This document shows positions 1 to 62,138 of a DNA stretch of 62,138 bases, piece by piece. Source of the DNA: Thermoflexibacter ruber (GTDB taxonomy: Bacteria; Bacteroidota; Bacteroidia; Cytophagales; Thermoflexibacteraceae); contig NZ_FONY01000033.1 of assembly GCF_900113045.1 (NCBI RefSeq), positions 1 to 62,138 of the forward strand, given 5' to 3'. Position 1 is the first letter of the stretch. Every line of letters starts with the position of its first letter. A program made the translations under genes and the position numbers. The notes below the pieces were generated by a model. That model was not told the DNA's origin. It ran no database searches and was given only the letters and a program-made list of their open reading frames with translations.

Positions 1-3000
1 GTAGCTTGTGCGGTGAGGCTTGTGCCTGCGGGGTAGTTGCCAGCGATGTTATTGACTGTACCTCCATTTTCTGCACTGATTTGTAAGGTATATTGGGGTG
101 GGAGAGAGTTTTCTATTCTTATGATTTCTATGGCTGATACAAGAGGTCTATCTACGCTGGCACTAAAAGTAATGTTTAATGTACCATCACTTAGGTTTAC
201 AGTAGCTTCTCTTACTATAGCCGTAGGAGGCGAAGCAATAGCATTAAGGTCAATATTTTGCAAATTAGTAGGATTCGTTCCTTCTATACTAACACTAAAT
301 ACTCTTTTGCCTGTACTGCCAGTAACTTGTACTCCCCAGTAAACCTCTGCAAAATGTAGTCGGACTTTGTATGTGCCATTCGGTAGATTAGGGTAGGCAA
401 AACTAAAAGGGGTAAGGTTTGCACTTCCTGTGTAATAGCTAATAAAAAGCGCATCGCCGTCAGTAGCAAGAATATCTCCGGCTATGGTAGTGCTTTGATC
501 TGCTCCTCCAGAGAAAAACTGACTTGCAGACCAAGACTTTCCAGATGCTATGATTGCCGTTCCGCTTGCGTTGATTCTTTGAATAACTTTGCCTTGTAAG
601 ATTTCCCAAGTAAAATTAACGGTATCTCTCAAATTATGATTAGCCGCATCTTTGGCAATGATTCTAACCTGATACGGGCTATTTAGGTAAGTATTTTTTG
701 CAATAGTACCGCTTATCTTTCCCGATAAAGTATCGATAGATAAGCCGTTAGGTAGATTGATAGCCTGATAGACTACAGTACGATAATGATAAGCATTTAC
801 TTGGAGGTCAATATTTTCTTCTTCTTGATGAGTCTGATTAGCTATTGCTTCCAAATTTGGAGCGAAATCACCGACACTTAAAGAAATTAGCAATTTGGCT
901 GTTTTATAGCCCTGAGCGGTAGCTATAATTTCATAAGTATAAATGCCTTTACTTAGCCCTTGTGTGTTAAAAGTTAATTCAAACTCAACTGCACTTTCAT
1001 CTACCATATTTCCTGCATCTTTTTTTACAGAAAGCCAAGAGGGGAGGTTAGATAAATTAACTTCATAATTGGCGGTGCCTGTTACAGTCCATAGCCAAGC
1101 AGATTTTTTGCGAATAATTCCAGAGTCTAAGCCGATATTTATATTTTCAGGAAGAAAACCTAATTCATAGACGGGAGTTCTATTAAAATTTTTGATGTAT
1201 GTATTTTTAATTGGGGCAGAGCCACCTGACGTTGTACTTCCATTTGAAACAATTAGCTTATCTCCTATTACTTTGGCAGAAGGAGCAAGCAGTTTCATGA
1301 TGGCATTATTTTCATTGCGAAGTGTATCTATCTGCTTCCATGTATTAGTCTTAGGCAAATACTCCATGACAGTTTCTCCTGAAAACTCACCTCCTACGGT
1401 AATAATTCGCCCATCAATAGTAAAGGTACCTGGTTCTGCATGAGAATTTGCTTTGGGAAAATCTGCTAAACGAGTCCATTTATTGAGGTAAGGGTCATAA
1501 GAAAAGACCCAAGCAATATCATTATTATTGCAATCATGTCCTAATTGACCTGCAATAGAGTAAATCTTGCCTTTGGCAGTAGTTACAGCTCCGTGGATTC
1601 GCTCAAAACCGCTTGGGAAAGGAGCTCGCACGCTTTGCCAACCTGCACTTTGATTGTCAAGGTCAAGTATGTAGTGGGTTTGCGTCATTATACAAAACTG
1701 ATTGACATTGTTAGGCAAATGCGTGCCTCCAGCAAATAAGTACAATTTACGCCCTAATTTAGCCAAAGAACCAGAAGCTAATTTGATAGGCAAAGGAACT
1801 CCCTCAGACCAAGTATTTGTACTGATGGAGTATCTCCAAACTTTATCGGTTACTGCTTTAGTACCTTCTAATCTGCCTCCCACTATCCACACTGTATCGC
1901 TTACTAAGGCTATTCCGTAATGTGTAAGCCCAGAAGGTTTCCCGTTTTGGTTGGGGATAGAGGCAATCTGAGTCCATTGATTGGTAAAAGGGTCATAGAC
2001 TTCTGAAGTATTATTGAGTGTCAGATTTTCTAAAAGTCCATTAAAGATATAAATTTTGTTTTGATAAACGATGCTGGCAGCCTCAAAGCGATTACTTGCT
2101 GCATCAGCCCTTCGAGTCCACTTCGGATAATCACCAGGAGGGGAGGCTATTTCAGGAGAAAACATTTCCATGGAGGTAAGCTCGGGACTACCTCCTCTAT
2201 TGCCTGAACCTGCTGCAATAAAGACTTTCTCTGCGTGAAGAATGGCTTGCGTGCCATGTCTTCCACGCTTTAGAGGAGCATACTGTTTCCAAGTAAGATT
2301 TTCTAAATCTAAGGCTTCTACTTCACTATGTGCAGTGGTTTGAGCAGTACTTTCTCCACCAATGACCAATAAATCATTTCCTACAACCACATTTGATGCT
2401 CCTGCTCTTTGAGTAGGTATGGGTGGAATACTCAAAAACTCCTCTGGGGGTAGATTGCTGTCAGTGAGCCATTTATTTTGAGCAAAATCATATACATCTA
2501 CCTCGGGGACTGTATTGGCAAAAACATTAGCATTTCTATTAGTCCTACGCCCTCCCACTACAAAAAGTTTGTTATCTTTTACGACGGCGTGAAAGTGGTC
2601 GCGGGCACGTGGGGCGTTGGGTAGAGTTTGCCATGTATCTGTGACGGGGTCGTATTCATCAAACCAATTTACCCAACCTCCTGTATGTCCCTGCGTTTGT
2701 CCACTGACAAGGTATATTTTATTGTTGTGTAAGACTGCCCCTGCCGAGCCTCTTGGTCGAGGAATGGCTGAGCCTTTCTGCCATGTATTGGTAGTGGGGT
2801 TATAAGTGTAAATAAATCCTACGGGTTTTTCTCCTATAAAACCACCACTATTATCCGTATAGCTTCCTGTGAATGCTCCTATGACATATATGAGGTTATT
2901 CCAAGTAACAGCTTGGAAGTGATGTAGTTCTATAGGAGGTGCTGCGCCTTGACTCCAGCTATCTGTTTGCGTATCATAGATGCGTATCGATTTGATTCCT

Positions 3001-3176
3001 CTACCCCCCAATAGATAAAGTTTATTGCCTACTTTGACAAAAGCATTTTCATGGCGTTCCGCACCAGTAGGCGCAGCTGTACGCATGAACCATGTACCTT
3101 GGCAAAAAAGTTGGTAGGGGTTATAAAAAAATGAAATACAGAAAAGGCATAATAATAGCCTATTATTTCTAAGCAT
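1..3176 (-). CDS. Large secreted kelch-repeat / Ig-like / malectin protein (3' end beyond window)
   Basis: The frame is open from an ATG at 3176 to the left edge, so about 1,058 residues are visible and the C-terminus is missing. It starts with a signal peptide (about residues 1-26, ending near FCQ). Residues about 30-660 hold roughly twelve kelch-type strands (for example YLLGGRG, YVIGAF, FVVGGRR, LVIGGES, WIVGGR, YLFAGG, ITVGGE), enough for two six-bladed propellers. Next come a BACON-like stretch (NLPSWLSVKKDAG, near 700), a putative Ig/cadherin-like domain (about 773-839, NLPNGLSIDTLSGKISGTI) and a malectin-type carbohydrate-binding domain (about 863-1019, with YKVRLHFAE and RVFSVSIEG). 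The last residues (GGTVNNIAGNYPAGTSLTA) start a divergent InlB-like repeat. It is likely exported and surface-attached, binding glycans or protein partners. Whether it ends in a type IX secretion signal cannot be seen. Confidence 0.85.
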   Translation of the reverse strand, partial: MLRNNRLLLCLFCISFFYNPYQLFCQGTWFMRTAAPTGAERHENAFVKVGNKLYLLGGRGIKSIRIYDTQTDSWSQGAAPPIELHHFQAVTWNNLIYVIGAFTGSYTDNSGGFIGEKPVGFIYTYNPTTNTWQKGSAIPRPRGSAGAVLHNNKIYLVSGQTQGHTGGWVNWFDEYDPVTDTWQTLPNAPRARDHFHAVVKDNKLFVVGGRRTNRNANVFANTVPEVDVYDFAQNKWLTDSNLPPEEFLSIPPIPTQRAGASNVVVGNDLLVIGGESTAQTTAHSEVEALDLENLTWKQYAPLKRGRHGTQAILHAEKVFIAAGSGNRGGSPELTSMEMFSPEIASPPGDYPKWTRRADAASNRFEAASIVYQNKIYIFNGLLENLTLNNTSEVYDPFTNQWTQIASIPNQNGKPSGLTHYGIALVSDTVWIVGGRLEGTKAVTDKVWRYSISTNTWSEGVPLPIKLASGSLAKLGRKLYLFAGGTHLPNNVNQFCIMTQTHYILDLDNQSAGWQSVRAPFPSGFERIHGAVTTAKGKIYSIAGQLGHDCNNNDIAWVFSYDPYLNKWTRLADFPKANSHAEPGTFTIDGRIITVGGEFSGETVMEYLPKTNTWKQIDTLRNENNAIMKLLAPSAKVIGDKLIVSNGSTTSGGSAPIKNTYIKNFNRTPVYELGFLPENINIGLDSGIIRKKSAWLWTVTGTANYEVNLSNLPSWLSVKKDAGNMVDESAVEFELTFNTQGLSKGIYTYEIIATAQGYKTAKLLISLSVGDFAPNLEAIANQTHQEEENIDLQVNAYHYRTVVYQAINLPNGLSIDTLSGKISGTIAKNTYLNSPYQVRIIAKDAANHNLRDTVNFTWEILQGKVIQRINASGTAIIASGKSWSASQFFSGGADQSTTIAGDILATDGDALFISYYTGSANLTPFSFAYPNLPNGTYKVRLHFAEVYWGVQVTGSTGKRVFSVSIEGTNPTNLQNIDLNAIASPPTAIVREATVNLSDGTLNITFSASVDRPLVSAIEIIRIENSLPPQYTLQISAENGGTVNNIAGNYPAGTSLTAQA

Positions 3177-3512
3177 AATACTGATAATTTAGGAAGTGTA
3201 AAGAAAGTTTTGAAAAGTGATATAAAGTTACAAACACAAGGGGCATACAAAAATAAAGTAAAAAATTTTCATAATTGCATAAATAAATCATAAAAATCTA
3301 ATTTTTAGTCAAGTACAACTACTGCTATCAAGTAGTATGGTTTTTTCTTTTGCTATTGTCGGTTTTTTGAGCAGACTGCTGCCAATTTGTGTCATTGGAC
3401 ACTTCATTGTAGTTAGTAAATATACTTTTAACATAAAATTTTACTCTTATTAATATTTTTTCTTTAATTTGATATTCAATAACATTTTTTTTAATTTAAA
3501 ACTAAAAATCAC
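3177..3512. other. Intergenic region, divergent promoters
   Basis: This 336-base AT-rich stretch lies between the divergent kelch-protein gene and the broken lipoprotein gene, so it should hold both promoters. A short stem (actact/agtagt near 3319-3337) followed by a T-rich stretch is visible, but there is no gene upstream that it would terminate. A minus-strand reading frame begins here but lies out of frame with the kelch gene and has no features of a protein. I see no RNA gene or repeat. Confidence 0.4.
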
Positions 3513-4430
3513 ATGAGAAATCTTATCAAGAGTGAATCTTCATTCATTCATTTGCTATACTTTTGCTGATATTTTTCTTGTCAGCGTGTCAAAATCAACG
3601 AGAGGTTAGAGAAACTATGCAAACTGTTTCTAAAAATGACAAAGATATTGCTTTGACAGCTTATATGAAACAGAACGGCATTGGTTTTCTTTTTATTTCA
3701 CAGGAACAGAGGGAATTAGCAAAAAAAAACTTGACTTTATAGCAAAATTTTTAGCACCATTTTTAAAAGATGAGCAGTTTGTTGATTTATTTATTAGCGA
3801 ATCAAAGAAAAATTTAGTAAAAGAGGGAATACCTGGTATATTAGTGAGTGATTTTCTTAAATTTTATGAAGCAAAAACTGGTAAGTCACTGATTTATGTA
3901 AATACTCAAAATAAAGTTAATAATGTAGATACAAATAAGTTTCTTGCTTTAGTAGAAGGTTTTGAACTGCAATCAGATAAAGAAACTATTATCATTAAAC
4001 CTCAAATGTATATGGCTGTCTTAGATGATAGATTTTTTAAAACTTATGAAAAACCGAAAGGAATATTTGCTGCTCATTTTATTGAAACTAATGAAAGTAT
4101 TAATTTTTATACTATTAATGATAAAGGATATTTACCTACAAATTTTAAATTTAAGAAAGACTTGTCTTTTACTTCAAATATATTCGTAGGAGGTTTTTAT
4201 GACCAGCGAGATAGATATTTCCTATTTAAAGAGAGTGAAGACAATATCATAAATATGATGAATGCTACGTGTAGTTGTTTTAACAGCCGTCCGAGTCCTA
4301 TTTGTTTTAATGGGCATTGCTTACCTGGGGCTCAAGTTCAGGATGTGGTTATGTAGAAGAAATTATTCCTCCTGATGGAGGAGAACCTTATGAAGAATGC
4401 ATACCTTATTGTTGTGAAATCGCTAGATAA
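3513..4430 (+). pseudogene. Frameshifted Cys-rich lipoprotein-like gene
   Basis: Four consecutive frame segments together read like one protein of about 305 residues. Segment 1 starts at ATG 3513 (MRNLIKSESSFIHLLYF, stop at 3567). Segment 2 gives a lipobox-like stretch (LLIFFLSACQNQ) and runs to a stop at 3740. Segment 3 (KKKLDFIAKFLAPFLKDEQF onward) carries the main body and runs to 4356. Segment 4 ends in a Cys-rich tail (SGCGYVEEIIPPDGGEP, then CIPYCCEIAR) and stops at 4430. Each change of frame equals loss of one base, and the three together restore the starting frame. Each lies near a homopolymer (TTTT, nine A's, GGGG). This is either gene decay or homopolymer undercalling in the assembly. 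The longest single frame has only a GTG start at 3844. I do not recognise the family; about eight cysteines cluster at the C-terminus. Confidence 0.55.
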
Positions 4431-4513
4431 ATTGTTTTGATGGGTAAATAAGGAGCTAACTCAAAGCTTCTATTTCCCTTCTCACTCATAAATATAATAT
4501 TCTAACATTTCTT

Positions 4514-5656
4514 ATGAAATTATTATTGATATTGCTTGTCCTATCACATCTACACTGTTTAGGTCAAAATAATAATAATGTGATAGTTTTAGACTCTCTA
4601 CTAATCCCACTTAAAGATAAATTATTTAGCAATATTCCTCTTATTCAAAAGAAGAATGACAAATTTTTTATTTATGACTTTGTAAGTGAAAGGTTATTAA
4701 TAGCAGATATAAATCTCAATCCTCTGAAAGATGCCATTTTAAGTCCTGGTAAGGCTCTATTAGTTAATAGTAGTAAGGAGGTAAAATTGTTATATAGAAA
4801 TATGTACGTAGGCGAAAAAACAATTTACCTATTAAGTTCAAGTATAGATAGATACTCCTACGAATTATTTAAGCAGCCACGTCATAAACTTTCTTATAAA
4901 AATCCTAATGATTCTTTCAGGACTATAGCTGTGCCTGATGTGGGTTTTTTAGTGCAAGAAAGTAATAAAAAGAATTATTATTTGGTTAGAATTTATACTC
5001 CCTCAACTAAATCTAATCTTGTAGATGTATGTAACAAAGACTTTTACCAAAGACCTATGTATGCGATTTTTGAGAAAAATATGGTAGATACTGCATATAC
5101 ATCTATAGAGAGAATGATAATCCCTCACGATAAGATTTACCAAGAAAAATTGCCTCTTGGGTATACTTATATGCAAACTATTACTTTTGGGAAAAAGGGT
5201 CATCTTATCACTACAGAAGGAGCAAGTGAAAAAATACGGATTTATAATATCGAGGGCAAGGAAATAGAAGTATTGGGAGAGAAAGGTAAATATATGACCA
5301 AGAATGATACTTTTCCATATTTATTTTATACACAAGATACAAGCAGAGGTTTTTTGCAAAAGGTTGAGAAATTCATGGAACGTAACGCATCCAGGAACCC
5401 TGTATATGGTCAAGCCTACTATGATGCCCAAAGTGATAAGATTTATAGGGAATACAGCCCTTCAGTTGTAGAAGAAGAAAGAAGGAGGCGATATATGCAG
5501 ATTTATCAAAAGAAAAAACTAAGGACAGATATTCCATTTCCCACTGAATACAGGATTATTAGCATAGAAAATAATATTATTTGGACGTATAAAGTAAATC
5601 CTGATGGTGAAACTCCACCTCAATTCATCTACAAACTGAAAATTTTAGGAATATGA
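4514..5656 (+). CDS. Secreted six-bladed beta-propeller-like (TolB-like) protein
   Basis: 380 residues starting with a signal peptide (MKLLLILLVLSHLHCLGQ). There is no clear lipobox. The body resembles the TolB-like or 6-bladed beta-propeller proteins common in Bacteroidota. Repeated blade-like strands are visible, such as FFIYDFVSERLLIADI, YYLVRIYT and GHLITTEGASEKIRIYNIEG followed by a KEIEVLGEKGKY turn. Enzyme motifs are absent, so the role is probably binding or scaffolding in the periplasm. Its TGA stop overlaps the ATG of the thioredoxin-like gene downstream (ATGA at 5653-5656), so the two are almost certainly co-transcribed and translationally coupled. The broken lipoprotein gene lies 83 bases upstream and may belong to the same unit. 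Family assignment is by overall pattern, not by a diagnostic motif. Confidence 0.6.
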   Translation: MKLLLILLVLSHLHCLGQNNNNVIVLDSLLIPLKDKLFSNIPLIQKKNDKFFIYDFVSERLLIADINLNPLKDAILSPGKALLVNSSKEVKLLYRNMYVGEKTIYLLSSSIDRYSYELFKQPRHKLSYKNPNDSFRTIAVPDVGFLVQESNKKNYYLVRIYTPSTKSNLVDVCNKDFYQRPMYAIFEKNMVDTAYTSIERMIIPHDKIYQEKLPLGYTYMQTITFGKKGHLITTEGASEKIRIYNIEGKEIEVLGEKGKYMTKNDTFPYLFYTQDTSRGFLQKVEKFMERNASRNPVYGQAYYDAQSDKIYREYSPSVVEEERRRRYMQIYQKKKLRTDIPFPTEYRIISIENNIIWTYKVNPDGETPPQFIYKLKILGI

Positions 5657-6087
5657 AAGAATTAATAACTTTGCTCTGTTTGTTTTTATACTTGTTGATT
5701 TCAAATAAATCATTAAGCCAATCCAAAATCAATTTTTTAAATTATGAACCAGATAGCATTGCCTACCAAGCTCAAAAACAAGGTAAATCAATTTTCTTAT
5801 ATGCAACTTTAAAAGGCTGTATGCCTTGTAAAGTATTAGAATATCAGGTATTTAGTGATACAACCCTTGCTAACTTTGTCAATCAAAATATGATTGCTGC
5901 TAAGTTAAATATTACTGACAAATTTGGCAAGGAAGAATACTTAAAGTGCCTTGATATAGCTAAAAGTCATCATATTAGAGTATATCCCACTATAGTCATT
6001 CTCGATAAAAATGGAAAAGAAGTACAAAGGGCTTTTGGTATAGTTACAGCCCAAGGAATTATCAAACTTTTGCAAGAAACTTTTTAA
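5653..6087 (+). CDS. Periplasmic thioredoxin-like protein with CMPC active site
   Basis: 144 residues. A signal peptide (about 1-23, SLSQ) precedes a thioredoxin fold. The redox motif Cys56-Met-Pro-Cys59 sits after the first strand (IFLYATLKG), and the cis-proline lies in VYPTIVIL (Pro112). The order and length fit the thioredoxin_7/DUF255-like periplasmic group, which reduces or isomerises disulfides in exported proteins. One further cysteine (Cys99) is present. It overlaps the propeller gene by four bases. The Cys-rich tail of the broken gene upstream makes a dedicated redox partner conceivable, but that is inference. The next gene is convergent. Confidence 0.8.
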   Translation: MKELITLLCLFLYLLISNKSLSQSKINFLNYEPDSIAYQAQKQGKSIFLYATLKGCMPCKVLEYQVFSDTTLANFVNQNMIAAKLNITDKFGKEEYLKCLDIAKSHHIRVYPTIVILDKNGKEVQRAFGIVTAQGIIKLLQETF

Positions 6088-6113
6088 TATTAGCTTTTCC
6101 AATAAAAGAAAGC

Positions 6114-6129
6114 CTATTTTGCAAAATAG
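6114..6129. terminator. Palindrome between convergent genes
   Basis: A perfect 16-base palindrome (ctattttg/caaaatag) lies in the 62-base gap between the thioredoxin-like gene and the convergent hydrolase gene. The position suits a bidirectional terminator, but the stem is AT-rich and weak. Confidence 0.35.
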
Positions 6130-6149
6130 CACGTTAAGACATCACAAAA

Positions 6150-7043
6150 TTAAAACTCTTTCACTGCCTTAAAAATTGCATCTTTGACTAATTTTTCGTG
6201 AGTCCAAGGAATGAAATGGTCTGTATTGGGGATTCTGATCATCTCTACTTTGGCATTGACAAGCATTTTATGAGCAAAGTCAGCGTTGGCAATAGGCACA
6301 AGCGAGTCTTTTTCCCCATGAATATAAATCACAGGTTTATTAATATTTCCCCAATAAGGAATGATTTTTTCCAAATCTTCTTTTAAATGTCTAATTTCTC
6401 GATTAGAAACGAGCAATCCTCTCGGAAGTAACCAATTAATCAGTAACCACTCAGCAGGATATTGAAACCATTTTGTTTTCTCTAACTCTGGAGCTATGGA
6501 GGGGGCTAAAAATATAAGCCCTCTGACTAAGTCAGGATAATCCATAGCTAAGCGTGCTATGACGGGACCGCCGTAAGAATGCCCTACTAAAATCATAGAT
6601 TTGCCTGATTTGTTAGTTTCTAAGATAGGTTTGATAAGTGCGGCTTGTTTTGCCAAATCTCTTTCTGCTTTCCCAAAATTGGACTTTCCAAAACCCGGTC
6701 TATCTACCGCAATGAGCCGCATTTTTTCTACCATACTTGAATCTCCTAAGTAGTCAATGAAAGCGTCCCAAGCCCCTGGAGAGCCATGAATAAGCAGTAC
6801 GGTGGGCAAGGTATCTGCTCCAATACTTACATAGTGCATCGTTCTTTTCCCTACTTGGTAGGTATGGAATTCTGGCTTGTATTGCTTATTTTGAAAGTAT
6901 TTAGCCACCTTCTTATCACTCATACGAAATTGCAAACAAGAGGAGAACATTTGCGTAAAAGCAAGAAAAATAGAAAAAACGACTAAATTTTTTAAACTTA
7001 GAAACTGTTTGATGTAAGTTTTAAAAACCCTATGGATTAGCAT
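6150..7043 (-). CDS. Alpha/beta hydrolase, probable lipoprotein
   Basis: 297 residues. An N-terminal hydrophobic segment (about 18-36) ends in MFSSC, a plausible lipobox (Cys36). Classic alpha/beta-hydrolase features follow: the oxyanion-loop HGSPGAWDAF (from His86), VDRPGFGKS, and the nucleophile elbow GHSYGG with Ser156. A late acid in IHGEKDSLVP and a C-terminal histidine in NTDHFIPWTH complete the triad. The substrate is unknown; the family covers esterases, epoxide hydrolases and peptidases. Upstream at 7169 is the promoter region of the divergent alanine dehydrogenase gene, so the two may share a control region. Confidence 0.82.
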   Translation of the reverse strand: MLIHRVFKTYIKQFLSLKNLVVFSIFLAFTQMFSSCLQFRMSDKKVAKYFQNKQYKPEFHTYQVGKRTMHYVSIGADTLPTVLLIHGSPGAWDAFIDYLGDSSMVEKMRLIAVDRPGFGKSNFGKAERDLAKQAALIKPILETNKSGKSMILVGHSYGGPVIARLAMDYPDLVRGLIFLAPSIAPELEKTKWFQYPAEWLLINWLLPRGLLVSNREIRHLKEDLEKIIPYWGNINKPVIYIHGEKDSLVPIANADFAHKMLVNAKVEMIRIPNTDHFIPWTHEKLVKDAIFKAVKEF

Positions 7044-7168
7044 TGGATTTGTGTATAAAAACTGAATGAAAACAAATATACTGATTTTTTATCAAAACAA
7101 ACCTATTTTAATTCTGAACAAAAAATGATTTTTCTAAAAGACTTAGAATGTGTTTGTGAAATACTTTA

Positions 7169-7176
7169 TACCTTTG
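7169..7176 (+). promoter_or_regulatory. Candidate -7 box for ald
   Basis: TACCTTTG fits the Bacteroidota -7 consensus TAnnTTTG and lies 49 bases before the ald start. A TTTG is present upstream, but only 12 bases away, shorter than the usual spacing of about 19, so only the -7 box is convincing. Confidence 0.4.
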
Positions 7177-7225
7177 TAACATTAAGTTTAACATTAAAAA
7201 AACAAAGCATAAACAACGAAAAAAT

Positions 7226-8341
7226 ATGATAGTAGGCGTTCCAAAAGAAATTAAAAATAATGAAAATCGCGTGGCACTTACGCCCGCAGGTGCAGATGAG
7301 TTAGTAGAACGAGGGCATACGGTATATGTGCAAACTGGAGCAGGCGAAAACAGTGGATTTACTGATGAGGAATACAAAGAAGTAGGAGCAGAGATTTTGG
7401 CTACAGCCAAAGAAGTATTTGATATTGCAGAGATGATAGTCAAAGTAAAAGAGCCTATCGAGCAGGAATATGATTTGATTAAACCCAACCAATTGGTTTT
7501 CACCTATTTTCACTTTGCCTCTTCGGAAGAACTCACTCATGCCATGATTAAAAGCAATGCAGTTTGCTTGGCTTATGAAACCGTAGAACGTCCTGACCGT
7601 AGCTTGCCCTTGCTAATCCCCATGTCAGAGGTGGCAGGAAGGATGTCTGTACAACAGGGAGCGAAATACTTAGAAAAGCCCATCAAAGGACGTGGGATTC
7701 TTTTAGGAGGTGTACCGGGTGTAAAAGCGGCAAATGTATTGATTTTAGGCGGTGGAATTGTAGGGACTCATGCTGCAAAAATGGCAGCAGGTTTAGGAGC
7801 CAATGTTACACTCATGGACATTAGCCTTCCGCGCCTTCGCCAGTTGGACGACATCATGCCTGCCAATGTAACTACTGTAATGTCAAGTAGATATAATATT
7901 ATTCAAGAAATTAAGCAATCAGATTTGATTATTGGAGCGGTGCTTATACCAGGTGCCAAAGCCCCTAAACTCATTACGCGCGATATGCTCAAATATATGC
8001 ACGCAGGTACGGTTATGGTAGATGTAGCGATAGACCAAGGGGGGTGTTTTGAAACAAGCCGTCCTACCACTCACGAAAACCCTACTTACATCATAGACGA
8101 TGTAGTTCACTACTGCGTAGCTAATATGCCCGGTGCGGTGCCTTATACCTCTACTGTTGCCCTTACCAATGCTACCTTGCCTTACGTAATCCAACTGGCA
8201 AATAATGGCTGGAGAAAAGCTTGCAAAGAAAGTAAAGATTTACTGTTAGGTTTGAATGTAGTAAATGGAAAAGTGGTTTACAAAGGAGTAGCAGAGGCAT
8301 GGAATTTGCCCTATACAGAGGTAAGCGAAGTTTTGGCTTAA
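7226..8341 (+). CDS. ald: Alanine dehydrogenase
   Basis: 371 residues, the normal family length. It catalyses NAD-dependent, reversible deamination of L-alanine to pyruvate and ammonia in the cytoplasm. The N-terminal signature VGVPKEIKNNENRVALTPAG is present, as are the catalytic lysine and histidine regions (KVKEP and YFHFA). The Rossmann loop LGGGIVGTHAAKMAAG and the C-terminal ACVANMPGAVP-like segment (here YCVANMPGAVPYTST) are also seen. The gene stands alone with a clear terminator immediately after it. Saccharopine dehydrogenase and transhydrogenase alpha subunits share the fold, but the length and the NMPGAVP segment identify alanine dehydrogenase. Confidence 0.96.
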   Translation: MIVGVPKEIKNNENRVALTPAGADELVERGHTVYVQTGAGENSGFTDEEYKEVGAEILATAKEVFDIAEMIVKVKEPIEQEYDLIKPNQLVFTYFHFASSEELTHAMIKSNAVCLAYETVERPDRSLPLLIPMSEVAGRMSVQQGAKYLEKPIKGRGILLGGVPGVKAANVLILGGGIVGTHAAKMAAGLGANVTLMDISLPRLRQLDDIMPANVTTVMSSRYNIIQEIKQSDLIIGAVLIPGAKAPKLITRDMLKYMHAGTVMVDVAIDQGGCFETSRPTTHENPTYIIDDVVHYCVANMPGAVPYTSTVALTNATLPYVIQLANNGWRKACKESKDLLLGLNVVNGKVVYKGVAEAWNLPYTEVSEVLA

Positions 8342-8352
8342 TCTACTTTGAT

Positions 8353-8394
8353 TTGACCTTATAGTGTTTTCAAACTTTATAAGGTCAATTTTTT
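8353..8394 (+). terminator. Rho-independent terminator of ald
   Basis: An 11-base perfect stem (ttgaccttata at 8353-8363, tataaggtcaa at 8378-8388) with a 14-base loop is followed by six T's. It lies 11 bases after the ald stop. Confidence 0.8.
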
Positions 8395-8458
8395 ACAGAT
8401 TAATGATTTTTTAGTTTGTATATTAAGTCTATTTTGCAGCATCAAGTAAAGTCATCTC

Positions 8459-10399
8459 ATGCCTATCGTCATTTTATTAGCTTTTTTACTTTCTATATCT
8501 CTCTGTCCTAAACCTATCAAGGCGCAAGATAGACCTACTAAAAATCCTATAATTGATAGCCTTTCTGCTTTGCTTACTACTACCAAAGCAAAAGAAAGGG
8601 TTGAGGTATTAAATGCCCTGGCATGGGAATGGAGAAACATAGACCCTGCCAGAGCTGTAGGGTATGTTGATGAATCTATTATTCTGAGTCAAAAAATAGG
8701 GTATCAAAAAGGATTAGCGTATGCTTATCGCACTAAGTCAAGCATACATTGGAATAGAGGAGATTATACTTTGGCTGTGGAGAATGCTTTGGAGGGACTT
8801 CAACTATTTGAAGACATCAATGACTCCTTGGGCATAGCAAATACTTACCTGACTTTGGGAAATATATACAATCGACAACGCAACATACCATATAGCTATG
8901 AGTACTACCAAAAAGCTTTAGCAATCTTTACCCCTCTTGGCGAAAAATTGAGAGCTGCCGCCTGCTTGAATAATTTGGCTAACTTACTCTCTTCCAAAGG
9001 AGAATACAAACAAGCATCGGAGTATATTGCACGTTCTTTGGCAATTAACAGAGCGATTCATTCACCACAAGGTAAAATCAATCTGGCACATAACCTGAAC
9101 AACTTAGGCTTTTTGTATTATAAGAGAGAAAAACTTGATTCCGCTCTGTTGGTAATGAAAGAATTTGAAAAAGTAATAGACGAAATTGGTTACAACACCT
9201 CAGAAATTCTTATACAAGAAGCTTTTTTAACCTTATCATTTATTTATTTGCAAAAAAAAGAAATAAAGCAAGCCCTGGAATATGCTCAAAAATCCTTGCA
9301 AACTTCTGAAAAAATTGCACATAAGTCAGGTATGAGAGATGCCTATAAGCAGTTAGCTACTATCTACTCTGCCCGAAACCAAATCAATCAGGCGTATTGG
9401 TATCAAAAAAAATATATTGCTATGAGTGATTCTATTTTGGGCGAAGAGAGTATAGCAAAAATAGCAGAAGCACAAGCCCAATACGAGATGAATGCAAAAG
9501 AAAGGCAAATCTTAAACCTAAGAAATGAAAAAATTATTCAAGATGTAAAAATCAGACAACAACAATATTTAGGATATTTTTTAGCTCTATTCTTAGTTTT
9601 TATAGGCGTTATTGCTTTTTCATTTTATAGAAATCACCAACAGCAGAAAAAAATCAATCTACTCTTGAATGAAAAAAATCAAGCAATTAGTGAGCAAAAA
9701 CAAGAGTTAGAAAAAATGAATAAAACCAAAGATAAGTTCTTTTCTATCATAGCTCACGACCTAAAAAGCCCTATTAACTCGCTTAAAGGATTTACAAGTA
9801 TGCTGGCGAACTATGCTCAAGAAATGAATCCAGAGGAAATTAAGAAAATAGCATCAGACCTTCAATACGCTGTTAATCACACACTTGAACTTGCTGATAA
9901 CTTGCTGACTTGGGCAAGATTACAAATGGAAAACGTAGCCTATAAACCCGCAGTCATTGACCTTGTAAAAGTAATCGATGAGCAAATCATGCTTTCCCTA
10001 CCTGCGGCTCAAGCCAAAGCTAATCAATTAGAAAGCCACATTTCTGCTAACTTGAAAGTTATAGCAGATACAGACCATTTACATTTTGTTCTTAGAAATC
10101 TCATCAATAATGCCATCAAATTTACTCAAAATGGAAAGATAGAGTTGAGTGCGGAAGTAAAAGATGGCAAAGTACAAGTTGCTGTCAGGGATACAGGGGT
10201 AGGAATAAGCCCTGATTTTATTCCTCATATTTTTGATGTAGGCTATAAAAGCAGTACCAAAGGAACAGCAGGAGAAAAAGGCACAGGTTTGGGATTACCT
10301 CTTTGCAAAGAATTTATAGAAAAAAATGGAGGAGAAATTTGGGTAGAAAGTACACCCAACCAAGGTAGCACTTTCTTTTTTACACTTCCTGCTTCCTAA
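8459..10399 (+). CDS. TPR-domain sensor histidine kinase
   Basis: 646 residues. A signal peptide (about 1-22, KPIKAQ) leads into a periplasmic region with about six tetratricopeptide repeats (residues 40-340, for example AYAYRTKSSIHWNRGDYTLAV). A membrane helix (about 366-389) and a coiled coil (about 395-425) follow. The HisKA domain has its phospho-acceptor His433 in IIAHDLKSP. The HATPase domain shows N, G1 and G2 boxes (NLINNAIKFT, DTGVGISPDF, GTGLGLPLCKEF). This architecture is common in Bacteroidota for two-component sensing. No response regulator gene is adjacent. It is convergent with pstB 21 bases away. Confidence 0.92.
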   Translation: MPIVILLAFLLSISLCPKPIKAQDRPTKNPIIDSLSALLTTTKAKERVEVLNALAWEWRNIDPARAVGYVDESIILSQKIGYQKGLAYAYRTKSSIHWNRGDYTLAVENALEGLQLFEDINDSLGIANTYLTLGNIYNRQRNIPYSYEYYQKALAIFTPLGEKLRAAACLNNLANLLSSKGEYKQASEYIARSLAINRAIHSPQGKINLAHNLNNLGFLYYKREKLDSALLVMKEFEKVIDEIGYNTSEILIQEAFLTLSFIYLQKKEIKQALEYAQKSLQTSEKIAHKSGMRDAYKQLATIYSARNQINQAYWYQKKYIAMSDSILGEESIAKIAEAQAQYEMNAKERQILNLRNEKIIQDVKIRQQQYLGYFLALFLVFIGVIAFSFYRNHQQQKKINLLLNEKNQAISEQKQELEKMNKTKDKFFSIIAHDLKSPINSLKGFTSMLANYAQEMNPEEIKKIASDLQYAVNHTLELADNLLTWARLQMENVAYKPAVIDLVKVIDEQIMLSLPAAQAKANQLESHISANLKVIADTDHLHFVLRNLINNAIKFTQNGKIELSAEVKDGKVQVAVRDTGVGISPDFIPHIFDVGYKSSTKGTAGEKGTGLGLPLCKEFIEKNGGEIWVESTPNQGSTFFFTLPAS

Positions 10400-10420
10400 A
10401 AAATTGAAAACTTTACCTTT

Positions 10421-11173
10421 CTATCCAAACTTCCCCTGCACGTAGTTTTTAGTACGTTCATGTTGAGGGTTTTCAAAAAGTTGTTTAGTGTCAGCATATT
10501 CTATCAATTCTCCTAAGTAGAAAAAAGCGGTTTTGTGGCTAATGCGATAGGCTTGTTGCATATTGTGCGTAACAATCACTACGGTAAAAGTCTTTCTCAG
10601 TTCTTCTATGAGTTGCTCTATTTGTAAGGTAGAAAGAGGGTCTAAGGCAGAAGTTGGCTCGTCCATGAGTATAATCTCGGGTTTTACGGCAATAGTGCGG
10701 GCTATGCACAGGCGTTGCTGTTGCCCACCAGAAAGGGCTAAAGCACTCTTTTTCAAGTCATTTTTTACCTCGTCCCAGAGTGCCGCTTGCTTCAAAGATT
10801 GTTCTACTGTTTCCTCTACCTCAGCCTTTTTATGAATGCCGTTTACTCGCAAGCCATAAGCCACATTTTCAAAAATGCTTTTTGGAAAAGGAGTAGGTTT
10901 TTGGAAAACCATGCCTACTTTTTTTCGTAATTCATTGACATCTAATTTTTTATCATAAATATTTTGCCCATCTATGATGATTTCGCCTTTGATGCTTGTG
11001 CCATCTATCAAGTCATTCATGCGATTAAGGGTACGCAGGTAAGTCGACTTTCCACAGCCCGAAGGTCCTATCAGAGCCACCACTTCGTTGCGACCAATCT
11101 CAATATTTACGTCTTTTAACGCATGAAAATTGCCGTAGTGCAGATGTAGATTTTTTGTTTGTATTAGGCTCAT
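10421..11173 (-). CDS. pstB: Phosphate ABC transporter ATP-binding protein
   Basis: 250 residues, the usual PstB length. It powers high-affinity phosphate import. The Walker A motif GPSGCGKST, the Q-loop ([10 protein letters not shown]), the signature [15 protein letters not shown] and Walker [12 protein letters not shown] are all intact, followed by the H-loop [10 protein letters not shown]. The [11 protein letters not shown] segment is characteristic of PstB. Its ATG overlaps the pstA stop by four bases. It is the last gene of the pstSCAB run; the phoU gene that often follows is not here. Confidence 0.96.
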
Positions 11174-12027
11174 TTTGTACTACTTACTTTAAGTCTTTTT
11201 CTAAGAAAATTTGCCAATAAATTCAAAATAAAAATAAGGCTTACTAACACCAAAGCTGTTCCAAAAGCTACATCACGAGAGGCTTGCAAGTTGATGCCAC
11301 TCGTAGAAAGCACGTAAAGATGATAAGGCAAAGCCATGACAGGTTTGTCTATTGAAAAGTCAATAGTAGGGAGAAAATACGCCACTGCCGTAAAAATAAT
11401 AGGAGCTGTTTCCCCAGCTACCCTACCCACCGACAAAATTAGTCCTGTAATGATATTAGGCATCGCTGTAGGCAAAACGATTTTCCAGATAGTTTGCCAC
11501 TTCGTTGCTCCCATAGCATAGCTTGCCAAGCGAAAATTATATTCTACTTGCTTGAGAGATTCTTCTGTAGTCCGAATGACAATCGGCAAAATCATAATTG
11601 CCAAAGTAAATGCTCCAGAAATTACGCTTACTCCCCAGCCCAAAGTATTCACAAAAATAGATAAGCCAAATAAGCCGAAAACTACCGAAGGAATACCCGC
11701 TAAGTTGTTGGTAATAATAGTGATAAATCTTTTTACTTTTCCGTCTTTGAGGTACTCGTTCATGTAAATTCCTGATAAAATTCCCACAGGAAAGGCAATC
11801 AAGGCACTGTAAAATATTAAGAGAAAAGTACCAATAATTGCCGTTACAATTCCCCCTTTCAACATTCCTTCTTTGGGGGCAGCAGTCAAAAACTCCCAGC
11901 TGATAATGCCAATGCCTCTCAAGAAAATGAAAAGAAAAACGGTCAATAAAATACCTACTACCAAACCCGCTAAGATTCGGAAAACAGTAAAAGCAAGAGC
12001 TTGTTTGATATTTTTTGCGTTTTGCAT
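11170..12027 (-). CDS. pstA: Phosphate ABC transporter permease PstA
   Basis: 285 residues, typical of PstA. Six membrane segments are visible. The EAA-type loop that contacts the ATPase is present ([24 protein letters not shown] style, about residues 165-185), along with the PstA motif [14 protein letters not shown] and the late segment [10 protein letters not shown]. It forms the inner-membrane channel with PstC. It starts three bases after the pstC stop and overlaps pstB by four bases. Confidence 0.95.
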
Positions 12028-12030
12028 ATC

Positions 12031-13212
12031 CTATTTTTTCCTTGTAACTAATTCAGCTATCCAATTGATTAAGAAGGTAATGATAAAAAGAATACTCCCT
12101 AAGAGAAACAGTGCCTCGTAGTGTATGCCTCCTTGCTGTGCCTCGCCCAGTTCCGAAGCAATCGTTGCGGTAATGGTACGTACAGGTTCTAAAAAACTTG
12201 TAGGAATGACTGCCGCATTGCCCGTAACCATGAGTACAGCCATAGTTTCGCCGATTGCCCTACCTATGCCTAAGATACAAGCAGAAATAACCCCCGATTT
12301 AGCATAAGGTACGATTACCCTTGCAATAGACTGCCAGTGATTGGCTCCTAAGGCAAAACTTGCCTCTTTCAACTCTTTAGGTACACTGCGAATCGCATCT
12401 TCGGAAAGAGTAATAATAGTAGGTAAAGCCATGATTCCCAACAAAATACTTCCTGCTAAGGCAGTTTCCCCTACAGGAAGATTAAATAAATTTTGCAAAA
12501 GAGGAACGATATACACCAAGCCAAAAAATCCAAAAACCACCGAAGGAATCCCTGCTAACAACTCAATAAAGGGTTTCAATAGCTCTCTTACTCGTTTTTC
12601 TGCAATTTCTGCCATGTAGATAGCTACACCAATGCCAATAGGTAAGGCAAAAAGCATCGCTCCCAAACTTACCCAGAGCGTGCCTAAAATGATAGCTAAT
12701 ACGCCCAACTGAGGGGAAGGGGTAGCCGTAGGATACCAGTCTTTTCCGCTGATAAAACTCCAGAAAGAAATAGGAGCGATTTCCAAATGCACTAAAGAAG
12801 TAGCTAAGTATTTTTCAGGAAAAACAGCGATTACACCTTTGTTCTCTTGGACAAACTCTTTAATTTTTTCAGGTAATAAGCTAAAAGATTCACCTAAGTC
12901 CTTTTCTGTGAAGTATTTATCTATGTTAGAAAGACTAAAAACTACAATTTTTTCATCTGCTCCCCCCAATTCTTTCCAATTAGTAATGTCTTTTTCAAAA
13001 ATTTGTCTTATCTCTTGGGCAGTAATTTCCCTTACCTTATTCTCGGCATTAATAACTATGCCGTAACCTTCTTCTAAGGGTTTTTTATTAAATAGTCCAC
13101 TTCCTTCACGAAACAAAAAAACCACTATCACTACTACCACAAGGGTAGTAATCCAACCACTTCCATAAATGAATCCCTCTATGATTTTTTCTCCTAAATA
13201 CTTGATTCTCAT
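12031..13212 (-). CDS. pstC: Phosphate ABC transporter permease PstC with PstS-like insertion
   Basis: 393 residues, about 70-90 longer than a usual PstC. The first membrane helix spans about 20-35. Residues about 45-165 form an extra, presumably periplasmic segment that resembles part of the neighbouring PstS. Here KVREITAQEIRQIFEKDITN continues into WKELGGADEKIV; PstS has the matching LTRQQLEGIFTGKITNWKE and GGEDLKIV. A second match is VQENKGVIAVFPEKYL against PstS SQTKGAIGYIGLAYL. The phosphate-contacting Ser/Thr loops of PstS are not in the insert. The permease core follows: GTLWVSLGAMLFALPIG, the EAA loop ASFALGANHWQSIARVIVPY, and GRAIGETMAVLMVTGN. pstS ends nine bases upstream and pstA starts three bases downstream. 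Confidence 0.94.
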   Translation of the reverse strand: MRIKYLGEKIIEGFIYGSGWITTLVVVVIVVFLFREGSGLFNKKPLEEGYGIVINAENKVREITAQEIRQIFEKDITNWKELGGADEKIVVFSLSNIDKYFTEKDLGESFSLLPEKIKEFVQENKGVIAVFPEKYLATSLVHLEIAPISFWSFISGKDWYPTATPSPQLGVLAIILGTLWVSLGAMLFALPIGIGVAIYMAEIAEKRVRELLKPFIELLAGIPSVVFGFFGLVYIVPLLQNLFNLPVGETALAGSILLGIMALPTIITLSEDAIRSVPKELKEASFALGANHWQSIARVIVPYAKSGVISACILGIGRAIGETMAVLMVTGNAAVIPTSFLEPVRTITATIASELGEAQQGGIHYEALFLLGSILFIITFLINWIAELVTRKK

Positions 13213-13221
13213 TCAATACAA

Positions 13222-14055
13222 TTATTTTGCTTTGATGACAGCAGGAATATACCCCTTGTGGGCTAAGGCTTTTTGCCCAATGTCTGATAAAACAAAAGTA
13301 GTAAAAGCCTTTACCTTATTTTCATCATTTTTGGTATGAAAGAAGTATAACTCTCTGATAATGGGATATTTCTTATCAACTGCATTTTTGAAACTTGGTG
13401 TAATAAAATTAGTCCCATCAAAAGAAACGGCTATAGGCTTTACAATGTCTTCTAAATAAGCCAGTCCTATGTAACCTATCGCTCCTTTGGTTTGGCTCAC
13501 AGACTGCACAATGCCCGCCGTAGCAGGGGAAGAGATTGCCGTATTAGTAAATTCTTTTCCGTCTAACACATATTCTTTCATGAACTCATAAGTCCCTGAA
13601 CTTGATTCTCTTGTATAAGGCACTATTTTCAAGTCCTCGCCTCCTACTTCCTTCCAATTGGTGATTTTCCCTGTAAAAATTCCTTCCAACTGCTGCCTTG
13701 TCAAGTTGCTTACTTTGTTGGAAGGGTGAACGATAATAGAAAGTGCATCGAAGCCTATGACAATTTCTTTGATTCCTTTTTTTGCTTCCTCGAAAGAGAT
13801 TTTTTCCCCCATTTTCATTGCTCTCGAGGACATCGCTATATCGGTAGAGCCGCTTTTGAGGGCATTAATACCTGTCCCACTTCCTCCACCAGTAACAGCT
13901 ACGGGTACGCCTCCTTGCTTAGTGGTAAAAATTTCCGCTAATTCCTGTACTAAGGGAAGCATAGTATCACTTCCTTTGACTTTGATTTGGGCAAAAGACA
14001 GGTTAGCTGTATATAGAAAATATAAAATAGCTACAAATTGGAAAAATTGCTTCAT
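13222..14055 (-). CDS. pstS: Phosphate ABC transporter substrate-binding protein
   Basis: Starting at the ATG at 14055 gives 277 residues with a normal signal peptide (MKQFFQFVAILYFLYTANLS ending FAQ). The upstream in-frame ATGs at 14106 and 14103 would add 17 residues before it and are less likely. Phosphate-binding motifs are present: VKGSDTMLPLVQELAE, GGGSGTGINALKSGSTDIAM and TRESSSGTYEF. The protein delivers phosphate to PstCA in the periplasm. It is first in the pst run and is transcribed away from the PiT transporter gene, with 323 bases between the starts. Confidence 0.95.
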   Translation of the reverse strand: MKQFFQFVAILYFLYTANLSFAQIKVKGSDTMLPLVQELAEIFTTKQGGVPVAVTGGGSGTGINALKSGSTDIAMSSRAMKMGEKISFEEAKKGIKEIVIGFDALSIIVHPSNKVSNLTRQQLEGIFTGKITNWKEVGGEDLKIVPYTRESSSGTYEFMKEYVLDGKEFTNTAISSPATAGIVQSVSQTKGAIGYIGLAYLEDIVKPIAVSFDGTNFITPSFKNAVDKKYPIIRELYFFHTKNDENKVKAFTTFVLSDIGQKALAHKGYIPAVIKAK

Positions 14056-14378
14056 TTGGTAAACTAAAATTTGATAAAATAAAAATGAAAATTTTTGGGA
14101 CATCAATTAAAATGCAAAGTTAGGGAAGCAATAAAAGATGGAGGTAAAGAAGGCATGAATAAACCTTTAAAAAAGCCCATCTAATGTTAAGAAATTAAGA
14201 ATTTTTTAAAAGATAAAACTGCCTTAGAGAGCCTTCTGAGGGGTATTTGTCTAAAAACACATACCTTTATATTCACCTAAACTAAAAATTAATTTAATTT
14301 TGACAAAATATCTATTTAGCTTTGCAAGGTTTTTGTCTTAGCAAACCAACAAATAATTAATAACCAAAAACTTACAAT
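14056..14378. promoter_or_regulatory. Divergent pstS / PiT control region
   Basis: This AT-rich, gene-free stretch separates two divergently transcribed phosphate-uptake units, so it must hold both promoters. On the plus strand TAGCTTTG (14317-14324) fits the -7 consensus TAnnTTTG, with TTTTG 14 bases upstream. I could not find a convincing pho-box direct repeat by eye. Confidence 0.5.
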
Positions 14379-15731
14379 ATGTTTGAGTTAGAAACTACTC
14401 TCCTCATTCTTTTACTTATTACCCTTCTTGCCGCTTTCGGTTTTGAGTTTGTCAATGGATTTCACGATACTGCTAATGCTGTAGCAACAGTTATTTATAC
14501 TAATTCTCTTTCTCCTGTGCCTGCGGTAGTGTGGTCGGGCTTTTGCAACATGATGGGAGTGCTTTTAGGTGGGATTGGAGTAGCTATGGGCATAGTAGAT
14601 TTATTACCTTCTGACCTCCAAGTAGGGCTAAGTGCGAGGGAGGGCATCCTTATGGTTATGGCTTTACTTACAAGTGCCATTGCTTGGAACTTAGGAACTT
14701 GGTATTATGGAATCCCCTGCTCAAGTTCCCATACTTTGATAGGCTCTATCATTGGCGTAGGCTTAGCTTACTCTATGTTGCCTAACCAAGCCTTTGGTTC
14801 AGGAATCAATTGGAGTAAAGCAGGCGAAATAGGTATTTCTCTACTTGTTTCTCCTCTCATTGGCTTTACTTTCTCGGCTTTGCTACTTATTTTAGCTAAA
14901 AAATTTATTAAAAATCCTGCTTTGTTTAGAGAACCCGAGAAGGACAAACGCCCCCCAGCTTGGATTAGAGGAATCTTGATGCTGACTTGTACAGCCGTAA
15001 GTTTTGCGCATGGGAACAATGATGGTCAAAAAGGCGTAGGTTTAGTCATGCTTATTCTTATATGCAGTTTACCGACCATTTACGCTATCAATTTACAATC
15101 AGATAATTACAAAGAGCTACCTGCTTTGGTGCAAACGATAGAAAAAAAAGTAAATAAGCCTGATTTGCAGATAGAAACCCATAAACTGACCGCAGTAAAT
15201 AAAAATCTTTCTAACCTCAAGGAGTTATTGAAAAGCGAAAGCAATAAAAATGCTCAATTCATTCGTGTAGAAATAGCTAATTTGATAAAATCGCTCAAAG
15301 GGTCTAAAAATCAATCTCCAAAACTTAAAGAGGCAAGTGAAAAAGTGCAATCCACCATCCACTATGCTCCTTTTTGGGTAATTCTTGCAATTTCGCTTTG
15401 CTTAGGTATAGGCACAATGATAGGTTACAAACGAATAGTGGTTACTATTGGGGAAAAAATAGGAAAAACACACATGACCTATTCGCAAGGGGCGGCGGCA
15501 GAAACCGTAGCGGCAGGAACGATTGCACTTTCTTCCTTCTTTTCTGTACCCGTTAGCACTACCCAAGTGCTTTCCTCTGGCGTAGCAGGAACGATGCTTG
15601 CCAATGACGGCACACAAAACTTGCAGATGGGAACGCTTAGAAGTATTTTCTTAGCTTGGGTACTTACTTTTCCTGTTACTGTGGCACTTTCAGTTACTTT
15701 TTTCTTTGTCTATAGATTGCTGTTTTTATAA
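14379..15731 (+). CDS. pitA: Inorganic phosphate transporter, PiT family
   Basis: 450 residues with about ten membrane segments. PiT signatures occur in both halves: FVNGFHDTANAVATVIYTNS near residue 25 and SFAHGNNDGQKGVGLV near residue 210, plus the CSSSHTLIGSIIGVG and SVPVSTTQVLSSGVAG motifs. It is a low-affinity, cation-coupled phosphate symporter of the inner membrane. A hydrophilic cytoplasmic loop (about 235-325) rich in Lys and Glu separates the halves. It is divergent from pstSCAB, so two uptake systems of different affinity sit side by side. Confidence 0.93.
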   Translation: MFELETTLLILLLITLLAAFGFEFVNGFHDTANAVATVIYTNSLSPVPAVVWSGFCNMMGVLLGGIGVAMGIVDLLPSDLQVGLSAREGILMVMALLTSAIAWNLGTWYYGIPCSSSHTLIGSIIGVGLAYSMLPNQAFGSGINWSKAGEIGISLLVSPLIGFTFSALLLILAKKFIKNPALFREPEKDKRPPAWIRGILMLTCTAVSFAHGNNDGQKGVGLVMLILICSLPTIYAINLQSDNYKELPALVQTIEKKVNKPDLQIETHKLTAVNKNLSNLKELLKSESNKNAQFIRVEIANLIKSLKGSKNQSPKLKEASEKVQSTIHYAPFWVILAISLCLGIGTMIGYKRIVVTIGEKIGKTHMTYSQGAAAETVAAGTIALSSFFSVPVSTTQVLSSGVAGTMLANDGTQNLQMGTLRSIFLAWVLTFPVTVALSVTFFFVYRLLFL

Positions 15732-15736
15732 GATGA

Positions 15737-15769
15737 AAACCTGTCAAATTTCCAAAATCTGACAGGTTT
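15737..15769. terminator. Palindrome between PiT gene and asnS
   Basis: A perfect 10-base stem (aaacctgtca at 15737-15746, tgacaggttt at 15760-15769) with a 13-base loop lies between convergent genes. It probably serves as a bidirectional terminator, although the T-run is short. The same 10-base core occurs in the palindrome at 53611-53643. Confidence 0.55.
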
Positions 15770-15795
15770 AACTTTTGAGAAATTTGCTTATTTTT

Positions 15796-17247
15796 TTAAA
15801 ACTCAGCACTCTTTGGTGTACGAGGGAAAGGAATCACATCGCGAATATTGCTCATACCTGTTACAAACATCAGCAATCGCTCAAAACCCAAGCCAAAGCC
15901 TGAGTGGGGCGCACTGCCAAATCTACGCAAGTCTAAATACCACCACAGCGACTCTTCAGGCATATTCAATTCCTTGATTCTTTGTTCTAATTTTTCTAAT
16001 ATTTCCTCTCTTTGCGACCCCCCTATGATTTCTCCAATACCGGGGAACAGTACGTCCATAGCTCTTACCGTTTCTCTCCCAACTTCCTCATTTTCATTTT
16101 GTTTCATGTAAAAAGCCTTAATGTTTTTGGGATAATTGTAAAGAATGACAGGTTGTTTGAAGTGCTTTTCTACCAAGTATCTTTCATGCTCAGATTGCAA
16201 GTCTATGCCCCATTTTACTTCGTATTGGAACTTGCCTTTTTTATGGTGATTAGAAGAAAGCAAAATGTCAATCGCTTCAGTATAAGTAATTCGTTTAAAG
16301 TCATTTTCTACCACAAATCTGAGCTTTTCTACCAAACCCATTTCGCTTCTTTCTTCTGCTTTTTTTTGGCTTTCCTCTTTGGCAAGTCTTTCATCTAAAA
16401 ACTTTAAATCATCAGGATAGTTTTCTAAGGCAAAGCGTACCAAATACTGGATAAACTCCTGAGCTAAGTCCATATTGTCCTCTAATTCATAAAAAGCCAT
16501 TTCGGGTTCTATCATCCAAAACTCGGCTAAGTGGCGTGCTGTATTGGAGTTTTCTGCCCTAAATGTAGGTCCAAAAGTGTAAACTTCGCCCATTGCCAAA
16601 GCACCGATTTCTCCTTCTAATTGCCCAGAAACAGTCAGGTTAGTTTGACGACCAAAAAAGTCTGCGGAGAAATCCACTTCTCCTGTTTCTGTCAAAGGTG
16701 GATTTTTGGCATCTAAGGTAGTTACCCTGAACATTTCCCCTGCCCCTTCGGCATCGGAAGCGGTAATTATCGGGGAATGAAGATAATAAAAGCCTTTCTG
16801 ATGAAAAAATTGGTGAATGGCAAAAGCCAAGCCATGACGCAGACGCAAGACAGTGCTAAAAGTCTTGGTACGAGGGCGGAAGTGAGCATTTTCCCTTAAA
16901 AACTCCATGCTGTGGGCTTTGGGTTGCATGGGATATTTTTCAGGGTCTGCTGCCCCCAGAACCTCTATGCTTTCTGCCTGAATCTCTACACTTTGCCCAG
17001 AGCCTTGCGATGGAATCAGTTTGCCATCCACAGAAAGACAAGCTCCTGTATGTACGAACTTGATGCTGTCTTCGCCTAACTTTTCTAAGTCCACGACTAT
17101 CTGCATATCGTGAATGGTAGAGCCATCGTTGAGTTGGATAAAAGCAACCCCTTTGCTTCCTCTTTTCGTTCTTACCCAACCTTTTACGTTGATTGCTGAC
17201 TGATACGCCTGACTTTTTAAGGCTTCTACTATTTTTGTGCGTTTCAT
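15796..17247 (-). CDS. asnS: Asparaginyl-tRNA synthetase
   Basis: The ATG at 17247 ([12 protein letters not shown]) gives 483 residues; an in-frame extension to 17283 exists but adds only a poor leader. The N-terminal OB-fold anticodon-binding domain (about 15-110) includes [21 protein letters not shown]. The class II catalytic core shows motif 2 ([20 protein letters not shown]) and motif 3 ([15 protein letters not shown]). The sequence around [17 protein letters not shown] is typical of AsnRS rather than AspRS. It charges tRNA-Asn in the cytoplasm. It is convergent with the PiT transporter gene. Confidence 0.96.
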
Positions 17248-17307
17248 GTTTTTTGCTTTGTATTTTGAGTTTGTGTATATCAAGTAGGTCTTTTTAGTTT
17301 TAACCCA

Positions 17308-18264
17308 TTAAATGCAATTTTTGAGTACTTCTATCATTTTTTCCATTTCTTCTTTATTCCTTAGCCTAATTTCATAGCGTTCAGAACCCAAACTACCCTT
17401 TTTCTTTTGTCCCTCTCTTACCCTATCTTCTACCAAAAGACCATTAATATTTGTTAAATCAATATTTGTATTAATCTGCAATATTTGTTTACTCGCCACT
17501 TTTCCCGCATAGCCTATGGCAGAGAAAGTATGTTCTTTAAATTCAACTTTCAACAAAACTTGTTTAGGAGTAATTTTTACCTCCCCTAATGTTTTAAGCC
17601 AATGATAAAAAACGAGAAAAACATCTTTACTTTCCTGTTTCAAGTTGAAAAAACGGTCAATTTCATATAAGTCAGGGTCTTGATTGACTATTTCTTTTAC
17701 TAAACGAACTTTTTTGCTATCAATATTCTCTATTTTCTCATCGTCAGGGTCGTTATTGAGGTAGTCAATAAAAATCAAATCTTCTTCGAACCAGAAATAT
17801 TTAATAAGTGTAATGTTGTTTTCTTTATTTTTCTTAACCCTATCTATCTGTGTGGTGGAAAATTTTTTAGCAATTAGCACAATTTCTATTTGCTTTAAAT
17901 CCATTTCTTGAAATTTGGGCAAATCAATATTGTATTGCTGTGTAGTTTTAAGATATACGTCAGCGAAATTATCTTCTATATACTCTTTATAATCACCTAC
18001 TTGTTCGGTTATATTTTTGTCATACTCTTTTTTGAGTTCAAAGACAACAAATCTTTTAGATTTTGGATTATAAGCCAAGATGTCAATTCTTCCACCTGTG
18101 CCAATGCTTCTTACTCCCCCTTTTAAAGGAAATTCGCTTGATATGAGGGTAAGATTGGGAAACAAAACCTTCCAATTTTCACAAATAAATTTATTCAGCT
18201 CACTTTCAGGCTTATTAATTTGTTTCAAAAATTTTTTCCCAACAGATGAAAATAATTTAGGCAT
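17308..18264 (-). CDS. PD-(D/E)XK nuclease-family protein
   Basis: From the ATG at 18264 (MPKLFSSVGKKF) 318 residues; an upstream TTG would add six. The N-terminal part has a NucS/DUF91-like nuclease fold. ESELNKFICENWKVLFP is followed by the catalytic signature RIDILAYNPKSKRFVVFELK, giving the expected Asp, then Glu-x-Lys. Further on Q-x3-Y (EQVGDYKEYI) is seen. The C-terminal third (after about 215) resembles the DUF5655-type substrate-binding domain. It may act in DNA repair or restriction; no methylase or other restriction gene is next to it. It sits 60 bases upstream of asnS on the same strand and is divergent from relA/spoT. Confidence 0.75.
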   Translation of the reverse strand: MPKLFSSVGKKFLKQINKPESELNKFICENWKVLFPNLTLISSEFPLKGGVRSIGTGGRIDILAYNPKSKRFVVFELKKEYDKNITEQVGDYKEYIEDNFADVYLKTTQQYNIDLPKFQEMDLKQIEIVLIAKKFSTTQIDRVKKNKENNITLIKYFWFEEDLIFIDYLNNDPDDEKIENIDSKKVRLVKEIVNQDPDLYEIDRFFNLKQESKDVFLVFYHWLKTLGEVKITPKQVLLKVEFKEHTFSAIGYAGKVASKQILQINTNIDLTNINGLLVEDRVREGQKKKGSLGSERYEIRLRNKEEMEKMIEVLKNCI

Positions 18265-18404
18265 CTTTTTCTTAGTAATCAATTATTTATGTACCCAATT
18301 CCTTCCAAAAAACTTGCAAAACAAGTATTTTTCTTGGACTTTCGCAAATTTGCAAAATTGACAAATCTTTTTTATCTTGCTATTTCATTGAATTTGCGAA
18401 GATA

Positions 18405-20708
18405 ATGAAACAAGCAGAAGTCATAGATATTCAGACTATACAAGATACTTCCCTTCCTGAAATAACCATGCTTCCTTTGCCCTCGCAAGAGGAATTGGCC
18501 GCTCAGGAGCGTGCTGAGAAAGAGCGAAAAGAAATATTGAAGCGGTATAGGCTTATTTTGCGTCATGCTCGTCCTCGCTTAAAAGAAGGAGATGCCAAGA
18601 AAATCAAAAAAGCCTTTGAAATTGCCTTAGAAGCACACAAAGACGTAAGGAGAAAGTCTGGAGAGCCATACATTTATCATCCTCTGGAAGTAGCGCGCAT
18701 CGTGGTAGATGAGATGGGTTTAGGGGCGACTTCTATCGTTTGCGCTCTTTTACACGATGTGGTAGAAGATACAGAAATGGAGTTGAAAGACATTGAGGGG
18801 CAGTTTGGGACAAAAATCGCCAAAATCATAGACGGGCTGACCAAAATCAAAGATGCCTCAGATAAAAGTCTTTCGATGCAAGCAGAGAACTTCAAAAAAA
18901 TGCTTTTGACCATTTCTGAGGACATCAGAGTAGTATTCATCAAAATTGCTGACCGCTTGCACAATATGCGTACTTTGGAGAGTATGCCCAGAGATAAGCA
19001 GTTGAAAATCAAGTCAGAAACAGAATATGTCTATGCTCCCTTAGCCCATCGCTTAGGACTTTACACGATTAAATCTGAGTTAGAAGATTTGTGTTTAAAA
19101 TTTTCAGATAGTGCTACTTATCATGCAATAGAGGACAAGATTAAGAAAACCCAAGCAGCGAGAGACCGATTTATCAAAGAATTTATCAAGCCCATAGAGG
19201 AAGCCTTGCATAGGTACAATTTTAACTTTACTATCAAAAGTCGCTTAAAATCTATCTTTTCCATTTGGAACAAAATGCAAAAGCAAGGTATTCCCTTTGA
19301 GGAAGTCTATGATTTGTTTGCGATTCGCGTAATTGTAGATGTGCCTTTGGAAGAGGAAAAAGCGGCTTGTTGGCGTATTTATTCTATCATCACGGACTTT
19401 TACCAGCCCAACCCTAATCGGCTCAGAGATTGGATAAGTTTTCCAAAATCAACAGGCTATGAATCCTTGCATGTTACTGTCATGAGTAATATAGGGCAAT
19501 GGGTAGAAGTGCAGATTCGCACCAAACGCATGGACGATATTGCAGAAATGGGCTTGGCGGCGCATTGGAAATACAAGGAAAAAAATGGGGTAAGCAATCA
19601 CGAATCGGGCATAGAGGAGTGGCTGAAGAAAGTACGAGAAACCTTAGAGCAAAACGATGTCAATGCCTTAGAGTTTTTAGATGAGTTTCGCCGCAATCTT
19701 TTTACCGAAGAGGTGTATGTTTTTACGCCCAAAGGAGATTTGAAAACCCTGCCAATGGGCGCAACCATTTTAGATTTTGCTTTTGAAATCCATACGGAAG
19801 TGGGCGCGCGATGCTTAGGTGCAAAGGTAAACCAACGCTTAGTTCCACTTAACTACCGCTTAAAAAGTGGCGACCAAGTAGAGATTTTGACTTCTACAAA
19901 AATCAAGGCGAATGAAGACTGGCTCAAACTCGTAGTTACGACAAAGGCACGCAATAAAATCAGAGAATACATCAAGGAAGGGAAAAAAGAAATCATCAAA
20001 GAAGGCAAAGAGATAGTAATGAGAAAGTTGAAGCAAATGAAACTCGCTTTTTCTCATGAAGTTTTATTACAATTATTAGATTATTTTAATAGTAAGTCAG
20101 AATCAGAGTTTTTTTATGCTGTAGGGAAAGGTACGATAGACCACACCCTCATCAAGAAATTCCAAGACAAATCTGAAGAAGAAAAAGTAAACAGAACTCT
20201 TCCTCAACCTAATACAGATGTATTCAAAGCAGATAAAAAAACAGGAAAAAAGGAACTTAAAGAAATAGTAATAGGTAGGCAAGGCGACAAGATAGCATAT
20301 TCATTATCGCAGTGTTGCAATCCTATACCCGGCGATGAGATTTTTGGTATAGTTACTGTAAGCAAGGGTATCAAGATTCATCGTACCAACTGCCCCAATG
20401 CCGTCAATATCATGGCTTCCTTTGGCGACCGCATCATCAAGGCGCGGTGGGCAGACGATAAATCTCAAGTATTTGATGTAACACTGAAAATCATTGGTAC
20501 AGACCGCTTAGGTTTAGTTAGTGATGTTACAAGGGTAATTTCTAATCAACTCAAAGTCAATATTACTTCGCTTTCTTTTGAAGTACATGCAGGAGTATTT
20601 GAGGGAACTATCTCGCTTTCTGTTTATGATACTAAGCAAGCCGATGACATGACCGAACAGCTCAATAAAATAGAAGGCGTAGTAAAGGTTACAAGGTATA
20701 ATTATTAA
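18405..20708 (+). CDS. rsh: Bifunctional (p)ppGpp synthetase/hydrolase RelA/SpoT
   Basis: 767 residues with the full long-RSH layout. The HD hydrolase domain has His92 (YIYHPLEVA), His117-Asp118 and Glu121-Asp122 (LLHDVVEDTE), all intact. The synthetase domain contains RLKSIFSIWNKM, YDLFAIRVIVD, the basic RLRDWISFPKSTGYESLH segment (in place of the RXKD of bifunctional enzymes) and VEVQIRT. A TGS domain (VYVFTPKGDLKTLPMGATIL), a zinc-finger-like middle with QCCNPIPGDE, and a C-terminal ACT domain follow. It makes and degrades the stringent-response alarmone. It is the only RSH in the window. Confidence 0.95.
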   Translation: MKQAEVIDIQTIQDTSLPEITMLPLPSQEELAAQERAEKERKEILKRYRLILRHARPRLKEGDAKKIKKAFEIALEAHKDVRRKSGEPYIYHPLEVARIVVDEMGLGATSIVCALLHDVVEDTEMELKDIEGQFGTKIAKIIDGLTKIKDASDKSLSMQAENFKKMLLTISEDIRVVFIKIADRLHNMRTLESMPRDKQLKIKSETEYVYAPLAHRLGLYTIKSELEDLCLKFSDSATYHAIEDKIKKTQAARDRFIKEFIKPIEEALHRYNFNFTIKSRLKSIFSIWNKMQKQGIPFEEVYDLFAIRVIVDVPLEEEKAACWRIYSIITDFYQPNPNRLRDWISFPKSTGYESLHVTVMSNIGQWVEVQIRTKRMDDIAEMGLAAHWKYKEKNGVSNHESGIEEWLKKVRETLEQNDVNALEFLDEFRRNLFTEEVYVFTPKGDLKTLPMGATILDFAFEIHTEVGARCLGAKVNQRLVPLNYRLKSGDQVEILTSTKIKANEDWLKLVVTTKARNKIREYIKEGKKEIIKEGKEIVMRKLKQMKLAFSHEVLLQLLDYFNSKSESEFFYAVGKGTIDHTLIKKFQDKSEEEKVNRTLPQPNTDVFKADKKTGKKELKEIVIGRQGDKIAYSLSQCCNPIPGDEIFGIVTVSKGIKIHRTNCPNAVNIMASFGDRIIKARWADDKSQVFDVTLKIIGTDRLGLVSDVTRVISNQLKVNITSLSFEVHAGVFEGTISLSVYDTKQADDMTEQLNKIEGVVKVTRYNY

Positions 20709-20730
20709 ACTTTTTTAACTCTATAAACCA

Positions 20731-21255
20731 ATGAATCAACAACTTGCAAATCAATTCGCAGAATTTGAAAGTAAACGAAAGACTTTGCTCTCTCAACTGC
20801 AAGCAGTAGCAGAAAAAAAACTACATGTAGAGCCTCACGGGAAATGGTCTATTATTCAAAATATGAATCATTTAATTCTTTCTGAAAGTGGCATACTTAC
20901 ATATTTGAAAAAGAAAATACAAGGAGTAGATACTTTGAAAGAGGCAGGTTTGGCAAGTTGGTTTGCCTATCAGTTAGTTCTTCTTTATTCTGCTTTGCCT
21001 TTCAAAAGAAAAGCCCCCAAAGGCATTGACCAGCCCTCTAATGAAGAAGATTTGGCGACCATCTCTGCAAAGTGGGATAAACTAAGGGAAAGTTGGAGAG
21101 AATTTATCAGCCAAGTGCCAGAAAATCAATTGAAAATAGCTATTTTCAAACACCCATTCCTCAGTACTCGCTTAAACATTTATCAAACAATCGGCTTTAT
21201 GGAAGCACATTTTGAAAGACATTCCAGACAGATAGAAAATATTTTAAAATCCTAA
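20731..21255 (+). CDS. DinB-like four-helix metalloprotein
   Basis: 174 residues, mostly helical. The layout fits the DinB/YfiT superfamily. A histidine in helix 2 (IIQNMNHLILSESG) and two late histidines in MEAHFERHSRQIENI would give the metal-binding triad. Proteins of this fold act as thiol transferases or stress proteins, and the exact activity cannot be read from the sequence. It lies 22 bases after relA/spoT and 12 bases before the PepSY-like gene, so it may be co-transcribed with both. Confidence 0.75.
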   Translation: MNQQLANQFAEFESKRKTLLSQLQAVAEKKLHVEPHGKWSIIQNMNHLILSESGILTYLKKKIQGVDTLKEAGLASWFAYQLVLLYSALPFKRKAPKGIDQPSNEEDLATISAKWDKLRESWREFISQVPENQLKIAIFKHPFLSTRLNIYQTIGFMEAHFERHSRQIENILKS

Positions 21256-21267
21256 TCCTAACTTCTT

Positions 21268-21696
21268 ATGAAGAAAATAGCATTTTTATTTGTATTTATT
21301 TTTTGCTTTCAAATGAGTTACGGGCAGAAAGTAAAAAATGAGAACATTCCCTTAGCTGTAAAAGATGCTTTCCAAGTACTTTATCCCAATGCTGACAAGG
21401 TAAATTGGGGAAAAGAAGGGCAAAATTATGAAGCAAGTCTGAAGATGGATGGAAAAGAAATCTCTGTCGTTTTTGATTCTGCTGGTAAGCTACTTGGAAA
21501 AGAGGAAGATATTGAAATAAGTGAACTTCCTGCTAATGCGAGAGAGTACCTTAGCAAAAGCTTTCCTAAGAGCAAAATCCGTGAAGTAGAAAAAAAGACA
21601 AATGCTCAAGGAATCATTATTTACGAAGTAGAGATAAAAGGAAAAGAGTTAATTTTTGATGCAAATGGTAATTTTGTCAAAGAAACCAAAGATTGA
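21268..21696 (+). CDS. Secreted PepSY-like domain protein
   Basis: 142 residues with a signal peptide (about 1-19, MSYGQ). The mature part contains two copies of the PepSY-like motif seen in small Bacteroidota periplasmic proteins: AVKDAFQVLYPNADKVNWGK with YEASLKMDGKEISVVFD, and NAREYLSKSFPKSKIREVEK with YEVEIKGKELIFDANG. The function is not established; such proteins are thought to act as periplasmic regulators or inhibitors. It follows the DinB-like gene closely. Confidence 0.8.
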   Translation: MKKIAFLFVFIFCFQMSYGQKVKNENIPLAVKDAFQVLYPNADKVNWGKEGQNYEASLKMDGKEISVVFDSAGKLLGKEEDIEISELPANAREYLSKSFPKSKIREVEKKTNAQGIIIYEVEIKGKELIFDANGNFVKETKD

Positions 21697-21755
21697 TATT
21701 ATTTATCAATTTACGACATAATTTAATATAAATCATTCATTTTAAACATCTTTAC

Positions 21756-23261
21756 ATGAAAGCACTCCTTTGCAAAGAGTTTGGAACTCCCGATAAACTG
21801 CTCATAGAAGAAATAGCCTCACCGAAGGCGGGAGCAGGTCAAGTAGTCATTAGTGTAAAAGCGTGCAGTGCTAACTTTCCTGATGTGCTGATGATTCAGA
21901 ACTTGTACCAATTCAAACCACCCTTGCCCTTTTCTGTGGGTGGAGAGGTAGCAGGTATTATCAAAGAAGTAGGTGAGGGTGTCAAACATCTGAGTATAGG
22001 GGATAAAGTCATTGCGCTTTGTGGTTGGGGCGGCTTTGCAGAAGAAGTAGTGGTAGATGCTCGCCGATGCGTTCCTCTGCCTGTTTCTATGGATTTTACT
22101 GTTGGGGCTTCATTATTGTATAATTATGGAACTTCTTATCATGCCTTGAAGGATAGAGCAGGTTTAAAATCAGGAGAAACTCTGCTGGTACTTGGTGCGG
22201 CAGGAGGAGTAGGGCTGGCGGCTGTGGAGTTGGGCAAACTCATGGGGGCAAAAGTTATTGCAGCGGCAAGTACAGAGGAAAAATTGGCAGTTTGCAAAGA
22301 AAAAGGAGCAGATTTTCTGATAAACTACTCAAAAGAAGATTTGAAAGAAAAAATCAAAGAGATTACAGAGGGTAGGGGAGTAGAGCTGGTATATGACCCT
22401 ATTGGCGATAGATATACTGAACCTGCCTTGCGTTCTATGGCTTGGAAGGGACGTTATTTAGTAGTAGGTTTTGCAGGGGGCGAAATTCCGAAAGTTCCTC
22501 TGAACTTAGCTTTGTTAAAAGGATGTGCGATTGTGGGGGTATTTTGGGGGAGTTTTACAGAAAAAGAAACACAGAAAAGTAGAGAAAATCTTATCGAGTT
22601 AGCCAATTTTTATGCAGAAGGAAAAATCAATCCACACATCTACAAGACGTATAGCCTAAACGAGGCACCGCAAGCCTTGTGGGATTTGATGAATAGGAAG
22701 GTGATAGGCAAGGCGGTAATCTTGATAGACCAGCCTTCTGTTGTTGCTGCAAATCTTTCTGCTCCAAAGAACGAAAAGCAAGAAGTTCCCTATACGCAAA
22801 CCGAAAAAGGAGTGATTTTTCATCAACTTTCAGGTCTCAAATCGTTCAAAGGCAAAGCGTTAGGAACATCTGATTGGCTGGTAGTAAGTCAAGAAATGAT
22901 AAATAATTTTGCTAAGGCTACCCTTGACTCCCAGTGGATTCACTTAGACGAGGAGAGAGCCAGAAAAGAATCTCCTTTTGGGAAAACTATTGCACACGGC
23001 TTGCTTACTCTTTCACTTATGCCTCAGTTTTTGTATCAACTATTGCAAATCGAGGAGGCAAAAATGTCAGTGAATTACGGTTCAAATAAGGTTCGCTTTA
23101 TTACCCCTGTGCCTGCGGGAAGTCGTATTCGTATGAAAGCTACTTTGAAAGAAGTGGAAGAAGCAGCACAAGGTATCAAACTATTTATTGATGCAAGCAT
23201 AGAATTAGAGGGTGCGGAAAAACCTGCTTGCGTGGCGGAACTCATCAGTTTAGTCTATTAG
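21756..23261 (+). CDS. Fusion of NADPH:quinone oxidoreductase and MaoC-like dehydratase
   Basis: 501 residues. Residues 1-325 are a medium-chain dehydrogenase/reductase of the zinc-free quinone oxidoreductase type. The GroES-like part contains PFSVGGEVAGIIKEVGEGV, and the Rossmann loop is LGAAGGVGLAAVELGKLMGA (147-166). After a linker (326-370), residues about 371-501 form a MaoC-type hotdog domain with the hydratase signature ATLDSQWIHLDEERA (Asp391, His396) and GKTIAHGLLTLSLMPQ (His414). The combination suggests successive steps on an enoyl- or beta-hydroxyacyl-thioester, such as hydration and reduction, but the substrate is unknown. Its stop codon overlaps the convergent sulfatase stop by three bases. 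Confidence 0.9.
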   Translation: MKALLCKEFGTPDKLLIEEIASPKAGAGQVVISVKACSANFPDVLMIQNLYQFKPPLPFSVGGEVAGIIKEVGEGVKHLSIGDKVIALCGWGGFAEEVVVDARRCVPLPVSMDFTVGASLLYNYGTSYHALKDRAGLKSGETLLVLGAAGGVGLAAVELGKLMGAKVIAAASTEEKLAVCKEKGADFLINYSKEDLKEKIKEITEGRGVELVYDPIGDRYTEPALRSMAWKGRYLVVGFAGGEIPKVPLNLALLKGCAIVGVFWGSFTEKETQKSRENLIELANFYAEGKINPHIYKTYSLNEAPQALWDLMNRKVIGKAVILIDQPSVVAANLSAPKNEKQEVPYTQTEKGVIFHQLSGLKSFKGKALGTSDWLVVSQEMINNFAKATLDSQWIHLDEERARKESPFGKTIAHGLLTLSLMPQFLYQLLQIEEAKMSVNYGSNKVRFITPVPAGSRIRMKATLKEVEEAAQGIKLFIDASIELEGAEKPACVAELISLVY

Positions 23262-24760
23262 TATGTTCCTTTGTACTTATGGTCGCCATGTTTGTGCATA
23301 GTTCTTTTCAATGGAATTTGCATACCGTTAGTACTTTCTAACCAGTCATAAATCTCCCCTGTAAGTTGCTTAATCAGCGGTTCGTGTTCAGGACTTTTGA
23401 TGAGGTTATTCATCTCCTCTGGGTCTTTTTCCAAGTCAAAAAACTCATTGGTATCCCAAACTCCATGATAGCGAATGAGTTTGTAGCGGTCAGTGCGGAC
23501 AGCGTGCATCGTTGGGGTTTGAGGAAAACTGTATTCCCAATAGTATTCGTAAAAAATCTTTTTTCTCCAATCAGAAACCTCTTTGCCTTGCACTATGGGC
23601 AATACAGAACTACCGTGCATCTGTGTAGGCTTTTTTATTCCTGCTAACTCGAGGATAGTAGGGGCGATGTCAATATTTTGAATCATTTGTGGGGTTTTGC
23701 TTCCTGCTTTGATGAGTTTTGGGTATCTCATAAGCAAAGGAACACGCATAGACTCCTCGTAAGCGTGTCTTTTGTCTATCAAGCCATGCTCGCCAAAACT
23801 AAAACCATTATCGCCCATGTAAATTAGGAAAGTATTTTCTGTTAATCCATTCTTATCTAAATAGTTTAATACCTCTCCTATGCTTTCGTCTAAACTATGC
23901 AGAGTTTCGCAATAATCATATACGAAGTCCTCAAAAGTAGTAGCCCCATGATAAAGGTAATCTACCCCATGCCAACTGTATCTTTGGTTTTTTACCCATT
24001 CTGGAATAAGCATATTTTGTTGGTTCTCGGCACTTTTTAATATCTCGGGTTTAGTCAAACTAAAAGTGGTGGGGTAATTAATTTTCTGACCATGATATTT
24101 GTTTTTATGCTTGCGGGCAGGGCGGAACTCCGAGTGAACTGATTTGTGAGAAAGGTAAAGGAAAAAGGGCTTATTTTTATCTCTTTTATCTATCCAGTCC
24201 AATGCGTACTGATTCAATACATCTGTGATATAAGCACTATCTCCATGTGCTACTTTTTTCCCATCTACATTGAGTGTTGGGTTGTAGTAAACGCCTTGCC
24301 CTTTGAAACTTACCCAATGATTGAAGCCTTTGCGTGGCTGGTCGTCGTCATGCCCCATGTGCCATTTCCCTACGAAAGCTGTCTGATAGCCTGCCTTTTG
24401 CAGGTATTGAGGAAAATAAGTCAAGTTAGGAGGTTCAGGGGCATAATTGTCCACAATGGTATGGGCATGGGTAAACATTCCTGTCAAGATACTTGCACGA
24501 GAAGGGGAACAGAGTGCCGTAGTTACAAAAGCATTTTGACAGTGCGTTCCTTCTTTGGCAATGCGGTCTAAGTTAGGTGTTTGTAGCCAAGGTACACTAT
24601 TGTTCATAAAACTCATGAAATCATAGCGATGGTCATCGGATAAGATAAAGATAACATTACAAGGTTTTTCTATCTTTTTAATTTGCGCTATTTTGTTATT
24701 TTCCTTAGCTACAAAGGCAAATTGTGAAAAAATAATGAGCAAAAAAGTAAAGTAACGCAT
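23258..24760 (-). CDS. Secreted arylsulfatase-family sulfatase
   Basis: 500 residues with a signal peptide (about 1-19). The formylglycine site is present as Cys84-Ser-Pro-Ser-Arg (TALCSPSRASILTG). Metal-binding residues occur in ILSDDHRYD (Asp42, Asp43) and in MGDNGFSFGEHGLIDKR. HKSVHSEFRPA and TDRYKLIRYHG complete the sulfatase S1 pattern, resembling the glycosaminoglycan or carbohydrate sulfatases of Bacteroidota. It needs a formylglycine-generating enzyme or anSME, neither of which is in this window. No glycoside hydrolase or SusC/D pair is nearby, so it is not part of a visible polysaccharide locus. Confidence 0.92.
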   Translation of the reverse strand: MRYFTFLLIIFSQFAFVAKENNKIAQIKKIEKPCNVIFILSDDHRYDFMSFMNNSVPWLQTPNLDRIAKEGTHCQNAFVTTALCSPSRASILTGMFTHAHTIVDNYAPEPPNLTYFPQYLQKAGYQTAFVGKWHMGHDDDQPRKGFNHWVSFKGQGVYYNPTLNVDGKKVAHGDSAYITDVLNQYALDWIDKRDKNKPFFLYLSHKSVHSEFRPARKHKNKYHGQKINYPTTFSLTKPEILKSAENQQNMLIPEWVKNQRYSWHGVDYLYHGATTFEDFVYDYCETLHSLDESIGEVLNYLDKNGLTENTFLIYMGDNGFSFGEHGLIDKRHAYEESMRVPLLMRYPKLIKAGSKTPQMIQNIDIAPTILELAGIKKPTQMHGSSVLPIVQGKEVSDWRKKIFYEYYWEYSFPQTPTMHAVRTDRYKLIRYHGVWDTNEFFDLEKDPEEMNNLIKSPEHEPLIKQLTGEIYDWLESTNGMQIPLKRTMHKHGDHKYKGTY

Positions 24761-25161
24761 AGAATTTTTGAGTTTAGGTTTTCTTCTTATGTTAGTTTTT
24801 ACACAAGTTAGCTGGTGGTGCTTTCAAATGTATGATAATTTTATGTGTTGAAAAAATCTGCTCTCATCGGTATGATTCTGTGTCATCAGTGTTCCAAAAT
24901 AGAATACCAATCATACGGATTTAGCTGATAAACACAGGTTTTTATTAATAAGTATGTCCAAAAATTTTATTTTGGTAAGTTCCATATTTGCTTGCTTCCT
25001 TATATACCCAAATAATGCAAGTTAGTATTTTTTTGCCTATTAAAGAAGTTTGTTTGCTTTATCTAAAACTAATATTTTCACAAAAATTATACGCAAAATT
25101 AGTATTTAATTTTTGTATTTTTGGCTTTGGTTTAAAGCATATTATTAAAACAATAGTACAC
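24761..25161. other. 401-base intergenic region
   Basis: AT-rich region between the divergent sulfatase and DsrE-like genes. It must contain both promoters. A degenerate inverted arrangement is visible around 24868-24931 (ggtatgatt against aatcatacgg, and ctgtgtcatcag against ctgataaacacag), possibly a relic of a small repeat. An in-frame extension of the DsrE gene up to 24988 is open but reads as a poor leader. I see no RNA gene. Confidence 0.35.
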
Positions 25162-25587
25162 ATGAAATATATTTACTCATTGGCTTTCTTGTTTTTCTTA
25201 CTTCCCTTCACTCCAAGTAAGGCTCAGGTAGTAAGTACAAAAAAGCACAAAATTGTGATGCAGTTAGTAAGTAACGATACTTCGGTTTATCGCATGCTTA
25301 TCAGGCAGTTAGGCAATATTAAGAAAGCTGCCCCCAACGCCAAAGTAGAAGTGGTGTGCCATGGTGGAGGCATTTATATCTTAGACAAAGAAAAAACAAT
25401 TTATACCTCTGAAATAGAAGAATATGCAAAAAATGGTGTAACTTGGGTGGCTTGCGAAAATACCATGCGAGAACGCAAAATTCCAAAGGAAAAATTGCTA
25501 TCTATCAGTTCTACTGTTCCCTCAGGAATTTTTGAAGTAGTATTGAAACAAGAGGCAGGTTGGAGTTATCTAAAAATAGGATATTAG
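25162..25587 (+). CDS. Exported DsrE/DsrF-like protein
   Basis: Starting at ATG 25162 gives 141 residues with a clean signal peptide (MKYIYSLAFLFFLLPFTPSKAQ). The mature part has the DsrE fold: an early strand KIVMQLVSNDT, KVEVVCHGGGIYIL, and a conserved cysteine in VTWVACENTMRER. The family includes sulfur-relay and peroxiredoxin-like proteins. The exported version is common in Bacteroidota, but its role is not settled. It is followed 19 bases later by a response-regulator/kinase hybrid gene, possibly in the same transcript. Confidence 0.8.
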   Translation: MKYIYSLAFLFFLLPFTPSKAQVVSTKKHKIVMQLVSNDTSVYRMLIRQLGNIKKAAPNAKVEVVCHGGGIYILDKEKTIYTSEIEEYAKNGVTWVACENTMRERKIPKEKLLSISSTVPSGIFEVVLKQEAGWSYLKIGY

Positions 25588-25606
25588 CTTAAATTACAAG
25601 TTGCTT

Positions 25607-26722
25607 ATGCTCAATAGCACCATTTTAATCATAGATGATGAACAAAGCTACTTAGACATCATTACCAACACACTTAAAAGCAAGAATCACAGGGTTTTAC
25701 AGGCTTTGAATGGGCGAATGGGGTGCAAGGTAGCAGAGCGATTTCTCCCTGACATAATCATCATGGACTGGGAAATGCCTGAGATGAACGGCATTGAGGC
25801 AATAAAATATTTGAAACAACAGCCTGCCACCCAAGAAATTCCTATCATCATGGCTACGGGAGTAATGACGGCTGTAAAGCATTTGGAAACTGCCTTAGAA
25901 GCGGGAGCTATAGACTATATTAGAAAACCCATAGATCCCATAGAACTCTATGCACGCATCAATGCTACCCTAAAACTCTCCCGCTCTTATAAGGAAATCA
26001 AAGACCAAAAAATAAGTCTGGAAGACCTCAATCGCGAAAAAGACGGCATGATAGGCATTGTTGCTCACGACTTGCGCGCACCCCTGAACCGCATCATGGG
26101 CTTGACTGAAATTCTCAAAATGAGTAATACCTTTGAAAAAGAGCAAGCGAATTATATAGAAATGATAGAAAAAATGTGCCATTCAGGAATTTCACTGATT
26201 CGCGACTTGCTGGTTATCAACAATGTAGAATACGAAAGCCAAAAGCTAAACCTTAAAGAAATTGCTCTTTATGACTTTATAGCTGATTTATTGAAAAACT
26301 ATGAGTCCCACGCACAGCAAAAGCAAATTAAGATTCATTTAGAAAAAATAGATATTTCTATCTTTTTAGAAACTGACGAGTCTTTCTTAGGTCGTATTCT
26401 GGACAACCTCATTTCCAATGCGTTAAAGTTTTCTCATAGAGGAAAAAATGTATATATCTCTATAAAAAATACAGACACCAAAGTTCAAATTGCTATCAAA
26501 GACGAAGGGCAAGGCATTAGCCCGGAAGACCAACAAAAGATGTTCAAGAAATTTCAAAAACTCTCCGCAAGACCTACGGGGGGGGAAGAGTCCACAGGTT
26601 TAGGTTTGGCTATCGTCAAATCTTTGGTAGATAAACTAAATGGTAATATTCAATTTATCAGCAACTTAGGAGAAGGGACAGAGTTTATCATTGAATTTGA
26701 TAGAGTGTTTGCAAAAGGATAA
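25607..26722 (+). CDS. Response regulator-histidine kinase hybrid
   Basis: 371 residues from ATG 25607 (an in-frame TTG lies six bases upstream). The receiver domain is N-terminal (residues 5-120) with Asp10-Asp11, phospho-acceptor Asp54 (IIIMDWEMPEMNG), a threonine in IMATG and Lys in RKPIDPIE. A short coiled coil leads to a HisKA domain with His154 (GIVAHDLRAPLN) and a HATPase domain (NLISNALKFS, DEGQGISPED, STGLGLAIVKSL). There is no membrane segment, so it is a soluble kinase controlled by its own receiver. The output partner is not adjacent. Confidence 0.92.
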   Translation: MLNSTILIIDDEQSYLDIITNTLKSKNHRVLQALNGRMGCKVAERFLPDIIIMDWEMPEMNGIEAIKYLKQQPATQEIPIIMATGVMTAVKHLETALEAGAIDYIRKPIDPIELYARINATLKLSRSYKEIKDQKISLEDLNREKDGMIGIVAHDLRAPLNRIMGLTEILKMSNTFEKEQANYIEMIEKMCHSGISLIRDLLVINNVEYESQKLNLKEIALYDFIADLLKNYESHAQQKQIKIHLEKIDISIFLETDESFLGRILDNLISNALKFSHRGKNVYISIKNTDTKVQIAIKDEGQGISPEDQQKMFKKFQKLSARPTGGEESTGLGLAIVKSLVDKLNGNIQFISNLGEGTEFIIEFDRVFAKG

Positions 26723-26862
26723 TATAGTTTTTAATAGATTGTAAAATCTGCTATCAGAAAAGAAGGAACTTAACAACTTCTAATTCCTTTCTAATCCAAT
26801 TTTCGAGGTAATTTATAAAATCTGATATAACTTTATCACAAGTTTTTAGGTGGATGCAATAG

Positions 26863-26915
26863 TAAAGGAACGCAAGGACTTCGACAACAAGCTATGGGTC
26901 TTTGCGTTTACCTTT
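26863..26915. repeat. Imperfect hairpin between convergent genes
   Basis: taaaggaacgcaaggac (26863-26879) pairs with gtctttgcgtttacctttt (from 26898) apart from a two-base bulge and one G-T pair. The loop is 18 bases. It lies between the kinase gene and the convergent secreted-protein gene, followed by a short T run on the plus strand. It could be a terminator or a repeat relic. Confidence 0.35.
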
Positions 26916-26945
26916 TTATGGATTGTGTGATTGATTTTTCAGAGA

Positions 26946-27785
26946 TTACCTTTTCGTAAAAATAAATTTTTCCAGTATATTTTTTTGATTTTCAGGTATT
27001 TTCATCAAATTAGAAATGAGCCAGCCCGTGTTATTCCCTGTGCGATTAAAGTTGGACACTTCAAAATACCAATTATTGATTTGCAAAAAATGAAACTTTA
27101 CTTCTGCTACAGTTTCAAATCTCAGCGTATTTTTTTTCATTTCATAGAAAAAAATACTTAGCATATCAGGCTGATAGCCTTTTTTGGTATAAAGTTCTAC
27201 ATCTCGGAGTGTTTCAAATGCCCTAATCAGGTTCATAAAATCTATTTCATGGCTTTGTGGGTGTAAGAATTTCTTACTTGCCCCAGTAGTATCACCAAGA
27301 AAAAGATTGTTAAATGCAGGGAAATACACATTAGAAAGTACCCACTTGCTTCCTAAACCTTCTTTTTGTAGTTCTAAGAAAAGAGTAACTACTTCAGGTT
27401 TACCCAAGTAAGTAAAATTGGCACGAACCTCAGCAAACCATCTTCCTCCATGAAAATCTAAAAATTGACCTGACTCTTTGGAAGTAACCGCTTGGATAAA
27501 TTCATTGCGAAGATTAGTTGTAAATGATTGATTTTCGTTATTGAATAGCAAGTTAATGTACTTTTTTCTTTGTTCTGTTTCGCGGTACATTTTGTCTGTA
27601 CTAAAATAGGGTTTGCCATTCCTGTCTTCCTCATTATTGAAGCGGCGGAAAAATTGGCTCATTTGCTTGGTAGCGGCATAAAACGGGGTTTCATCTCCTA
27701 AATAGGTGCCTAATTGCTGGGCATGACTTTCTAAATGAAAAGTCAGTAATATAAGCACAAAATAAGCAATGGGGTTTATTTTCAT
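26946..27785 (-). CDS. Secreted protein of unknown function
   Basis: 279 residues with a signal peptide (about 1-22, ESHAQ). I do not recognise the family. The mature part is mixed alpha/beta, without cysteines in pairs or any enzyme motif. It is rich in aromatic residues, for example DFHGGRWFAEVRANFTYLGK and VKFHFLQINNWYFEVSNFNR. The latter paired-strand look suggests a lipocalin- or NTF2-like fold, but this is a guess. It is monocistronic, convergent with the kinase gene. Confidence 0.65.
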   Translation of the reverse strand: MKINPIAYFVLILLTFHLESHAQQLGTYLGDETPFYAATKQMSQFFRRFNNEEDRNGKPYFSTDKMYRETEQRKKYINLLFNNENQSFTTNLRNEFIQAVTSKESGQFLDFHGGRWFAEVRANFTYLGKPEVVTLFLELQKEGLGSKWVLSNVYFPAFNNLFLGDTTGASKKFLHPQSHEIDFMNLIRAFETLRDVELYTKKGYQPDMLSIFFYEMKKNTLRFETVAEVKFHFLQINNWYFEVSNFNRTGNNTGWLISNLMKIPENQKNILEKFIFTKR

Positions 27786-27940
27786 ACCTTGGATTATTTT
27801 CAGTAATGAGTTACTTTGTCTAATTTTCTACTTTATTGTATAAAAGTGAAAATGTAAACGTAGCAAGTACTTACTTATGCAAAGTTAAATCAAATTAAGC
27901 AAAATTGTGCTGTAAAATTTTTATTTTATCTAAGTATTTG

Positions 27941-29392
27941 TTAATCATGTAGATATGCTTCTGCTTCTATTTCTACCAAATACTCCTCACCAATGAGTTC
28001 TGCCTTAACCAAAGTATTGACAGGTCGAATATCTTTGAACCTTACCCCGTGTGCTTTGGCTACAGCTTCCCAATCATTGATGTTACGAATAAAAATACGT
28101 GTGCGAATGACATCTTCTAATTTACTTCCTAAGGATTGCAAAGCACCCTCTATTTTGTCTATGATAAAATGAGTTTGTGAGGCAGGGTCTTTGCCCCCAA
28201 TGACTTGATTCCCATGTGTAGCGGTAGTTCCTGAAACGACTATTCTGTTACCTTGTTTGATAGCGCGACAGTAACCTGCCATGTCCTCCCAAACAGTTCC
28301 ACTCATTACTTGAATACGTCCGTCTTTTCCTATCTTAGTGGTGTAGGGTAGGGGAGAGTCTTGCCCTATGTGATGACTTAAATCCCCTGAGGCAGTCAAG
28401 AAAGGAGGCTTTCTGTACTCGTCCCCACAATCCCCTGCAATTGGACGCAAGTTTTGCAATGTAGCTTCTATTTTTTGTTTTTCCTTTTCAGATAAAGTAT
28501 TTTCTAAAATTCGCAAGTTAGATTGGATATGCTCTCTTTGGCTCGGTCTTGCCCCGATGATAACTCCACCTACTCCCTCTTGCTCTAATATATAAAGGCT
28601 TGCTATGTTGGCTATATCCAAAGACTTGCCTCCAGCAATATCATCTAATACTTGAAGTAAATCTTGAAAATCTCCCCAACTTCCTGCTTGGTCTATGAAA
28701 CGCTTGTATTTCATTTCTGACCATGTAGAGAGCGTAGTACTGGTAGGTTCAGGTTTGTTTAGCCATTTTTCGCTCAAAAAGCCACCTGCTATTGTGCCAA
28801 AAGCCAATACTTTTACTCCATATTGCTGGCATAAACTTAACATTGTTTGTTTGGCTCTTTGGTCTAAAAGGGAGAAAGAAATTTGATTAGAAACAACTTG
28901 AATCCTGCTATCCAAGACCATTTTCAAATGTGCAGAATCAAAATTAGTCAAGCCAAGTTCGTTGATAAGTCCTTCTTTTTTAAGTTCTTGTAAATAAAAT
29001 AAGTGGTCTAACCAAACAGGATTGGCATAGTTCCACGCATGATATTGCAGTAGGTCTAACTGCTCCACCTGTAATCTTTTCAAAGAGGTTTGCACAGCCT
29101 CTCTTACCTCCTGCTTATTAAACCTACCTAACTGAGGCACCCATTTGGTTAGGAGTTGTATTTGATTTTTAGGAACATATTTTTTATGTAAAGTACCCGC
29201 AATGAGTTCGGCAGAGCCGTAGTGGTCTGCCATATCAAAGGTAGTAAGACCTGCCTCCACATAGGGAATCAAAGCCCGTGCTGCTTCATCTATGTCTAAC
29301 TTGTTGCCGTTTCGCTCCATGTCAGCGACTTGCCACAAGCCTGTAATTACATTAGAAATAGAAAGATGGGGGGATAGTGATGTGATTTTCAT
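27941..29392 (-). CDS. Fusion of aldo/keto reductase and RidA-like domain
   Basis: 483 residues. Residues 1-315 are an aldo/keto reductase with the full catalytic tetrad: Asp53 and Tyr58 (TFDMADHYGS), Lys83 (LLTKW) and His118 (LLQYHAWN). The cofactor-binding end contains GGVIIGARPSQREHIQSN. Residues about 355-483 form a YjgF/YER057c/UK114 (RidA) domain: GNRIVVSGTTATHG, VIRTRIFIRNINDWEAV and LIGEEYLVEIEAEAYL. The position of the Rid arginine (usual Pro-x-Arg) reads Pro-Val-Asn here, so the domain probably does not deaminate imines in the usual way. Substrate unknown. It is followed 49 bases upstream in the sequence order by no gene on its own strand other than the epimerase at 29464. Confidence 0.88.
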   Translation of the reverse strand: MKITSLSPHLSISNVITGLWQVADMERNGNKLDIDEAARALIPYVEAGLTTFDMADHYGSAELIAGTLHKKYVPKNQIQLLTKWVPQLGRFNKQEVREAVQTSLKRLQVEQLDLLQYHAWNYANPVWLDHLFYLQELKKEGLINELGLTNFDSAHLKMVLDSRIQVVSNQISFSLLDQRAKQTMLSLCQQYGVKVLAFGTIAGGFLSEKWLNKPEPTSTTLSTWSEMKYKRFIDQAGSWGDFQDLLQVLDDIAGGKSLDIANIASLYILEQEGVGGVIIGARPSQREHIQSNLRILENTLSEKEKQKIEATLQNLRPIAGDCGDEYRKPPFLTASGDLSHHIGQDSPLPYTTKIGKDGRIQVMSGTVWEDMAGYCRAIKQGNRIVVSGTTATHGNQVIGGKDPASQTHFIIDKIEGALQSLGSKLEDVIRTRIFIRNINDWEAVAKAHGVRFKDIRPVNTLVKAELIGEEYLVEIEAEAYLHD

Positions 29393-29463
29393 ATTATTAG
29401 ATAATTTAACTTCAACAAAAAATGGAATGTAATTTATTTACATTCCATCGCTTTTTATGTATT

Positions 29464-30408
29464 TTAATTTCCTTTCTCTATCTTATTTTTGAAGTACTCA
29501 TAGGTGAGCTTTAATCCTTCTGCTCTATCAACTTTTGGCTCCCACCCCAAAATTTCCCTTGCTTTGGTAATATCGGGACATCTTTGTTTAGGGTCATCTT
29601 GTGGGAGCGGGTGGTAAACCAATTTCTGCTTTGTACCTGTCAGTTTGATGATTTCTTCTCCAAACTCTTTGATAGTAATTTCACTTGGGTTGCCTATGTT
29701 CATAGGTAGGTGATAATCAGATAATAACAATCTATATATTCCATCAATAAGGTCATCTACATAGCAGAAAGAGCGGGTCTGGCTTCCATCTCCAAATACA
29801 GTCAAATCTTCTCCTCTAAGTGCCTGAGCCATAAACGCAGGAAGTACACGCCCATCGTCCAAACGCATACGAGGTCCGTAAGTATTGAAAATACGAACGA
29901 TACGCGTTTCTAAGTTATGATAGGTATGGTAAGCCATAGTAATTGCTTCTTGGAAACGCTTGGCTTCGTCATATACCCCTCTGGGTCCTACTGAGTTTAC
30001 GTTGCCCCAATATTCCTCTGATTGGGGGTGAACGTGAGGGTCGCCATATACCTCTGAGGTAGAAGCAACCAAGATACGTGCTTTCTTTTCTTTGGCAAGC
30101 CCTAAAAGATTATGCGTTCCCAAAGATCCTACTTTCAAGGTCTGAATAGGCATTTTGAGGTAATCTATAGGACTGGCTGGGGAGGCGAAGTGCAAGATGT
30201 AGTCCAATTTGCCCGCTACGTGAACAAATTTACTAACATCGTGATAGTAAAATTCAAATTCTTTAAGAGGGAATAGATGCTCTATGTTTTCTATATTCCC
30301 TGTAAGCAAGTTGTCCATGCCAACTACCTGATACCCTTCTTTAATAAATCTGTCGCAAAGATGAGAACCAAGAAACCCTGCCGCACCCGTGATGAGAACC
30401 CTTTTCAT
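29464..30408 (-). CDS. UDP-glucuronate decarboxylase (UDP-xylose synthase)-type epimerase
   Basis: 314 residues, normal for the UXS group of extended short-chain dehydrogenases. The NAD-binding [14 protein letters not shown], the [11 protein letters not shown] segment typical of [12 protein letters not shown], the catalytic Tyr-x3-Lys ([10 protein letters not shown]), and [21 protein letters not shown] are all present. It converts UDP-glucuronate to UDP-xylose for surface polysaccharide or glycoconjugate assembly in the cytoplasm. A dTDP-glucose dehydratase is less likely given the DDGRV and NLLTG segments. It may be co-transcribed with the downstream aldo/keto reductase fusion (71 bases apart). 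Confidence 0.88.
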
Positions 30409-30545
30409 GTAGTATTTTGTATTTTGAAAGATGATTTTGAAAAGAAATTTGCTTTTAAACCTTGCAAAATTAGAGATATTTTTAAAATGTCAATAACTTT
30501 TCTAAGTTAGTTTTTGTTTAAATCGTAAATAAAAACACTAAGACC

Positions 30546-31247
30546 ATGAAACATCTACTACGTTCCCTACTTTTTCTGGTGCTTGCTTTTCCCTCTTTTG
30601 CCCAATATCATCTCATAGGTGATGCTACTTATATGAATCCTGACTGTATCCAACTTACCCCTGACATAGAATACAGCGAAGGAATTGCCTATTATAAGAC
30701 CAAACTCAACTTGGAGAACTATTTTCAGGTTGAGTTTGATATTTATTTGGGCGACAAAGACGAGGGAGCAGACGGAATTACCTTTGTAATTCATGACGAT
30801 GAGCGGCAGTTTGAGGCTTATGGTACTTGGGGTGAGTGCATGGGCTATGGAAGGTGGAGCAGAGATATTTTTTATGGCACTTTTATTTATCCTTCTATTG
30901 CCGTAGAGTTCGATACCTACCAGAATTGGCGACAAAATGACCCAGCTTCCGACCATGTAGCCTATTTGGAGAATGGCACCAATTTCCATACTACTTATTG
31001 GAACAATAAAGATGAAAATTTTGACTTAGAAGATGACTATATGCACAACTTTAGATTCCGCTGGGAGCCTGACATCAAACAGATTAGTGTATATTTGGAC
31101 GATAAATTGGTGTATAGAGGTATTAGGGATTTGATAAAAGATATTTTTCAAGGGCAAAAATACGTAATTTGGGGATTTACTGCCTCCACAGGTCGCAAGC
31201 ACAACCTCCAATACTTTTGTTTGAGAACTTTGACGCTAAACAAGTAA
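30546..31247 (+). CDS. Secreted L-type (legume-like) lectin domain protein
   Basis: 233 residues with a signal peptide (about 1-19, PSFAQ). The mature protein is a single bacterial L-type lectin domain. GDATYMNPDCIQLTPD opens the beta sandwich, EVDFDIYLGD-like VEFDIYLGDKDEGADGITFV gives the metal/carbohydrate site, and IAVEFDTYQN with DHVAYLENG gives the conserved Asp and the second loop. In Bacteroidota such domains are usually part of larger adhesins with a sorting domain; here the lectin stands alone with no C-terminal sorting region. It probably binds glycans outside the cell. Confidence 0.85.
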   Translation: MKHLLRSLLFLVLAFPSFAQYHLIGDATYMNPDCIQLTPDIEYSEGIAYYKTKLNLENYFQVEFDIYLGDKDEGADGITFVIHDDERQFEAYGTWGECMGYGRWSRDIFYGTFIYPSIAVEFDTYQNWRQNDPASDHVAYLENGTNFHTTYWNNKDENFDLEDDYMHNFRFRWEPDIKQISVYLDDKLVYRGIRDLIKDIFQGQKYVIWGFTASTGRKHNLQYFCLRTLTLNK

Positions 31248-31367
31248 AATAATACTTTATGTAAGTAATTGATAATAAGATACTCACAAGAAAAATACTC
31301 TTTTTCCAAAAATTTCTCCTGTAAAAATAAAAAATAAGGTCGTAGCGATTTTGCCTTATTTAAATCC

Positions 31368-31375
31368 TATTTTTG
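31368..31375 (+). promoter_or_regulatory. Candidate -7 box upstream of thioesterase gene
   Basis: TATTTTTG fits TAnnTTTG, with TTTTG 14 bases upstream. It lies 33 bases before ATG 31408, which supports that start over the longer reading. Confidence 0.4.
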
Positions 31376-31407
31376 CACCAACTTATAACTTAAAACTCAT
31401 AACTCCC

Positions 31408-31935
31408 ATGTTTAAACCAACTCAGGGGAAAACCTACCCCACTATTACGCAATCTCGTGCCATCATTCGCTTCCAAGACTGCGACCCCTTTCAGCACTTA
31501 AATAATACCAATTATTTCAACTATTTTTTCAATGCAAGAGAAGACCAAGTAGGTCATCTGTACGATTTTAATGTATCAGAACTTTACAAAGAATATCATA
31601 CAGGATGGGTAGTCTATAACCACCAGATTTCTTATATTCGTCCTGCTATGCTGGGCGAGTGGGTACAGATTTTCTCAAGCCTGATATATTACGATGAGGA
31701 TACCGTAGTAATAGAATATTTTATGACTGATGATGAGCGAAAGCAGCTGAAAACCTTGCTTTGGACAACCATGAAGTATATAGACATGAAAACAGGCGGG
31801 AAAACGCCTCACCAAGAAAAAGCGGTACAATACCTACAGGCAATTCTGCACGATGAATTTGACTACAAGCAAACAGATTTTTTTACTCGGATTCGCCAAC
31901 TCAAGGAAAAAGTAAAAAATTCACTACCTTTGTAA
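31408..31935 (+). CDS. Acyl-CoA thioesterase, 4HBT hotdog family
   Basis: The ATG at 31408 (MFKPTQGKTYP) gives 175 residues; the frame is open further upstream but would add a leader lacking features and would include the -7 box at 31368. The hotdog signature IRFQDCDPFQHLNNTNYFNYF carries the catalytic Asp. The rest (VYNHQISYIRPAMLGEWVQIFSSLI, then VVIEYFM) matches YbgC/FadM-like thioesterases. It hydrolyses acyl-CoA or acyl-ACP thioesters in the cytoplasm; chain length is unknown. It is monocistronic. Confidence 0.85.
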   Translation: MFKPTQGKTYPTITQSRAIIRFQDCDPFQHLNNTNYFNYFFNAREDQVGHLYDFNVSELYKEYHTGWVVYNHQISYIRPAMLGEWVQIFSSLIYYDEDTVVIEYFMTDDERKQLKTLLWTTMKYIDMKTGGKTPHQEKAVQYLQAILHDEFDYKQTDFFTRIRQLKEKVKNSLPL

Positions 31936-32048
31936 AATAGTTCCGATTTTCCAAATTGGGTAGTATAAAGTAGCTCTGACTTTCTAAATCAGATAGCATA
32001 ATCCAAACCAGAAACAAGTAACTATAAACCATAAAAATACAAAAAACT

Positions 32049-32384
32049 ATGATGGACATGATGAAAATGCTTGGAAAGATGAAGGAAATCCAATCCAAGC
32101 TCAAAGATGCTCAAGACCAATTAGCCGATATTATTGCAGAAGGCGAGTCGGGCGGGGGAATGGTCAAAGCAGTAGCCAATGGGAAAAAGCAAGTCCTTAA
32201 AATAGAGATAGATAAAGATATTGCTAAACCTGAAGACGTAGAAATGCTACAAGATTTGGTAGTTGCCGCAGTCAATCGTGCCTTAGAAGCCGTAGAAGAA
32301 AAATCTAAAGACTTTATCCAAAAAGAAACAGAGGGGCTGCTCAATATCCCTGGTATGGATTTGAATAGTTTGATGAAAGGATAG
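32049..32384 (+). CDS. ybaB: YbaB/EbfC nucleoid-associated protein
   Basis: 111 residues, the family norm. It begins MMDMMKMLGKMKEIQSKLKD, with the helix-strand-helix core that follows: GMVKAVANGKKQVLKIEID, then VEMLQDLVVAAVNRALE. It binds DNA as a dimer. In many bacteria it sits beside dnaX and recR; here it is next to a glycosyltransferase gene that starts immediately at the base after its stop codon. Confidence 0.92.
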   Translation: MMDMMKMLGKMKEIQSKLKDAQDQLADIIAEGESGGGMVKAVANGKKQVLKIEIDKDIAKPEDVEMLQDLVVAAVNRALEAVEEKSKDFIQKETEGLLNIPGMDLNSLMKG

Positions 32385-33410
32385 ATGCAGACCAAAGTTG
32401 CAGTAGTCATTCTTAACTACAACGGAAAGAAATACTTAGCCCAGTTTTTGCCTTCGGTCATAGCTTATACGCAGGAGGCAAAAATTATTGTAGCGGACAA
32501 TGGCTCTACAGACGATTCCCTTGTTTTTCTTTCAGAGCAATACCCTGATATAGAGGTAATTGCAATGAGTCAGAATACAGGATTTAGCACAGGCTACAAC
32601 TTAGCTTTGCGGCAAGTAAAAGCGGAATACTATGTTTTGCTCAACTCCGACATAGAAGTAAGTCCTCATTGGCTCTCTCCTTTGCTCAGACTTATAGAAG
32701 GGAATCCTCAAATTGCCGCTTGCCAGCCTAAAATCAAGGCTTTTCATGCCAAGCATCAATTTGAACACGCTGGAGCAGGTGGGGGATTCATAGATATTTT
32801 TGGCTTCCCATTTTGCAGAGGTCGGATATTAGACCTGACCGAAAAAGACCTTGGACAGTACGACGACAACAAGGAAGTTTTTTGGACTTCGGGGGCTTGT
32901 ATGCTCATTAGGGCAAATTTGTATCATGAATTAGGAGGTTTGGACGATGATTTTTTTGCTCACATGGAGGAGATAGACCTTTGCTGGCGGCTAAAAAATG
33001 CAGGATATCATCTTTTTTACTGTGGGGAAAGCGAGGTTTTTCATGTGGGAGGTGGCACGCTTTCCTACCAAAGCCCTAAAAAATTGTACTTAAACTTTCG
33101 CAACAGTTTGGTCATGCTGGTAAAAAATACGCCTTTCCCTGCTGTGCTTTGCCTTACTTTTTTACGCATGGTCATAGATGGAGTAGGGGGGATTTGGTTC
33201 TTATTTAGGGGAAATTGGCGAAATTTTTACGTAGTTTTGCAATCACATTTTTACTTTTATAGACATTTTTTTAGCATTTTGCAAAAAAGAAAAAAAGCCC
33301 GAAGCGTAGCGAAAACAGACGTACACCCGCAAATTTTCAAAGGAAGCATTGTTTGGGAATATTTTATAAAAAAGAAAAAAAAATTCTCTGAAATTATTAA
33401 TTCTCAATGA
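32385..33410 (+). CDS. Family 2 glycosyltransferase
   Basis: 341 residues. A GT-A domain with VVILNYNGKKYLAQFLPSV, IVADNGSTDDS, the DXD-equivalent in LLNSDIEVSP and the acceptor-side motif MEEIDLCWRLKNAGY identify a rhamnosyl- or galactofuranosyl-like GT2. A C-terminal hydrophobic stretch (about 240-285) suggests membrane association. It transfers a sugar from a nucleotide donor onto a lipid- or glycan-linked acceptor; the donor cannot be told. It starts directly after the ybaB stop and ends one base before the AI-2E transporter gene, so the three form one transcription unit. Confidence 0.9.
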   Translation: MQTKVAVVILNYNGKKYLAQFLPSVIAYTQEAKIIVADNGSTDDSLVFLSEQYPDIEVIAMSQNTGFSTGYNLALRQVKAEYYVLLNSDIEVSPHWLSPLLRLIEGNPQIAACQPKIKAFHAKHQFEHAGAGGGFIDIFGFPFCRGRILDLTEKDLGQYDDNKEVFWTSGACMLIRANLYHELGGLDDDFFAHMEEIDLCWRLKNAGYHLFYCGESEVFHVGGGTLSYQSPKKLYLNFRNSLVMLVKNTPFPAVLCLTFLRMVIDGVGGIWFLFRGNWRNFYVVLQSHFYFYRHFFSILQKRKKARSVAKTDVHPQIFKGSIVWEYFIKKKKKFSEIINSQ

Positions 33411-33411
33411 A

Positions 33412-34545
33412 ATGGAAAATGAAAAAACACCTATCCAACTGCCTTTTCTCCTCAATGCAGTCTTAGTTTTAGTTGGACTCATTGCCTTTTTTTTTGTCTT
33501 AGACATTGGGGCAGGTATCCTGATTCCTTTGGTTTTTTCCTTTATTTTTTCGCTTTTTCTCTACCCACTTTGCAGGAAATTAGAAGGTTACAAAATCCCA
33601 AGAGCCTTAGCTATTTTGATTTGTTTGCTTTTAGTGATTGCAGTACTTTCTTTGGTTTTTTGGATGATATACGAGAATATTCTCTCCTTTTCTGCCGACC
33701 TCCCCAAGATGCAGGAAAGAGGTCAGGAGCTGGTTACTTCTCTGCAAAAATTCATAGAAGAAACCTTCCAACTCACTTCTGAAGGACAAATCGAGTGGCT
33801 AAGACAAAACCTACGTAGTTTTGTCAATACTGGCGGACAAATGCTCAATGGAGTGATTAATACTACCACTAACTTCCTTGCTCAAATTTTTCTGATTCCT
33901 GTTTATACTTTCTTTATTTTATTATATCGCCATGTGTTCAAAGGTTTTTTAGACCGAGTTTTTGATGTAGAACACCATGAGAAAGTAGGGCGTATTTTAG
34001 TGCAGATTGAAACCGTTATACAAAAATACATCGTAGGGCTAATAACTGTAGTTTCAATTATTGCAGTATTGAATGTAATTGGGCTGATGAGTATTGGTAT
34101 CAAACACGCTGTATTTTTCGGCGTTTTTGCTGCATTTCTGACCATTATTCCCTACATAGGGATTTTCATAGGTTCGCTTTTACCTATTTTGTATGCCTTA
34201 GCCATGACGGATAGCCTTTTTTACCCTGTAGCAGTGCTAATCTGGTTTCAAATTGTACAGGTATTAGAGGGCAATGTCATTACGCCCAATATAGTAGGCT
34301 CTCAAGTCAGTATCAATCCCTTAGTAGCTATGCTTGCCTTGCTGCTTGGAGGGAGTTTGTGGGGCATAGCGGGAATGATTATTTTCGTACCTTTAACTGC
34401 CATGCTTAAAGTCGTTTTGGACAATATCCCTGCTCTTTCGCCTTATGGTTTCCTTCTTAGCGAGGGCGAAAACAAAGTACCTAAGTTCAAATCTAATCTA
34501 TTTTTGAAAAAACTGTTGTTTTGGGAAAAGAAGAAAACTGAATAA
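33412..34545 (+). CDS. AI-2E family transporter
   Basis: 377 residues with about seven or eight membrane segments, matching the PF01594 family. Diagnostic parts are the N-terminal GIFLLF-like helices, the large periplasmic loop (about 80-140), IGIFIGSLLPILYALAMTDS and EGNVITPNIVGSQVSINPLVAM. Members export small molecules or exchange sodium for protons; the quorum-signal role is known for few. It directly follows the glycosyltransferase gene. The C-terminal tail (about 350-377) is basic and probably cytoplasmic. Confidence 0.88.
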   Translation: MENEKTPIQLPFLLNAVLVLVGLIAFFFVLDIGAGILIPLVFSFIFSLFLYPLCRKLEGYKIPRALAILICLLLVIAVLSLVFWMIYENILSFSADLPKMQERGQELVTSLQKFIEETFQLTSEGQIEWLRQNLRSFVNTGGQMLNGVINTTTNFLAQIFLIPVYTFFILLYRHVFKGFLDRVFDVEHHEKVGRILVQIETVIQKYIVGLITVVSIIAVLNVIGLMSIGIKHAVFFGVFAAFLTIIPYIGIFIGSLLPILYALAMTDSLFYPVAVLIWFQIVQVLEGNVITPNIVGSQVSINPLVAMLALLLGGSLWGIAGMIIFVPLTAMLKVVLDNIPALSPYGFLLSEGENKVPKFKSNLFLKKLLFWEKKKTE

Positions 34546-34671
34546 TAGATAAAAGTGCTAAGACAAGGATATTATGTGAATTGAAATTGTTATATAATAG
34601 TATTTATGTAAATTATACATAATATAAATTATATAACTAACTTATTCTTTAAATAATATATAACAAATCTA

Positions 34672-35553
34672 TCAGTACAAATTGTCCAAAGACATACGCA
34701 AATAACGATTAGTAGCAAAATAAGCACTTAAATAACAAATAGATGTACCCACAATTAGTAAAAAAGAAAAAAGAAAACTAATTTTTAAATAGCTTTGTAC
34801 TATTTTTAACTCTTTAAGATACAAGTTGAAAAAATAAAGCAAAACAACAAGCAACAAACATGCTATCAGACCTCCAAGAAATCCTTGAGAAGCGGCGCGC
34901 TTTAAAAAAGGTTTCTTAATAAAAGAATCAGTAGCCCCTACTAACTGCATGCTTCTAATAAGGAATCTTTGTGAAAATAAAGCTAATTTGATAGCATTGT
35001 GAAGCAGCAAAACAACAACGCATATAAGTATCGAGGCAAAAAGCATAATTAGCAAGCCAATAGTGTTAAGGTTTTGATTAATTTTTTCAATGACACTTTC
35101 CGAGTAAACTACCTCATAAATACCTGCAATAGCTTCTAACTGTTTGCTTATTTGATTGAGCTTTTCTTTACTGTAATAATTCCTTTTGATATTAACTAAG
35201 TAAGCATCTCTCAAAGGGTTAGCACCTAAAGATTCTATGAAATTTTCTCCTATATCCTCAGCGAGTTTTTTTGCTGCTGCTTCTTTGGATAAAAACTTAA
35301 TGAGTGGTTTTTGACCTTCTCTGTCTATTTCTACAAAATCTTGTTTACTAAGATTTTCAAATATTTGCGATTGAGAAACGGAATCTATGTCGCGTTCCAA
35401 ATACACTTGAATTTCGACATTTCTTTGTAAAATATCTACAAGCGTAGTAGTGTGTATAGCAAATAAGCCAAACGCCCCTATCATAAATAAGGCTGTTGTA
35501 ATAGTGATAAGTACGCTTGCTGTGGGGTAACTTCCTAACTTCTTTGTGTTCAT
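34672..35553 (-). CDS. ftsX: Cell division permease-like protein FtsX
   Basis: 293 residues, normal for FtsX, with four membrane helices (about 10-35, 165-190, 218-240, 265-285). The periplasmic domain after helix 1 has the FtsX pattern EIQVYLERDID with ANPLRDAYLVNIK. The cytoplasmic turn NAIKLALFSQRFLIRSMQLVGAT is the site that contacts FtsE. The complex controls cell-wall hydrolases during division. No ftsE gene is adjacent, as in other Bacteroidota. It is divergent from a sensor kinase gene. Confidence 0.9.
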   Translation of the reverse strand: MNTKKLGSYPTASVLITITTALFMIGAFGLFAIHTTTLVDILQRNVEIQVYLERDIDSVSQSQIFENLSKQDFVEIDREGQKPLIKFLSKEAAAKKLAEDIGENFIESLGANPLRDAYLVNIKRNYYSKEKLNQISKQLEAIAGIYEVVYSESVIEKINQNLNTIGLLIMLFASILICVVVLLLHNAIKLALFSQRFLIRSMQLVGATDSFIKKPFLKRAASQGFLGGLIACLLLVVLLYFFNLYLKELKIVQSYLKISFLFSFLLIVGTSICYLSAYFATNRYLRMSLDNLY

Positions 35554-35703
35554 CTATAAATAAGACTATTATTTCATCTATCTGCAAATATCAATCAAGT
35601 CAATCAGTAATTCTACTTCTTGTTATAGATTTTTAAGAGAATAACTTATTCAATTTGATAAAATATTTGCGAACTTTACAAAAATAAAAATAATTACATT
35701 GTT

Positions 35704-37326
35704 ATGAGTCGCCAAAGATTGATTTTTATTATTGCATTAATGAGTATAGCCTTACTTGGATTGATAGGGTTGCAATTCTATTGGATAAATAATGCAATAC
35801 ACTTAAATGAAGAGCGTTTCAAGCAAACTGTACACGACGTTATGAACAACGTGGTAAAGAGTTTGGAACGCAGAGAAGCTCTCATGATTGCCCAAGAAAA
35901 TATAGACCGTTACACAAGTGTAGTTAATAAGCGTACACTCAAACTTGATTCTACAGGTACAGCACGTTGGCAAGAAGATAAAATCATTAAAAGTAAGCGG
36001 ATTTTTAATAATGATATGCTGGAGCAGAAAGGTTTAGAGGTTCAAGTGGAAGAGGAAGCGGTAATTAGCAAGACAGGATTTGCAAAAAGGTTGCTTCATG
36101 GACAACCAATTATCTCTGAGAACTTTAAAGATATACAAAATAAACTGCTCAATGACTCTCTGAATTATACCAAAAATATGCAAAATAAGCAGTTATTGAG
36201 GTATATGAATAAATCAGAAATGGTTTCGGTGGTATTAGAGCATTTAGTAAACTTTGATAAACCTATTGAGCAACGCATTAATGCACATTTATTAGATTCT
36301 CTTATTCACTTAGAGTTAGTAAATAAAGGGCTGTCCCTCCCCTATTACTTTGGCGTAGTAGATACCAGAAATTATGCTCTTTTATTTATAGATAGCGTTG
36401 CTAATAATGCTGAGATGTTACGAGCTGGCTTCCACACGCAGTTATTTCCCAATGATGAGTTTGCTCCTCCTTCTATTTTATATTTACATTTCCCTGATAA
36501 AAGAGGTTATATTTTAGGGGAAATGATAACAGTATTAGGTTCATCAGTAGTTTTCGTATTAATTATTATTTTTTCTTTTGCCTCAGCGGTCAATATCATT
36601 ATTAAACAACGCAAACTTTCTCAAATGACCAATGATTTTATCAATAACATGACTCATGAATTTAAGACTCCTATCTCTACCATTTCTTTGGCTTGTGATG
36701 TGATGCAAGATACTGATATTCGCAAAGATGACCGACAGTTAGACCGTTATTTGACCGTCATCAAAGATGAGAATGAACGATTAGGGCGACAGGTAGAAAA
36801 AGTATTGCAAATAGCCTCTTTGGGCAAAGGAGATTTTAAACTTAAAGTGCAAGCCTTAGACATTAATGATGTGATAGCCAAAGCAATTCAAAATATCGCT
36901 ATTCAGATAGAAAATAGAGGAGGCAAAATCGATGTAGATTTCAATACAGAGGAAAGTATTATCGAGGCAGATGAAGTACATCTTTCTAATATCATTTACA
37001 ATCTTTTAGATAATGCCAACAAATACTCCCCCAATGCTCCCAATATCAAAGTAAGTACTGAAAGTACGAAAAACGGAGTAATTATTACAGTTTCAGATAA
37101 AGGTTTGGGCATTTCTAAGGACACTATCAACAAAGTTTTTGAGAAGTTTTATCGAGTTCCTACGGGTAATGTGCATAATATCAAAGGTTTTGGCTTAGGG
37201 CTAAGCTATGTAAAAACTATGGTTGAGGCACACTATGGTAGTATTAGTGTACAAAGTGAGTTGGGGAAAGGAAGTGATTTTACTATTTTCCTTCCTTTTA
37301 AACATGAGCCACAGGAAAAACAGTAA
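35704..37326 (+). CDS. Membrane sensor histidine kinase
   Basis: 540 residues. Membrane helix 1 spans about 8-29 and helix 2 about 279-302. The periplasmic sensor between them (about 30-278) is helical with no domain I recognise. The kinase core is C-terminal: His318 in NNMTHEFKTPISTI, then NLLDNANKYSPN, DKGLGISKDT and GFGLGLSYVKTM. It is an orthodox two-component kinase. Its response regulator, usually adjacent in Bacteroidota, is not here; the gene after it is convergent ten bases away. Confidence 0.92.
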   Translation: MSRQRLIFIIALMSIALLGLIGLQFYWINNAIHLNEERFKQTVHDVMNNVVKSLERREALMIAQENIDRYTSVVNKRTLKLDSTGTARWQEDKIIKSKRIFNNDMLEQKGLEVQVEEEAVISKTGFAKRLLHGQPIISENFKDIQNKLLNDSLNYTKNMQNKQLLRYMNKSEMVSVVLEHLVNFDKPIEQRINAHLLDSLIHLELVNKGLSLPYYFGVVDTRNYALLFIDSVANNAEMLRAGFHTQLFPNDEFAPPSILYLHFPDKRGYILGEMITVLGSSVVFVLIIIFSFASAVNIIIKQRKLSQMTNDFINNMTHEFKTPISTISLACDVMQDTDIRKDDRQLDRYLTVIKDENERLGRQVEKVLQIASLGKGDFKLKVQALDINDVIAKAIQNIAIQIENRGGKIDVDFNTEESIIEADEVHLSNIIYNLLDNANKYSPNAPNIKVSTESTKNGVIITVSDKGLGISKDTINKVFEKFYRVPTGNVHNIKGFGLGLSYVKTMVEAHYGSISVQSELGKGSDFTIFLPFKHEPQEKQ

Positions 37327-37335
37327 AGACACAAC

Positions 37336-38214
37336 TTACTGTTGCATATACTTTACAAATTCAGGAAATGCAAGTTCGGGAGCGGGAAGTTCAGGGTGCC
37401 AGCGTTTTTCCCACTCAAAGCTGTAATAACCTTTGTAATGATTTTCTTTCAAGATTTTTATTACCTCAGTTATTGGTGAATTACCCTGTCCTAAGAAAGT
37501 ATATTGGAAAGAACCATCTGCTTTCACTATACCATCTTTGAGATGCACATGGGCTATATGGTCTTTTAAGGCTTGGTACATGGCTATTGGACTTTGGCGT
37601 GTAATGATAAACATATTGAAAAAGTCCCAAATCAAGCCTACATTCTTTCTGTTCACTGATTTCATAATTACCAGCAAATCATCAGCTTGTACCACATCTC
37701 CATGTGTTTCTAACAAGATTTTTACCTTGCTTCCTTTGGCGTATTGGCTTAGTTCTAAAAGCGCAGAAGCTATTTTTTCTAAGGTGGCTTCTTTGCTGTA
37801 CTCCTTTGGGAGATTATTAGGGAATACCCTAATGTATGGGCAAGCTAATTTCTCAGCCAAATCTATGTATTTTTTGGCATGGTCTAACTGTTCCTGTCTT
37901 TTGTTTCCTTCGTGAAAATGTAGATTGGCGGAAGAACCCAAGTTAATGATTTTCAAATTACTGTCTTTTGTTTTTTGGAGTGTAGTTGCAATATTAGAAG
38001 GGGAAAATTCAGAACACTTAGTCAAGTCTATTTCTTTGCCTAATCCTCTTATTTCTATGCCCTGATACCCTAAATTTTTTGCATTCCGTAAAATATCTTC
38101 CCACGTCCACTCAGGACAACCTAAAGTGGAAAAAGATAGCTTTAAAGGTTTAGGTTTCATTTTCCAAGCAAAATGAATCGCAGGAAGTGCAAGTAAAAAA
38201 TCACGCCTATTCAT
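37336..38214 (-). CDS. TIM-barrel sugar isomerase/epimerase-like protein
   Basis: 292 residues of the xylose isomerase-like TIM barrel family. It begins MNRRDFLLALPAIHFAW, a twin-arginine-like leader that is short and imperfect. The barrel shows FSTLGCPEWTWEDILRNAKNLGY, GIEIRGLG, ILLETHGDV, IWDFFN and VHLKDGIV. The His and Asp/Glu metal ligands of the family are in place (HVHLKD, SFEWEKRWHPEL). The usual substrates are sugars or inositols. It is convergent with the kinase gene and stands alone. Confidence 0.85.
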   Translation of the reverse strand: MNRRDFLLALPAIHFAWKMKPKPLKLSFSTLGCPEWTWEDILRNAKNLGYQGIEIRGLGKEIDLTKCSEFSPSNIATTLQKTKDSNLKIINLGSSANLHFHEGNKRQEQLDHAKKYIDLAEKLACPYIRVFPNNLPKEYSKEATLEKIASALLELSQYAKGSKVKILLETHGDVVQADDLLVIMKSVNRKNVGLIWDFFNMFIITRQSPIAMYQALKDHIAHVHLKDGIVKADGSFQYTFLGQGNSPITEVIKILKENHYKGYYSFEWEKRWHPELPAPELAFPEFVKYMQQ

Positions 38215-38315
38215 AAAAGATAATATGTTTTTATGTCTGACTTACAGAAGAATTGCCATTAAAATTAGAAAGTATATTTAATTCAAACGTATTTTTTACA
38301 GTAAAAAAATTTTTT

Positions 38316-38323
38316 TATCTTTG
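38316..38323 (+). promoter_or_regulatory. Candidate -7 box upstream of membrane hydroxylase gene
   Basis: TATCTTTG fits TAnnTTTG and lies 22 bases before the ATG at 38346. No convincing -33 TTG at the usual spacing. Confidence 0.35.
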
Positions 38324-38345
38324 AAAAAATTTACCAATAAACAAT

Positions 38346-39629
38346 ATGGAGTTATACGGAAAAATCTTACTGATTGCTATGCCTATATTTTTGGCGGCAG
38401 TTTTATTTGAAAAATGGCTTGGTTGGTACAGAGGAAAAGATACCTACCGCAATATGGACATGATTTCGAGCCTCAGTTCAGGCATTACCAATGTAGTCAA
38501 AGACGTACTGGGACTGAGCGTTTCTATCCTTACTTATGATTATATGGTCAAAAACTTAGCCATTTTCCAAATCCAATCTACAGTTTTAGTTGTTCTCATT
38601 GCCTTCATTGCCCTTGATTTTCAAGGTTATTGGGTGCATAGAATAGCCCATCAGATTAATTTTTTCTGGAATAAACACGCCATTCACCATAGTAGCGAGG
38701 ATTTTAATTTGGCTTGTGCCTTGCGACAAAGTATTTCTTCTTTTATAAATTTATTTACTTTTTTCCTGCTTCCTGCGGCTATTCTTGGTGTTCCAACTGA
38801 TGTAATTACCATTGTTGCTCCTATTCACCTTTTTGCCCAATTTTGGTATCATACCCAGCACATTGGGAAAATGGGCTTTTTAGAAAAAATCATCGTTACG
38901 CCTTCGCATCACAGAGTGCATCATGCTATCAATCCAGAATATTTGGATAAAAATCACTCACAAATATTCATCATTTGGGATAAGTTATTTGGCACATTCC
39001 AAGAGGAATTGCCTAATGTGCCTCCTGTCTATGGCATTACGCGCCCCGCAGAAACTTGGAATCCTATCAAAATTAACTTCCAACACCTTTGGCTACTTAT
39101 CAAAGATGCTTGGCGTACCAAGAGCATAAAAGACAAGTTTCGTATATGGTTCATGCCTACTGGCTGGCGACCTGCTGACGTGATAGACCGCTACCCAGTA
39201 AAAAAAATAGACAATGTTTACGAATATCAAAAGTACGAGCCTGTAAGTTCTTCTCTATTAAACGCTTGGGCTTGGGTACAGTTTACTTGTGTTACGCTTT
39301 TAGTATTTTATTTTTTTGGAAACTTAGGTAGTATCGGCACACCCAATATTTTTATTTATGGTGGATTCATTTTCCTTACTGTCTATAGCTACACCGAACT
39401 TATGGACAGAAACCCCTTAGCTTTGGCATGGGAAACAGTAAAGAATATACTTGGCTTAGGCTTTATCCTTTATACAGGCGATTGGTTTGGTATCAGCAAT
39501 GTATTTAGTTGGGGAAAATATTGGGTGATGGCTTACTTCATTACGGCTACTTTTGCTACTGCTTATTTTGTACTTTTTGAAATTCGCAATGATGTAAAAT
39601 CAACAGGAAAACTTGCTTGGAAATTATAA
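38346..39629 (+). CDS. Membrane hydroxylase of the sterol desaturase / alkylglycerol monooxygenase type
   Basis: 427 residues. The di-iron histidine clusters of the fatty acid hydroxylase superfamily are complete: HRIAHQINFFWNKHAIHHSSE, HTQHIGKMG and HHRVHHAINPEYLDKNH. Residues 1-300 hold the hydroxylase and its membrane helices; a further set of helices (about 315-420) makes it long. This double layout resembles alkylglycerol monooxygenase (TMEM195) homologues. It probably oxidises an ether lipid, sterol or fatty acyl chain in the membrane using oxygen. The next gene is convergent. Confidence 0.85.
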   Translation: MELYGKILLIAMPIFLAAVLFEKWLGWYRGKDTYRNMDMISSLSSGITNVVKDVLGLSVSILTYDYMVKNLAIFQIQSTVLVVLIAFIALDFQGYWVHRIAHQINFFWNKHAIHHSSEDFNLACALRQSISSFINLFTFFLLPAAILGVPTDVITIVAPIHLFAQFWYHTQHIGKMGFLEKIIVTPSHHRVHHAINPEYLDKNHSQIFIIWDKLFGTFQEELPNVPPVYGITRPAETWNPIKINFQHLWLLIKDAWRTKSIKDKFRIWFMPTGWRPADVIDRYPVKKIDNVYEYQKYEPVSSSLLNAWAWVQFTCVTLLVFYFFGNLGSIGTPNIFIYGGFIFLTVYSYTELMDRNPLALAWETVKNILGLGFILYTGDWFGISNVFSWGKYWVMAYFITATFATAYFVLFEIRNDVKSTGKLAWKL

Positions 39630-39638
39630 GTAAATCAA

Positions 39639-40541
39639 TTAGATAGAAGGATTTTTACCCAACTGATTCATAAACAGTTGTTGTAAAAATCCTTCATTGG
39701 GAACTTCTTTAGGGACTATGACAGGTGCTTTCTTGACAAACTCCTCTGCCTCTTGCATGATTTTTCCTAATACTTCATGGTATTCTGGAAATTTTTGTAA
39801 GTTATTATGTCCACCTCCATTGATAAGATAGACCATAGTTTGCTCTGGTTTGATATTTGCCAAATCTCTGCTTGCTTTTGGAGCGATAAGCCTATCATGC
39901 GTACCGTGAATGATGCGTATGGGGCATTTAACGAACTGCATCCATAAATAAGTGCGCAAACGAAAACGCAAGATGAGGTCTATGGGTAAAATGGGCAAAA
40001 TCCTTTTTGTAAGGCGTGCCAAACTATAATAAGGAGATTCCAAAATAAGCATAGCAGGATTGTTCTTAGAAGCAATCTTAGTGGCAAAGCCAGAACCTAA
40101 GGAACGCCCATAGACAACTATCTGATTTTCAGGATACATTTTAGTTAGTTTTTTATAAATTCGTTGGAAATCATTTTTCATGCCTATCTCGCTACGCCTT
40201 CCTGTGCTTTTGCCAAAACCTCTATAATCTACCATAACTACATCAAAGCCATGCTTAGTAAAGTCGGTAGAAAACTTACCCCACCCTTTGATGCTCCGAC
40301 TATTACCGTGAAAATAAAGCACTACGCCTTTGGCATTAGTTGCAAAAAAGCGTAGTGCATTGATAGTTACTCCTTTTTTTATATGGAAAAATATTTCTTC
40401 AAACGGGAAAGAATATTTATACTCAAAATCTTGCGGTAATTTCTCGGGCTTAAATAGGAAGCGCTCCTGAATCTTAAAAACGATAAAATTGATTATGACA
40501 TATACGCATAAAAGCAAAGCAAGAAAAGTATAAATATCCAT
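39639..40541 (-). CDS. Membrane-anchored alpha/beta hydrolase
   Basis: 300 residues with an N-terminal membrane helix (about 4-22). The hydrolase core resembles ABHD17/BEM46-like proteins: VVLYFHGNSRSIKGWG, VDYRGFGKSTGR, nucleophile elbow YGRSLGSGFA, acid in IHGTHDRLIAP, histidine in NGGGHNNL. The substrate may be a lipid thioester or ester at the membrane surface. A small membrane protein gene ends 14 bases upstream on the same strand, so they are probably one unit. Confidence 0.85.
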   Translation of the reverse strand: MDIYTFLALLLCVYVIINFIVFKIQERFLFKPEKLPQDFEYKYSFPFEEIFFHIKKGVTINALRFFATNAKGVVLYFHGNSRSIKGWGKFSTDFTKHGFDVVMVDYRGFGKSTGRRSEIGMKNDFQRIYKKLTKMYPENQIVVYGRSLGSGFATKIASKNNPAMLILESPYYSLARLTKRILPILPIDLILRFRLRTYLWMQFVKCPIRIIHGTHDRLIAPKASRDLANIKPEQTMVYLINGGGHNNLQKFPEYHEVLGKIMQEAEEFVKKAPVIVPKEVPNEGFLQQLFMNQLGKNPSI

Positions 40542-40555
40542 AAATCAATATTTTA

Positions 40556-40822
40556 TCAATCTCTTTTAATTACATCTGTAGAATCTTTTTCACGATCTTC
40601 CAAATACTTTACAGGCTCTGCATAAATAATAGATTGCAAAGTATCACTTTCTTTGAAAGATAAGTCATCGCTGAACTCTTGTTGCCAAGATATAATTTTC
40701 TCTTTGATAGGAAGATGATTGCGATGAGTCAGAAAGTCAAATAAGATACTTAGCATAAGATAAAGAAACAGGAATACCACAGAAGGTATTATCATAGCGA
40801 GTGTCTTGTCACTATTTTTCAT
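40556..40822 (-). CDS. Small single-pass membrane protein
   Basis: 88 residues from ATG 40822. That start is chosen because a strong Shine-Dalgarno (AGGAGG) lies just before it, unusual for this phylum; the open frame extends to 40927 but without features. One membrane helix (about 10-32, IIPSVVFLFLYLMLSILFDF) is followed by an acidic, probably cytoplasmic tail (EFSDDLSFKESD). I do not recognise a family. It sits 14 bases upstream of the hydrolase start, so translation of the two may be linked. Confidence 0.6.
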   Translation of the reverse strand: MKNSDKTLAMIIPSVVFLFLYLMLSILFDFLTHRNHLPIKEKIISWQQEFSDDLSFKESDTLQSIIYAEPVKYLEDREKDSTDVIKRD

Positions 40823-40840
40823 GTTTCCTCCTTTCTTAAA
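40822..40840 (-). promoter_or_regulatory. Strong Shine-Dalgarno that sets the small-protein start
   Basis: On the minus strand, AAGAAAGGAGGAAACATG places AGGAGG at optimum distance from ATG 40822. Most other genes here have no such site. Confidence 0.7.
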
Positions 40841-41069
40841 AATATTATTTTGATAGAGTATGTATGAGTAATGTTTTGAAAGCAGATGAAAGGTAGATAT
40901 TTTTACTGTAAAAAGCAAAAAATACATCTACTTTATTTGTCAGACTTCTTTACAAAAAGTTTTTTACACTGTTTGTCCCCTACCCTACTCCTTTGCAAGA
41001 AGTCCACTGATATTCCTTTCATATTACAACTTATCTATTAAAAAAGTTCTACAAAAAATACTTGCTTAC

Positions 41070-42101
41070 CTATTGGACTTGTTTGATAAAATTGATAACT
41101 CCTTGCATATAAGTTTGTTGGTCGTCATACATACTCATGTGGCTACCATTAGGACAAAGTAAGAAACTTCCGTTTTGCACTTCTTTTGCCATCCATTCCA
41201 TGTGTTTAGGGTCCATAGTGTCATGCGTTCCTCCTATGATTAGCGTAGGAACTTTGATATTTTTGAGGTCATTTTTCCTGTCCCATTTTTCCAACCTGCC
41301 TGAAATTCCAAACTCACTGGGTCCTTGCATGATTACATAGATTTGCTGATTAGTCTTGCTTAGTCCCCTATTCATTGGGTCAGCCCATTGTTCTACAGGC
41401 ATACGGCAAACGTGTTTAGGATAAAAATGCGTCATGAGAATATCCATGTATTTAGGATTTCCGAAATCGCCTTTTGCTTCTAACATTCGGATAGAATCTA
41501 CGGCAGAGGCAGGCATTTGCTTTGCCAAAACTTCTTCTGCATATTTGTCATAGTCTATACAACTTGACATCATATTAGAGATAATCAAGCCTTTGAGGTT
41601 ATCTTGGTATTTCAAAGCATATTCCATTGCCAAAATTCCACCCCAAGAGTGTCCTAAAAGGAAGAAATTGCCTTTGGTTAGCCCTAAGGCAGTTCTTACT
41701 TGCTCTACTTCCTCCACAAATCGCTCAATAGTCCACAAAGAAGTATCGGTAGGCTGGTCGGAATAGGTAGAGCCTAACTGGTCATAGTAAATAAACTCTA
41801 TGCCTTCCTTTGGCAAAAAACTTTCAAAGCACTCAAAATATTCATGGGTAGAACCCGGACCGCCGTGCAACAAAAGTACTTTTTGTTTAGGGTTGTTCCC
41901 AAAACGCTTTGTCCATACTTTAAACTTTCCAATAGGAGTTTCAATAGGGATAAGTTGAATTCCACCTGTTTGCACACCCTCAGTACGTACATTGAAGTAA
42001 TCGCTTTCTTTAATCGTAACTTGCTTGTTTTCCTCATTTTTTACACAAGAAAACATCAATACAATAGCAGAAAATGCCAGTAAAAATTGTTTCATTTTCA
42101 T
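41070..42101 (-). CDS. Proline iminopeptidase-like alpha/beta hydrolase, lipoprotein
   Basis: 343 residues. A lipobox (LMFSC, Cys19) makes it a lipoprotein. The peptidase S33 pattern is clear: LLLHGGPGSTHEYFE (His79), YYDQLGSTYSDQP, nucleophile elbow LGHSWGG with Ser152, acid in IGGTHDTMDP and final histidine in NGSHMSMYDD. HGGPG and DQxGxGxS-like motifs set proline iminopeptidases apart from esterases. It likely trims N-terminal proline from peptides in the periplasm. It is monocistronic and divergent from the next gene. Confidence 0.9.
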   Translation of the reverse strand: MKMKQFLLAFSAIVLMFSCVKNEENKQVTIKESDYFNVRTEGVQTGGIQLIPIETPIGKFKVWTKRFGNNPKQKVLLLHGGPGSTHEYFECFESFLPKEGIEFIYYDQLGSTYSDQPTDTSLWTIERFVEEVEQVRTALGLTKGNFFLLGHSWGGILAMEYALKYQDNLKGLIISNMMSSCIDYDKYAEEVLAKQMPASAVDSIRMLEAKGDFGNPKYMDILMTHFYPKHVCRMPVEQWADPMNRGLSKTNQQIYVIMQGPSEFGISGRLEKWDRKNDLKNIKVPTLIIGGTHDTMDPKHMEWMAKEVQNGSFLLCPNGSHMSMYDDQQTYMQGVINFIKQVQ

Positions 42102-42341
42102 ACAGAATTTAAAGTTTGTAAAATCAAATCAGCAAGTAAACATTTTTATTTAATTTTTGTTTATTTGTTAATATTTTTGTTCAAATAAAGGTTTTGTTGT
42201 TCTCCCCTACCCTTGCAATTTATTACTTTAATTAACAAAAAATTATCTTAAAACAAGATTGCTTGATAAAATTGGAAAGAATTTTGCCAACTTATTTATC
42301 ATTTATTACAAGTGTATTCAATAAACTTAAATTTTGAAAAA

Positions 42342-43097
42342 ATGAAAAACATTAAAAAATTTGCCTTATCTATGATAGCAGTATTGGCTGTACTAAGTGC
42401 AAAGGCACAGACAGCTGATGAAATTATCAATAAATATTTGGAAAATATAGGAGGTAAAGATAAGTGGAAAGCGGTTACTTCTGTCAAAATGGCAGGAAAA
42501 GCCAAAGCACAAGGCATGGAAATACCTGCAACCTTTTTGCAAGCAACAGGAGGAAAACAAAAAATTAGTATTTCAGTTCAAGGCATGGAAATTACCCAAC
42601 AGGCTTTTGATGGCAATACAGCGTGGGCGACTAATTTTATGACTATGAAAGCGGAAAAAATGGAAGCAGAGGACAGTGAGAACATGAAAAAAGCGGCAGG
42701 AGATTTTCCAGACCCATTCATAGATTATGCGACAAAGGGGTATAAAGTGGATTTAGAAGGAAAAGAAAAAGTAGAAGGAACAGAATGTTTTAAAATCAAA
42801 CTTACTAAAAAGCCTGAAATCGTAGAAGGTAAAGAAGTCGAGAATGTGGTTTATTACTTTTTTGATACACAGAACTACGTTCCTATAGTAGTTAAAAATA
42901 CTATCAAAAAAGGTCAGTTTAAAGGAGCTACGCAAGATATGGTTTTCAGTGATTATCAAGAAGTGAATGGACTGTTTTTCCCATTTTCTATGACAATAAA
43001 AATCAATGGACAAGCAGCACAATCTGTAACATTTGAAAAAATAGAAGTGAATGTACCTGTCGAGGACAAGGACTTTGCTCTTCCAGCAGGAAACTAA
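42342..43097 (+). CDS. Secreted LolA-like / outer-membrane lipoprotein-sorting-like protein
   Basis: 251 residues from ATG 42342 with a signal peptide (about 1-21, LSAKAQ). The start of the mature part, ADEIINKYLENIGGKDKWKA, and the succession of beta strands (VKMAGKAKAQGMEIPATFLQ, then ITQQAFDGNTAWATNFM, then VYYFFDTQNYVPIVV) fit the LolA/LolB-like half-barrel, common as single proteins in Bacteroidota. It probably binds a lipid or lipoprotein acyl chain in the periplasm. It stands alone upstream of rimP-nusA. Confidence 0.75.
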   Translation: MKNIKKFALSMIAVLAVLSAKAQTADEIINKYLENIGGKDKWKAVTSVKMAGKAKAQGMEIPATFLQATGGKQKISISVQGMEITQQAFDGNTAWATNFMTMKAEKMEAEDSENMKKAAGDFPDPFIDYATKGYKVDLEGKEKVEGTECFKIKLTKKPEIVEGKEVENVVYYFFDTQNYVPIVVKNTIKKGQFKGATQDMVFSDYQEVNGLFFPFSMTIKINGQAAQSVTFEKIEVNVPVEDKDFALPAGN

Positions 43098-43136
43098 GGG
43101 TAATCCTGTTTGGAAGTAAAATTATGCCTTTACTTC

Positions 43137-43167
43137 TTGTTTAATTCAAAAAATAATTTTACCTTTG
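43137..43167 (+). promoter_or_regulatory. Promoter of rimP-nusA
   Basis: TTG at 43137-43139, 20 bases, then TACCTTTG at 43160-43167. This is the best match to the Bacteroidota consensus TTG-N19to21-TAnnTTTG in the window. It lies 74 bases before the rimP start. Confidence 0.65.
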
Positions 43168-43240
43168 CTAAACATTTTGAAAGAGCATATTAAAAATGGG
43201 GAAGTGATTCCCCTTTTTTATTCTATTTACTCTAAATACA

Positions 43241-43735
43241 ATGGATTTGAAGCAAAAGATACGCACTCTTGTTGAGGAGATACTTCCTGAGGATTTATTC
43301 TTGGTAGATTTGAAAATCCACGATAAGAATAATCGGTCAAAAATAGTGATTGCACTTGACGGCGATAAAGGAATAAACCTTGACCAGTGCGCAGAAGTAA
43401 GCAGAAAAGTCGGAGAAATACTTGAAAATCAGAATATTTTTACTGAGAGCTATGTATTGGAAGTTAGCTCTACCGGCATAGACCAACCACTCAAAATGAA
43501 ACGTCAGTATCTGAGCAGAATAGGCAAGAAACTGAAGGTTGAGTTGTTGGACGGTTCTATTGCTCAGGGGATTTTGAATGCCGTTACAGAGGATAAGATA
43601 GTGCTTTTGAAAGAAGAAGAAAATAAAAGAAAAAGTAATAAAAAAGAGAATAAAAAAGCAAAGCCAGAAGACTTGCTCATAGGGATTGCTTTTTCGGAAA
43701 TTAAACAAACCAACGTGTTAATCAGTTTTAATTAA
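43241..43735 (+). CDS. rimP: Ribosome maturation factor RimP
   Basis: 164 residues, near the family norm. The N-terminal domain has LVEEILPEDLFLVDLKIHD and IVIALDGDKGINLDQCAEVSRKVG, followed by the YVLEVSSTGIDQPLKMKRQY signature of RimP. The C-terminal Sm-like domain (about 100-164) has a Lys-rich insert (KRKSNKKENKKAK). It assists 30S subunit maturation. nusA starts 15 bases downstream, the conserved order. Confidence 0.93.
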   Translation: MDLKQKIRTLVEEILPEDLFLVDLKIHDKNNRSKIVIALDGDKGINLDQCAEVSRKVGEILENQNIFTESYVLEVSSTGIDQPLKMKRQYLSRIGKKLKVELLDGSIAQGILNAVTEDKIVLLKEEENKRKSNKKENKKAKPEDLLIGIAFSEIKQTNVLISFN

Positions 43736-43750
43736 TTCATTTTTAATTAT

Positions 43751-45004
43751 ATGGACGCAAGTACATTAATTGAATCTTTTACAGAATTTGCCAAGCAAAA
43801 AAACATAGACCGTCCCACGATGATACGTATATTGGAAGACGTATTCAGAACGATGATTAAAAAGAAATATCATTCTGACGAAAACTTCAATATTGTCATC
43901 AATGTGGACAAAGGGGACTTGGAAATTCTTAGATATAGGCAAGTTGTTGCTGACGACGCTGAGGATATAGACCCCAATACACAAATAACCCTTTCCGAAG
44001 CTAAGAAAATAGCCCCCGACTTTGAGGAGGGAGAGGAAGTAGCTGAGAATGTAAGCATTGACGGTGATTTTGGACGCAGACTGGTACAAACTGCTCGTCA
44101 GACTTTGATTCAGAAAATTAAAGACCTCGAGAAAGAACTACTTTTCCAAAAATATAAAGACAAAGTAGGCGAAATTATTACGGGAGAAGTTTATCAAATC
44201 TTGCCTAATAAAGAAATCCTTTTGTTAGATGCAGACAAAAAAGAGTTGATTTTGCCAAAATCCGAGCAGATTTATAAAGACCGTTTCCGCAAAGGTGATA
44301 ATGTAAAAGCTATTATCCACCGCGTAGAAATGATAAATGGTACACCCAAAATCATTCTTTCTCGTACTTCTCCTCTGTTTTTAGAAAAACTTTTTGAAAA
44401 TGAAGTTCCTGAAGTTTTTGACGGTGTAATTACTATCCGCAAAGTAGTAAGGGAGCCAGGCGAAAGGGCAAAAGTAGCTGTAGAGTCTTATGATGACAGA
44501 ATAGACCCTGTAGGGGCATGCGTAGGCATGAAAGGTTCTCGTATCCATAGTATTGTGAGAGAGTTGGACAATGAAAATATAGATGTCATCAACTATACGG
44601 ACAATGTAGAACTGTTCATTTCCAGAGCATTAAGTCCTGCTAAAATCACCTCTATCAAGATAGATGCGGACAAGGGACGCGCCTCTGTTTTTCTCAAACG
44701 TGACCAAGTTTCTTTGGCAATAGGCAAAGGAGGTCAAAATATCAAATTGGCAGGCAAGTTAGTGGGTTTAGAAATAGATGTATTTAGAGACCAAGAAAAC
44801 CCAGAAGAAGACGAGGAAGATGTAGATTTGGAAGAGTTTGGTGATGTCATTGACCAATGGATCATAGACGAATTTCATCGCATAGGTTTGGACACAGCCA
44901 AAGATGTGCTCAATATGAGCCGTGAGTTACTCATCAAACGCACTGATTTAGAGGAAGAAACTATTGATTTTGTGTTAGATATTCTGAAAAAAGAATTTGA
45001 ATAA
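43751..45004 (+). CDS. nusA: Transcription factor NusA
   Basis: 417 residues. NusA N-terminal domain (about 1-125, [20 protein letters not shown]), S1 domain (about 130-205, [12 protein letters not shown]), KH1 (about 235-295, [20 protein letters not shown]) and KH2 (about 300-345, [20 protein letters not shown]) occur in order. An acidic tail ([15 protein letters not shown]) and one helix-hairpin region end the protein. It controls pausing, termination and antitermination. It is followed by a terminator, not by infB. Confidence 0.96.
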
Positions 45005-45027
45005 GCCTATAAGACATCTTATTAGTC

Positions 45028-45076
45028 AAACTTTGGTAAGGGGAAATAGAAACTTTACCAAAGTTTTTGTTTTTTC
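45028..45076 (+). terminator. Rho-independent terminator after nusA
   Basis: A 12-base perfect stem (aaactttggtaa at 45028-45039, ttaccaaagttt at 45055-45066) with a 15-base loop, followed by a T-rich stretch. It ends the rimP-nusA unit. Confidence 0.85.
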
Positions 45077-45126
45077 AGATTTTCCTCTAATTTTGGAAAA
45101 TTAACAAGCGGAAAAATTATGTAAGC

Positions 45127-45969
45127 ATGAAAAATTTACTTTTTATATTTATCGTATCTGTGCTATTTTCTTGTGGAGCAAAACAAGCACAAGAGTCTTC
45201 TGCTATTCCCGAAGTAGAGGAAATTTCCGTAAAAAAGAAAAAAAAGAGAATTTTTATTGCTGAAAATACCAAAGAAATCCTTACAGAAGGAGATGCCATT
45301 GTAGAAATTAGTTATCCGCTTTTTAAAAATACAGCAAACTTTGTGGCATTAGATTCGCTCAACAATGAAATTAAACTTTTCATAGAAACCACCGTCAATG
45401 TTTTTGAATCAGCAGAAGACGGCATAGGCATAGATACTGATGAAAAAGTAGATACTATCAATGTAAAGGCAGATGAAATAACTCTTTACAAAGGCAATGC
45501 AGGCACAGCAACAAGGAGTTTATTCATAGACTATAAAATCAACCATCGCTCTCCCGAATATGTAGAAATAGACTTTGGTATATCAAAGTACTTAGGAGGA
45601 GCGCATCCTATGCACAGTACCATTATGTTTCACTACGACCTCAGCAATAACAAATACGTCGAGATTACTGATTTATTTGGCAAATATGAGTATTGGGATA
45701 CACTAAGAGCGATTTGTAAGGCAGATTTACTGGCAAGGCGAGAGGAAATAGGAACCAATGAGGAACATATCTTATCGTACTTGAATAGTGAAGACTTGCA
45801 TTTCAGAAATTTTACAGTAGCCAATGATACATTATCTATTTATTTTGAACCTTATGAAGTCGCTCCTTATGCCGCAGGACCTCAGGTAGTCAAAATTCCT
45901 TTTTCAAATTTATCCTCCATGATTGATAAAAGTAGTTTACTTTTCCGAGTAGGAAAAAATAAACTGTAA
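45127..45969 (+). CDS. Lipoprotein with DUF4163/DUF3298 (RsiV-like) domains
   Basis: 280 residues. A lipobox in VLFSCGAKQ (Cys16) is clear. The N-terminal DUF4163-like part (about 50-160, IVEISYPLFKN) precedes a DUF3298 domain (about 165-280) with YLGGAHPMHSTIMFHYDL and the diagnostic YEVAPYAAGPQVVKIPFSNL. Relatives include the lysozyme-binding anti-sigma factor RsiV and exported beta-lactamase-like accessory proteins; no sigma factor is adjacent. The following gene lies 14 bases downstream and may be co-transcribed. Confidence 0.85.
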   Translation: MKNLLFIFIVSVLFSCGAKQAQESSAIPEVEEISVKKKKKRIFIAENTKEILTEGDAIVEISYPLFKNTANFVALDSLNNEIKLFIETTVNVFESAEDGIGIDTDEKVDTINVKADEITLYKGNAGTATRSLFIDYKINHRSPEYVEIDFGISKYLGGAHPMHSTIMFHYDLSNNKYVEITDLFGKYEYWDTLRAICKADLLARREEIGTNEEHILSYLNSEDLHFRNFTVANDTLSIYFEPYEVAPYAAGPQVVKIPFSNLSSMIDKSSLLFRVGKNKL

Positions 45970-45982
45970 AGTACCTATTTCA

Positions 45983-46753
45983 GTGAACTCCAAAAAAGTC
46001 ATAGTATTTGTATTTTTTCTTTTTACTTGGGTAGAGAAAAGTCTTGCTCAGCAAGTATTTTTTTGTCGCAATTATCATTCAGAAATCACTTATAATGAAC
46101 TACTTAGTACTCATTCAAACACTTTCAAAATAGACCCTATCAAAGGAGATAGCATTTTTCTTATTTTTACCTCTTCTCAACATATTGTTAAGCCTAAAAT
46201 ATATGTATTTATTGACAAGAAAAATGCACAAGGAAAATTTGAAGAGTTTGATAGCCAACGAATTAGTATTGAGGAAACCGAACAGAAAATAGCGATACAT
46301 AAGTACCTTTTTAACAAAGAAGGTACTTACAAAATTATTTTTGCCAATGCAGAAAAAAAGGAAATTATCTCTGCTATGCTTAATATCAACTTTGAAACGA
46401 ATCTTATCTTTTGCGAGCAGGTGGACAGAAGCGATTATCCTGTTGACTATGAATCTTTTTATAAAGGCAAAAATAAGAACTTATTTAAACTCAATGAGAA
46501 TGCTCAGACTGATTTATACGTCTATTTGAAACTTTCTAAGCCTATTGGAAGTAAAGAGGTGTTTTTAGAAATTTATCAACATGACGGAAAGGGTTACAAT
46601 CATTTAGTGGGTAACACTCGCTTTTCTATCAATCCAGCATGGGAATATACTTATTTCAAAACCAAATTGGGCAAGATTGGTAAATATAGAGTAAGGATTA
46701 AAGATGATAAAGGTAAAATATTGGGAATGAACTATTTAGAAATAATTGATTAA
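45983..46753 (+). CDS. Secreted protein of unknown function (GTG start)
   Basis: 256 residues from a GTG start, since no ATG lies before the signal peptide (about 1-22, EKSLAQQ). I do not recognise the family. The mature part reads as beta-rich, possibly two Ig-like modules. Each has the pattern of a strand pair ending in KIGKYRVRIKDDKGK (second) or GTYKIIFANAEKKE (first). No catalytic motif and only a few cysteines. It lies 14 bases after the DUF3298 lipoprotein gene and may share its transcript. Confidence 0.6.
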   Translation: MNSKKVIVFVFFLFTWVEKSLAQQVFFCRNYHSEITYNELLSTHSNTFKIDPIKGDSIFLIFTSSQHIVKPKIYVFIDKKNAQGKFEEFDSQRISIEETEQKIAIHKYLFNKEGTYKIIFANAEKKEIISAMLNINFETNLIFCEQVDRSDYPVDYESFYKGKNKNLFKLNENAQTDLYVYLKLSKPIGSKEVFLEIYQHDGKGYNHLVGNTRFSINPAWEYTYFKTKLGKIGKYRVRIKDDKGKILGMNYLEIID

Positions 46754-46757
46754 TGTT

Positions 46758-47123
46758 TTACTCAAATAGCATAATGAAGGTTTCTATTACATAAATTAAG
46801 CCCAAAAGTAGTAACATTCCTACTGCAAAAATAAAAGGAGAGATACTGATATAGAATGATTTACGATATTTTTCTTGTTTGTATACTTTCCACGTTTGAA
46901 AAATAGACCAGATGGTAATGATAGGAAAACCTATTCCCCCAATAGCCCAAGTCATATTCCAAGCAATATTTTCCCCACCACTTGTATAAATCTGTATAGG
47001 TTTGATTATCAAGGCAAAAAATCCAAAAAATAAAGTAGCGGGAACAAATAGCCCCAACATGATATTGATAACTACTAAGGCAGGTTTAATTTCTTTATTA
47101 AAAAAAGGATGTTCTTCTTCCAT
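46758..47123 (-). CDS. Small three-helix membrane protein
   Basis: 121 residues with three predicted membrane helices (about 14-40, 54-76, 91-118). The N-terminus MEEEHPFFNKEIKPA is acidic. I do not recognise a family. It lies 22 bases downstream of the His-rich membrane protein gene on the same strand, so the pair is probably an operon and it may act with that protein. Its stop is four bases from the convergent gene. Confidence 0.6.
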   Translation of the reverse strand: MEEEHPFFNKEIKPALVVINIMLGLFVPATLFFGFFALIIKPIQIYTSGGENIAWNMTWAIGGIGFPIITIWSIFQTWKVYKQEKYRKSFYISISPFIFAVGMLLLLGLIYVIETFIMLFE

Positions 47124-47145
47124 GTATTAAATTTTTGATGTAAAC

Positions 47146-48777
47146 TTAATCTACTTTGGCATCAAATATACCTGTTAGGATTCTGCCATTGCGTTTTACC
47201 TGCACCCATATCCGATAGTTGCCTGCTTTGGGAAAAGTATAAGGGAAAGAAACACTTGCATGGTCTTGGTGCAAAGAATCTTGAGCAGTGTGCCTCATGC
47301 TGGTCATAAAATACTCGTTCCTCTTATCTTCACTCAGCGTTTCCAAATAAGTCAAAAACTTATCAATGCTGTCTTTGAAAACTTTGCTATTAGGGAATTG
47401 GGTAGTAAACTTTTTGTCATCTGTATTGATGCGTGCTTGCAAAATTTGCTGTGCGGCTGAGGAGTAACTGCCCGTTGGGTGTAGGTGAATATACACCGTT
47501 CCGTCATCTTTGACTACGGCGGCGTGTCCCATCATACCTAAGTACGGTTCTAATTGGGTTTTTTGTCCTTGTGGAGCTTGCACAGAAAATTTCAAAGGGT
47601 ACAGTTTTCCTGCCTCTAACTTAGGATTCTCTTGCCAAATGATGGAAGAACTGTCTTGCAAATAGGTTTTTACACCGGGACTACCGCAAATCGTTATGCT
47701 CTCGCTTGTTAGGATAGGAGATGTAGCGTTCAGAGGATTGGTAATCACGTAAGTATCATCTTGGTCTGTATTTTTTTCTGCATAGGAGTTTGCCGACAAC
47801 CTTTTACTTTCGCTTTCAGATATTTCCACAGTATCTGTAATTGTGTGTGTTTGACCGGGATAGCGAACTATATCTGCATAGACCAAATATTTTCCTGCGG
47901 GGAGTGGCGGTAAAATGCTCTCAAAGGTTAGCGTATCCTTGCGAACAGGGTGCAAGTGCGCAAAAGCGTCCATAGTCCCCTGCCTGACTAAGAATAGGTG
48001 CATGAGTTTTCCATGGTCAGGAATGAGATAACTTGTCCACCTATTTCTTACGGAGTTCGAGTCTATTTTAAACTCTAAAATGAGTTGGTCATCAACTTGT
48101 TTAATTTTGGAATCAGCTTCATAGGGCTTATACATAAATCTTTGATAGTTTGATGCCCAGCTATCCCACCAGGATTTCCCACCCCAAAGGATTAGAAGGA
48201 GAACTACTCCTGATACAGTCATACCGACTATTCGCTTTCTTCTTAGCTTTGCCGTAAGTTCTTCATTAGGAGCAACTAAGCCATCGCTCATACTTGCCCC
48301 TATGATAGTAGCCATGAGCACAAATAGCAATGCTCCTAAACCAGCTAAAACCCAGCCTAAACCTGCGTCCATAGTTTTTTTTGCAGTAGAAACCGCAACT
48401 AAAGGAACTATTACCTTTTCTTTGCCTAAACTTCCCTTTATCTCTACAGCGATGCTTGTTGTACCTGGTTCCATAAGCCAAACCTGTCCCTCATAAGTAT
48501 TGGCTTGAGTGGGTAAAGCCTCATCTACTTTGGGGGCACCTTTCTCCCCTGCATACCAATACACAGGGAAAAGTGTAATTTTCTGAATTTCGCCTGACTC
48601 TACAATAACACTTACTTTGGCAATCCCTGGAATTACATCAGGAGGCAAAACATTAACCAGTACTTTATATTTTCCCGCCATACCTTCATAGATGACACTT
48701 GGACTACCTATGTGGGCATGGACAAAATGAACGCTAATCAAGAAAAGAAAGTAAAATAGTATTATAATTTTATTCAT
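47146..48777 (-). CDS. Membrane-anchored protein with repeated HLHP motifs, possibly metal-handling
   Basis: 543 residues from ATG 48777 (an in-frame ATG lies 12 bases upstream). A signal peptide (about 1-22, VHAHIG) and a membrane helix (about 141-163) plus another (about 184-205) frame a first periplasmic domain. The larger C-terminal part contains two similar His-rich segments: MHLFLVRQGTMDAFAHLHPV (about 265-285) and GHAAVVKDDGTVYIHLHPTG (about 425-445). Such HLHP-containing beta domains are found in copper-related and YtkA/FixH-like proteins. With heme A genes close by, a role in copper delivery or oxidase maturation is reasonable but unproven. Confidence 0.6.
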   Translation of the reverse strand: MNKIIILFYFLFLISVHFVHAHIGSPSVIYEGMAGKYKVLVNVLPPDVIPGIAKVSVIVESGEIQKITLFPVYWYAGEKGAPKVDEALPTQANTYEGQVWLMEPGTTSIAVEIKGSLGKEKVIVPLVAVSTAKKTMDAGLGWVLAGLGALLFVLMATIIGASMSDGLVAPNEELTAKLRRKRIVGMTVSGVVLLLILWGGKSWWDSWASNYQRFMYKPYEADSKIKQVDDQLILEFKIDSNSVRNRWTSYLIPDHGKLMHLFLVRQGTMDAFAHLHPVRKDTLTFESILPPLPAGKYLVYADIVRYPGQTHTITDTVEISESESKRLSANSYAEKNTDQDDTYVITNPLNATSPILTSESITICGSPGVKTYLQDSSSIIWQENPKLEAGKLYPLKFSVQAPQGQKTQLEPYLGMMGHAAVVKDDGTVYIHLHPTGSYSSAAQQILQARINTDDKKFTTQFPNSKVFKDSIDKFLTYLETLSEDKRNEYFMTSMRHTAQDSLHQDHASVSFPYTFPKAGNYRIWVQVKRNGRILTGIFDAKVD

Positions 48778-48806
48778 AAGAAAATCCATGATTAAGATGT
48801 GTGAAT

Positions 48807-49946
48807 TTACAAAGAATCCCTTTTCTGCAACTGTTGCAACTGTTCTTCTTTTTGCTTGCGAAGTAAATCTAACATATATTGAGGAGATTTCTTGTACTCT
48901 TCGTATTCTATTTTTCGTACTACTCGCCTGATGTCTGCCGCAATCTGCTCATTCTCTTTGTCCATAAGTTGCGCCCTCTGGTAATGCCTAAGAGCATCTG
49001 TAAGTTGTTTGAGATGATACTCATAAATAGCAGCAAGGAGGTAATGCCCTTGTTCTATGTCAGGTTTTTGCACTAATACTTTACTGAGGTATTGCTCTGC
49101 TTTTACGTAGTTTTTTTTGTTTACGCAGTAAAGTCCTAACTGATAGCCTGCCTGCCATATCGTAGCGTCTAAGTCAAATGCTTGGCTGTAAAGCACCATA
49201 GCAGAGTCAATACTTTTCAAATTCCACAAGGCTCGCCCGTGGGCATAGTAAAAATAAGCGTCTTTCTCGCAGTTTCTGATTGCTTCTGAGGTATAGCGCA
49301 AGGCTATCTTATAAGCTCCATAGTTATTGTACAAGTCTATCAAAGCACGATAGGCTTCTTTGTAATCTTTTTTTAACTCTATTGCTTTGTTGAGGTAACT
49401 TACCGCATTGGTAGTGTCTTGAGTTTGAAAGTAAGTAAGTCCACGATAGTAATGCACTTCAGCTAAGTTGGGTAATATTTCCTGAACTTTCCCAAGATAA
49501 GTCATCGCCTTAGAAAAATCTTTGGCATGGTAATACATTTTTCCCATGAGCATATCCGCCTCTATTTGCACAAAGCCCTTTTCTTCAGCTTTTTTGACGG
49601 AGGTAAGTGCCTTGTCATATTCTTCTTTTATTTCGTGAGTTTTGGCTTTTACAAAATAATATTCTGCTTTATTAGAATCTAAGGCTATGGCTTGGTCGAT
49701 GTCCCTCTGTGCCAGATTTTCTTTTTTTGCTTCTAAGTTTAGCACCGCTCTGCGAAAGTAATAATCTGCTACATTAGGGTAGTCCTCAATGACTTCGTTC
49801 ATGTAGCTGATTTGCTTTGCCAGTCTCTCTTCCTCTTGAGTAGGCAGAGGGGCTGCCTGCTCTTGCGTTTGTGGTTGGCAAGAGGTAAGGAGTAAATATG
49901 AAATATGAATTAAGACGATGAATTTTACAAGTTTTTTCAAAGCCAT
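48807..49946 (-). CDS. TPR lipoprotein
   Basis: 379 residues from ATG 49946 (MALKKLVKFIVLIHISYLLL), with a lipobox ending in LLTSC. A TTG further upstream is less likely. About eight tetratricopeptide repeats fill the rest, for example PNLAEVHYYRGLTYFQTQDT and ATIWQAGYQLGLYCVNKKNY. These form a superhelical binding surface, probably a scaffold facing the periplasm. It ends 29 bases before the His-rich membrane protein start, so it may lead that operon. It is divergent from ctaA. Confidence 0.85.
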   Translation of the reverse strand: MALKKLVKFIVLIHISYLLLTSCQPQTQEQAAPLPTQEEERLAKQISYMNEVIEDYPNVADYYFRRAVLNLEAKKENLAQRDIDQAIALDSNKAEYYFVKAKTHEIKEEYDKALTSVKKAEEKGFVQIEADMLMGKMYYHAKDFSKAMTYLGKVQEILPNLAEVHYYRGLTYFQTQDTTNAVSYLNKAIELKKDYKEAYRALIDLYNNYGAYKIALRYTSEAIRNCEKDAYFYYAHGRALWNLKSIDSAMVLYSQAFDLDATIWQAGYQLGLYCVNKKNYVKAEQYLSKVLVQKPDIEQGHYLLAAIYEYHLKQLTDALRHYQRAQLMDKENEQIAADIRRVVRKIEYEEYKKSPQYMLDLLRKQKEEQLQQLQKRDSL

Positions 49947-50055
49947 AGCTACCAATTTTACTGCTAAGATAGCAAAGTTTTCTGTATCTATTACAATTTT
50001 TTTTAAAGGCAAAACTTCTTTTCTATACGGTGAGTTTATTGAATGTAAATTTTAG

Positions 50056-50063
50056 TATCTTTG
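50056..50063 (+). promoter_or_regulatory. Candidate -7 box for ctaA
   Basis: TATCTTTG fits TAnnTTTG, with TTG 14 bases upstream. It overlaps the TTG at 50061, so that codon is unlikely to be the start of ctaA; the ATG at 50082 lies 18 bases after the box. Confidence 0.45.
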
Positions 50064-50081
50064 CGACCAAATAACGACACT

Positions 50082-51065
50082 ATGCACAATACTTATCGCA
50101 AATTTGGAATCATTACGATTGTAGCGGTGTACTTACTCATTTTAGTAGGTGGAATAGTTCGTAGCACGGGGGCAGGCATGGGCTGTCCTGACTGGCCTCG
50201 GTGTTTTGGGCAGTGGATCCCCCCTACCGACATTAGCCAACTACCAGCTAACTACAAAGAAGTCTTTAAAGTACAAGGGAAGGAAATTGCTGATTTTGAT
50301 GCTTTTAAAACTTGGGTAGAATACGTAAACCGTCTTATTGGAGTATTAATTGGCTTATTCATTTTCATTACTTTTGTTTTATCTTTTGCTTTTTTCAAGA
50401 AAGATAGATTGGTTTTTTATCTATCGTTTTTGTCTTTCTTCTTAGTGGGTTTCCAAGGTTGGTTAGGCTCGGTCGTGGTGGCTACTAACTTGAAGCCTGT
50501 TACCATCACGCTGCACATGATTTTGGCTTTAGTCATAGTAAATCTGCTTATCTACACTGTTACAAGGTCTTATAATACCGTTTTTCATACAGAGCAGGTT
50601 ACAAAAAAAGGATTACTGAACACAATTTTCATTATCTGCATGGGGCTGATGTTAGTGCAAATCGTATTAGGAACGCAAGTACGAGAAACGATTGATGAAA
50701 TCTCAGCATCTTTAAACTACACAATGCGAGATACTTGGATAGAAAAAATGGGGCTAAGTTTTTACATACATCGTTCATTTTCCCTGCTTATTTTAGCACT
50801 GCATATTTATCTGTTGTATATCTTGAAAAGAAATGTGCAAGCACAAAGCAGGCTAACGGCTTGGACAAATATTTTGGTGATTTTGATAGTAGCGGAAATT
50901 ACAAGCGGGGCAGTAATGGCATATTTTGCTATTCCTGCGGTTATGCAACCTGTGCATTTATTGCTTGGTTCGCTCATTATTGGAGTACAGTTTTTGGCTT
51001 TGCTAATGATAAATTATCAGCGTGTTTTCAAATCTCAAATAGAGGAAGTGCCTGTGTTGATTTGA
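50082..51065 (+). CDS. ctaA: Heme A synthase CtaA (COX15 family)
   Basis: 327 residues from ATG 50082. Eight membrane helices are seen. VGGIVRSTGAGMGCPDWPRC is the signature of the family, with the Cys residue in the first loop, and Glu in WVEYVNRLIGVLIGL. The paired heme ligands lie in ITLHMILAL, YIHRSFSL, LALHIYL and QPVHLLLGSL. It oxidises heme O to heme A for cytochrome c oxidase. The Uma2-type gene and ctaB follow on the same strand. Confidence 0.93.
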   Translation: MHNTYRKFGIITIVAVYLLILVGGIVRSTGAGMGCPDWPRCFGQWIPPTDISQLPANYKEVFKVQGKEIADFDAFKTWVEYVNRLIGVLIGLFIFITFVLSFAFFKKDRLVFYLSFLSFFLVGFQGWLGSVVVATNLKPVTITLHMILALVIVNLLIYTVTRSYNTVFHTEQVTKKGLLNTIFIICMGLMLVQIVLGTQVRETIDEISASLNYTMRDTWIEKMGLSFYIHRSFSLLILALHIYLLYILKRNVQAQSRLTAWTNILVILIVAEITSGAVMAYFAIPAVMQPVHLLLGSLIIGVQFLALLMINYQRVFKSQIEEVPVLI

Positions 51066-51131
51066 GAAAATCAGCCTATTATGACAATTAAATTTTATAT
51101 TATACGTTTAAAATCTTTTTTTGTTTAATCA

Positions 51132-51719
51132 ATGTCAAGCATAGCAACTAAAATATCGGTAGAAGAATACTTGCAACAAGAGGCGAAAGCCAAGTTTAAA
51201 AGTGAATATCACGGAGGCAAGGTAGTAGCTATGGCTGGGGCTAACTTTAATCATAACATATTGGTTAGTAATATTATAGGGCTGTTGTGGCAATGTATGC
51301 AAAAAGAAGATTGTTTCGTGCTTCCGAGTGATATGCTTTTAGCTTTACCTGAATGTGACAAGTTTGTTTATCCTGATGTAACGATTGTTTGTGAAGAAGC
51401 AAAATTCACTGAACAAAGATATGGCTTAGATGTTCTTGTCAATCCAAACATTATTATAGAGGTGCTTTCAGACAGTACAGAACTATATGACCGCTCTGAC
51501 AAGTTTCGCTGTTACAAGACTTTACCAAGTTTAAAGCAGTATGTATTGGTTGCATCCGAGGAAATGTTAGTAGAAAGTTATGAGCGTACAGAGGATAATT
51601 TTTGGTTACTTCAATCAGAAGAAGACGCACATAAATCTATCAAAATCGGAAAATGTGATATGTTGTTGTCTAATATTTACAGAAAAGTAGGTTTTGGCAC
51701 TCAAAATAAAAAGAAATAA
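51132..51719 (+). CDS. Uma2 family (DUF820) restriction-like nuclease
   Basis: 195 residues. The start MSSIATKISVEEYLQQEAKA and the signature SEYHGGKVVAMAGANFNHN are typical of the Uma2 family. The PD-(D/E)XK-like residues are visible in VYPDVTIVCEE (Asp) and PNIIIEVLSDSTELYDRSDK (Glu), then LKQYVLVASEE. Family members are common in cyanobacteria and some Bacteroidota, often as solitary genes; function is largely unknown. Here it lies between ctaA and ctaB and overlaps the ctaB start by one base (TAATG), as though co-transcribed with them. Confidence 0.85.
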   Translation: MSSIATKISVEEYLQQEAKAKFKSEYHGGKVVAMAGANFNHNILVSNIIGLLWQCMQKEDCFVLPSDMLLALPECDKFVYPDVTIVCEEAKFTEQRYGLDVLVNPNIIIEVLSDSTELYDRSDKFRCYKTLPSLKQYVLVASEEMLVESYERTEDNFWLLQSEEDAHKSIKIGKCDMLLSNIYRKVGFGTQNKKK

Positions 51720-52645
51720 TGACCAATAATTTTAACCGTTCTTCATCTCACGACTCGGTGCATGAATCTGCCCTGAGCTTAAATTCTTTGGCTTTGAAAG
51801 CAAAACAGTATCAAATTCTTTTAAAATTTCGCCTTACTGCCTTAGTCATTTTTTCTGGCATCTTTGGCTACTTATTGGCAGGAAATGGCACTATCAATTG
51901 GGCAAGTTTTATAGCCTTCATCATAGGCAGTTTTCTCATTACAGGCTCAGCCAACACTATCAATCAAATCATTGAAAAAGAAACAGATAAGCTGATGAAA
52001 CGCACTGCCAACCGCCCTTTGCCTACAGGAAGATTAAGCATTTCTGAAGCCACTACTTTTGCCATTTTGCTGGCTTTGGTAGGTACGGTACTCATGGTAA
52101 GTTTTGTCAATGTACTTGCCGCTTGCTTGAGTCTGTTTTCTTTGATTTTGTACGCTTTTGTCTATACTCCACTCAAACCCAAAACACCTTTTGCTGTTTT
52201 AGTCGGGGCGTTCCCTGGTGCCTTGCCTCCCCTTATCGGTTGGGTAGCGATGACAGGGAATATCTCCATAGAAGCAATGCTTATTTTTTCTATCCAATTT
52301 GTTTGGCAGTTCCCTCATTTCTGGGCAATAGCATGGGTAGCGAATGATGAATATGCTAAGGCAGGTTTTAAACTTTTGCCTTCTGAAGGAGGTCGCAATT
52401 TCAACAGTGCTTTCCAAATTATGATTTATACTATGTTTTTGATTCCTTTGGGGATTTTACCTGCTCGTTTTGGCATGGTGGGCATCGGTTCAGCTATCGT
52501 AGCTACTATTTGTGGGATTTTATTTCTGTTCCAAACCTTTTATTTGCTCAAAGAAGGTACGAATAAGGCGGCACTGAGGCTGATGTTTGGCTCGTTTTTT
52601 TATCTCCCTATCGTGCAAATTGCCTACTTGATAGATAAGTTATAA
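51719..52645 (+). CDS. ctaB: Protoheme IX farnesyltransferase (heme O synthase)
   Basis: 308 residues with about nine membrane helices. The prenyltransferase motif is NTINQIIEKETDKLMKRTAN followed by RPLPTGRLS, and the second Asp-containing region YTPLKPKT/GAFPGALPPLIGW. HFWAIAWVANDEYAKAGFKLLPSEGG is typical of CtaB. It makes heme O, the substrate of CtaA. Its ATG overlaps the stop of the Uma2-type gene. Confidence 0.93.
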   Translation: MTNNFNRSSSHDSVHESALSLNSLALKAKQYQILLKFRLTALVIFSGIFGYLLAGNGTINWASFIAFIIGSFLITGSANTINQIIEKETDKLMKRTANRPLPTGRLSISEATTFAILLALVGTVLMVSFVNVLAACLSLFSLILYAFVYTPLKPKTPFAVLVGAFPGALPPLIGWVAMTGNISIEAMLIFSIQFVWQFPHFWAIAWVANDEYAKAGFKLLPSEGGRNFNSAFQIMIYTMFLIPLGILPARFGMVGIGSAIVATICGILFLFQTFYLLKEGTNKAALRLMFGSFFYLPIVQIAYLIDKL

Positions 52646-52649
52646 GTAA

Positions 52650-53579
52650 TTGAAAAAGATACTTTTGTACCTCAAATTGCACCTTTCTGAACATTGGGAA
52701 TATGGTTGGGAAGGTGTAGCTTTTTTAGTAGGTTTCCCTATTTTTGTTTTTACTTGCTTATTTTACAATTTTGCTACTGACCTCGATATTTACTTTCACG
52801 GCTCTCCTTTTCAGTGGTGGTTCAAAGCATTTTTTTATGTTTTCCCATTTTTCACTGTTACTTTCTCATATCTCTTTCTTTTTAAAAAACAAGCAATACT
52901 AAAAAAGCCTGATTTTTGGTTGCTCTGCCTGCTGATAGTTTTTATCTTATTTTTAAATCAATATGCCTCTCTTTTTGATGCTAATAGCTTTGATTCCGCT
53001 TTGCGTTATTTTTTCAAAAAGTTGTTTTTCAATATAGATTGTTGTATTTTTTACCTTTTACTTCCTCTAAGTTATTGGTTTTTAGTACATAAAAAATCAA
53101 ATCCTGAATTTCGGTTTTATGGAATGAGCAAGGAAGGTTTCGAGTACCAAACCTATTTATTCATGCTTTTGGTGATGTTGCCTTTGCTGTATGGGGTTTC
53201 TTTTCGTTCTGATTTTTTAGAAACCTACCCGCGCTACAAAGCAGGCATGGCAGAACATTTTTGGGATATTTCTCCTTTTTGGACGATAAGTGCCTATGAA
53301 TTAAGCTATTCTATGCAGTTTGTATGCTTAGAAATCTTCTTCAGAGGCTTCATAGTCATGGCATTAGCCAGATACTTAGGGAGTGGCTCGGTTTGGGTCA
53401 TGGTAGCTGTTTATGTTTTTATCCACTTCAATAAGCCTATGTTTGAGGCAATAGGCTCTTTCTTTGGAGGCTACATTTTAGGTGTCATTGCCTACTACTC
53501 AAGGAGTATCTACGGCGGAATGTTCATACACATTGGGGTAGCTTTGGCTATGGAGTTTTTTGCTTTTTTGCAGCAGTAA
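52650..53579 (+). CDS. CPBP-family intramembrane protease-like protein
   Basis: 309 residues starting at a TTG (MKKILLYLKLHLSEHWEYGW); no ATG lies near. About eight membrane helices. The CPBP/Abi motifs are present: motif 1 as LEIFFRGFIVMAL (Glu and Arg), motif 2 as VYVFIHFNKP (His), and motif 3 around GGYILGVIAYYSRSIYGGMFIH (His). The double Glu of the family's EExxxR motif is reduced to one Glu here. It may cleave a membrane substrate such as a prenylated peptide. It starts four bases after ctaB, so it is in the heme A operon. A palindrome follows. Confidence 0.8.
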   Translation: MKKILLYLKLHLSEHWEYGWEGVAFLVGFPIFVFTCLFYNFATDLDIYFHGSPFQWWFKAFFYVFPFFTVTFSYLFLFKKQAILKKPDFWLLCLLIVFILFLNQYASLFDANSFDSALRYFFKKLFFNIDCCIFYLLLPLSYWFLVHKKSNPEFRFYGMSKEGFEYQTYLFMLLVMLPLLYGVSFRSDFLETYPRYKAGMAEHFWDISPFWTISAYELSYSMQFVCLEIFFRGFIVMALARYLGSGSVWVMVAVYVFIHFNKPMFEAIGSFFGGYILGVIAYYSRSIYGGMFIHIGVALAMEFFAFLQQ

Positions 53580-53610
53580 AGTGAATATCCTCAAAAGAGT
53601 ATAATCTTTT

Positions 53611-53643
53611 ACAGCTGACAGGTTTGCGAAACCTGTCAGCTGT
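53611..53643. terminator. Strong palindrome between convergent genes
   Basis: A perfect 15-base stem (acagctgacaggttt and aaacctgtcagctgt) with a 3-base loop lies between the CPBP-like gene and the convergent zinc-ribbon gene. Its inner 10 bases equal the stem at 15737-15769. It probably terminates both directions; no long T-run is present. Confidence 0.6.
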
Positions 53644-53701
53644 GAGTATAGTTGCGATTCAATTTAGAAAATCAGAATTAAAATCAATTTATATCTAAAA
53701 A

Positions 53702-54826
53702 TTAAAACTTTATTTCACCTGTAAAATACAAATAGGCAAAAATTGCCGCTAAAGCTGCTAAGATAGCCAGAGTAATCTTAATCCAGCTATAAGGTCTTTC
53801 GCCCTGAACTTCGCCTGTACGTGCATTGACCAAGAATCTATATACTTTATCATTGTATTTGTAAGAACTAATCCAAATAGGCAGGAGAATATGCTTAAAC
53901 GTAATATTATCATATTCGGTATTTAAGGAGTGAATACGCTGATGGTCGCCTCCAATTTTCCTACGTACTGCTTCACGAATAGCACCGTCCATAATACCTT
54001 TGGCATACTCAAATCCTTGCTCTAATTCTATTTGGTACGCCTCTGTTTGAAAACCGCTCAAAAACTGCTCATCATACGGTACTAATTTTTCTAAATCCCA
54101 AGGTTCTAAGGCTTGGGCATAGCTTCTTGGCAAGGAGTTGCTGGCAACTACTAACACATCATCAAAATTTTTATACACACTCCCCGATACATAGTGCCAT
54201 CTTGTTTTTATCACTGCTCTTGTTTGCCTATTGCCGTTGCTATCTGTATAGGTTTCCGTTTCTGTATAGTTATCTCCTCTTTCACCTGTATAAGTACTAT
54301 AAGTATTGGAATCATACGTCCAATAGGGTATATACATTCCTTTCAGTGCCTCTGTATGGCGAGCAATACGAGAAAGGTTATTAGGTGCAAACCAAAGAGA
54401 ATTTAGCCATTTCTTGAATAAGTCGACTGCTTTCTTATGGTCTATGAAAAAGGGAAGCAATGCTTTGGGCTTAATAAGGGAGGATATACTTTGTTTGTCT
54501 AAAATCAAACTTGTGCCACAAAAAGCACATTCATCTGAGGTAACATTGGGTTTAAGCGTAGAAACTGCTCCACACCCAGGGCATTTTACCGTAGCTACTT
54601 CTATCTTTTGTCCTTTGCCTTTGTTATGTTTTAAAAAAGAAAGATAATCTATCTCTTGAATAGCCTCGAGGATTACCTCTTTTGGCTTTTGTTCTATTTT
54701 ATTATGCACACCACAATACGGGCAAGCAATAGCATCAGTACCCGGTGCAAACTTTAAAATTGCCCCACAGTTAGTACAAGAGAGTTGTTGGTTTACGCGG
54801 TGCTTAGGTTCAGAAAACTCTTCCAT
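53702..54826 (-). CDS. Membrane protein with two TFIIB-type zinc ribbons
   Basis: 374 residues. Two zinc ribbons stand at the N-terminus: CTNCGAILKFAPGTDAIACP-YC (about 17-38) and CPGCGAVSTLKPNVTSDECA-FC (about 77-100). A soluble middle domain (about 120-335) has WFAPNNLSRIARHTEALKGM and a YIPYWTYDSNTYSTYTGERG segment. One membrane helix is near the end (about 350-368). This layout is shared by conserved bacterial proteins of unknown function. The ribbons suggest binding to nucleic acid or protein. Confidence 0.85.
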   Translation of the reverse strand: MEEFSEPKHRVNQQLSCTNCGAILKFAPGTDAIACPYCGVHNKIEQKPKEVILEAIQEIDYLSFLKHNKGKGQKIEVATVKCPGCGAVSTLKPNVTSDECAFCGTSLILDKQSISSLIKPKALLPFFIDHKKAVDLFKKWLNSLWFAPNNLSRIARHTEALKGMYIPYWTYDSNTYSTYTGERGDNYTETETYTDSNGNRQTRAVIKTRWHYVSGSVYKNFDDVLVVASNSLPRSYAQALEPWDLEKLVPYDEQFLSGFQTEAYQIELEQGFEYAKGIMDGAIREAVRRKIGGDHQRIHSLNTEYDNITFKHILLPIWISSYKYNDKVYRFLVNARTGEVQGERPYSWIKITLAILAALAAIFAYLYFTGEIKF

Positions 54827-54970
54827 AGTATAGGACTTTGTTAGTTAGAACATAAAATTAGTATTATTCTTGAAAACTAAGCCACCTATTTCAAATTTTT
54901 AATAAAGATAGCGTTGCCAATCATTAGAATTTTAGCAACGCTATAAGTTTTGCTTTACAAAATTATACCT

Positions 54971-55612
54971 CTATCCTTTTTTAGGCAAAGTCCCAAATAC
55001 CCAGTCCCACAATGGAGAAGAAACACCAAAAGCTACGTCATCATCTTTATAATGGTGAATGCTGTGATTTATCCATAAAATACGAAGAAAATTCTTAGGC
55101 GGAGGAAAAGCATGAACTATATAATGCACTCCTAAGTAGCTTCCGTACCCTAAACCAAAACCTGCGGTAAATCCGAAAGCATATTCGCCCATGATTAGAT
55201 AAAATAGCCCAAATAACAAACTAATAATAGTAGCACTTAGTACTGGTGGCATTGCTAATCTATCTTTGTCTTTGGGGTACTCGTGGTGAACTCCATGAAA
55301 TTTATACTGAATATCTGCTTTGACAGGAGTATCAGGAAGCATGTGAAAAACGTAACGATGCACCAAATACTCTACTAAGGTAAATACTAAAATACCAACT
55401 AAAAAAGGTAGCACAATAGATAGTAATGTCAATTCCTTAAATACAGCCCCGTAGTATATTAAAGCAATAGCGAAAGTAGTAAAAATACCAATAGGGACTA
55501 AGATGTGTGTACGAGTTAGCCTCTCTAAAAATGAATTTTCAAATAGCTGTTTGCGACCATTGTGTTTCGGTGAAACTGGCATAGGTTTCACATAAGAAGA
55601 TGCTTGTTCCAT
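54971..55612 (-). CDS. Fatty acid hydroxylase (FA2H-like)
   Basis: 213 residues with four membrane helices. The di-iron histidine motifs of fatty acid 2-hydroxylases are present in order: HRYVFHMLPD, HGVHHEYPKDKDRLAMP, HYIVHAF and NHSIHHYKDDDVAFG. HEYPKDKDRLAMPP and the short length match FA2H/Scs7-like enzymes. They hydroxylate fatty acyl chains, often of sphingolipids or other ceramide-like lipids found in Bacteroidota. No sphingolipid synthase is beside it. The gene stands alone. Confidence 0.88.
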   Translation of the reverse strand: MEQASSYVKPMPVSPKHNGRKQLFENSFLERLTRTHILVPIGIFTTFAIALIYYGAVFKELTLLSIVLPFLVGILVFTLVEYLVHRYVFHMLPDTPVKADIQYKFHGVHHEYPKDKDRLAMPPVLSATIISLLFGLFYLIMGEYAFGFTAGFGLGYGSYLGVHYIVHAFPPPKNFLRILWINHSIHHYKDDDVAFGVSSPLWDWVFGTLPKKG

Positions 55613-55852
55613 GTTAAAAAAATGTTTGATTTAAATTGTTTGAATTAACTTATTGATTATTAAAATACGAATAAAAAAAATGTATTTGTTTATAGGTCAA
55701 TAGCCACGCAACAATAAAAACTTCACATCTGTAAAGACAAAATTTTTCAAAAAAAGTTTCACTTTTCTAAGAAAATTTATGAATAGACTAAGCCTTATCT
55801 ACTAATTCAGTAAAATCAGCACTACAAGCAAAAAATGGATAGTTGTCGAGAC
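55613..55852. other. Intergenic region
   Basis: 240 bases of AT-rich sequence between the hydroxylase start and the flippase stop, on the same strand as both. It should hold the hydroxylase promoter. No RNA gene or repeat is visible. Confidence 0.3.
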
Positions 55853-57346
55853 TCAATTCCAAAATAAAAATATAAAAAGACCAAAAAGTAATAGTATTAT
55901 CAAAGGAGGAAGGGCGACCGTTTTTTCAAAATGCCAAAATCGTAAATCAAAAGTACGATAAGCACGATAAGCACAATACCAAGAATAAAAAAGTAAACCA
56001 CTGACTAACAGTGCAATAGGATAGCTATAAAGTGGATTTATTTGATACATGCTAAAAAAGACCAGCAAAAACAAACCTCCTGTGATAGCATTTACCTTGT
56101 GCCATACAATCTGGTTAGTAGTAGAAAAAAAGTGCAGGTGCATCGCTCCAAATCTTTGGAAAAAGTAAGCTATACCAAAACAAAACCATAACCTAATCTC
56201 AGGAAACTGAGTTTTAGAACCTATAAAATGCAGCATTATATCTCCTATTAGGCTTGCTAAGACAAATGTTCCCACAAAAATCCAATGAGAACGCATCATG
56301 CCTTGCTTAGCAACCCCTACCAGCACTGCCTTATTACCTTCTGCATACAATTTGGCTAATCTTGGTAACTTGCTGTAAAGAGGAGCTTGTGCAAACTCAT
56401 TGATGATTTCTATTATTCTCAAACCTAATAAAAACATTGCTGCTGACGCTCCTGCAAAAGCACCACCAATGTATAAAGAAGCAAAACGCAAAGTCCCAAA
56501 GGAAATCAATACACCCAACCCACTTCTCCAAGCTGTTTGCCAAATAATAGGGAAAATTGATGAATAAGACTCTGTTTTTTGAAAAGTATTAGTAATGTTA
56601 CTATCTTCTTTCTCTTTCTTCAACATTCTATTGGCTAACCAATGATTTACACCTATTCCTATCATTACCCATACTTGGCTGGCGACTATCATTCCCAACA
56701 ATCCGCCATTCAACAGCAATACAGATAAACTACTCAAAATCCCCCCCAGTGCAATCAAAACCTCCCAACGCCGTAGTATAGCTACTTGATTCAATCCTTG
56801 CAAGCAAGCACTGTATTGATTGGTACGCAAGTAAAAGAGAGAGGCAAAAACTATCACACCCCAAGCCCACCAGCCTTGATTAGCTTGATTTTGTAACTTT
56901 TCAATAGGGACATAGACAAAGTATGTGCCTACTGTAAGCAGCAAACCAAAGGAAATCAAGGTCATGCGTGTATATACTTTTTGCATTACCTTGATTATCT
57001 GTGCTATCAAAGCCCAATTAGACGTTTTTCTAGCATCATTTTGATTATTCACTAAATTGGAGAAAGAGTAGAGGTCTTTGGCACCTCCTTTGGCAAAAGC
57101 TATTAAACGAGCGAAAGTAGGTGTAAATCCCATATCTACAAGCAGTTGAAGGCTCACCACTTGGGCAAACATAAACCAAAGTGTAATTTCTTCTTGGCTA
57201 AAAGTTCGCAATACCAAAGGTAAAACCACTACTGCTGAGAGAGAACGAGTAAGAAAACTCCCCCAAGTCATTAAGGTTGGAGATTCCCACAAAAATAAGA
57301 AAAAACCTTTGAGCGAGGAGAAAGAAGTAAAATTTTGTAAACTCAT
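55853..57346 (-). CDS. Wzx-like polysaccharide/oligosaccharide flippase
   Basis: 497 residues with about 12 membrane helices, in the MATE/MOP superfamily of polysaccharide exporters. The start MSLQNFTSFSSLKGFFLFLW, LTRSLSAVVVLPLVLRTFSQ and ELALWF-like EEITLWFMFAQVVSLQLLVD are typical of Wzx and lipid-linked oligosaccharide flippases. It likely moves a sugar-linked lipid across the inner membrane. It ends the pair with the branching enzyme gene 34 bases upstream; no clear functional link between the two is seen. Confidence 0.8.
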   Translation of the reverse strand: MSLQNFTSFSSLKGFFLFLWESPTLMTWGSFLTRSLSAVVVLPLVLRTFSQEEITLWFMFAQVVSLQLLVDMGFTPTFARLIAFAKGGAKDLYSFSNLVNNQNDARKTSNWALIAQIIKVMQKVYTRMTLISFGLLLTVGTYFVYVPIEKLQNQANQGWWAWGVIVFASLFYLRTNQYSACLQGLNQVAILRRWEVLIALGGILSSLSVLLLNGGLLGMIVASQVWVMIGIGVNHWLANRMLKKEKEDSNITNTFQKTESYSSIFPIIWQTAWRSGLGVLISFGTLRFASLYIGGAFAGASAAMFLLGLRIIEIINEFAQAPLYSKLPRLAKLYAEGNKAVLVGVAKQGMMRSHWIFVGTFVLASLIGDIMLHFIGSKTQFPEIRLWFCFGIAYFFQRFGAMHLHFFSTTNQIVWHKVNAITGGLFLLVFFSMYQINPLYSYPIALLVSGLLFYSWYCAYRAYRTFDLRFWHFEKTVALPPLIILLLFGLFIFLFWN

Positions 57347-57380
57347 TAAAATAAAGTCTTGTCTATGGATATACAGTCCC

Positions 57381-59444
57381 CTACCCTACCCTTTTGAATA
57401 CCAATACTACCCTGTTAGGGATATAAATTTGAAGGAAATTTTCCGTGCCGCTTTCTGTTGCCTCGGGCAGGGTAAAGTATTCTACTTCTGGTTTTATGCG
57501 ATTAAAACCACCAAACTGCTCATCATCAGAGTTCAATACTATTTCATACTTACCTGCTTGGGGCACCCAAAATTTGTAATCAGGGATAGAGTGAGTAGTA
57601 TGAAAGTTAAATACAAAAATGAGTTCCGCCCTTTCAAAAATCACAATTTTATTTACCTCGTCCATATTTAACTGGCGAGCAGGGTTACGGCTTGGAATAT
57701 TTTTAAGTAGTTGATAGTCAGTAGCTAACTTTATTATTGCCTTATCAAATTGTTTAAGGTATTCGTATCTGAGCAATTTATTGTCCACTAAACTCCACTG
57801 TCTTCTGGCGTACTTGTAACTCCACCCATTCCCCTCTCTGGGAAAATCAATCCACTCTGGATGTCCAAATTCATTACCCATAAAATTGAGGTAGGCATCT
57901 CCTCCTAAACTCATAGTGAATAAGCGAATTAACTTATGCAGTGCGATGCCTCTGTCCACTGCCAAGTTAGGAATATCCTTGCTCATAGAATAGTACATCT
58001 CCTTATCCATAAGCCAAAAAGCAATCGTCTTGTCCCCCACTAAGGCTTGGTCATGAGATTCGCTATAAGCTATCGTTTTTTCATTAAAACGGCGATTAGT
58101 AAGTACATGCCACATGTCGTGGATATTCCACGTCTCATCGGGGTACTCTTTAAGTAGTTTTATCCAATAATCAGGAATCCCCATGCCCAAGCGATAATCA
58201 AAGCCTAAACCTCCCTCTAAGATAGGACGACATGTACCCGGCATTCCGCTCATGTCCTCTGCAATAGAGATGTAACGTTCATCTAAGCTGTGAATCAGTG
58301 CATTAGCTAACTGTAAATAGGTTAATGCGTCGGTATCCACACTCATATCAAAATACTGGCTCAAATTGACAAAAGAAGTTCCTAAACCATGGTGATGGTA
58401 TAACATAGAAGTTACGCCGTCAAATCGGAATCCATCAAAACGAAACTCCTCTAACCAATAACGCACATTAGACAATAAGAACTGTAAAACTTCTTTTTTC
58501 CCGTAGTCAAAAAGTTTAGAATCCCATCCGTCATGATTGCCCTTGCCTCCTGCATGAAAATATTGATATTCAGTACCGTCAAAGAAATTTAATCCTTCAT
58601 AAATATTTTTGACTGCGTGAGAATGAACAATATCCATAATTACAGCAATCCCTAATTCGTGTGCTTTTTTTATTAAAAGTTTTAAATCCTCAGGTGTGCC
58701 AAAACGAGAAGAAGGGGCAAAAAAACTCGATACATGATAGCCAAAAGAACCATAGTAAGGATGCTCGTGAATCGCCATCATCTGTATTGCATTATAACCT
58801 AAATCTTTTATACGAGGCAAAATATTTTCTGCAAATTCCAGATAAGTACCTATTCCTTCTTTTTCCTGCGCCATGCCTACATGACACTCATAAATCAATA
58901 AATTATCCTTTACCTCATCGAGTATCTTGCTTTGATTTGCTTCATCTCCTTCCCAATCAAATACTTGCTTGGGATTCCATAATTGGGCAGAAAAATCTTT
59001 GGTGGTTTCATCTTGTATGACTCGCCTAATGTAAGGAGGAATACGCTCTAACTCTCCTGCTTGGGAGTGAACCAAGACTTTAAATTTACTTTCGTGAGTA
59101 AACTTTTCACTATACGTTTTATCATCTAAAAAAATTTCCCAAATACCATCTTTTCTACGTTTTAAAGGATGGGAAACCCTGTTCCACTCGTTAAAATCAC
59201 CAATTAGGAAAAGGGCTTTGGCCGCAGGCGCCCACTCTCTATAGAACCATCCCTGTGCCTCCTTGTCATAGTTCAAACCTAAAAAAAGGTGGTTGCCCGC
59301 AAAATCATATAAACTCCCATAAAGATTTTCTATTTCAAAAATCATATTGTGTACGTGAAGAAATCTTCTGGTAATTTCTTGGTTATAGGGTACAAGCCAA
59401 GCATCATTTTTGGTTATAGGCAAATAGCGAGCATGTCGTTTCAT
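57381..59444 (-). CDS. glgB: 1,4-alpha-glucan branching enzyme, eukaryote-like GH13
   Basis: 687 residues. N-terminal CBM48 (about 65-150, WAPAAKALFLIGDFNEWN) is followed by a GH13 barrel. Region I is DIVHSH (271-276), region II is FRFDGVTSMLY with nucleophile Asp342, region III is SIAEDMSG with acid/base Glu396, and a region IV-like segment is YSESHDQALVGDKT. The C-terminal beta domain ends the protein. The LEEFRFDGFRFDGVTSMLYH segment, GSFGYHVS and the length match the eukaryotic/GBE1-type branching enzymes rather than the bacterial GlgB of E. coli. It introduces alpha-1,6 branches in glycogen. No other glycogen gene is here. Confidence 0.93.
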   Translation of the reverse strand: MKRHARYLPITKNDAWLVPYNQEITRRFLHVHNMIFEIENLYGSLYDFAGNHLFLGLNYDKEAQGWFYREWAPAAKALFLIGDFNEWNRVSHPLKRRKDGIWEIFLDDKTYSEKFTHESKFKVLVHSQAGELERIPPYIRRVIQDETTKDFSAQLWNPKQVFDWEGDEANQSKILDEVKDNLLIYECHVGMAQEKEGIGTYLEFAENILPRIKDLGYNAIQMMAIHEHPYYGSFGYHVSSFFAPSSRFGTPEDLKLLIKKAHELGIAVIMDIVHSHAVKNIYEGLNFFDGTEYQYFHAGGKGNHDGWDSKLFDYGKKEVLQFLLSNVRYWLEEFRFDGFRFDGVTSMLYHHHGLGTSFVNLSQYFDMSVDTDALTYLQLANALIHSLDERYISIAEDMSGMPGTCRPILEGGLGFDYRLGMGIPDYWIKLLKEYPDETWNIHDMWHVLTNRRFNEKTIAYSESHDQALVGDKTIAFWLMDKEMYYSMSKDIPNLAVDRGIALHKLIRLFTMSLGGDAYLNFMGNEFGHPEWIDFPREGNGWSYKYARRQWSLVDNKLLRYEYLKQFDKAIIKLATDYQLLKNIPSRNPARQLNMDEVNKIVIFERAELIFVFNFHTTHSIPDYKFWVPQAGKYEIVLNSDDEQFGGFNRIKPEVEYFTLPEATESGTENFLQIYIPNRVVLVFKRVG

Positions 59445-59525
59445 AAGTACTTAATTGTTTATTTCTTGAATATGAGTAAGACAAAAGTACATTTAATTTT
59501 ATATAAGTTCTTACAATTAGGCTAA

Positions 59526-59558
59526 TAAAAATAAAACCTTCCCACTCTCGAGGGAAGG
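59526..59558 (-). terminator. Rho-independent terminator of the repeat-protein gene
   Basis: Read on the minus strand, a 7-base GC-rich stem (ccttccc/gggaagg, 59537-59543 and 59552-59558) with an 8-base loop is followed by a run rich in T (59526-59536). It lies about 38 bases after the stop of the gene at 59596. Confidence 0.8.
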
Positions 59559-59595
59559 CAAAGAAGTACTTATAATTTTTATTTGACTTCTGCTA

Positions 59596-60789
59596 TTAAA
59601 TAGCTTGCGTGATTATTCCTATAAAAACATCGGTTTCATTACCGTTTTCATCTTTGAATCTTACGTACACTTTTTTCTCTCCGTTCCCCGGTGTAAGTTG
59701 CCAGCGATAATTTTCTTTGTAAGGAATCCAACCTGCATTAGTAAAATCTGCATTATTGCTAATCATCATAAAGATAGCACCTTTGGCTTTGAGTTTCAAG
59801 TTTACGTTGCGGTCAATATCTTCGGTATATTTTGCCCCATCATTAATAGTAATGCTACAATCTTCTGGCGGTGTACTATCCCATTCAATATCGTCAAAAG
59901 CTATTTTCGATTCGTTATTAGACTGGTCTTTAAACCTTGCATATACTACATTTTTACCTTGCTGTGCCAACTTCCATTCCATAGAGGTTGCATAGGGAAC
60001 CCAATTTACTCCTGCAAACGTAGTATCTGTACTTACCTTCATGTGCGAAGCCCCTCTTGCAAAGAGAGTTAAAGATACCTTACCATTTTTATCATTGGTT
60101 ACTTTTTGGTCTGCATTGATTAGCACCTTAGGGTCTAAGGGAGGCTCTGAATCTACTAAAATCTGAGCAGAAACAATCTGAGTTTCATTTTTTGCATCAT
60201 CTATAAACTTTACGAACACTTCTCTCATTCCATCAGCTGTGCCTTCTAAGTTCCATTTTGTACTATTTCTAAACGCCTGCCATCTTGCTTTAATAAAGCC
60301 TTTGGAATTGCTAATCATCATATATTTAGCATCATCGGCATTCAATTCCAAAGTAACTTCTTTGTTAGGATTGTTTACAAATCCCTTTTCAGCAATAATT
60401 TTAATTGAGGGATTGGCAGGAGGAGTTCTATCCACAATAACACTTTCTTTCATTACTGGTGTAATGTTTCCAAACTTATCTTTTAGCTGCACATAGATAG
60501 TTTTTTCACCTTCCCCGTTGCTGAAACTCCACTGTCCGAAATTTCCTTTGAACGGAATCCATGAGGAATTGTCTTTAAAATCTTCGTAATTACTGATACG
60601 CATTTCACGAGGCTCTCCAGAAGCCATAATTTCCAATGCTACCGTAGGCGTCTGCGTGTATTTACTTCCTCCGTTAAGCCTAATGCGAAAGTTATCAATG
60701 CGAGCCTCTACATCTTGTGATTGAGCAACTTGAATGCTTAGTATGGTCAAAGGTAGAACTAAAAATATTTTTGTTAAAAATTTTTTCAT
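59596..60789 (-). CDS. Secreted protein of four Ig-like repeats
   Basis: 397 residues with a signal peptide (about 1-24, QVAQSQD). The rest is four tandem repeats of about 90 residues. Each holds strands with a core like MMISN..F..A.W.PY......W.L..G.G.K.VYVRFKD..GNET and ends with a linker DRTPP, DSEPP or DSTPP. This looks like a bacterial Ig-like module array of the kind found in surface proteins. No sorting domain is visible after the fourth repeat. The repeats are diverged, not recently duplicated. Monocistronic with a strong terminator. Confidence 0.75.
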   Translation of the reverse strand: MKKFLTKIFLVLPLTILSIQVAQSQDVEARIDNFRIRLNGGSKYTQTPTVALEIMASGEPREMRISNYEDFKDNSSWIPFKGNFGQWSFSNGEGEKTIYVQLKDKFGNITPVMKESVIVDRTPPANPSIKIIAEKGFVNNPNKEVTLELNADDAKYMMISNSKGFIKARWQAFRNSTKWNLEGTADGMREVFVKFIDDAKNETQIVSAQILVDSEPPLDPKVLINADQKVTNDKNGKVSLTLFARGASHMKVSTDTTFAGVNWVPYATSMEWKLAQQGKNVVYARFKDQSNNESKIAFDDIEWDSTPPEDCSITINDGAKYTEDIDRNVNLKLKAKGAIFMMISNNADFTNAGWIPYKENYRWQLTPGNGEKKVYVRFKDENGNETDVFIGIITQAI

Positions 60790-61083
60790 TGCATGAAATA
60801 ATTTAAAATGGGTTATTCTGTTGCTTTAAATATCAAACATAATACTGCAAATCTCAACTACTCAAAAAGAGTGCAAATATTAAATTATAGTAAAACAAAA
60901 ATAGTATTTCTTAGACAAATAATCCCCAATTTTAAGCAATATTAAGGTAAAAAAGGAATTAAAATATGCTTATTTTAACATTTTATATTAAGGTAGTAAT
61001 TTCTTAGAGTACTAAAAAACAAAGGACTTCAAAAAATTATTTATCTCAATAGTCCTCAAAAAAATCATTATTTTGCTATTTAC
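60790..61083. other. Intergenic region, AT-rich
   Basis: 294 bases very rich in A and T between the repeat-protein start and the peroxiredoxin stop. It must hold the repeat-protein promoter. Nothing else is visible. Confidence 0.3.
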
Positions 61084-61536
61084 TTACTTTATAATCTGCT
61101 TAGTATGCTCTTTGGCTTTAACTTTCTCAATAATATCCATAATTTTACCTTGCTCGTCTATGACAAAAGTAGTTCGGATAGTTCCCATGTAAGATTTTCC
61201 ATACATTTTTTTCTCTTTCCATGTATCGTACAATTCGTGTATCTTTTTATCTGTATCCGCAATCAATCTAAAAGGAAGCTGGTATTTTTCTATAAATTTT
61301 TGATGCGTTTCGACATCATCAGTACTAATGCCTATGACTTCATAGCCTTTTGAAGTAATAAAATCATAATTATCTCTGAGATTACACGCTTGATTGGTGC
61401 ATACCTCTGTCAAATCTTTGGGATAAAAATACAAGATAACTTTTTTTCCTCTTAAGTCAGAAAGTTTGACGGTGCGATTCTCTTGGTCAATTCCTGAGAA
61501 GTCTGGTGCAATATCACCAATTTTTAAGTTTGTCAT
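61084..61536 (-). CDS. bcp: Thioredoxin-dependent thiol peroxidase (Bcp/PrxQ type)
   Basis: 150 residues, normal for the family. The peroxidatic Cys46 is in the P-x3-T-x2-C motif (YPKDLTEVCTNQACNLRDNY) and a second cysteine (Cys51) lies five residues on, as in 2-Cys PrxQ. IGDIAPDFSGID and ATFVIDEQGKI-like TTFVIDEQGKIMD segments are present. It reduces peroxides and alkyl peroxides in the cytoplasm. Upstream on its strand is a 400-base gap next to the IS element. Confidence 0.93.
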   Translation of the reverse strand: MTNLKIGDIAPDFSGIDQENRTVKLSDLRGKKVILYFYPKDLTEVCTNQACNLRDNYDFITSKGYEVIGISTDDVETHQKFIEKYQLPFRLIADTDKKIHELYDTWKEKKMYGKSYMGTIRTTFVIDEQGKIMDIIEKVKAKEHTKQIIK

Positions 61537-61946
61537 ATTTTATTTCATAATGGGTTAAATTCTCTCCCTAAACTATTTAGAGAAGTAAAGTGTTTGCGGA
61601 GAAATGCTCATTTTTGCTAAGTTAACCAGAGCCCCTCCACAGTAAGAAGTATGTGTGAAAATACCCGCTAATTAGGTATTAACCCTTGTAATATTTTCAA
61701 TTAATTAAATTACAACTTCAAGAAAATTTTTACGTTACTTTAATAAAACTATTTATCAATATATTAGCCCCCTTTAAAATGGCATTGTTTATGTTCTTTA
61801 CCGCTTAACATCTATTAGCTTTTATGATTTTTTAATATTAACGTGAGTTATTGAGGTAATTGCTTAAAAGTCAATTTTTTATGATAAAAAATGTTCAATA
61901 TTAATAAATATAGTATATTTGAAAATTACACTAATCAAAGAATACT
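61537..61946. other. AT-rich region leading into the insertion sequence
   Basis: The first part holds the bcp promoter. A short stem (aatacc/ggtatt) is at about 61660. The left end of the insertion sequence should lie in the last 100 or so bases; ACGTGAGTTATTG at 61841 is one candidate but cannot be confirmed without the right end. Confidence 0.4.
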
Positions 61947-61965
61947 ATGTACTTAATATTGAACA
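61892..61965 (+). repeat. 13-bp inverted repeat around the transposase start
   Basis: tgttcaatattaa (61892-61904) and ttaatattgaaca (61953-61965) are perfect reverse complements. The ATG at 61947 sits just before the right arm, so a transcript entering from outside would be able to fold over the start region. Confidence 0.65.
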
Positions 61966-62138
61966 CAACAAAACTAATAGAAATTTACATTACTTGTGAT
62001 GACTTTGCTAAAAAATTTGAACAGTATCAATTAAGTCAAGGACAAGTTGTACCACAAGAAAAAATGTCTTGTTCAGAAATCATGGCAATTGTGATTTATT
62101 ATCATATATCAGGCATGAAATGTTTCAAATATTACTAT
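61947..62138 (+). mobile_element. IS982-family transposase, 5' part
   Basis: The frame starting at ATG 61947 is open for 64 codons to the right edge. MYLILNTTKLIEIYITCDDF, KKFEQYQLSQGQVVPQEKMS and CSEIMAIVIYYHISGMKCFK match the N-terminal pattern of IS982-type transposases (an acidic start, then a SEIM-I-I-YH-SG-FK helix). The DDE catalytic residues, the right end and target duplication lie outside the window, so it is not known whether the copy is intact. Confidence 0.75.

Follow-up and report, generated by a model that had tools for sequence, protein, structure and literature searches.

Known Rid and aldo/keto reductase proteins

RidA is the 2-iminobutanoate/2-iminopropanoate deaminase of family PF01042. 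In the plant enzyme the carboxylate of pyruvate is bound by R165 and T167, and in TdcF a cysteine occupies the Thr167 position, with loss of that contact (PMC4960622, excerpt). The Rid4 to Rid7 subfamilies are without the RidA arginine (PMC4433059, excerpt). In Rid5 and Rid6 the Arg105 position is variable, Glu120 is kept and Tyr17 is kept or replaced by Phe (PMC4433059 and PMC7221256, excerpts). Among these, the M. tuberculosis protein Rv2704 (PDB 3i7t) was noted as lacking Arg105 (PMC5038272, excerpt). The Arg-less subfamilies are described as being without RidA activity where tested (PMC4433059 and PMC9714295, excerpts), in line with the initial annotation of the present locus, which had such subfamilies doing other things, and the Arg-less proteins tested were reported to be without imine deaminase activity (PMC9714295, excerpt). 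The nicotine cluster of Agrobacterium tumefaciens S33 encodes a Rid6 protein that was predicted to remove an enamine or imine arising from the Pno reaction (PMC7688666, excerpt) and was later listed among characterised enzymes as a reactive imine deaminase (PMC8552603, excerpt).

Aldo/keto reductases (AKRs) share a barrel fold, and Asp-Tyr-Lys-His is the catalytic tetrad motif of the superfamily. Tas (1lqa), AKR11 (1pz1/1pyf), DepB (8hwn), MtmW (6ow0) and the Polaromonas AKR 4xk2 have both the barrel and the complete tetrad. Among the papers listed in searches of an open-licence library, none appeared to concern a fusion of an AKR with a Rid domain.

Gene, domains and predicted structure

The window analysed here is the whole 62,138-nucleotide stretch of Thermoflexibacter ruber DNA. 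On its minus strand, which also carries the other features of the window given below, an uninterrupted reading frame at 27941..29392 (ATG 29392-29390, stop 27943-27941) encodes a protein of 483 residues. Residues 15-310 (28463..29350) match the Pfam AKR family PF00248 (Aldo_ket_red; E 5.7e-56, 190.2 bits against a cutoff of 24). Residues 371-480 (27953..28282) match the Ribonuc_L-PSP family PF01042 (E 1.2e-20, 74.2 bits against a cutoff of 27.3), which places this part in the Rid (YjgF/YER057c/UK114) family. The RidA-type NCBIfam model TIGR00004 scored 42.2 bits, below its cutoff of 106.25, and none of the NCBIfam models listed for the protein reached its own cutoff.

The AKR tetrad consists of Asp53 (29234..29236), Tyr58 (29219..29221), Lys83 (29144..29146) and His118 (29039..29041). 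Each is present in 95/95 rows of an alignment of fusion proteins to which rows were added without a motif filter; L081, which holds an X, is included, and the rows comprise 94 distinct sequences, L008 and L060 being identical. The initial annotation had described a complete AKR tetrad joined to a Rid-type domain, and the two Pfam matches, the alignment and 80 further loci with the same architecture bear this out.

A PDB sequence search returned 134 matches, and in each of the 60 of these that were listed the best stretch was confined to one domain. The closest solved relative of the Rid domain was 3i7t (residues 359-481, E 1.3e-19; 5.5e-40 in a profile search). The AKR structures named above, which are among the nearest, are 18-27% identical to the fusion. 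An AlphaFold monomer model, built from an input of 81 sequences from the window and the loci, had a mean pLDDT of 91.7 and a pTM of 0.92; we read the high pTM as suggesting that the AKR and Rid domains are confidently placed relative to each other. Superposition on AKR-fold structures gave Z scores of 27.4-31.2 and rmsd values of 2.2-3.6 over 267-321 aligned residues. The best 50 PDB rows from Foldseek and the 50 VIA-align rows were all AKR-fold chains; the Rid half is barely probed by these comparisons.

The Rid pocket

The initial annotation had noted that the usual Pro-x-Arg of RidA reads Pro-Val-Asn in this protein. The motif is Pro457-Val458-Asn459, and in an alignment with Rid paralogues of the host Asn459 (28016..28018) falls in the arginine column of L005 and L006, both of which have Pro-Ala-Arg, as had been read from the sequence. 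Outside the fusion, a third host paralogue (L007, G000:C66:89525-89866) has Pro-Ala-Asn instead of Pro-x-Arg. The conservation of the asparagine across homologous fusions, a check proposed at the outset, was complete: Asn459 is found in 95/95 fusion rows, which form 84 clusters at 90% identity and have a lowest pairwise identity of 46%. This rules out a quirk of the Thermoflexibacter ruber genome. The fusion scores below the TIGR00004 cutoff and has no arginine at RidA position 105, and identity as a classical RidA is rejected on these two grounds.

Standalone relatives of the Rid domain were compared at the same column, using 64 of 89 standalone matches from Bacteroidota genomes. They have Thr (39), Ala (15), Ser (9) or Asn (1) and never Arg; L116 is the one with Asn. 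Since 0/64 have the arginine, its loss is, on the sequences compared, a trait of the whole Rid group and not of the fusion. The initial description of a fusion without the Rid arginine thus holds for the absence itself and not for the absence as a feature of the fusion. What differs is that the 64 standalone relatives, which have no AKR domain, vary at this position, while the fusions have an invariant Asn.

Like RidA, the fusion belongs to PF01042 and keeps the Glu120 position, as Glu474 (27971..27973; 95/95 fused and 64/64 standalone sequences). It differs from RidA at both carboxylate-binding positions. Plant R165 and T167 correspond to Asn459 and residue 461, and the latter, also the position of the TdcF cysteine, is Leu in 65/95 and Met in 30/95 fusion rows. 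With Arg replaced by Asn and Thr by Leu or Met, the RidA carboxylate clamp is therefore gone. The group has further strongly kept residues: Arg376, Arg430, Arg432, His448 and Glu474 are each found in 95/95 fusions and, in that order, in 64, 63, 62, 63 and 64 of the 64 standalone relatives. L005 and L006 have Gln, Lys/Gln, Thr, Tyr and Glu at these positions. Strand alternation may place Arg376, Arg430 and Arg432 on the sheet face that Asn459 and Glu474 occupy.

The pattern agrees with the Rid5/Rid6 residue rules, with Asn459 at the variable Arg105 position, Glu474 at Glu120 and Tyr374 at Tyr17; position 374 is Phe in 57 and Tyr in 38 of the 95 fusion rows. Rv2704, the closest solved sequence, likewise keeps the Tyr/Phe and Glu and has lost Arg105. 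By these rules the Rid group of the fusion is a putative Rid6.

Residues peculiar to the fusions and the segment between the domains

Thr390, Asp412, Lys413, Thr460 and Gly468 are present in 95/95 fusions and are mixed or different in the standalone relatives. In a set of 94 rows, to which rows were added by the string GDCGDEY, mean conservation was 0.748 for the Rid part (358-481) and 0.686 for the AKR part (1-315).

The fusion differs from the known AKRs in carrying an extension, GDCGDEYRKPPFLTASGDLSHH, that leads into the Rid domain. No other stretch of 22 residues in the protein is as conserved as this inter-domain segment (residues 320-341, 28370..28435), with its invariant Cys322: across the 95 rows its mean column identity is 0.977, where the whole protein averages 0.706 and the best stretch elsewhere reaches 0.859. 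Such conservation would not be expected of a plain linker. The AlphaFold model is least sure in this region, with confidence values of 84 for residues 321-330, 63 for 331-340 and 68 for 341-350. The segment thus exceeds any stretch of equal length in either domain in conservation, yet the model is of low confidence from its residue 331 onwards. The plant AKR At2g27680 may share the motif GDCGDEYR.

It is conceivable, as a long shot, that residues 320-341 form a working arm that moves between the AKR site and the Asn-type Rid pocket and carries, covers or, through Cys322, covalently tethers a reactive intermediate with a C=N or carbonyl group on its way from one to the other. If so, the protein would be a new kind of coupled enzyme, and the Arg-less Rid group would gain its first assigned function.

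Distribution and origin

The same two-domain protein was found at 80 loci of other genomes, with 57-72% identity. Because these loci are the top 80 out of 531 relatives, the list favours full-length matches. It was obtained with six seed peptides, two of which cover Asp53/Tyr58 and His118 and none Lys83, 320-341 or 457-460. By record titles the hosts are Bacteroidota, Proteobacteria, Chloroflexi, Acidobacteria, KSB1, Calditrichia and others, with many metagenome-assembled genomes. A chance or mis-assembled fusion is ruled out by the recurrence of the architecture. The fusion is a real, conserved enzyme architecture and a variant of known families, not a new kind of system. In a phage collection seven records matched, none of them over more than 80% of the protein.

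The fused Rid domains form a single clade (FastTree support 0.93), with 0/64 standalone members inside it. The simplest history for such a tree would therefore be one fusion event followed by spread between bacterial phyla. Two genomes of the same genus, one of them 62% complete, gave no match to the fusion at E 1e-60, and Runella has it at 71-72% identity. This distribution suggests horizontal transfer.

Permease partner

A permease gene of the APC amino-acid family lies directly upstream of the fusion, on the same strand, in 67/81 loci, where adjacency was taken as an estimated end between an overlap of 80 bases and a gap of 300 bases. In 48 of the 67 pairs the estimated gap is at most 20 bases. 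A permease next door to every fusion is ruled out, as 14/81 loci fail this criterion. Four of them (L011, L016, L017 and L051) have a permease farther upstream within the locus, and ten (L013, L030, L043, L057, L059, L069, L071, L075, L080 and L085) have none in the available sequence. The upstream sequence is only 502 bases in L030, 920 in L059 and 262 in L075, and another reading frame occupies it in L030 and L059. By eye rather than by profile, genes of a branched-chain-type ABC importer were seen in L071 and L085, and downstream in L075.

No permease was found in the window; an epimerase-like gene (29464-30408) occupies the place where most relatives have one. The host does have a permease gene on another contig (C73), which matches PF13520 and is 56% identical. 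The fusion–permease pair thus appears to have been separated in the Thermoflexibacter ruber lineage.

Co-occurrence was assessed in three overlapping samples; in the large searches, scoring was limited to the top three or four first-look candidates of each genome. In the order sample of 390 genomes (E 1e-100), 30 have the fusion and 31 the permease, namely the same 30 and G536, and 359 have neither; these counts are not independent, because most of the positive genomes come from one family (f19), those outside it being the host (G000), G714, G536, G121 and G205. For both reasons the p-value obtained for the association calls for caution. In G536 the first 50 residues of the fusion directly follow the permease and the contig then ends. 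In 29/30 order genomes the fusion and permease genes adjoin each other on a single contig, the host being the exception, and one of the 31 permease matches, in G650, has an internal stop. In a phylum sample of 395 genomes the same five have both genes, as do the same two in a sample of 59 relatives.

Peptidase-like genes were also seen near fusions, by eye and without a background control, and are given no weight here. For comparison, 20 regions were collected, of which three are fusions and one (L132) yielded nothing; among the neighbourhoods of the remaining 13 standalone Rid and three standalone AKR loci, no partner was common to all. Three of the standalone Rid loci (L122, L126 and L128, family f54) have phosphorylase-like and VOC-like neighbours in common, as judged by eye.

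Alphaproteobacterial plasmid cassettes

A full-length fusion with 47-49% identity is present on 17 plasmid records, and 16 of these also have a second AKR and a TIGR04076 protein. Ten of the 17 regions were viewed, of which nine are annotated. Eight of the nine combine the fusion with an ABC importer of the branched-chain-amino-acid type, the second AKR and TIGR04076, and a GntR regulator is listed in seven of the eight. In the exception, a polar-amino-acid ABC importer adjoins the fusion. One cassette has a Leu/Ile/Val-type substrate-binding protein. The conserved cassette can be seen at L142:2017-10437, and also in L143, L145, L147, L148, L151, L152 and L154. In the literature found, TIGR04076 is named in a table. 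On an Ensifer adhaerens plasmid (NZ_CP101518.1:1681544-1682488) the match spans fusion residues 170-481 only and is possibly a truncated or broken copy.

Related cassettes occur apart from the fusion. A plasmid of Mesorhizobium sp. B1-1-8 (L146) has the importer, the second AKR, TIGR04076, DUF3830 and a pipecolate-oxidase-like FAD enzyme (296.6 bits, below the model cutoff of 600), with no fusion match on that plasmid. In genome G201 the second AKR (L134) adjoins a gene of the sarcosine/N-methyl-tryptophan oxidase family, which scored above its cutoff, and the fusion lies elsewhere in the same genome. No more than three such FAD amine-oxidase neighbours were noted (L134, L146 and, by eye, L086), without a background control. 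In other second-AKR regions, where the fusion is not nearby, the neighbours are a dipeptide ABC importer (Natronosalvus), a gene annotated as aspartate dehydrogenase with a branched-chain-type importer (a Paracoccaceae plasmid), an acyl-CoA dehydrogenase and a peptide-synthetase region (R. jaguaris), and membrane and other genes (G189, by eye); two further regions carry no annotation. A search of the host with the second AKR returned only the fusion itself and matches of 23-26% identity. A TIGR04076 search gave no match in the host and none in the control genomes either, so that the host may still encode such a protein.

Proposed function and alternatives

The fusion is inherited together with an amino-acid-type importer and therefore probably processes an imported nitrogen compound. 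Importer, regulator and redox enzymes side by side make up the arrangement of a pathway that degrades or salvages an amino-acid-like or amine compound after its uptake. The importer linkage is evidence of partnership and not of chemistry. As to the chemistry, the initial annotation had proposed that the Rid domain may hold a reactive carbonyl intermediate or pass it to the reductase, an idea close to the present reading; a C=N species would suit the neighbourhoods no less well. The Rid fold, the few amine-oxidase relatives and the lost clamp together suggest a C=N species without an alpha-carboxylate. The S33 nicotine-cluster Rid6 is a partial precedent, being a standalone protein, unlike the fusion.

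On the reading that we favour, which we hold at about an even chance of being right, the protein is a bifunctional AKR–Rid enzyme that arose by one fusion event, spread across phyla and works on a compound delivered by an amino-acid-type importer. The fusion would be the enzymatic partner of that importer, in most of the genome loci an APC permease and on the alphaproteobacterial plasmids a branched-chain-type ABC importer. Its substrate would be what the importer brings in, an amino-acid-like or amine compound, or a product closely derived from that. The Rid domain would bind an imine or enamine without a RidA-type carboxylate and then hydrolyse or tautomerise it, and the AKR domain, in a linked step, would act with NADP(H) on the corresponding carbonyl or on the C=N bond. 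The invariant segment 320-341 would set the geometry between the two sites. The fusion itself, the tetrad, the invariant Asn, the single clade, the conserved segment between the domains, the importer linkage and the co-occurrence are observed; the single fusion event with its spread, the import of the substrate, its passage through a C=N state, and the sequence and coupling of the two steps are what we infer.

Because Arg-less Rid proteins have been reported without imine deaminase activity, the Rid domain of the fusion may not be an imine hydrolase. It might be non-catalytic altogether, trimerising the enzyme or sensing a ligand while the AKR alone does the chemistry. Rid proteins are typically trimers (PMC4433059, excerpt), and the replacement of Arg105 by Asn and the reported inactivity of Arg-less proteins as imine deaminases (PMC9714295, excerpt) point the same way. 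Nevertheless, conservation at Asn459, Glu474, Arg376, Arg430 and Arg432 equals that of the AKR tetrad (95/95), the average conservation of the Rid part does not fall below that of the AKR part, and pure scaffolding does not by itself demand such constraint. We regard a non-catalytic Rid domain as rather unlikely. A classical RidA-type imine deamination, with another arginine in the role of Arg105, is highly improbable. In its favour, no fusion and hardly any standalone relative deviates at Arg376, Arg430 or Arg432, and strand parity could put these residues on the pocket side. Against it, both carboxylate-binding residues of plant RidA, the Arg and the Thr, are lost, and standalone relatives that share these three arginines match a group published as lacking RidA activity.

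The amine-oxidase neighbours bear on the direction of the AKR step. Working oxidatively with NAD(P)+, the AKR could dehydrogenate an amine or amino alcohol after its import; the Rid domain would then hydrolyse the resulting imine, and the fusion would thereby take the place of the FAD amine oxidase of related cassettes. The Mesorhizobium cassette, with its pipecolate-oxidase-like enzyme and no fusion match on the plasmid, would fit such a replacement, as would the second AKR next to a sarcosine-oxidase-family enzyme in G201. These are two cases only, and G201 has both the oxidase and, elsewhere, the fusion, which is not a clean replacement. Moreover, to our knowledge the oxidation of amines by AKRs is not an established reaction. 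We regard an oxidative AKR as likewise rather unlikely, and the bifunctional enzyme acting on an imported compound is the reading carried forward here.

Significance

The activities of the Arg-less subfamilies Rid4 to Rid7 were called completely unknown in 2015 (PMC4433059, excerpt). The fusion supplies a named redox partner for an Arg-less Rid domain. The importer is present in 31/31 order genomes that have the fusion or its truncated start, and regulated cassettes containing the fusion are found on plasmids of rhizobia and marine bacteria. Together these turn the question of what Arg-less Rid proteins do into a short list of genes for a growth and metabolomics experiment.
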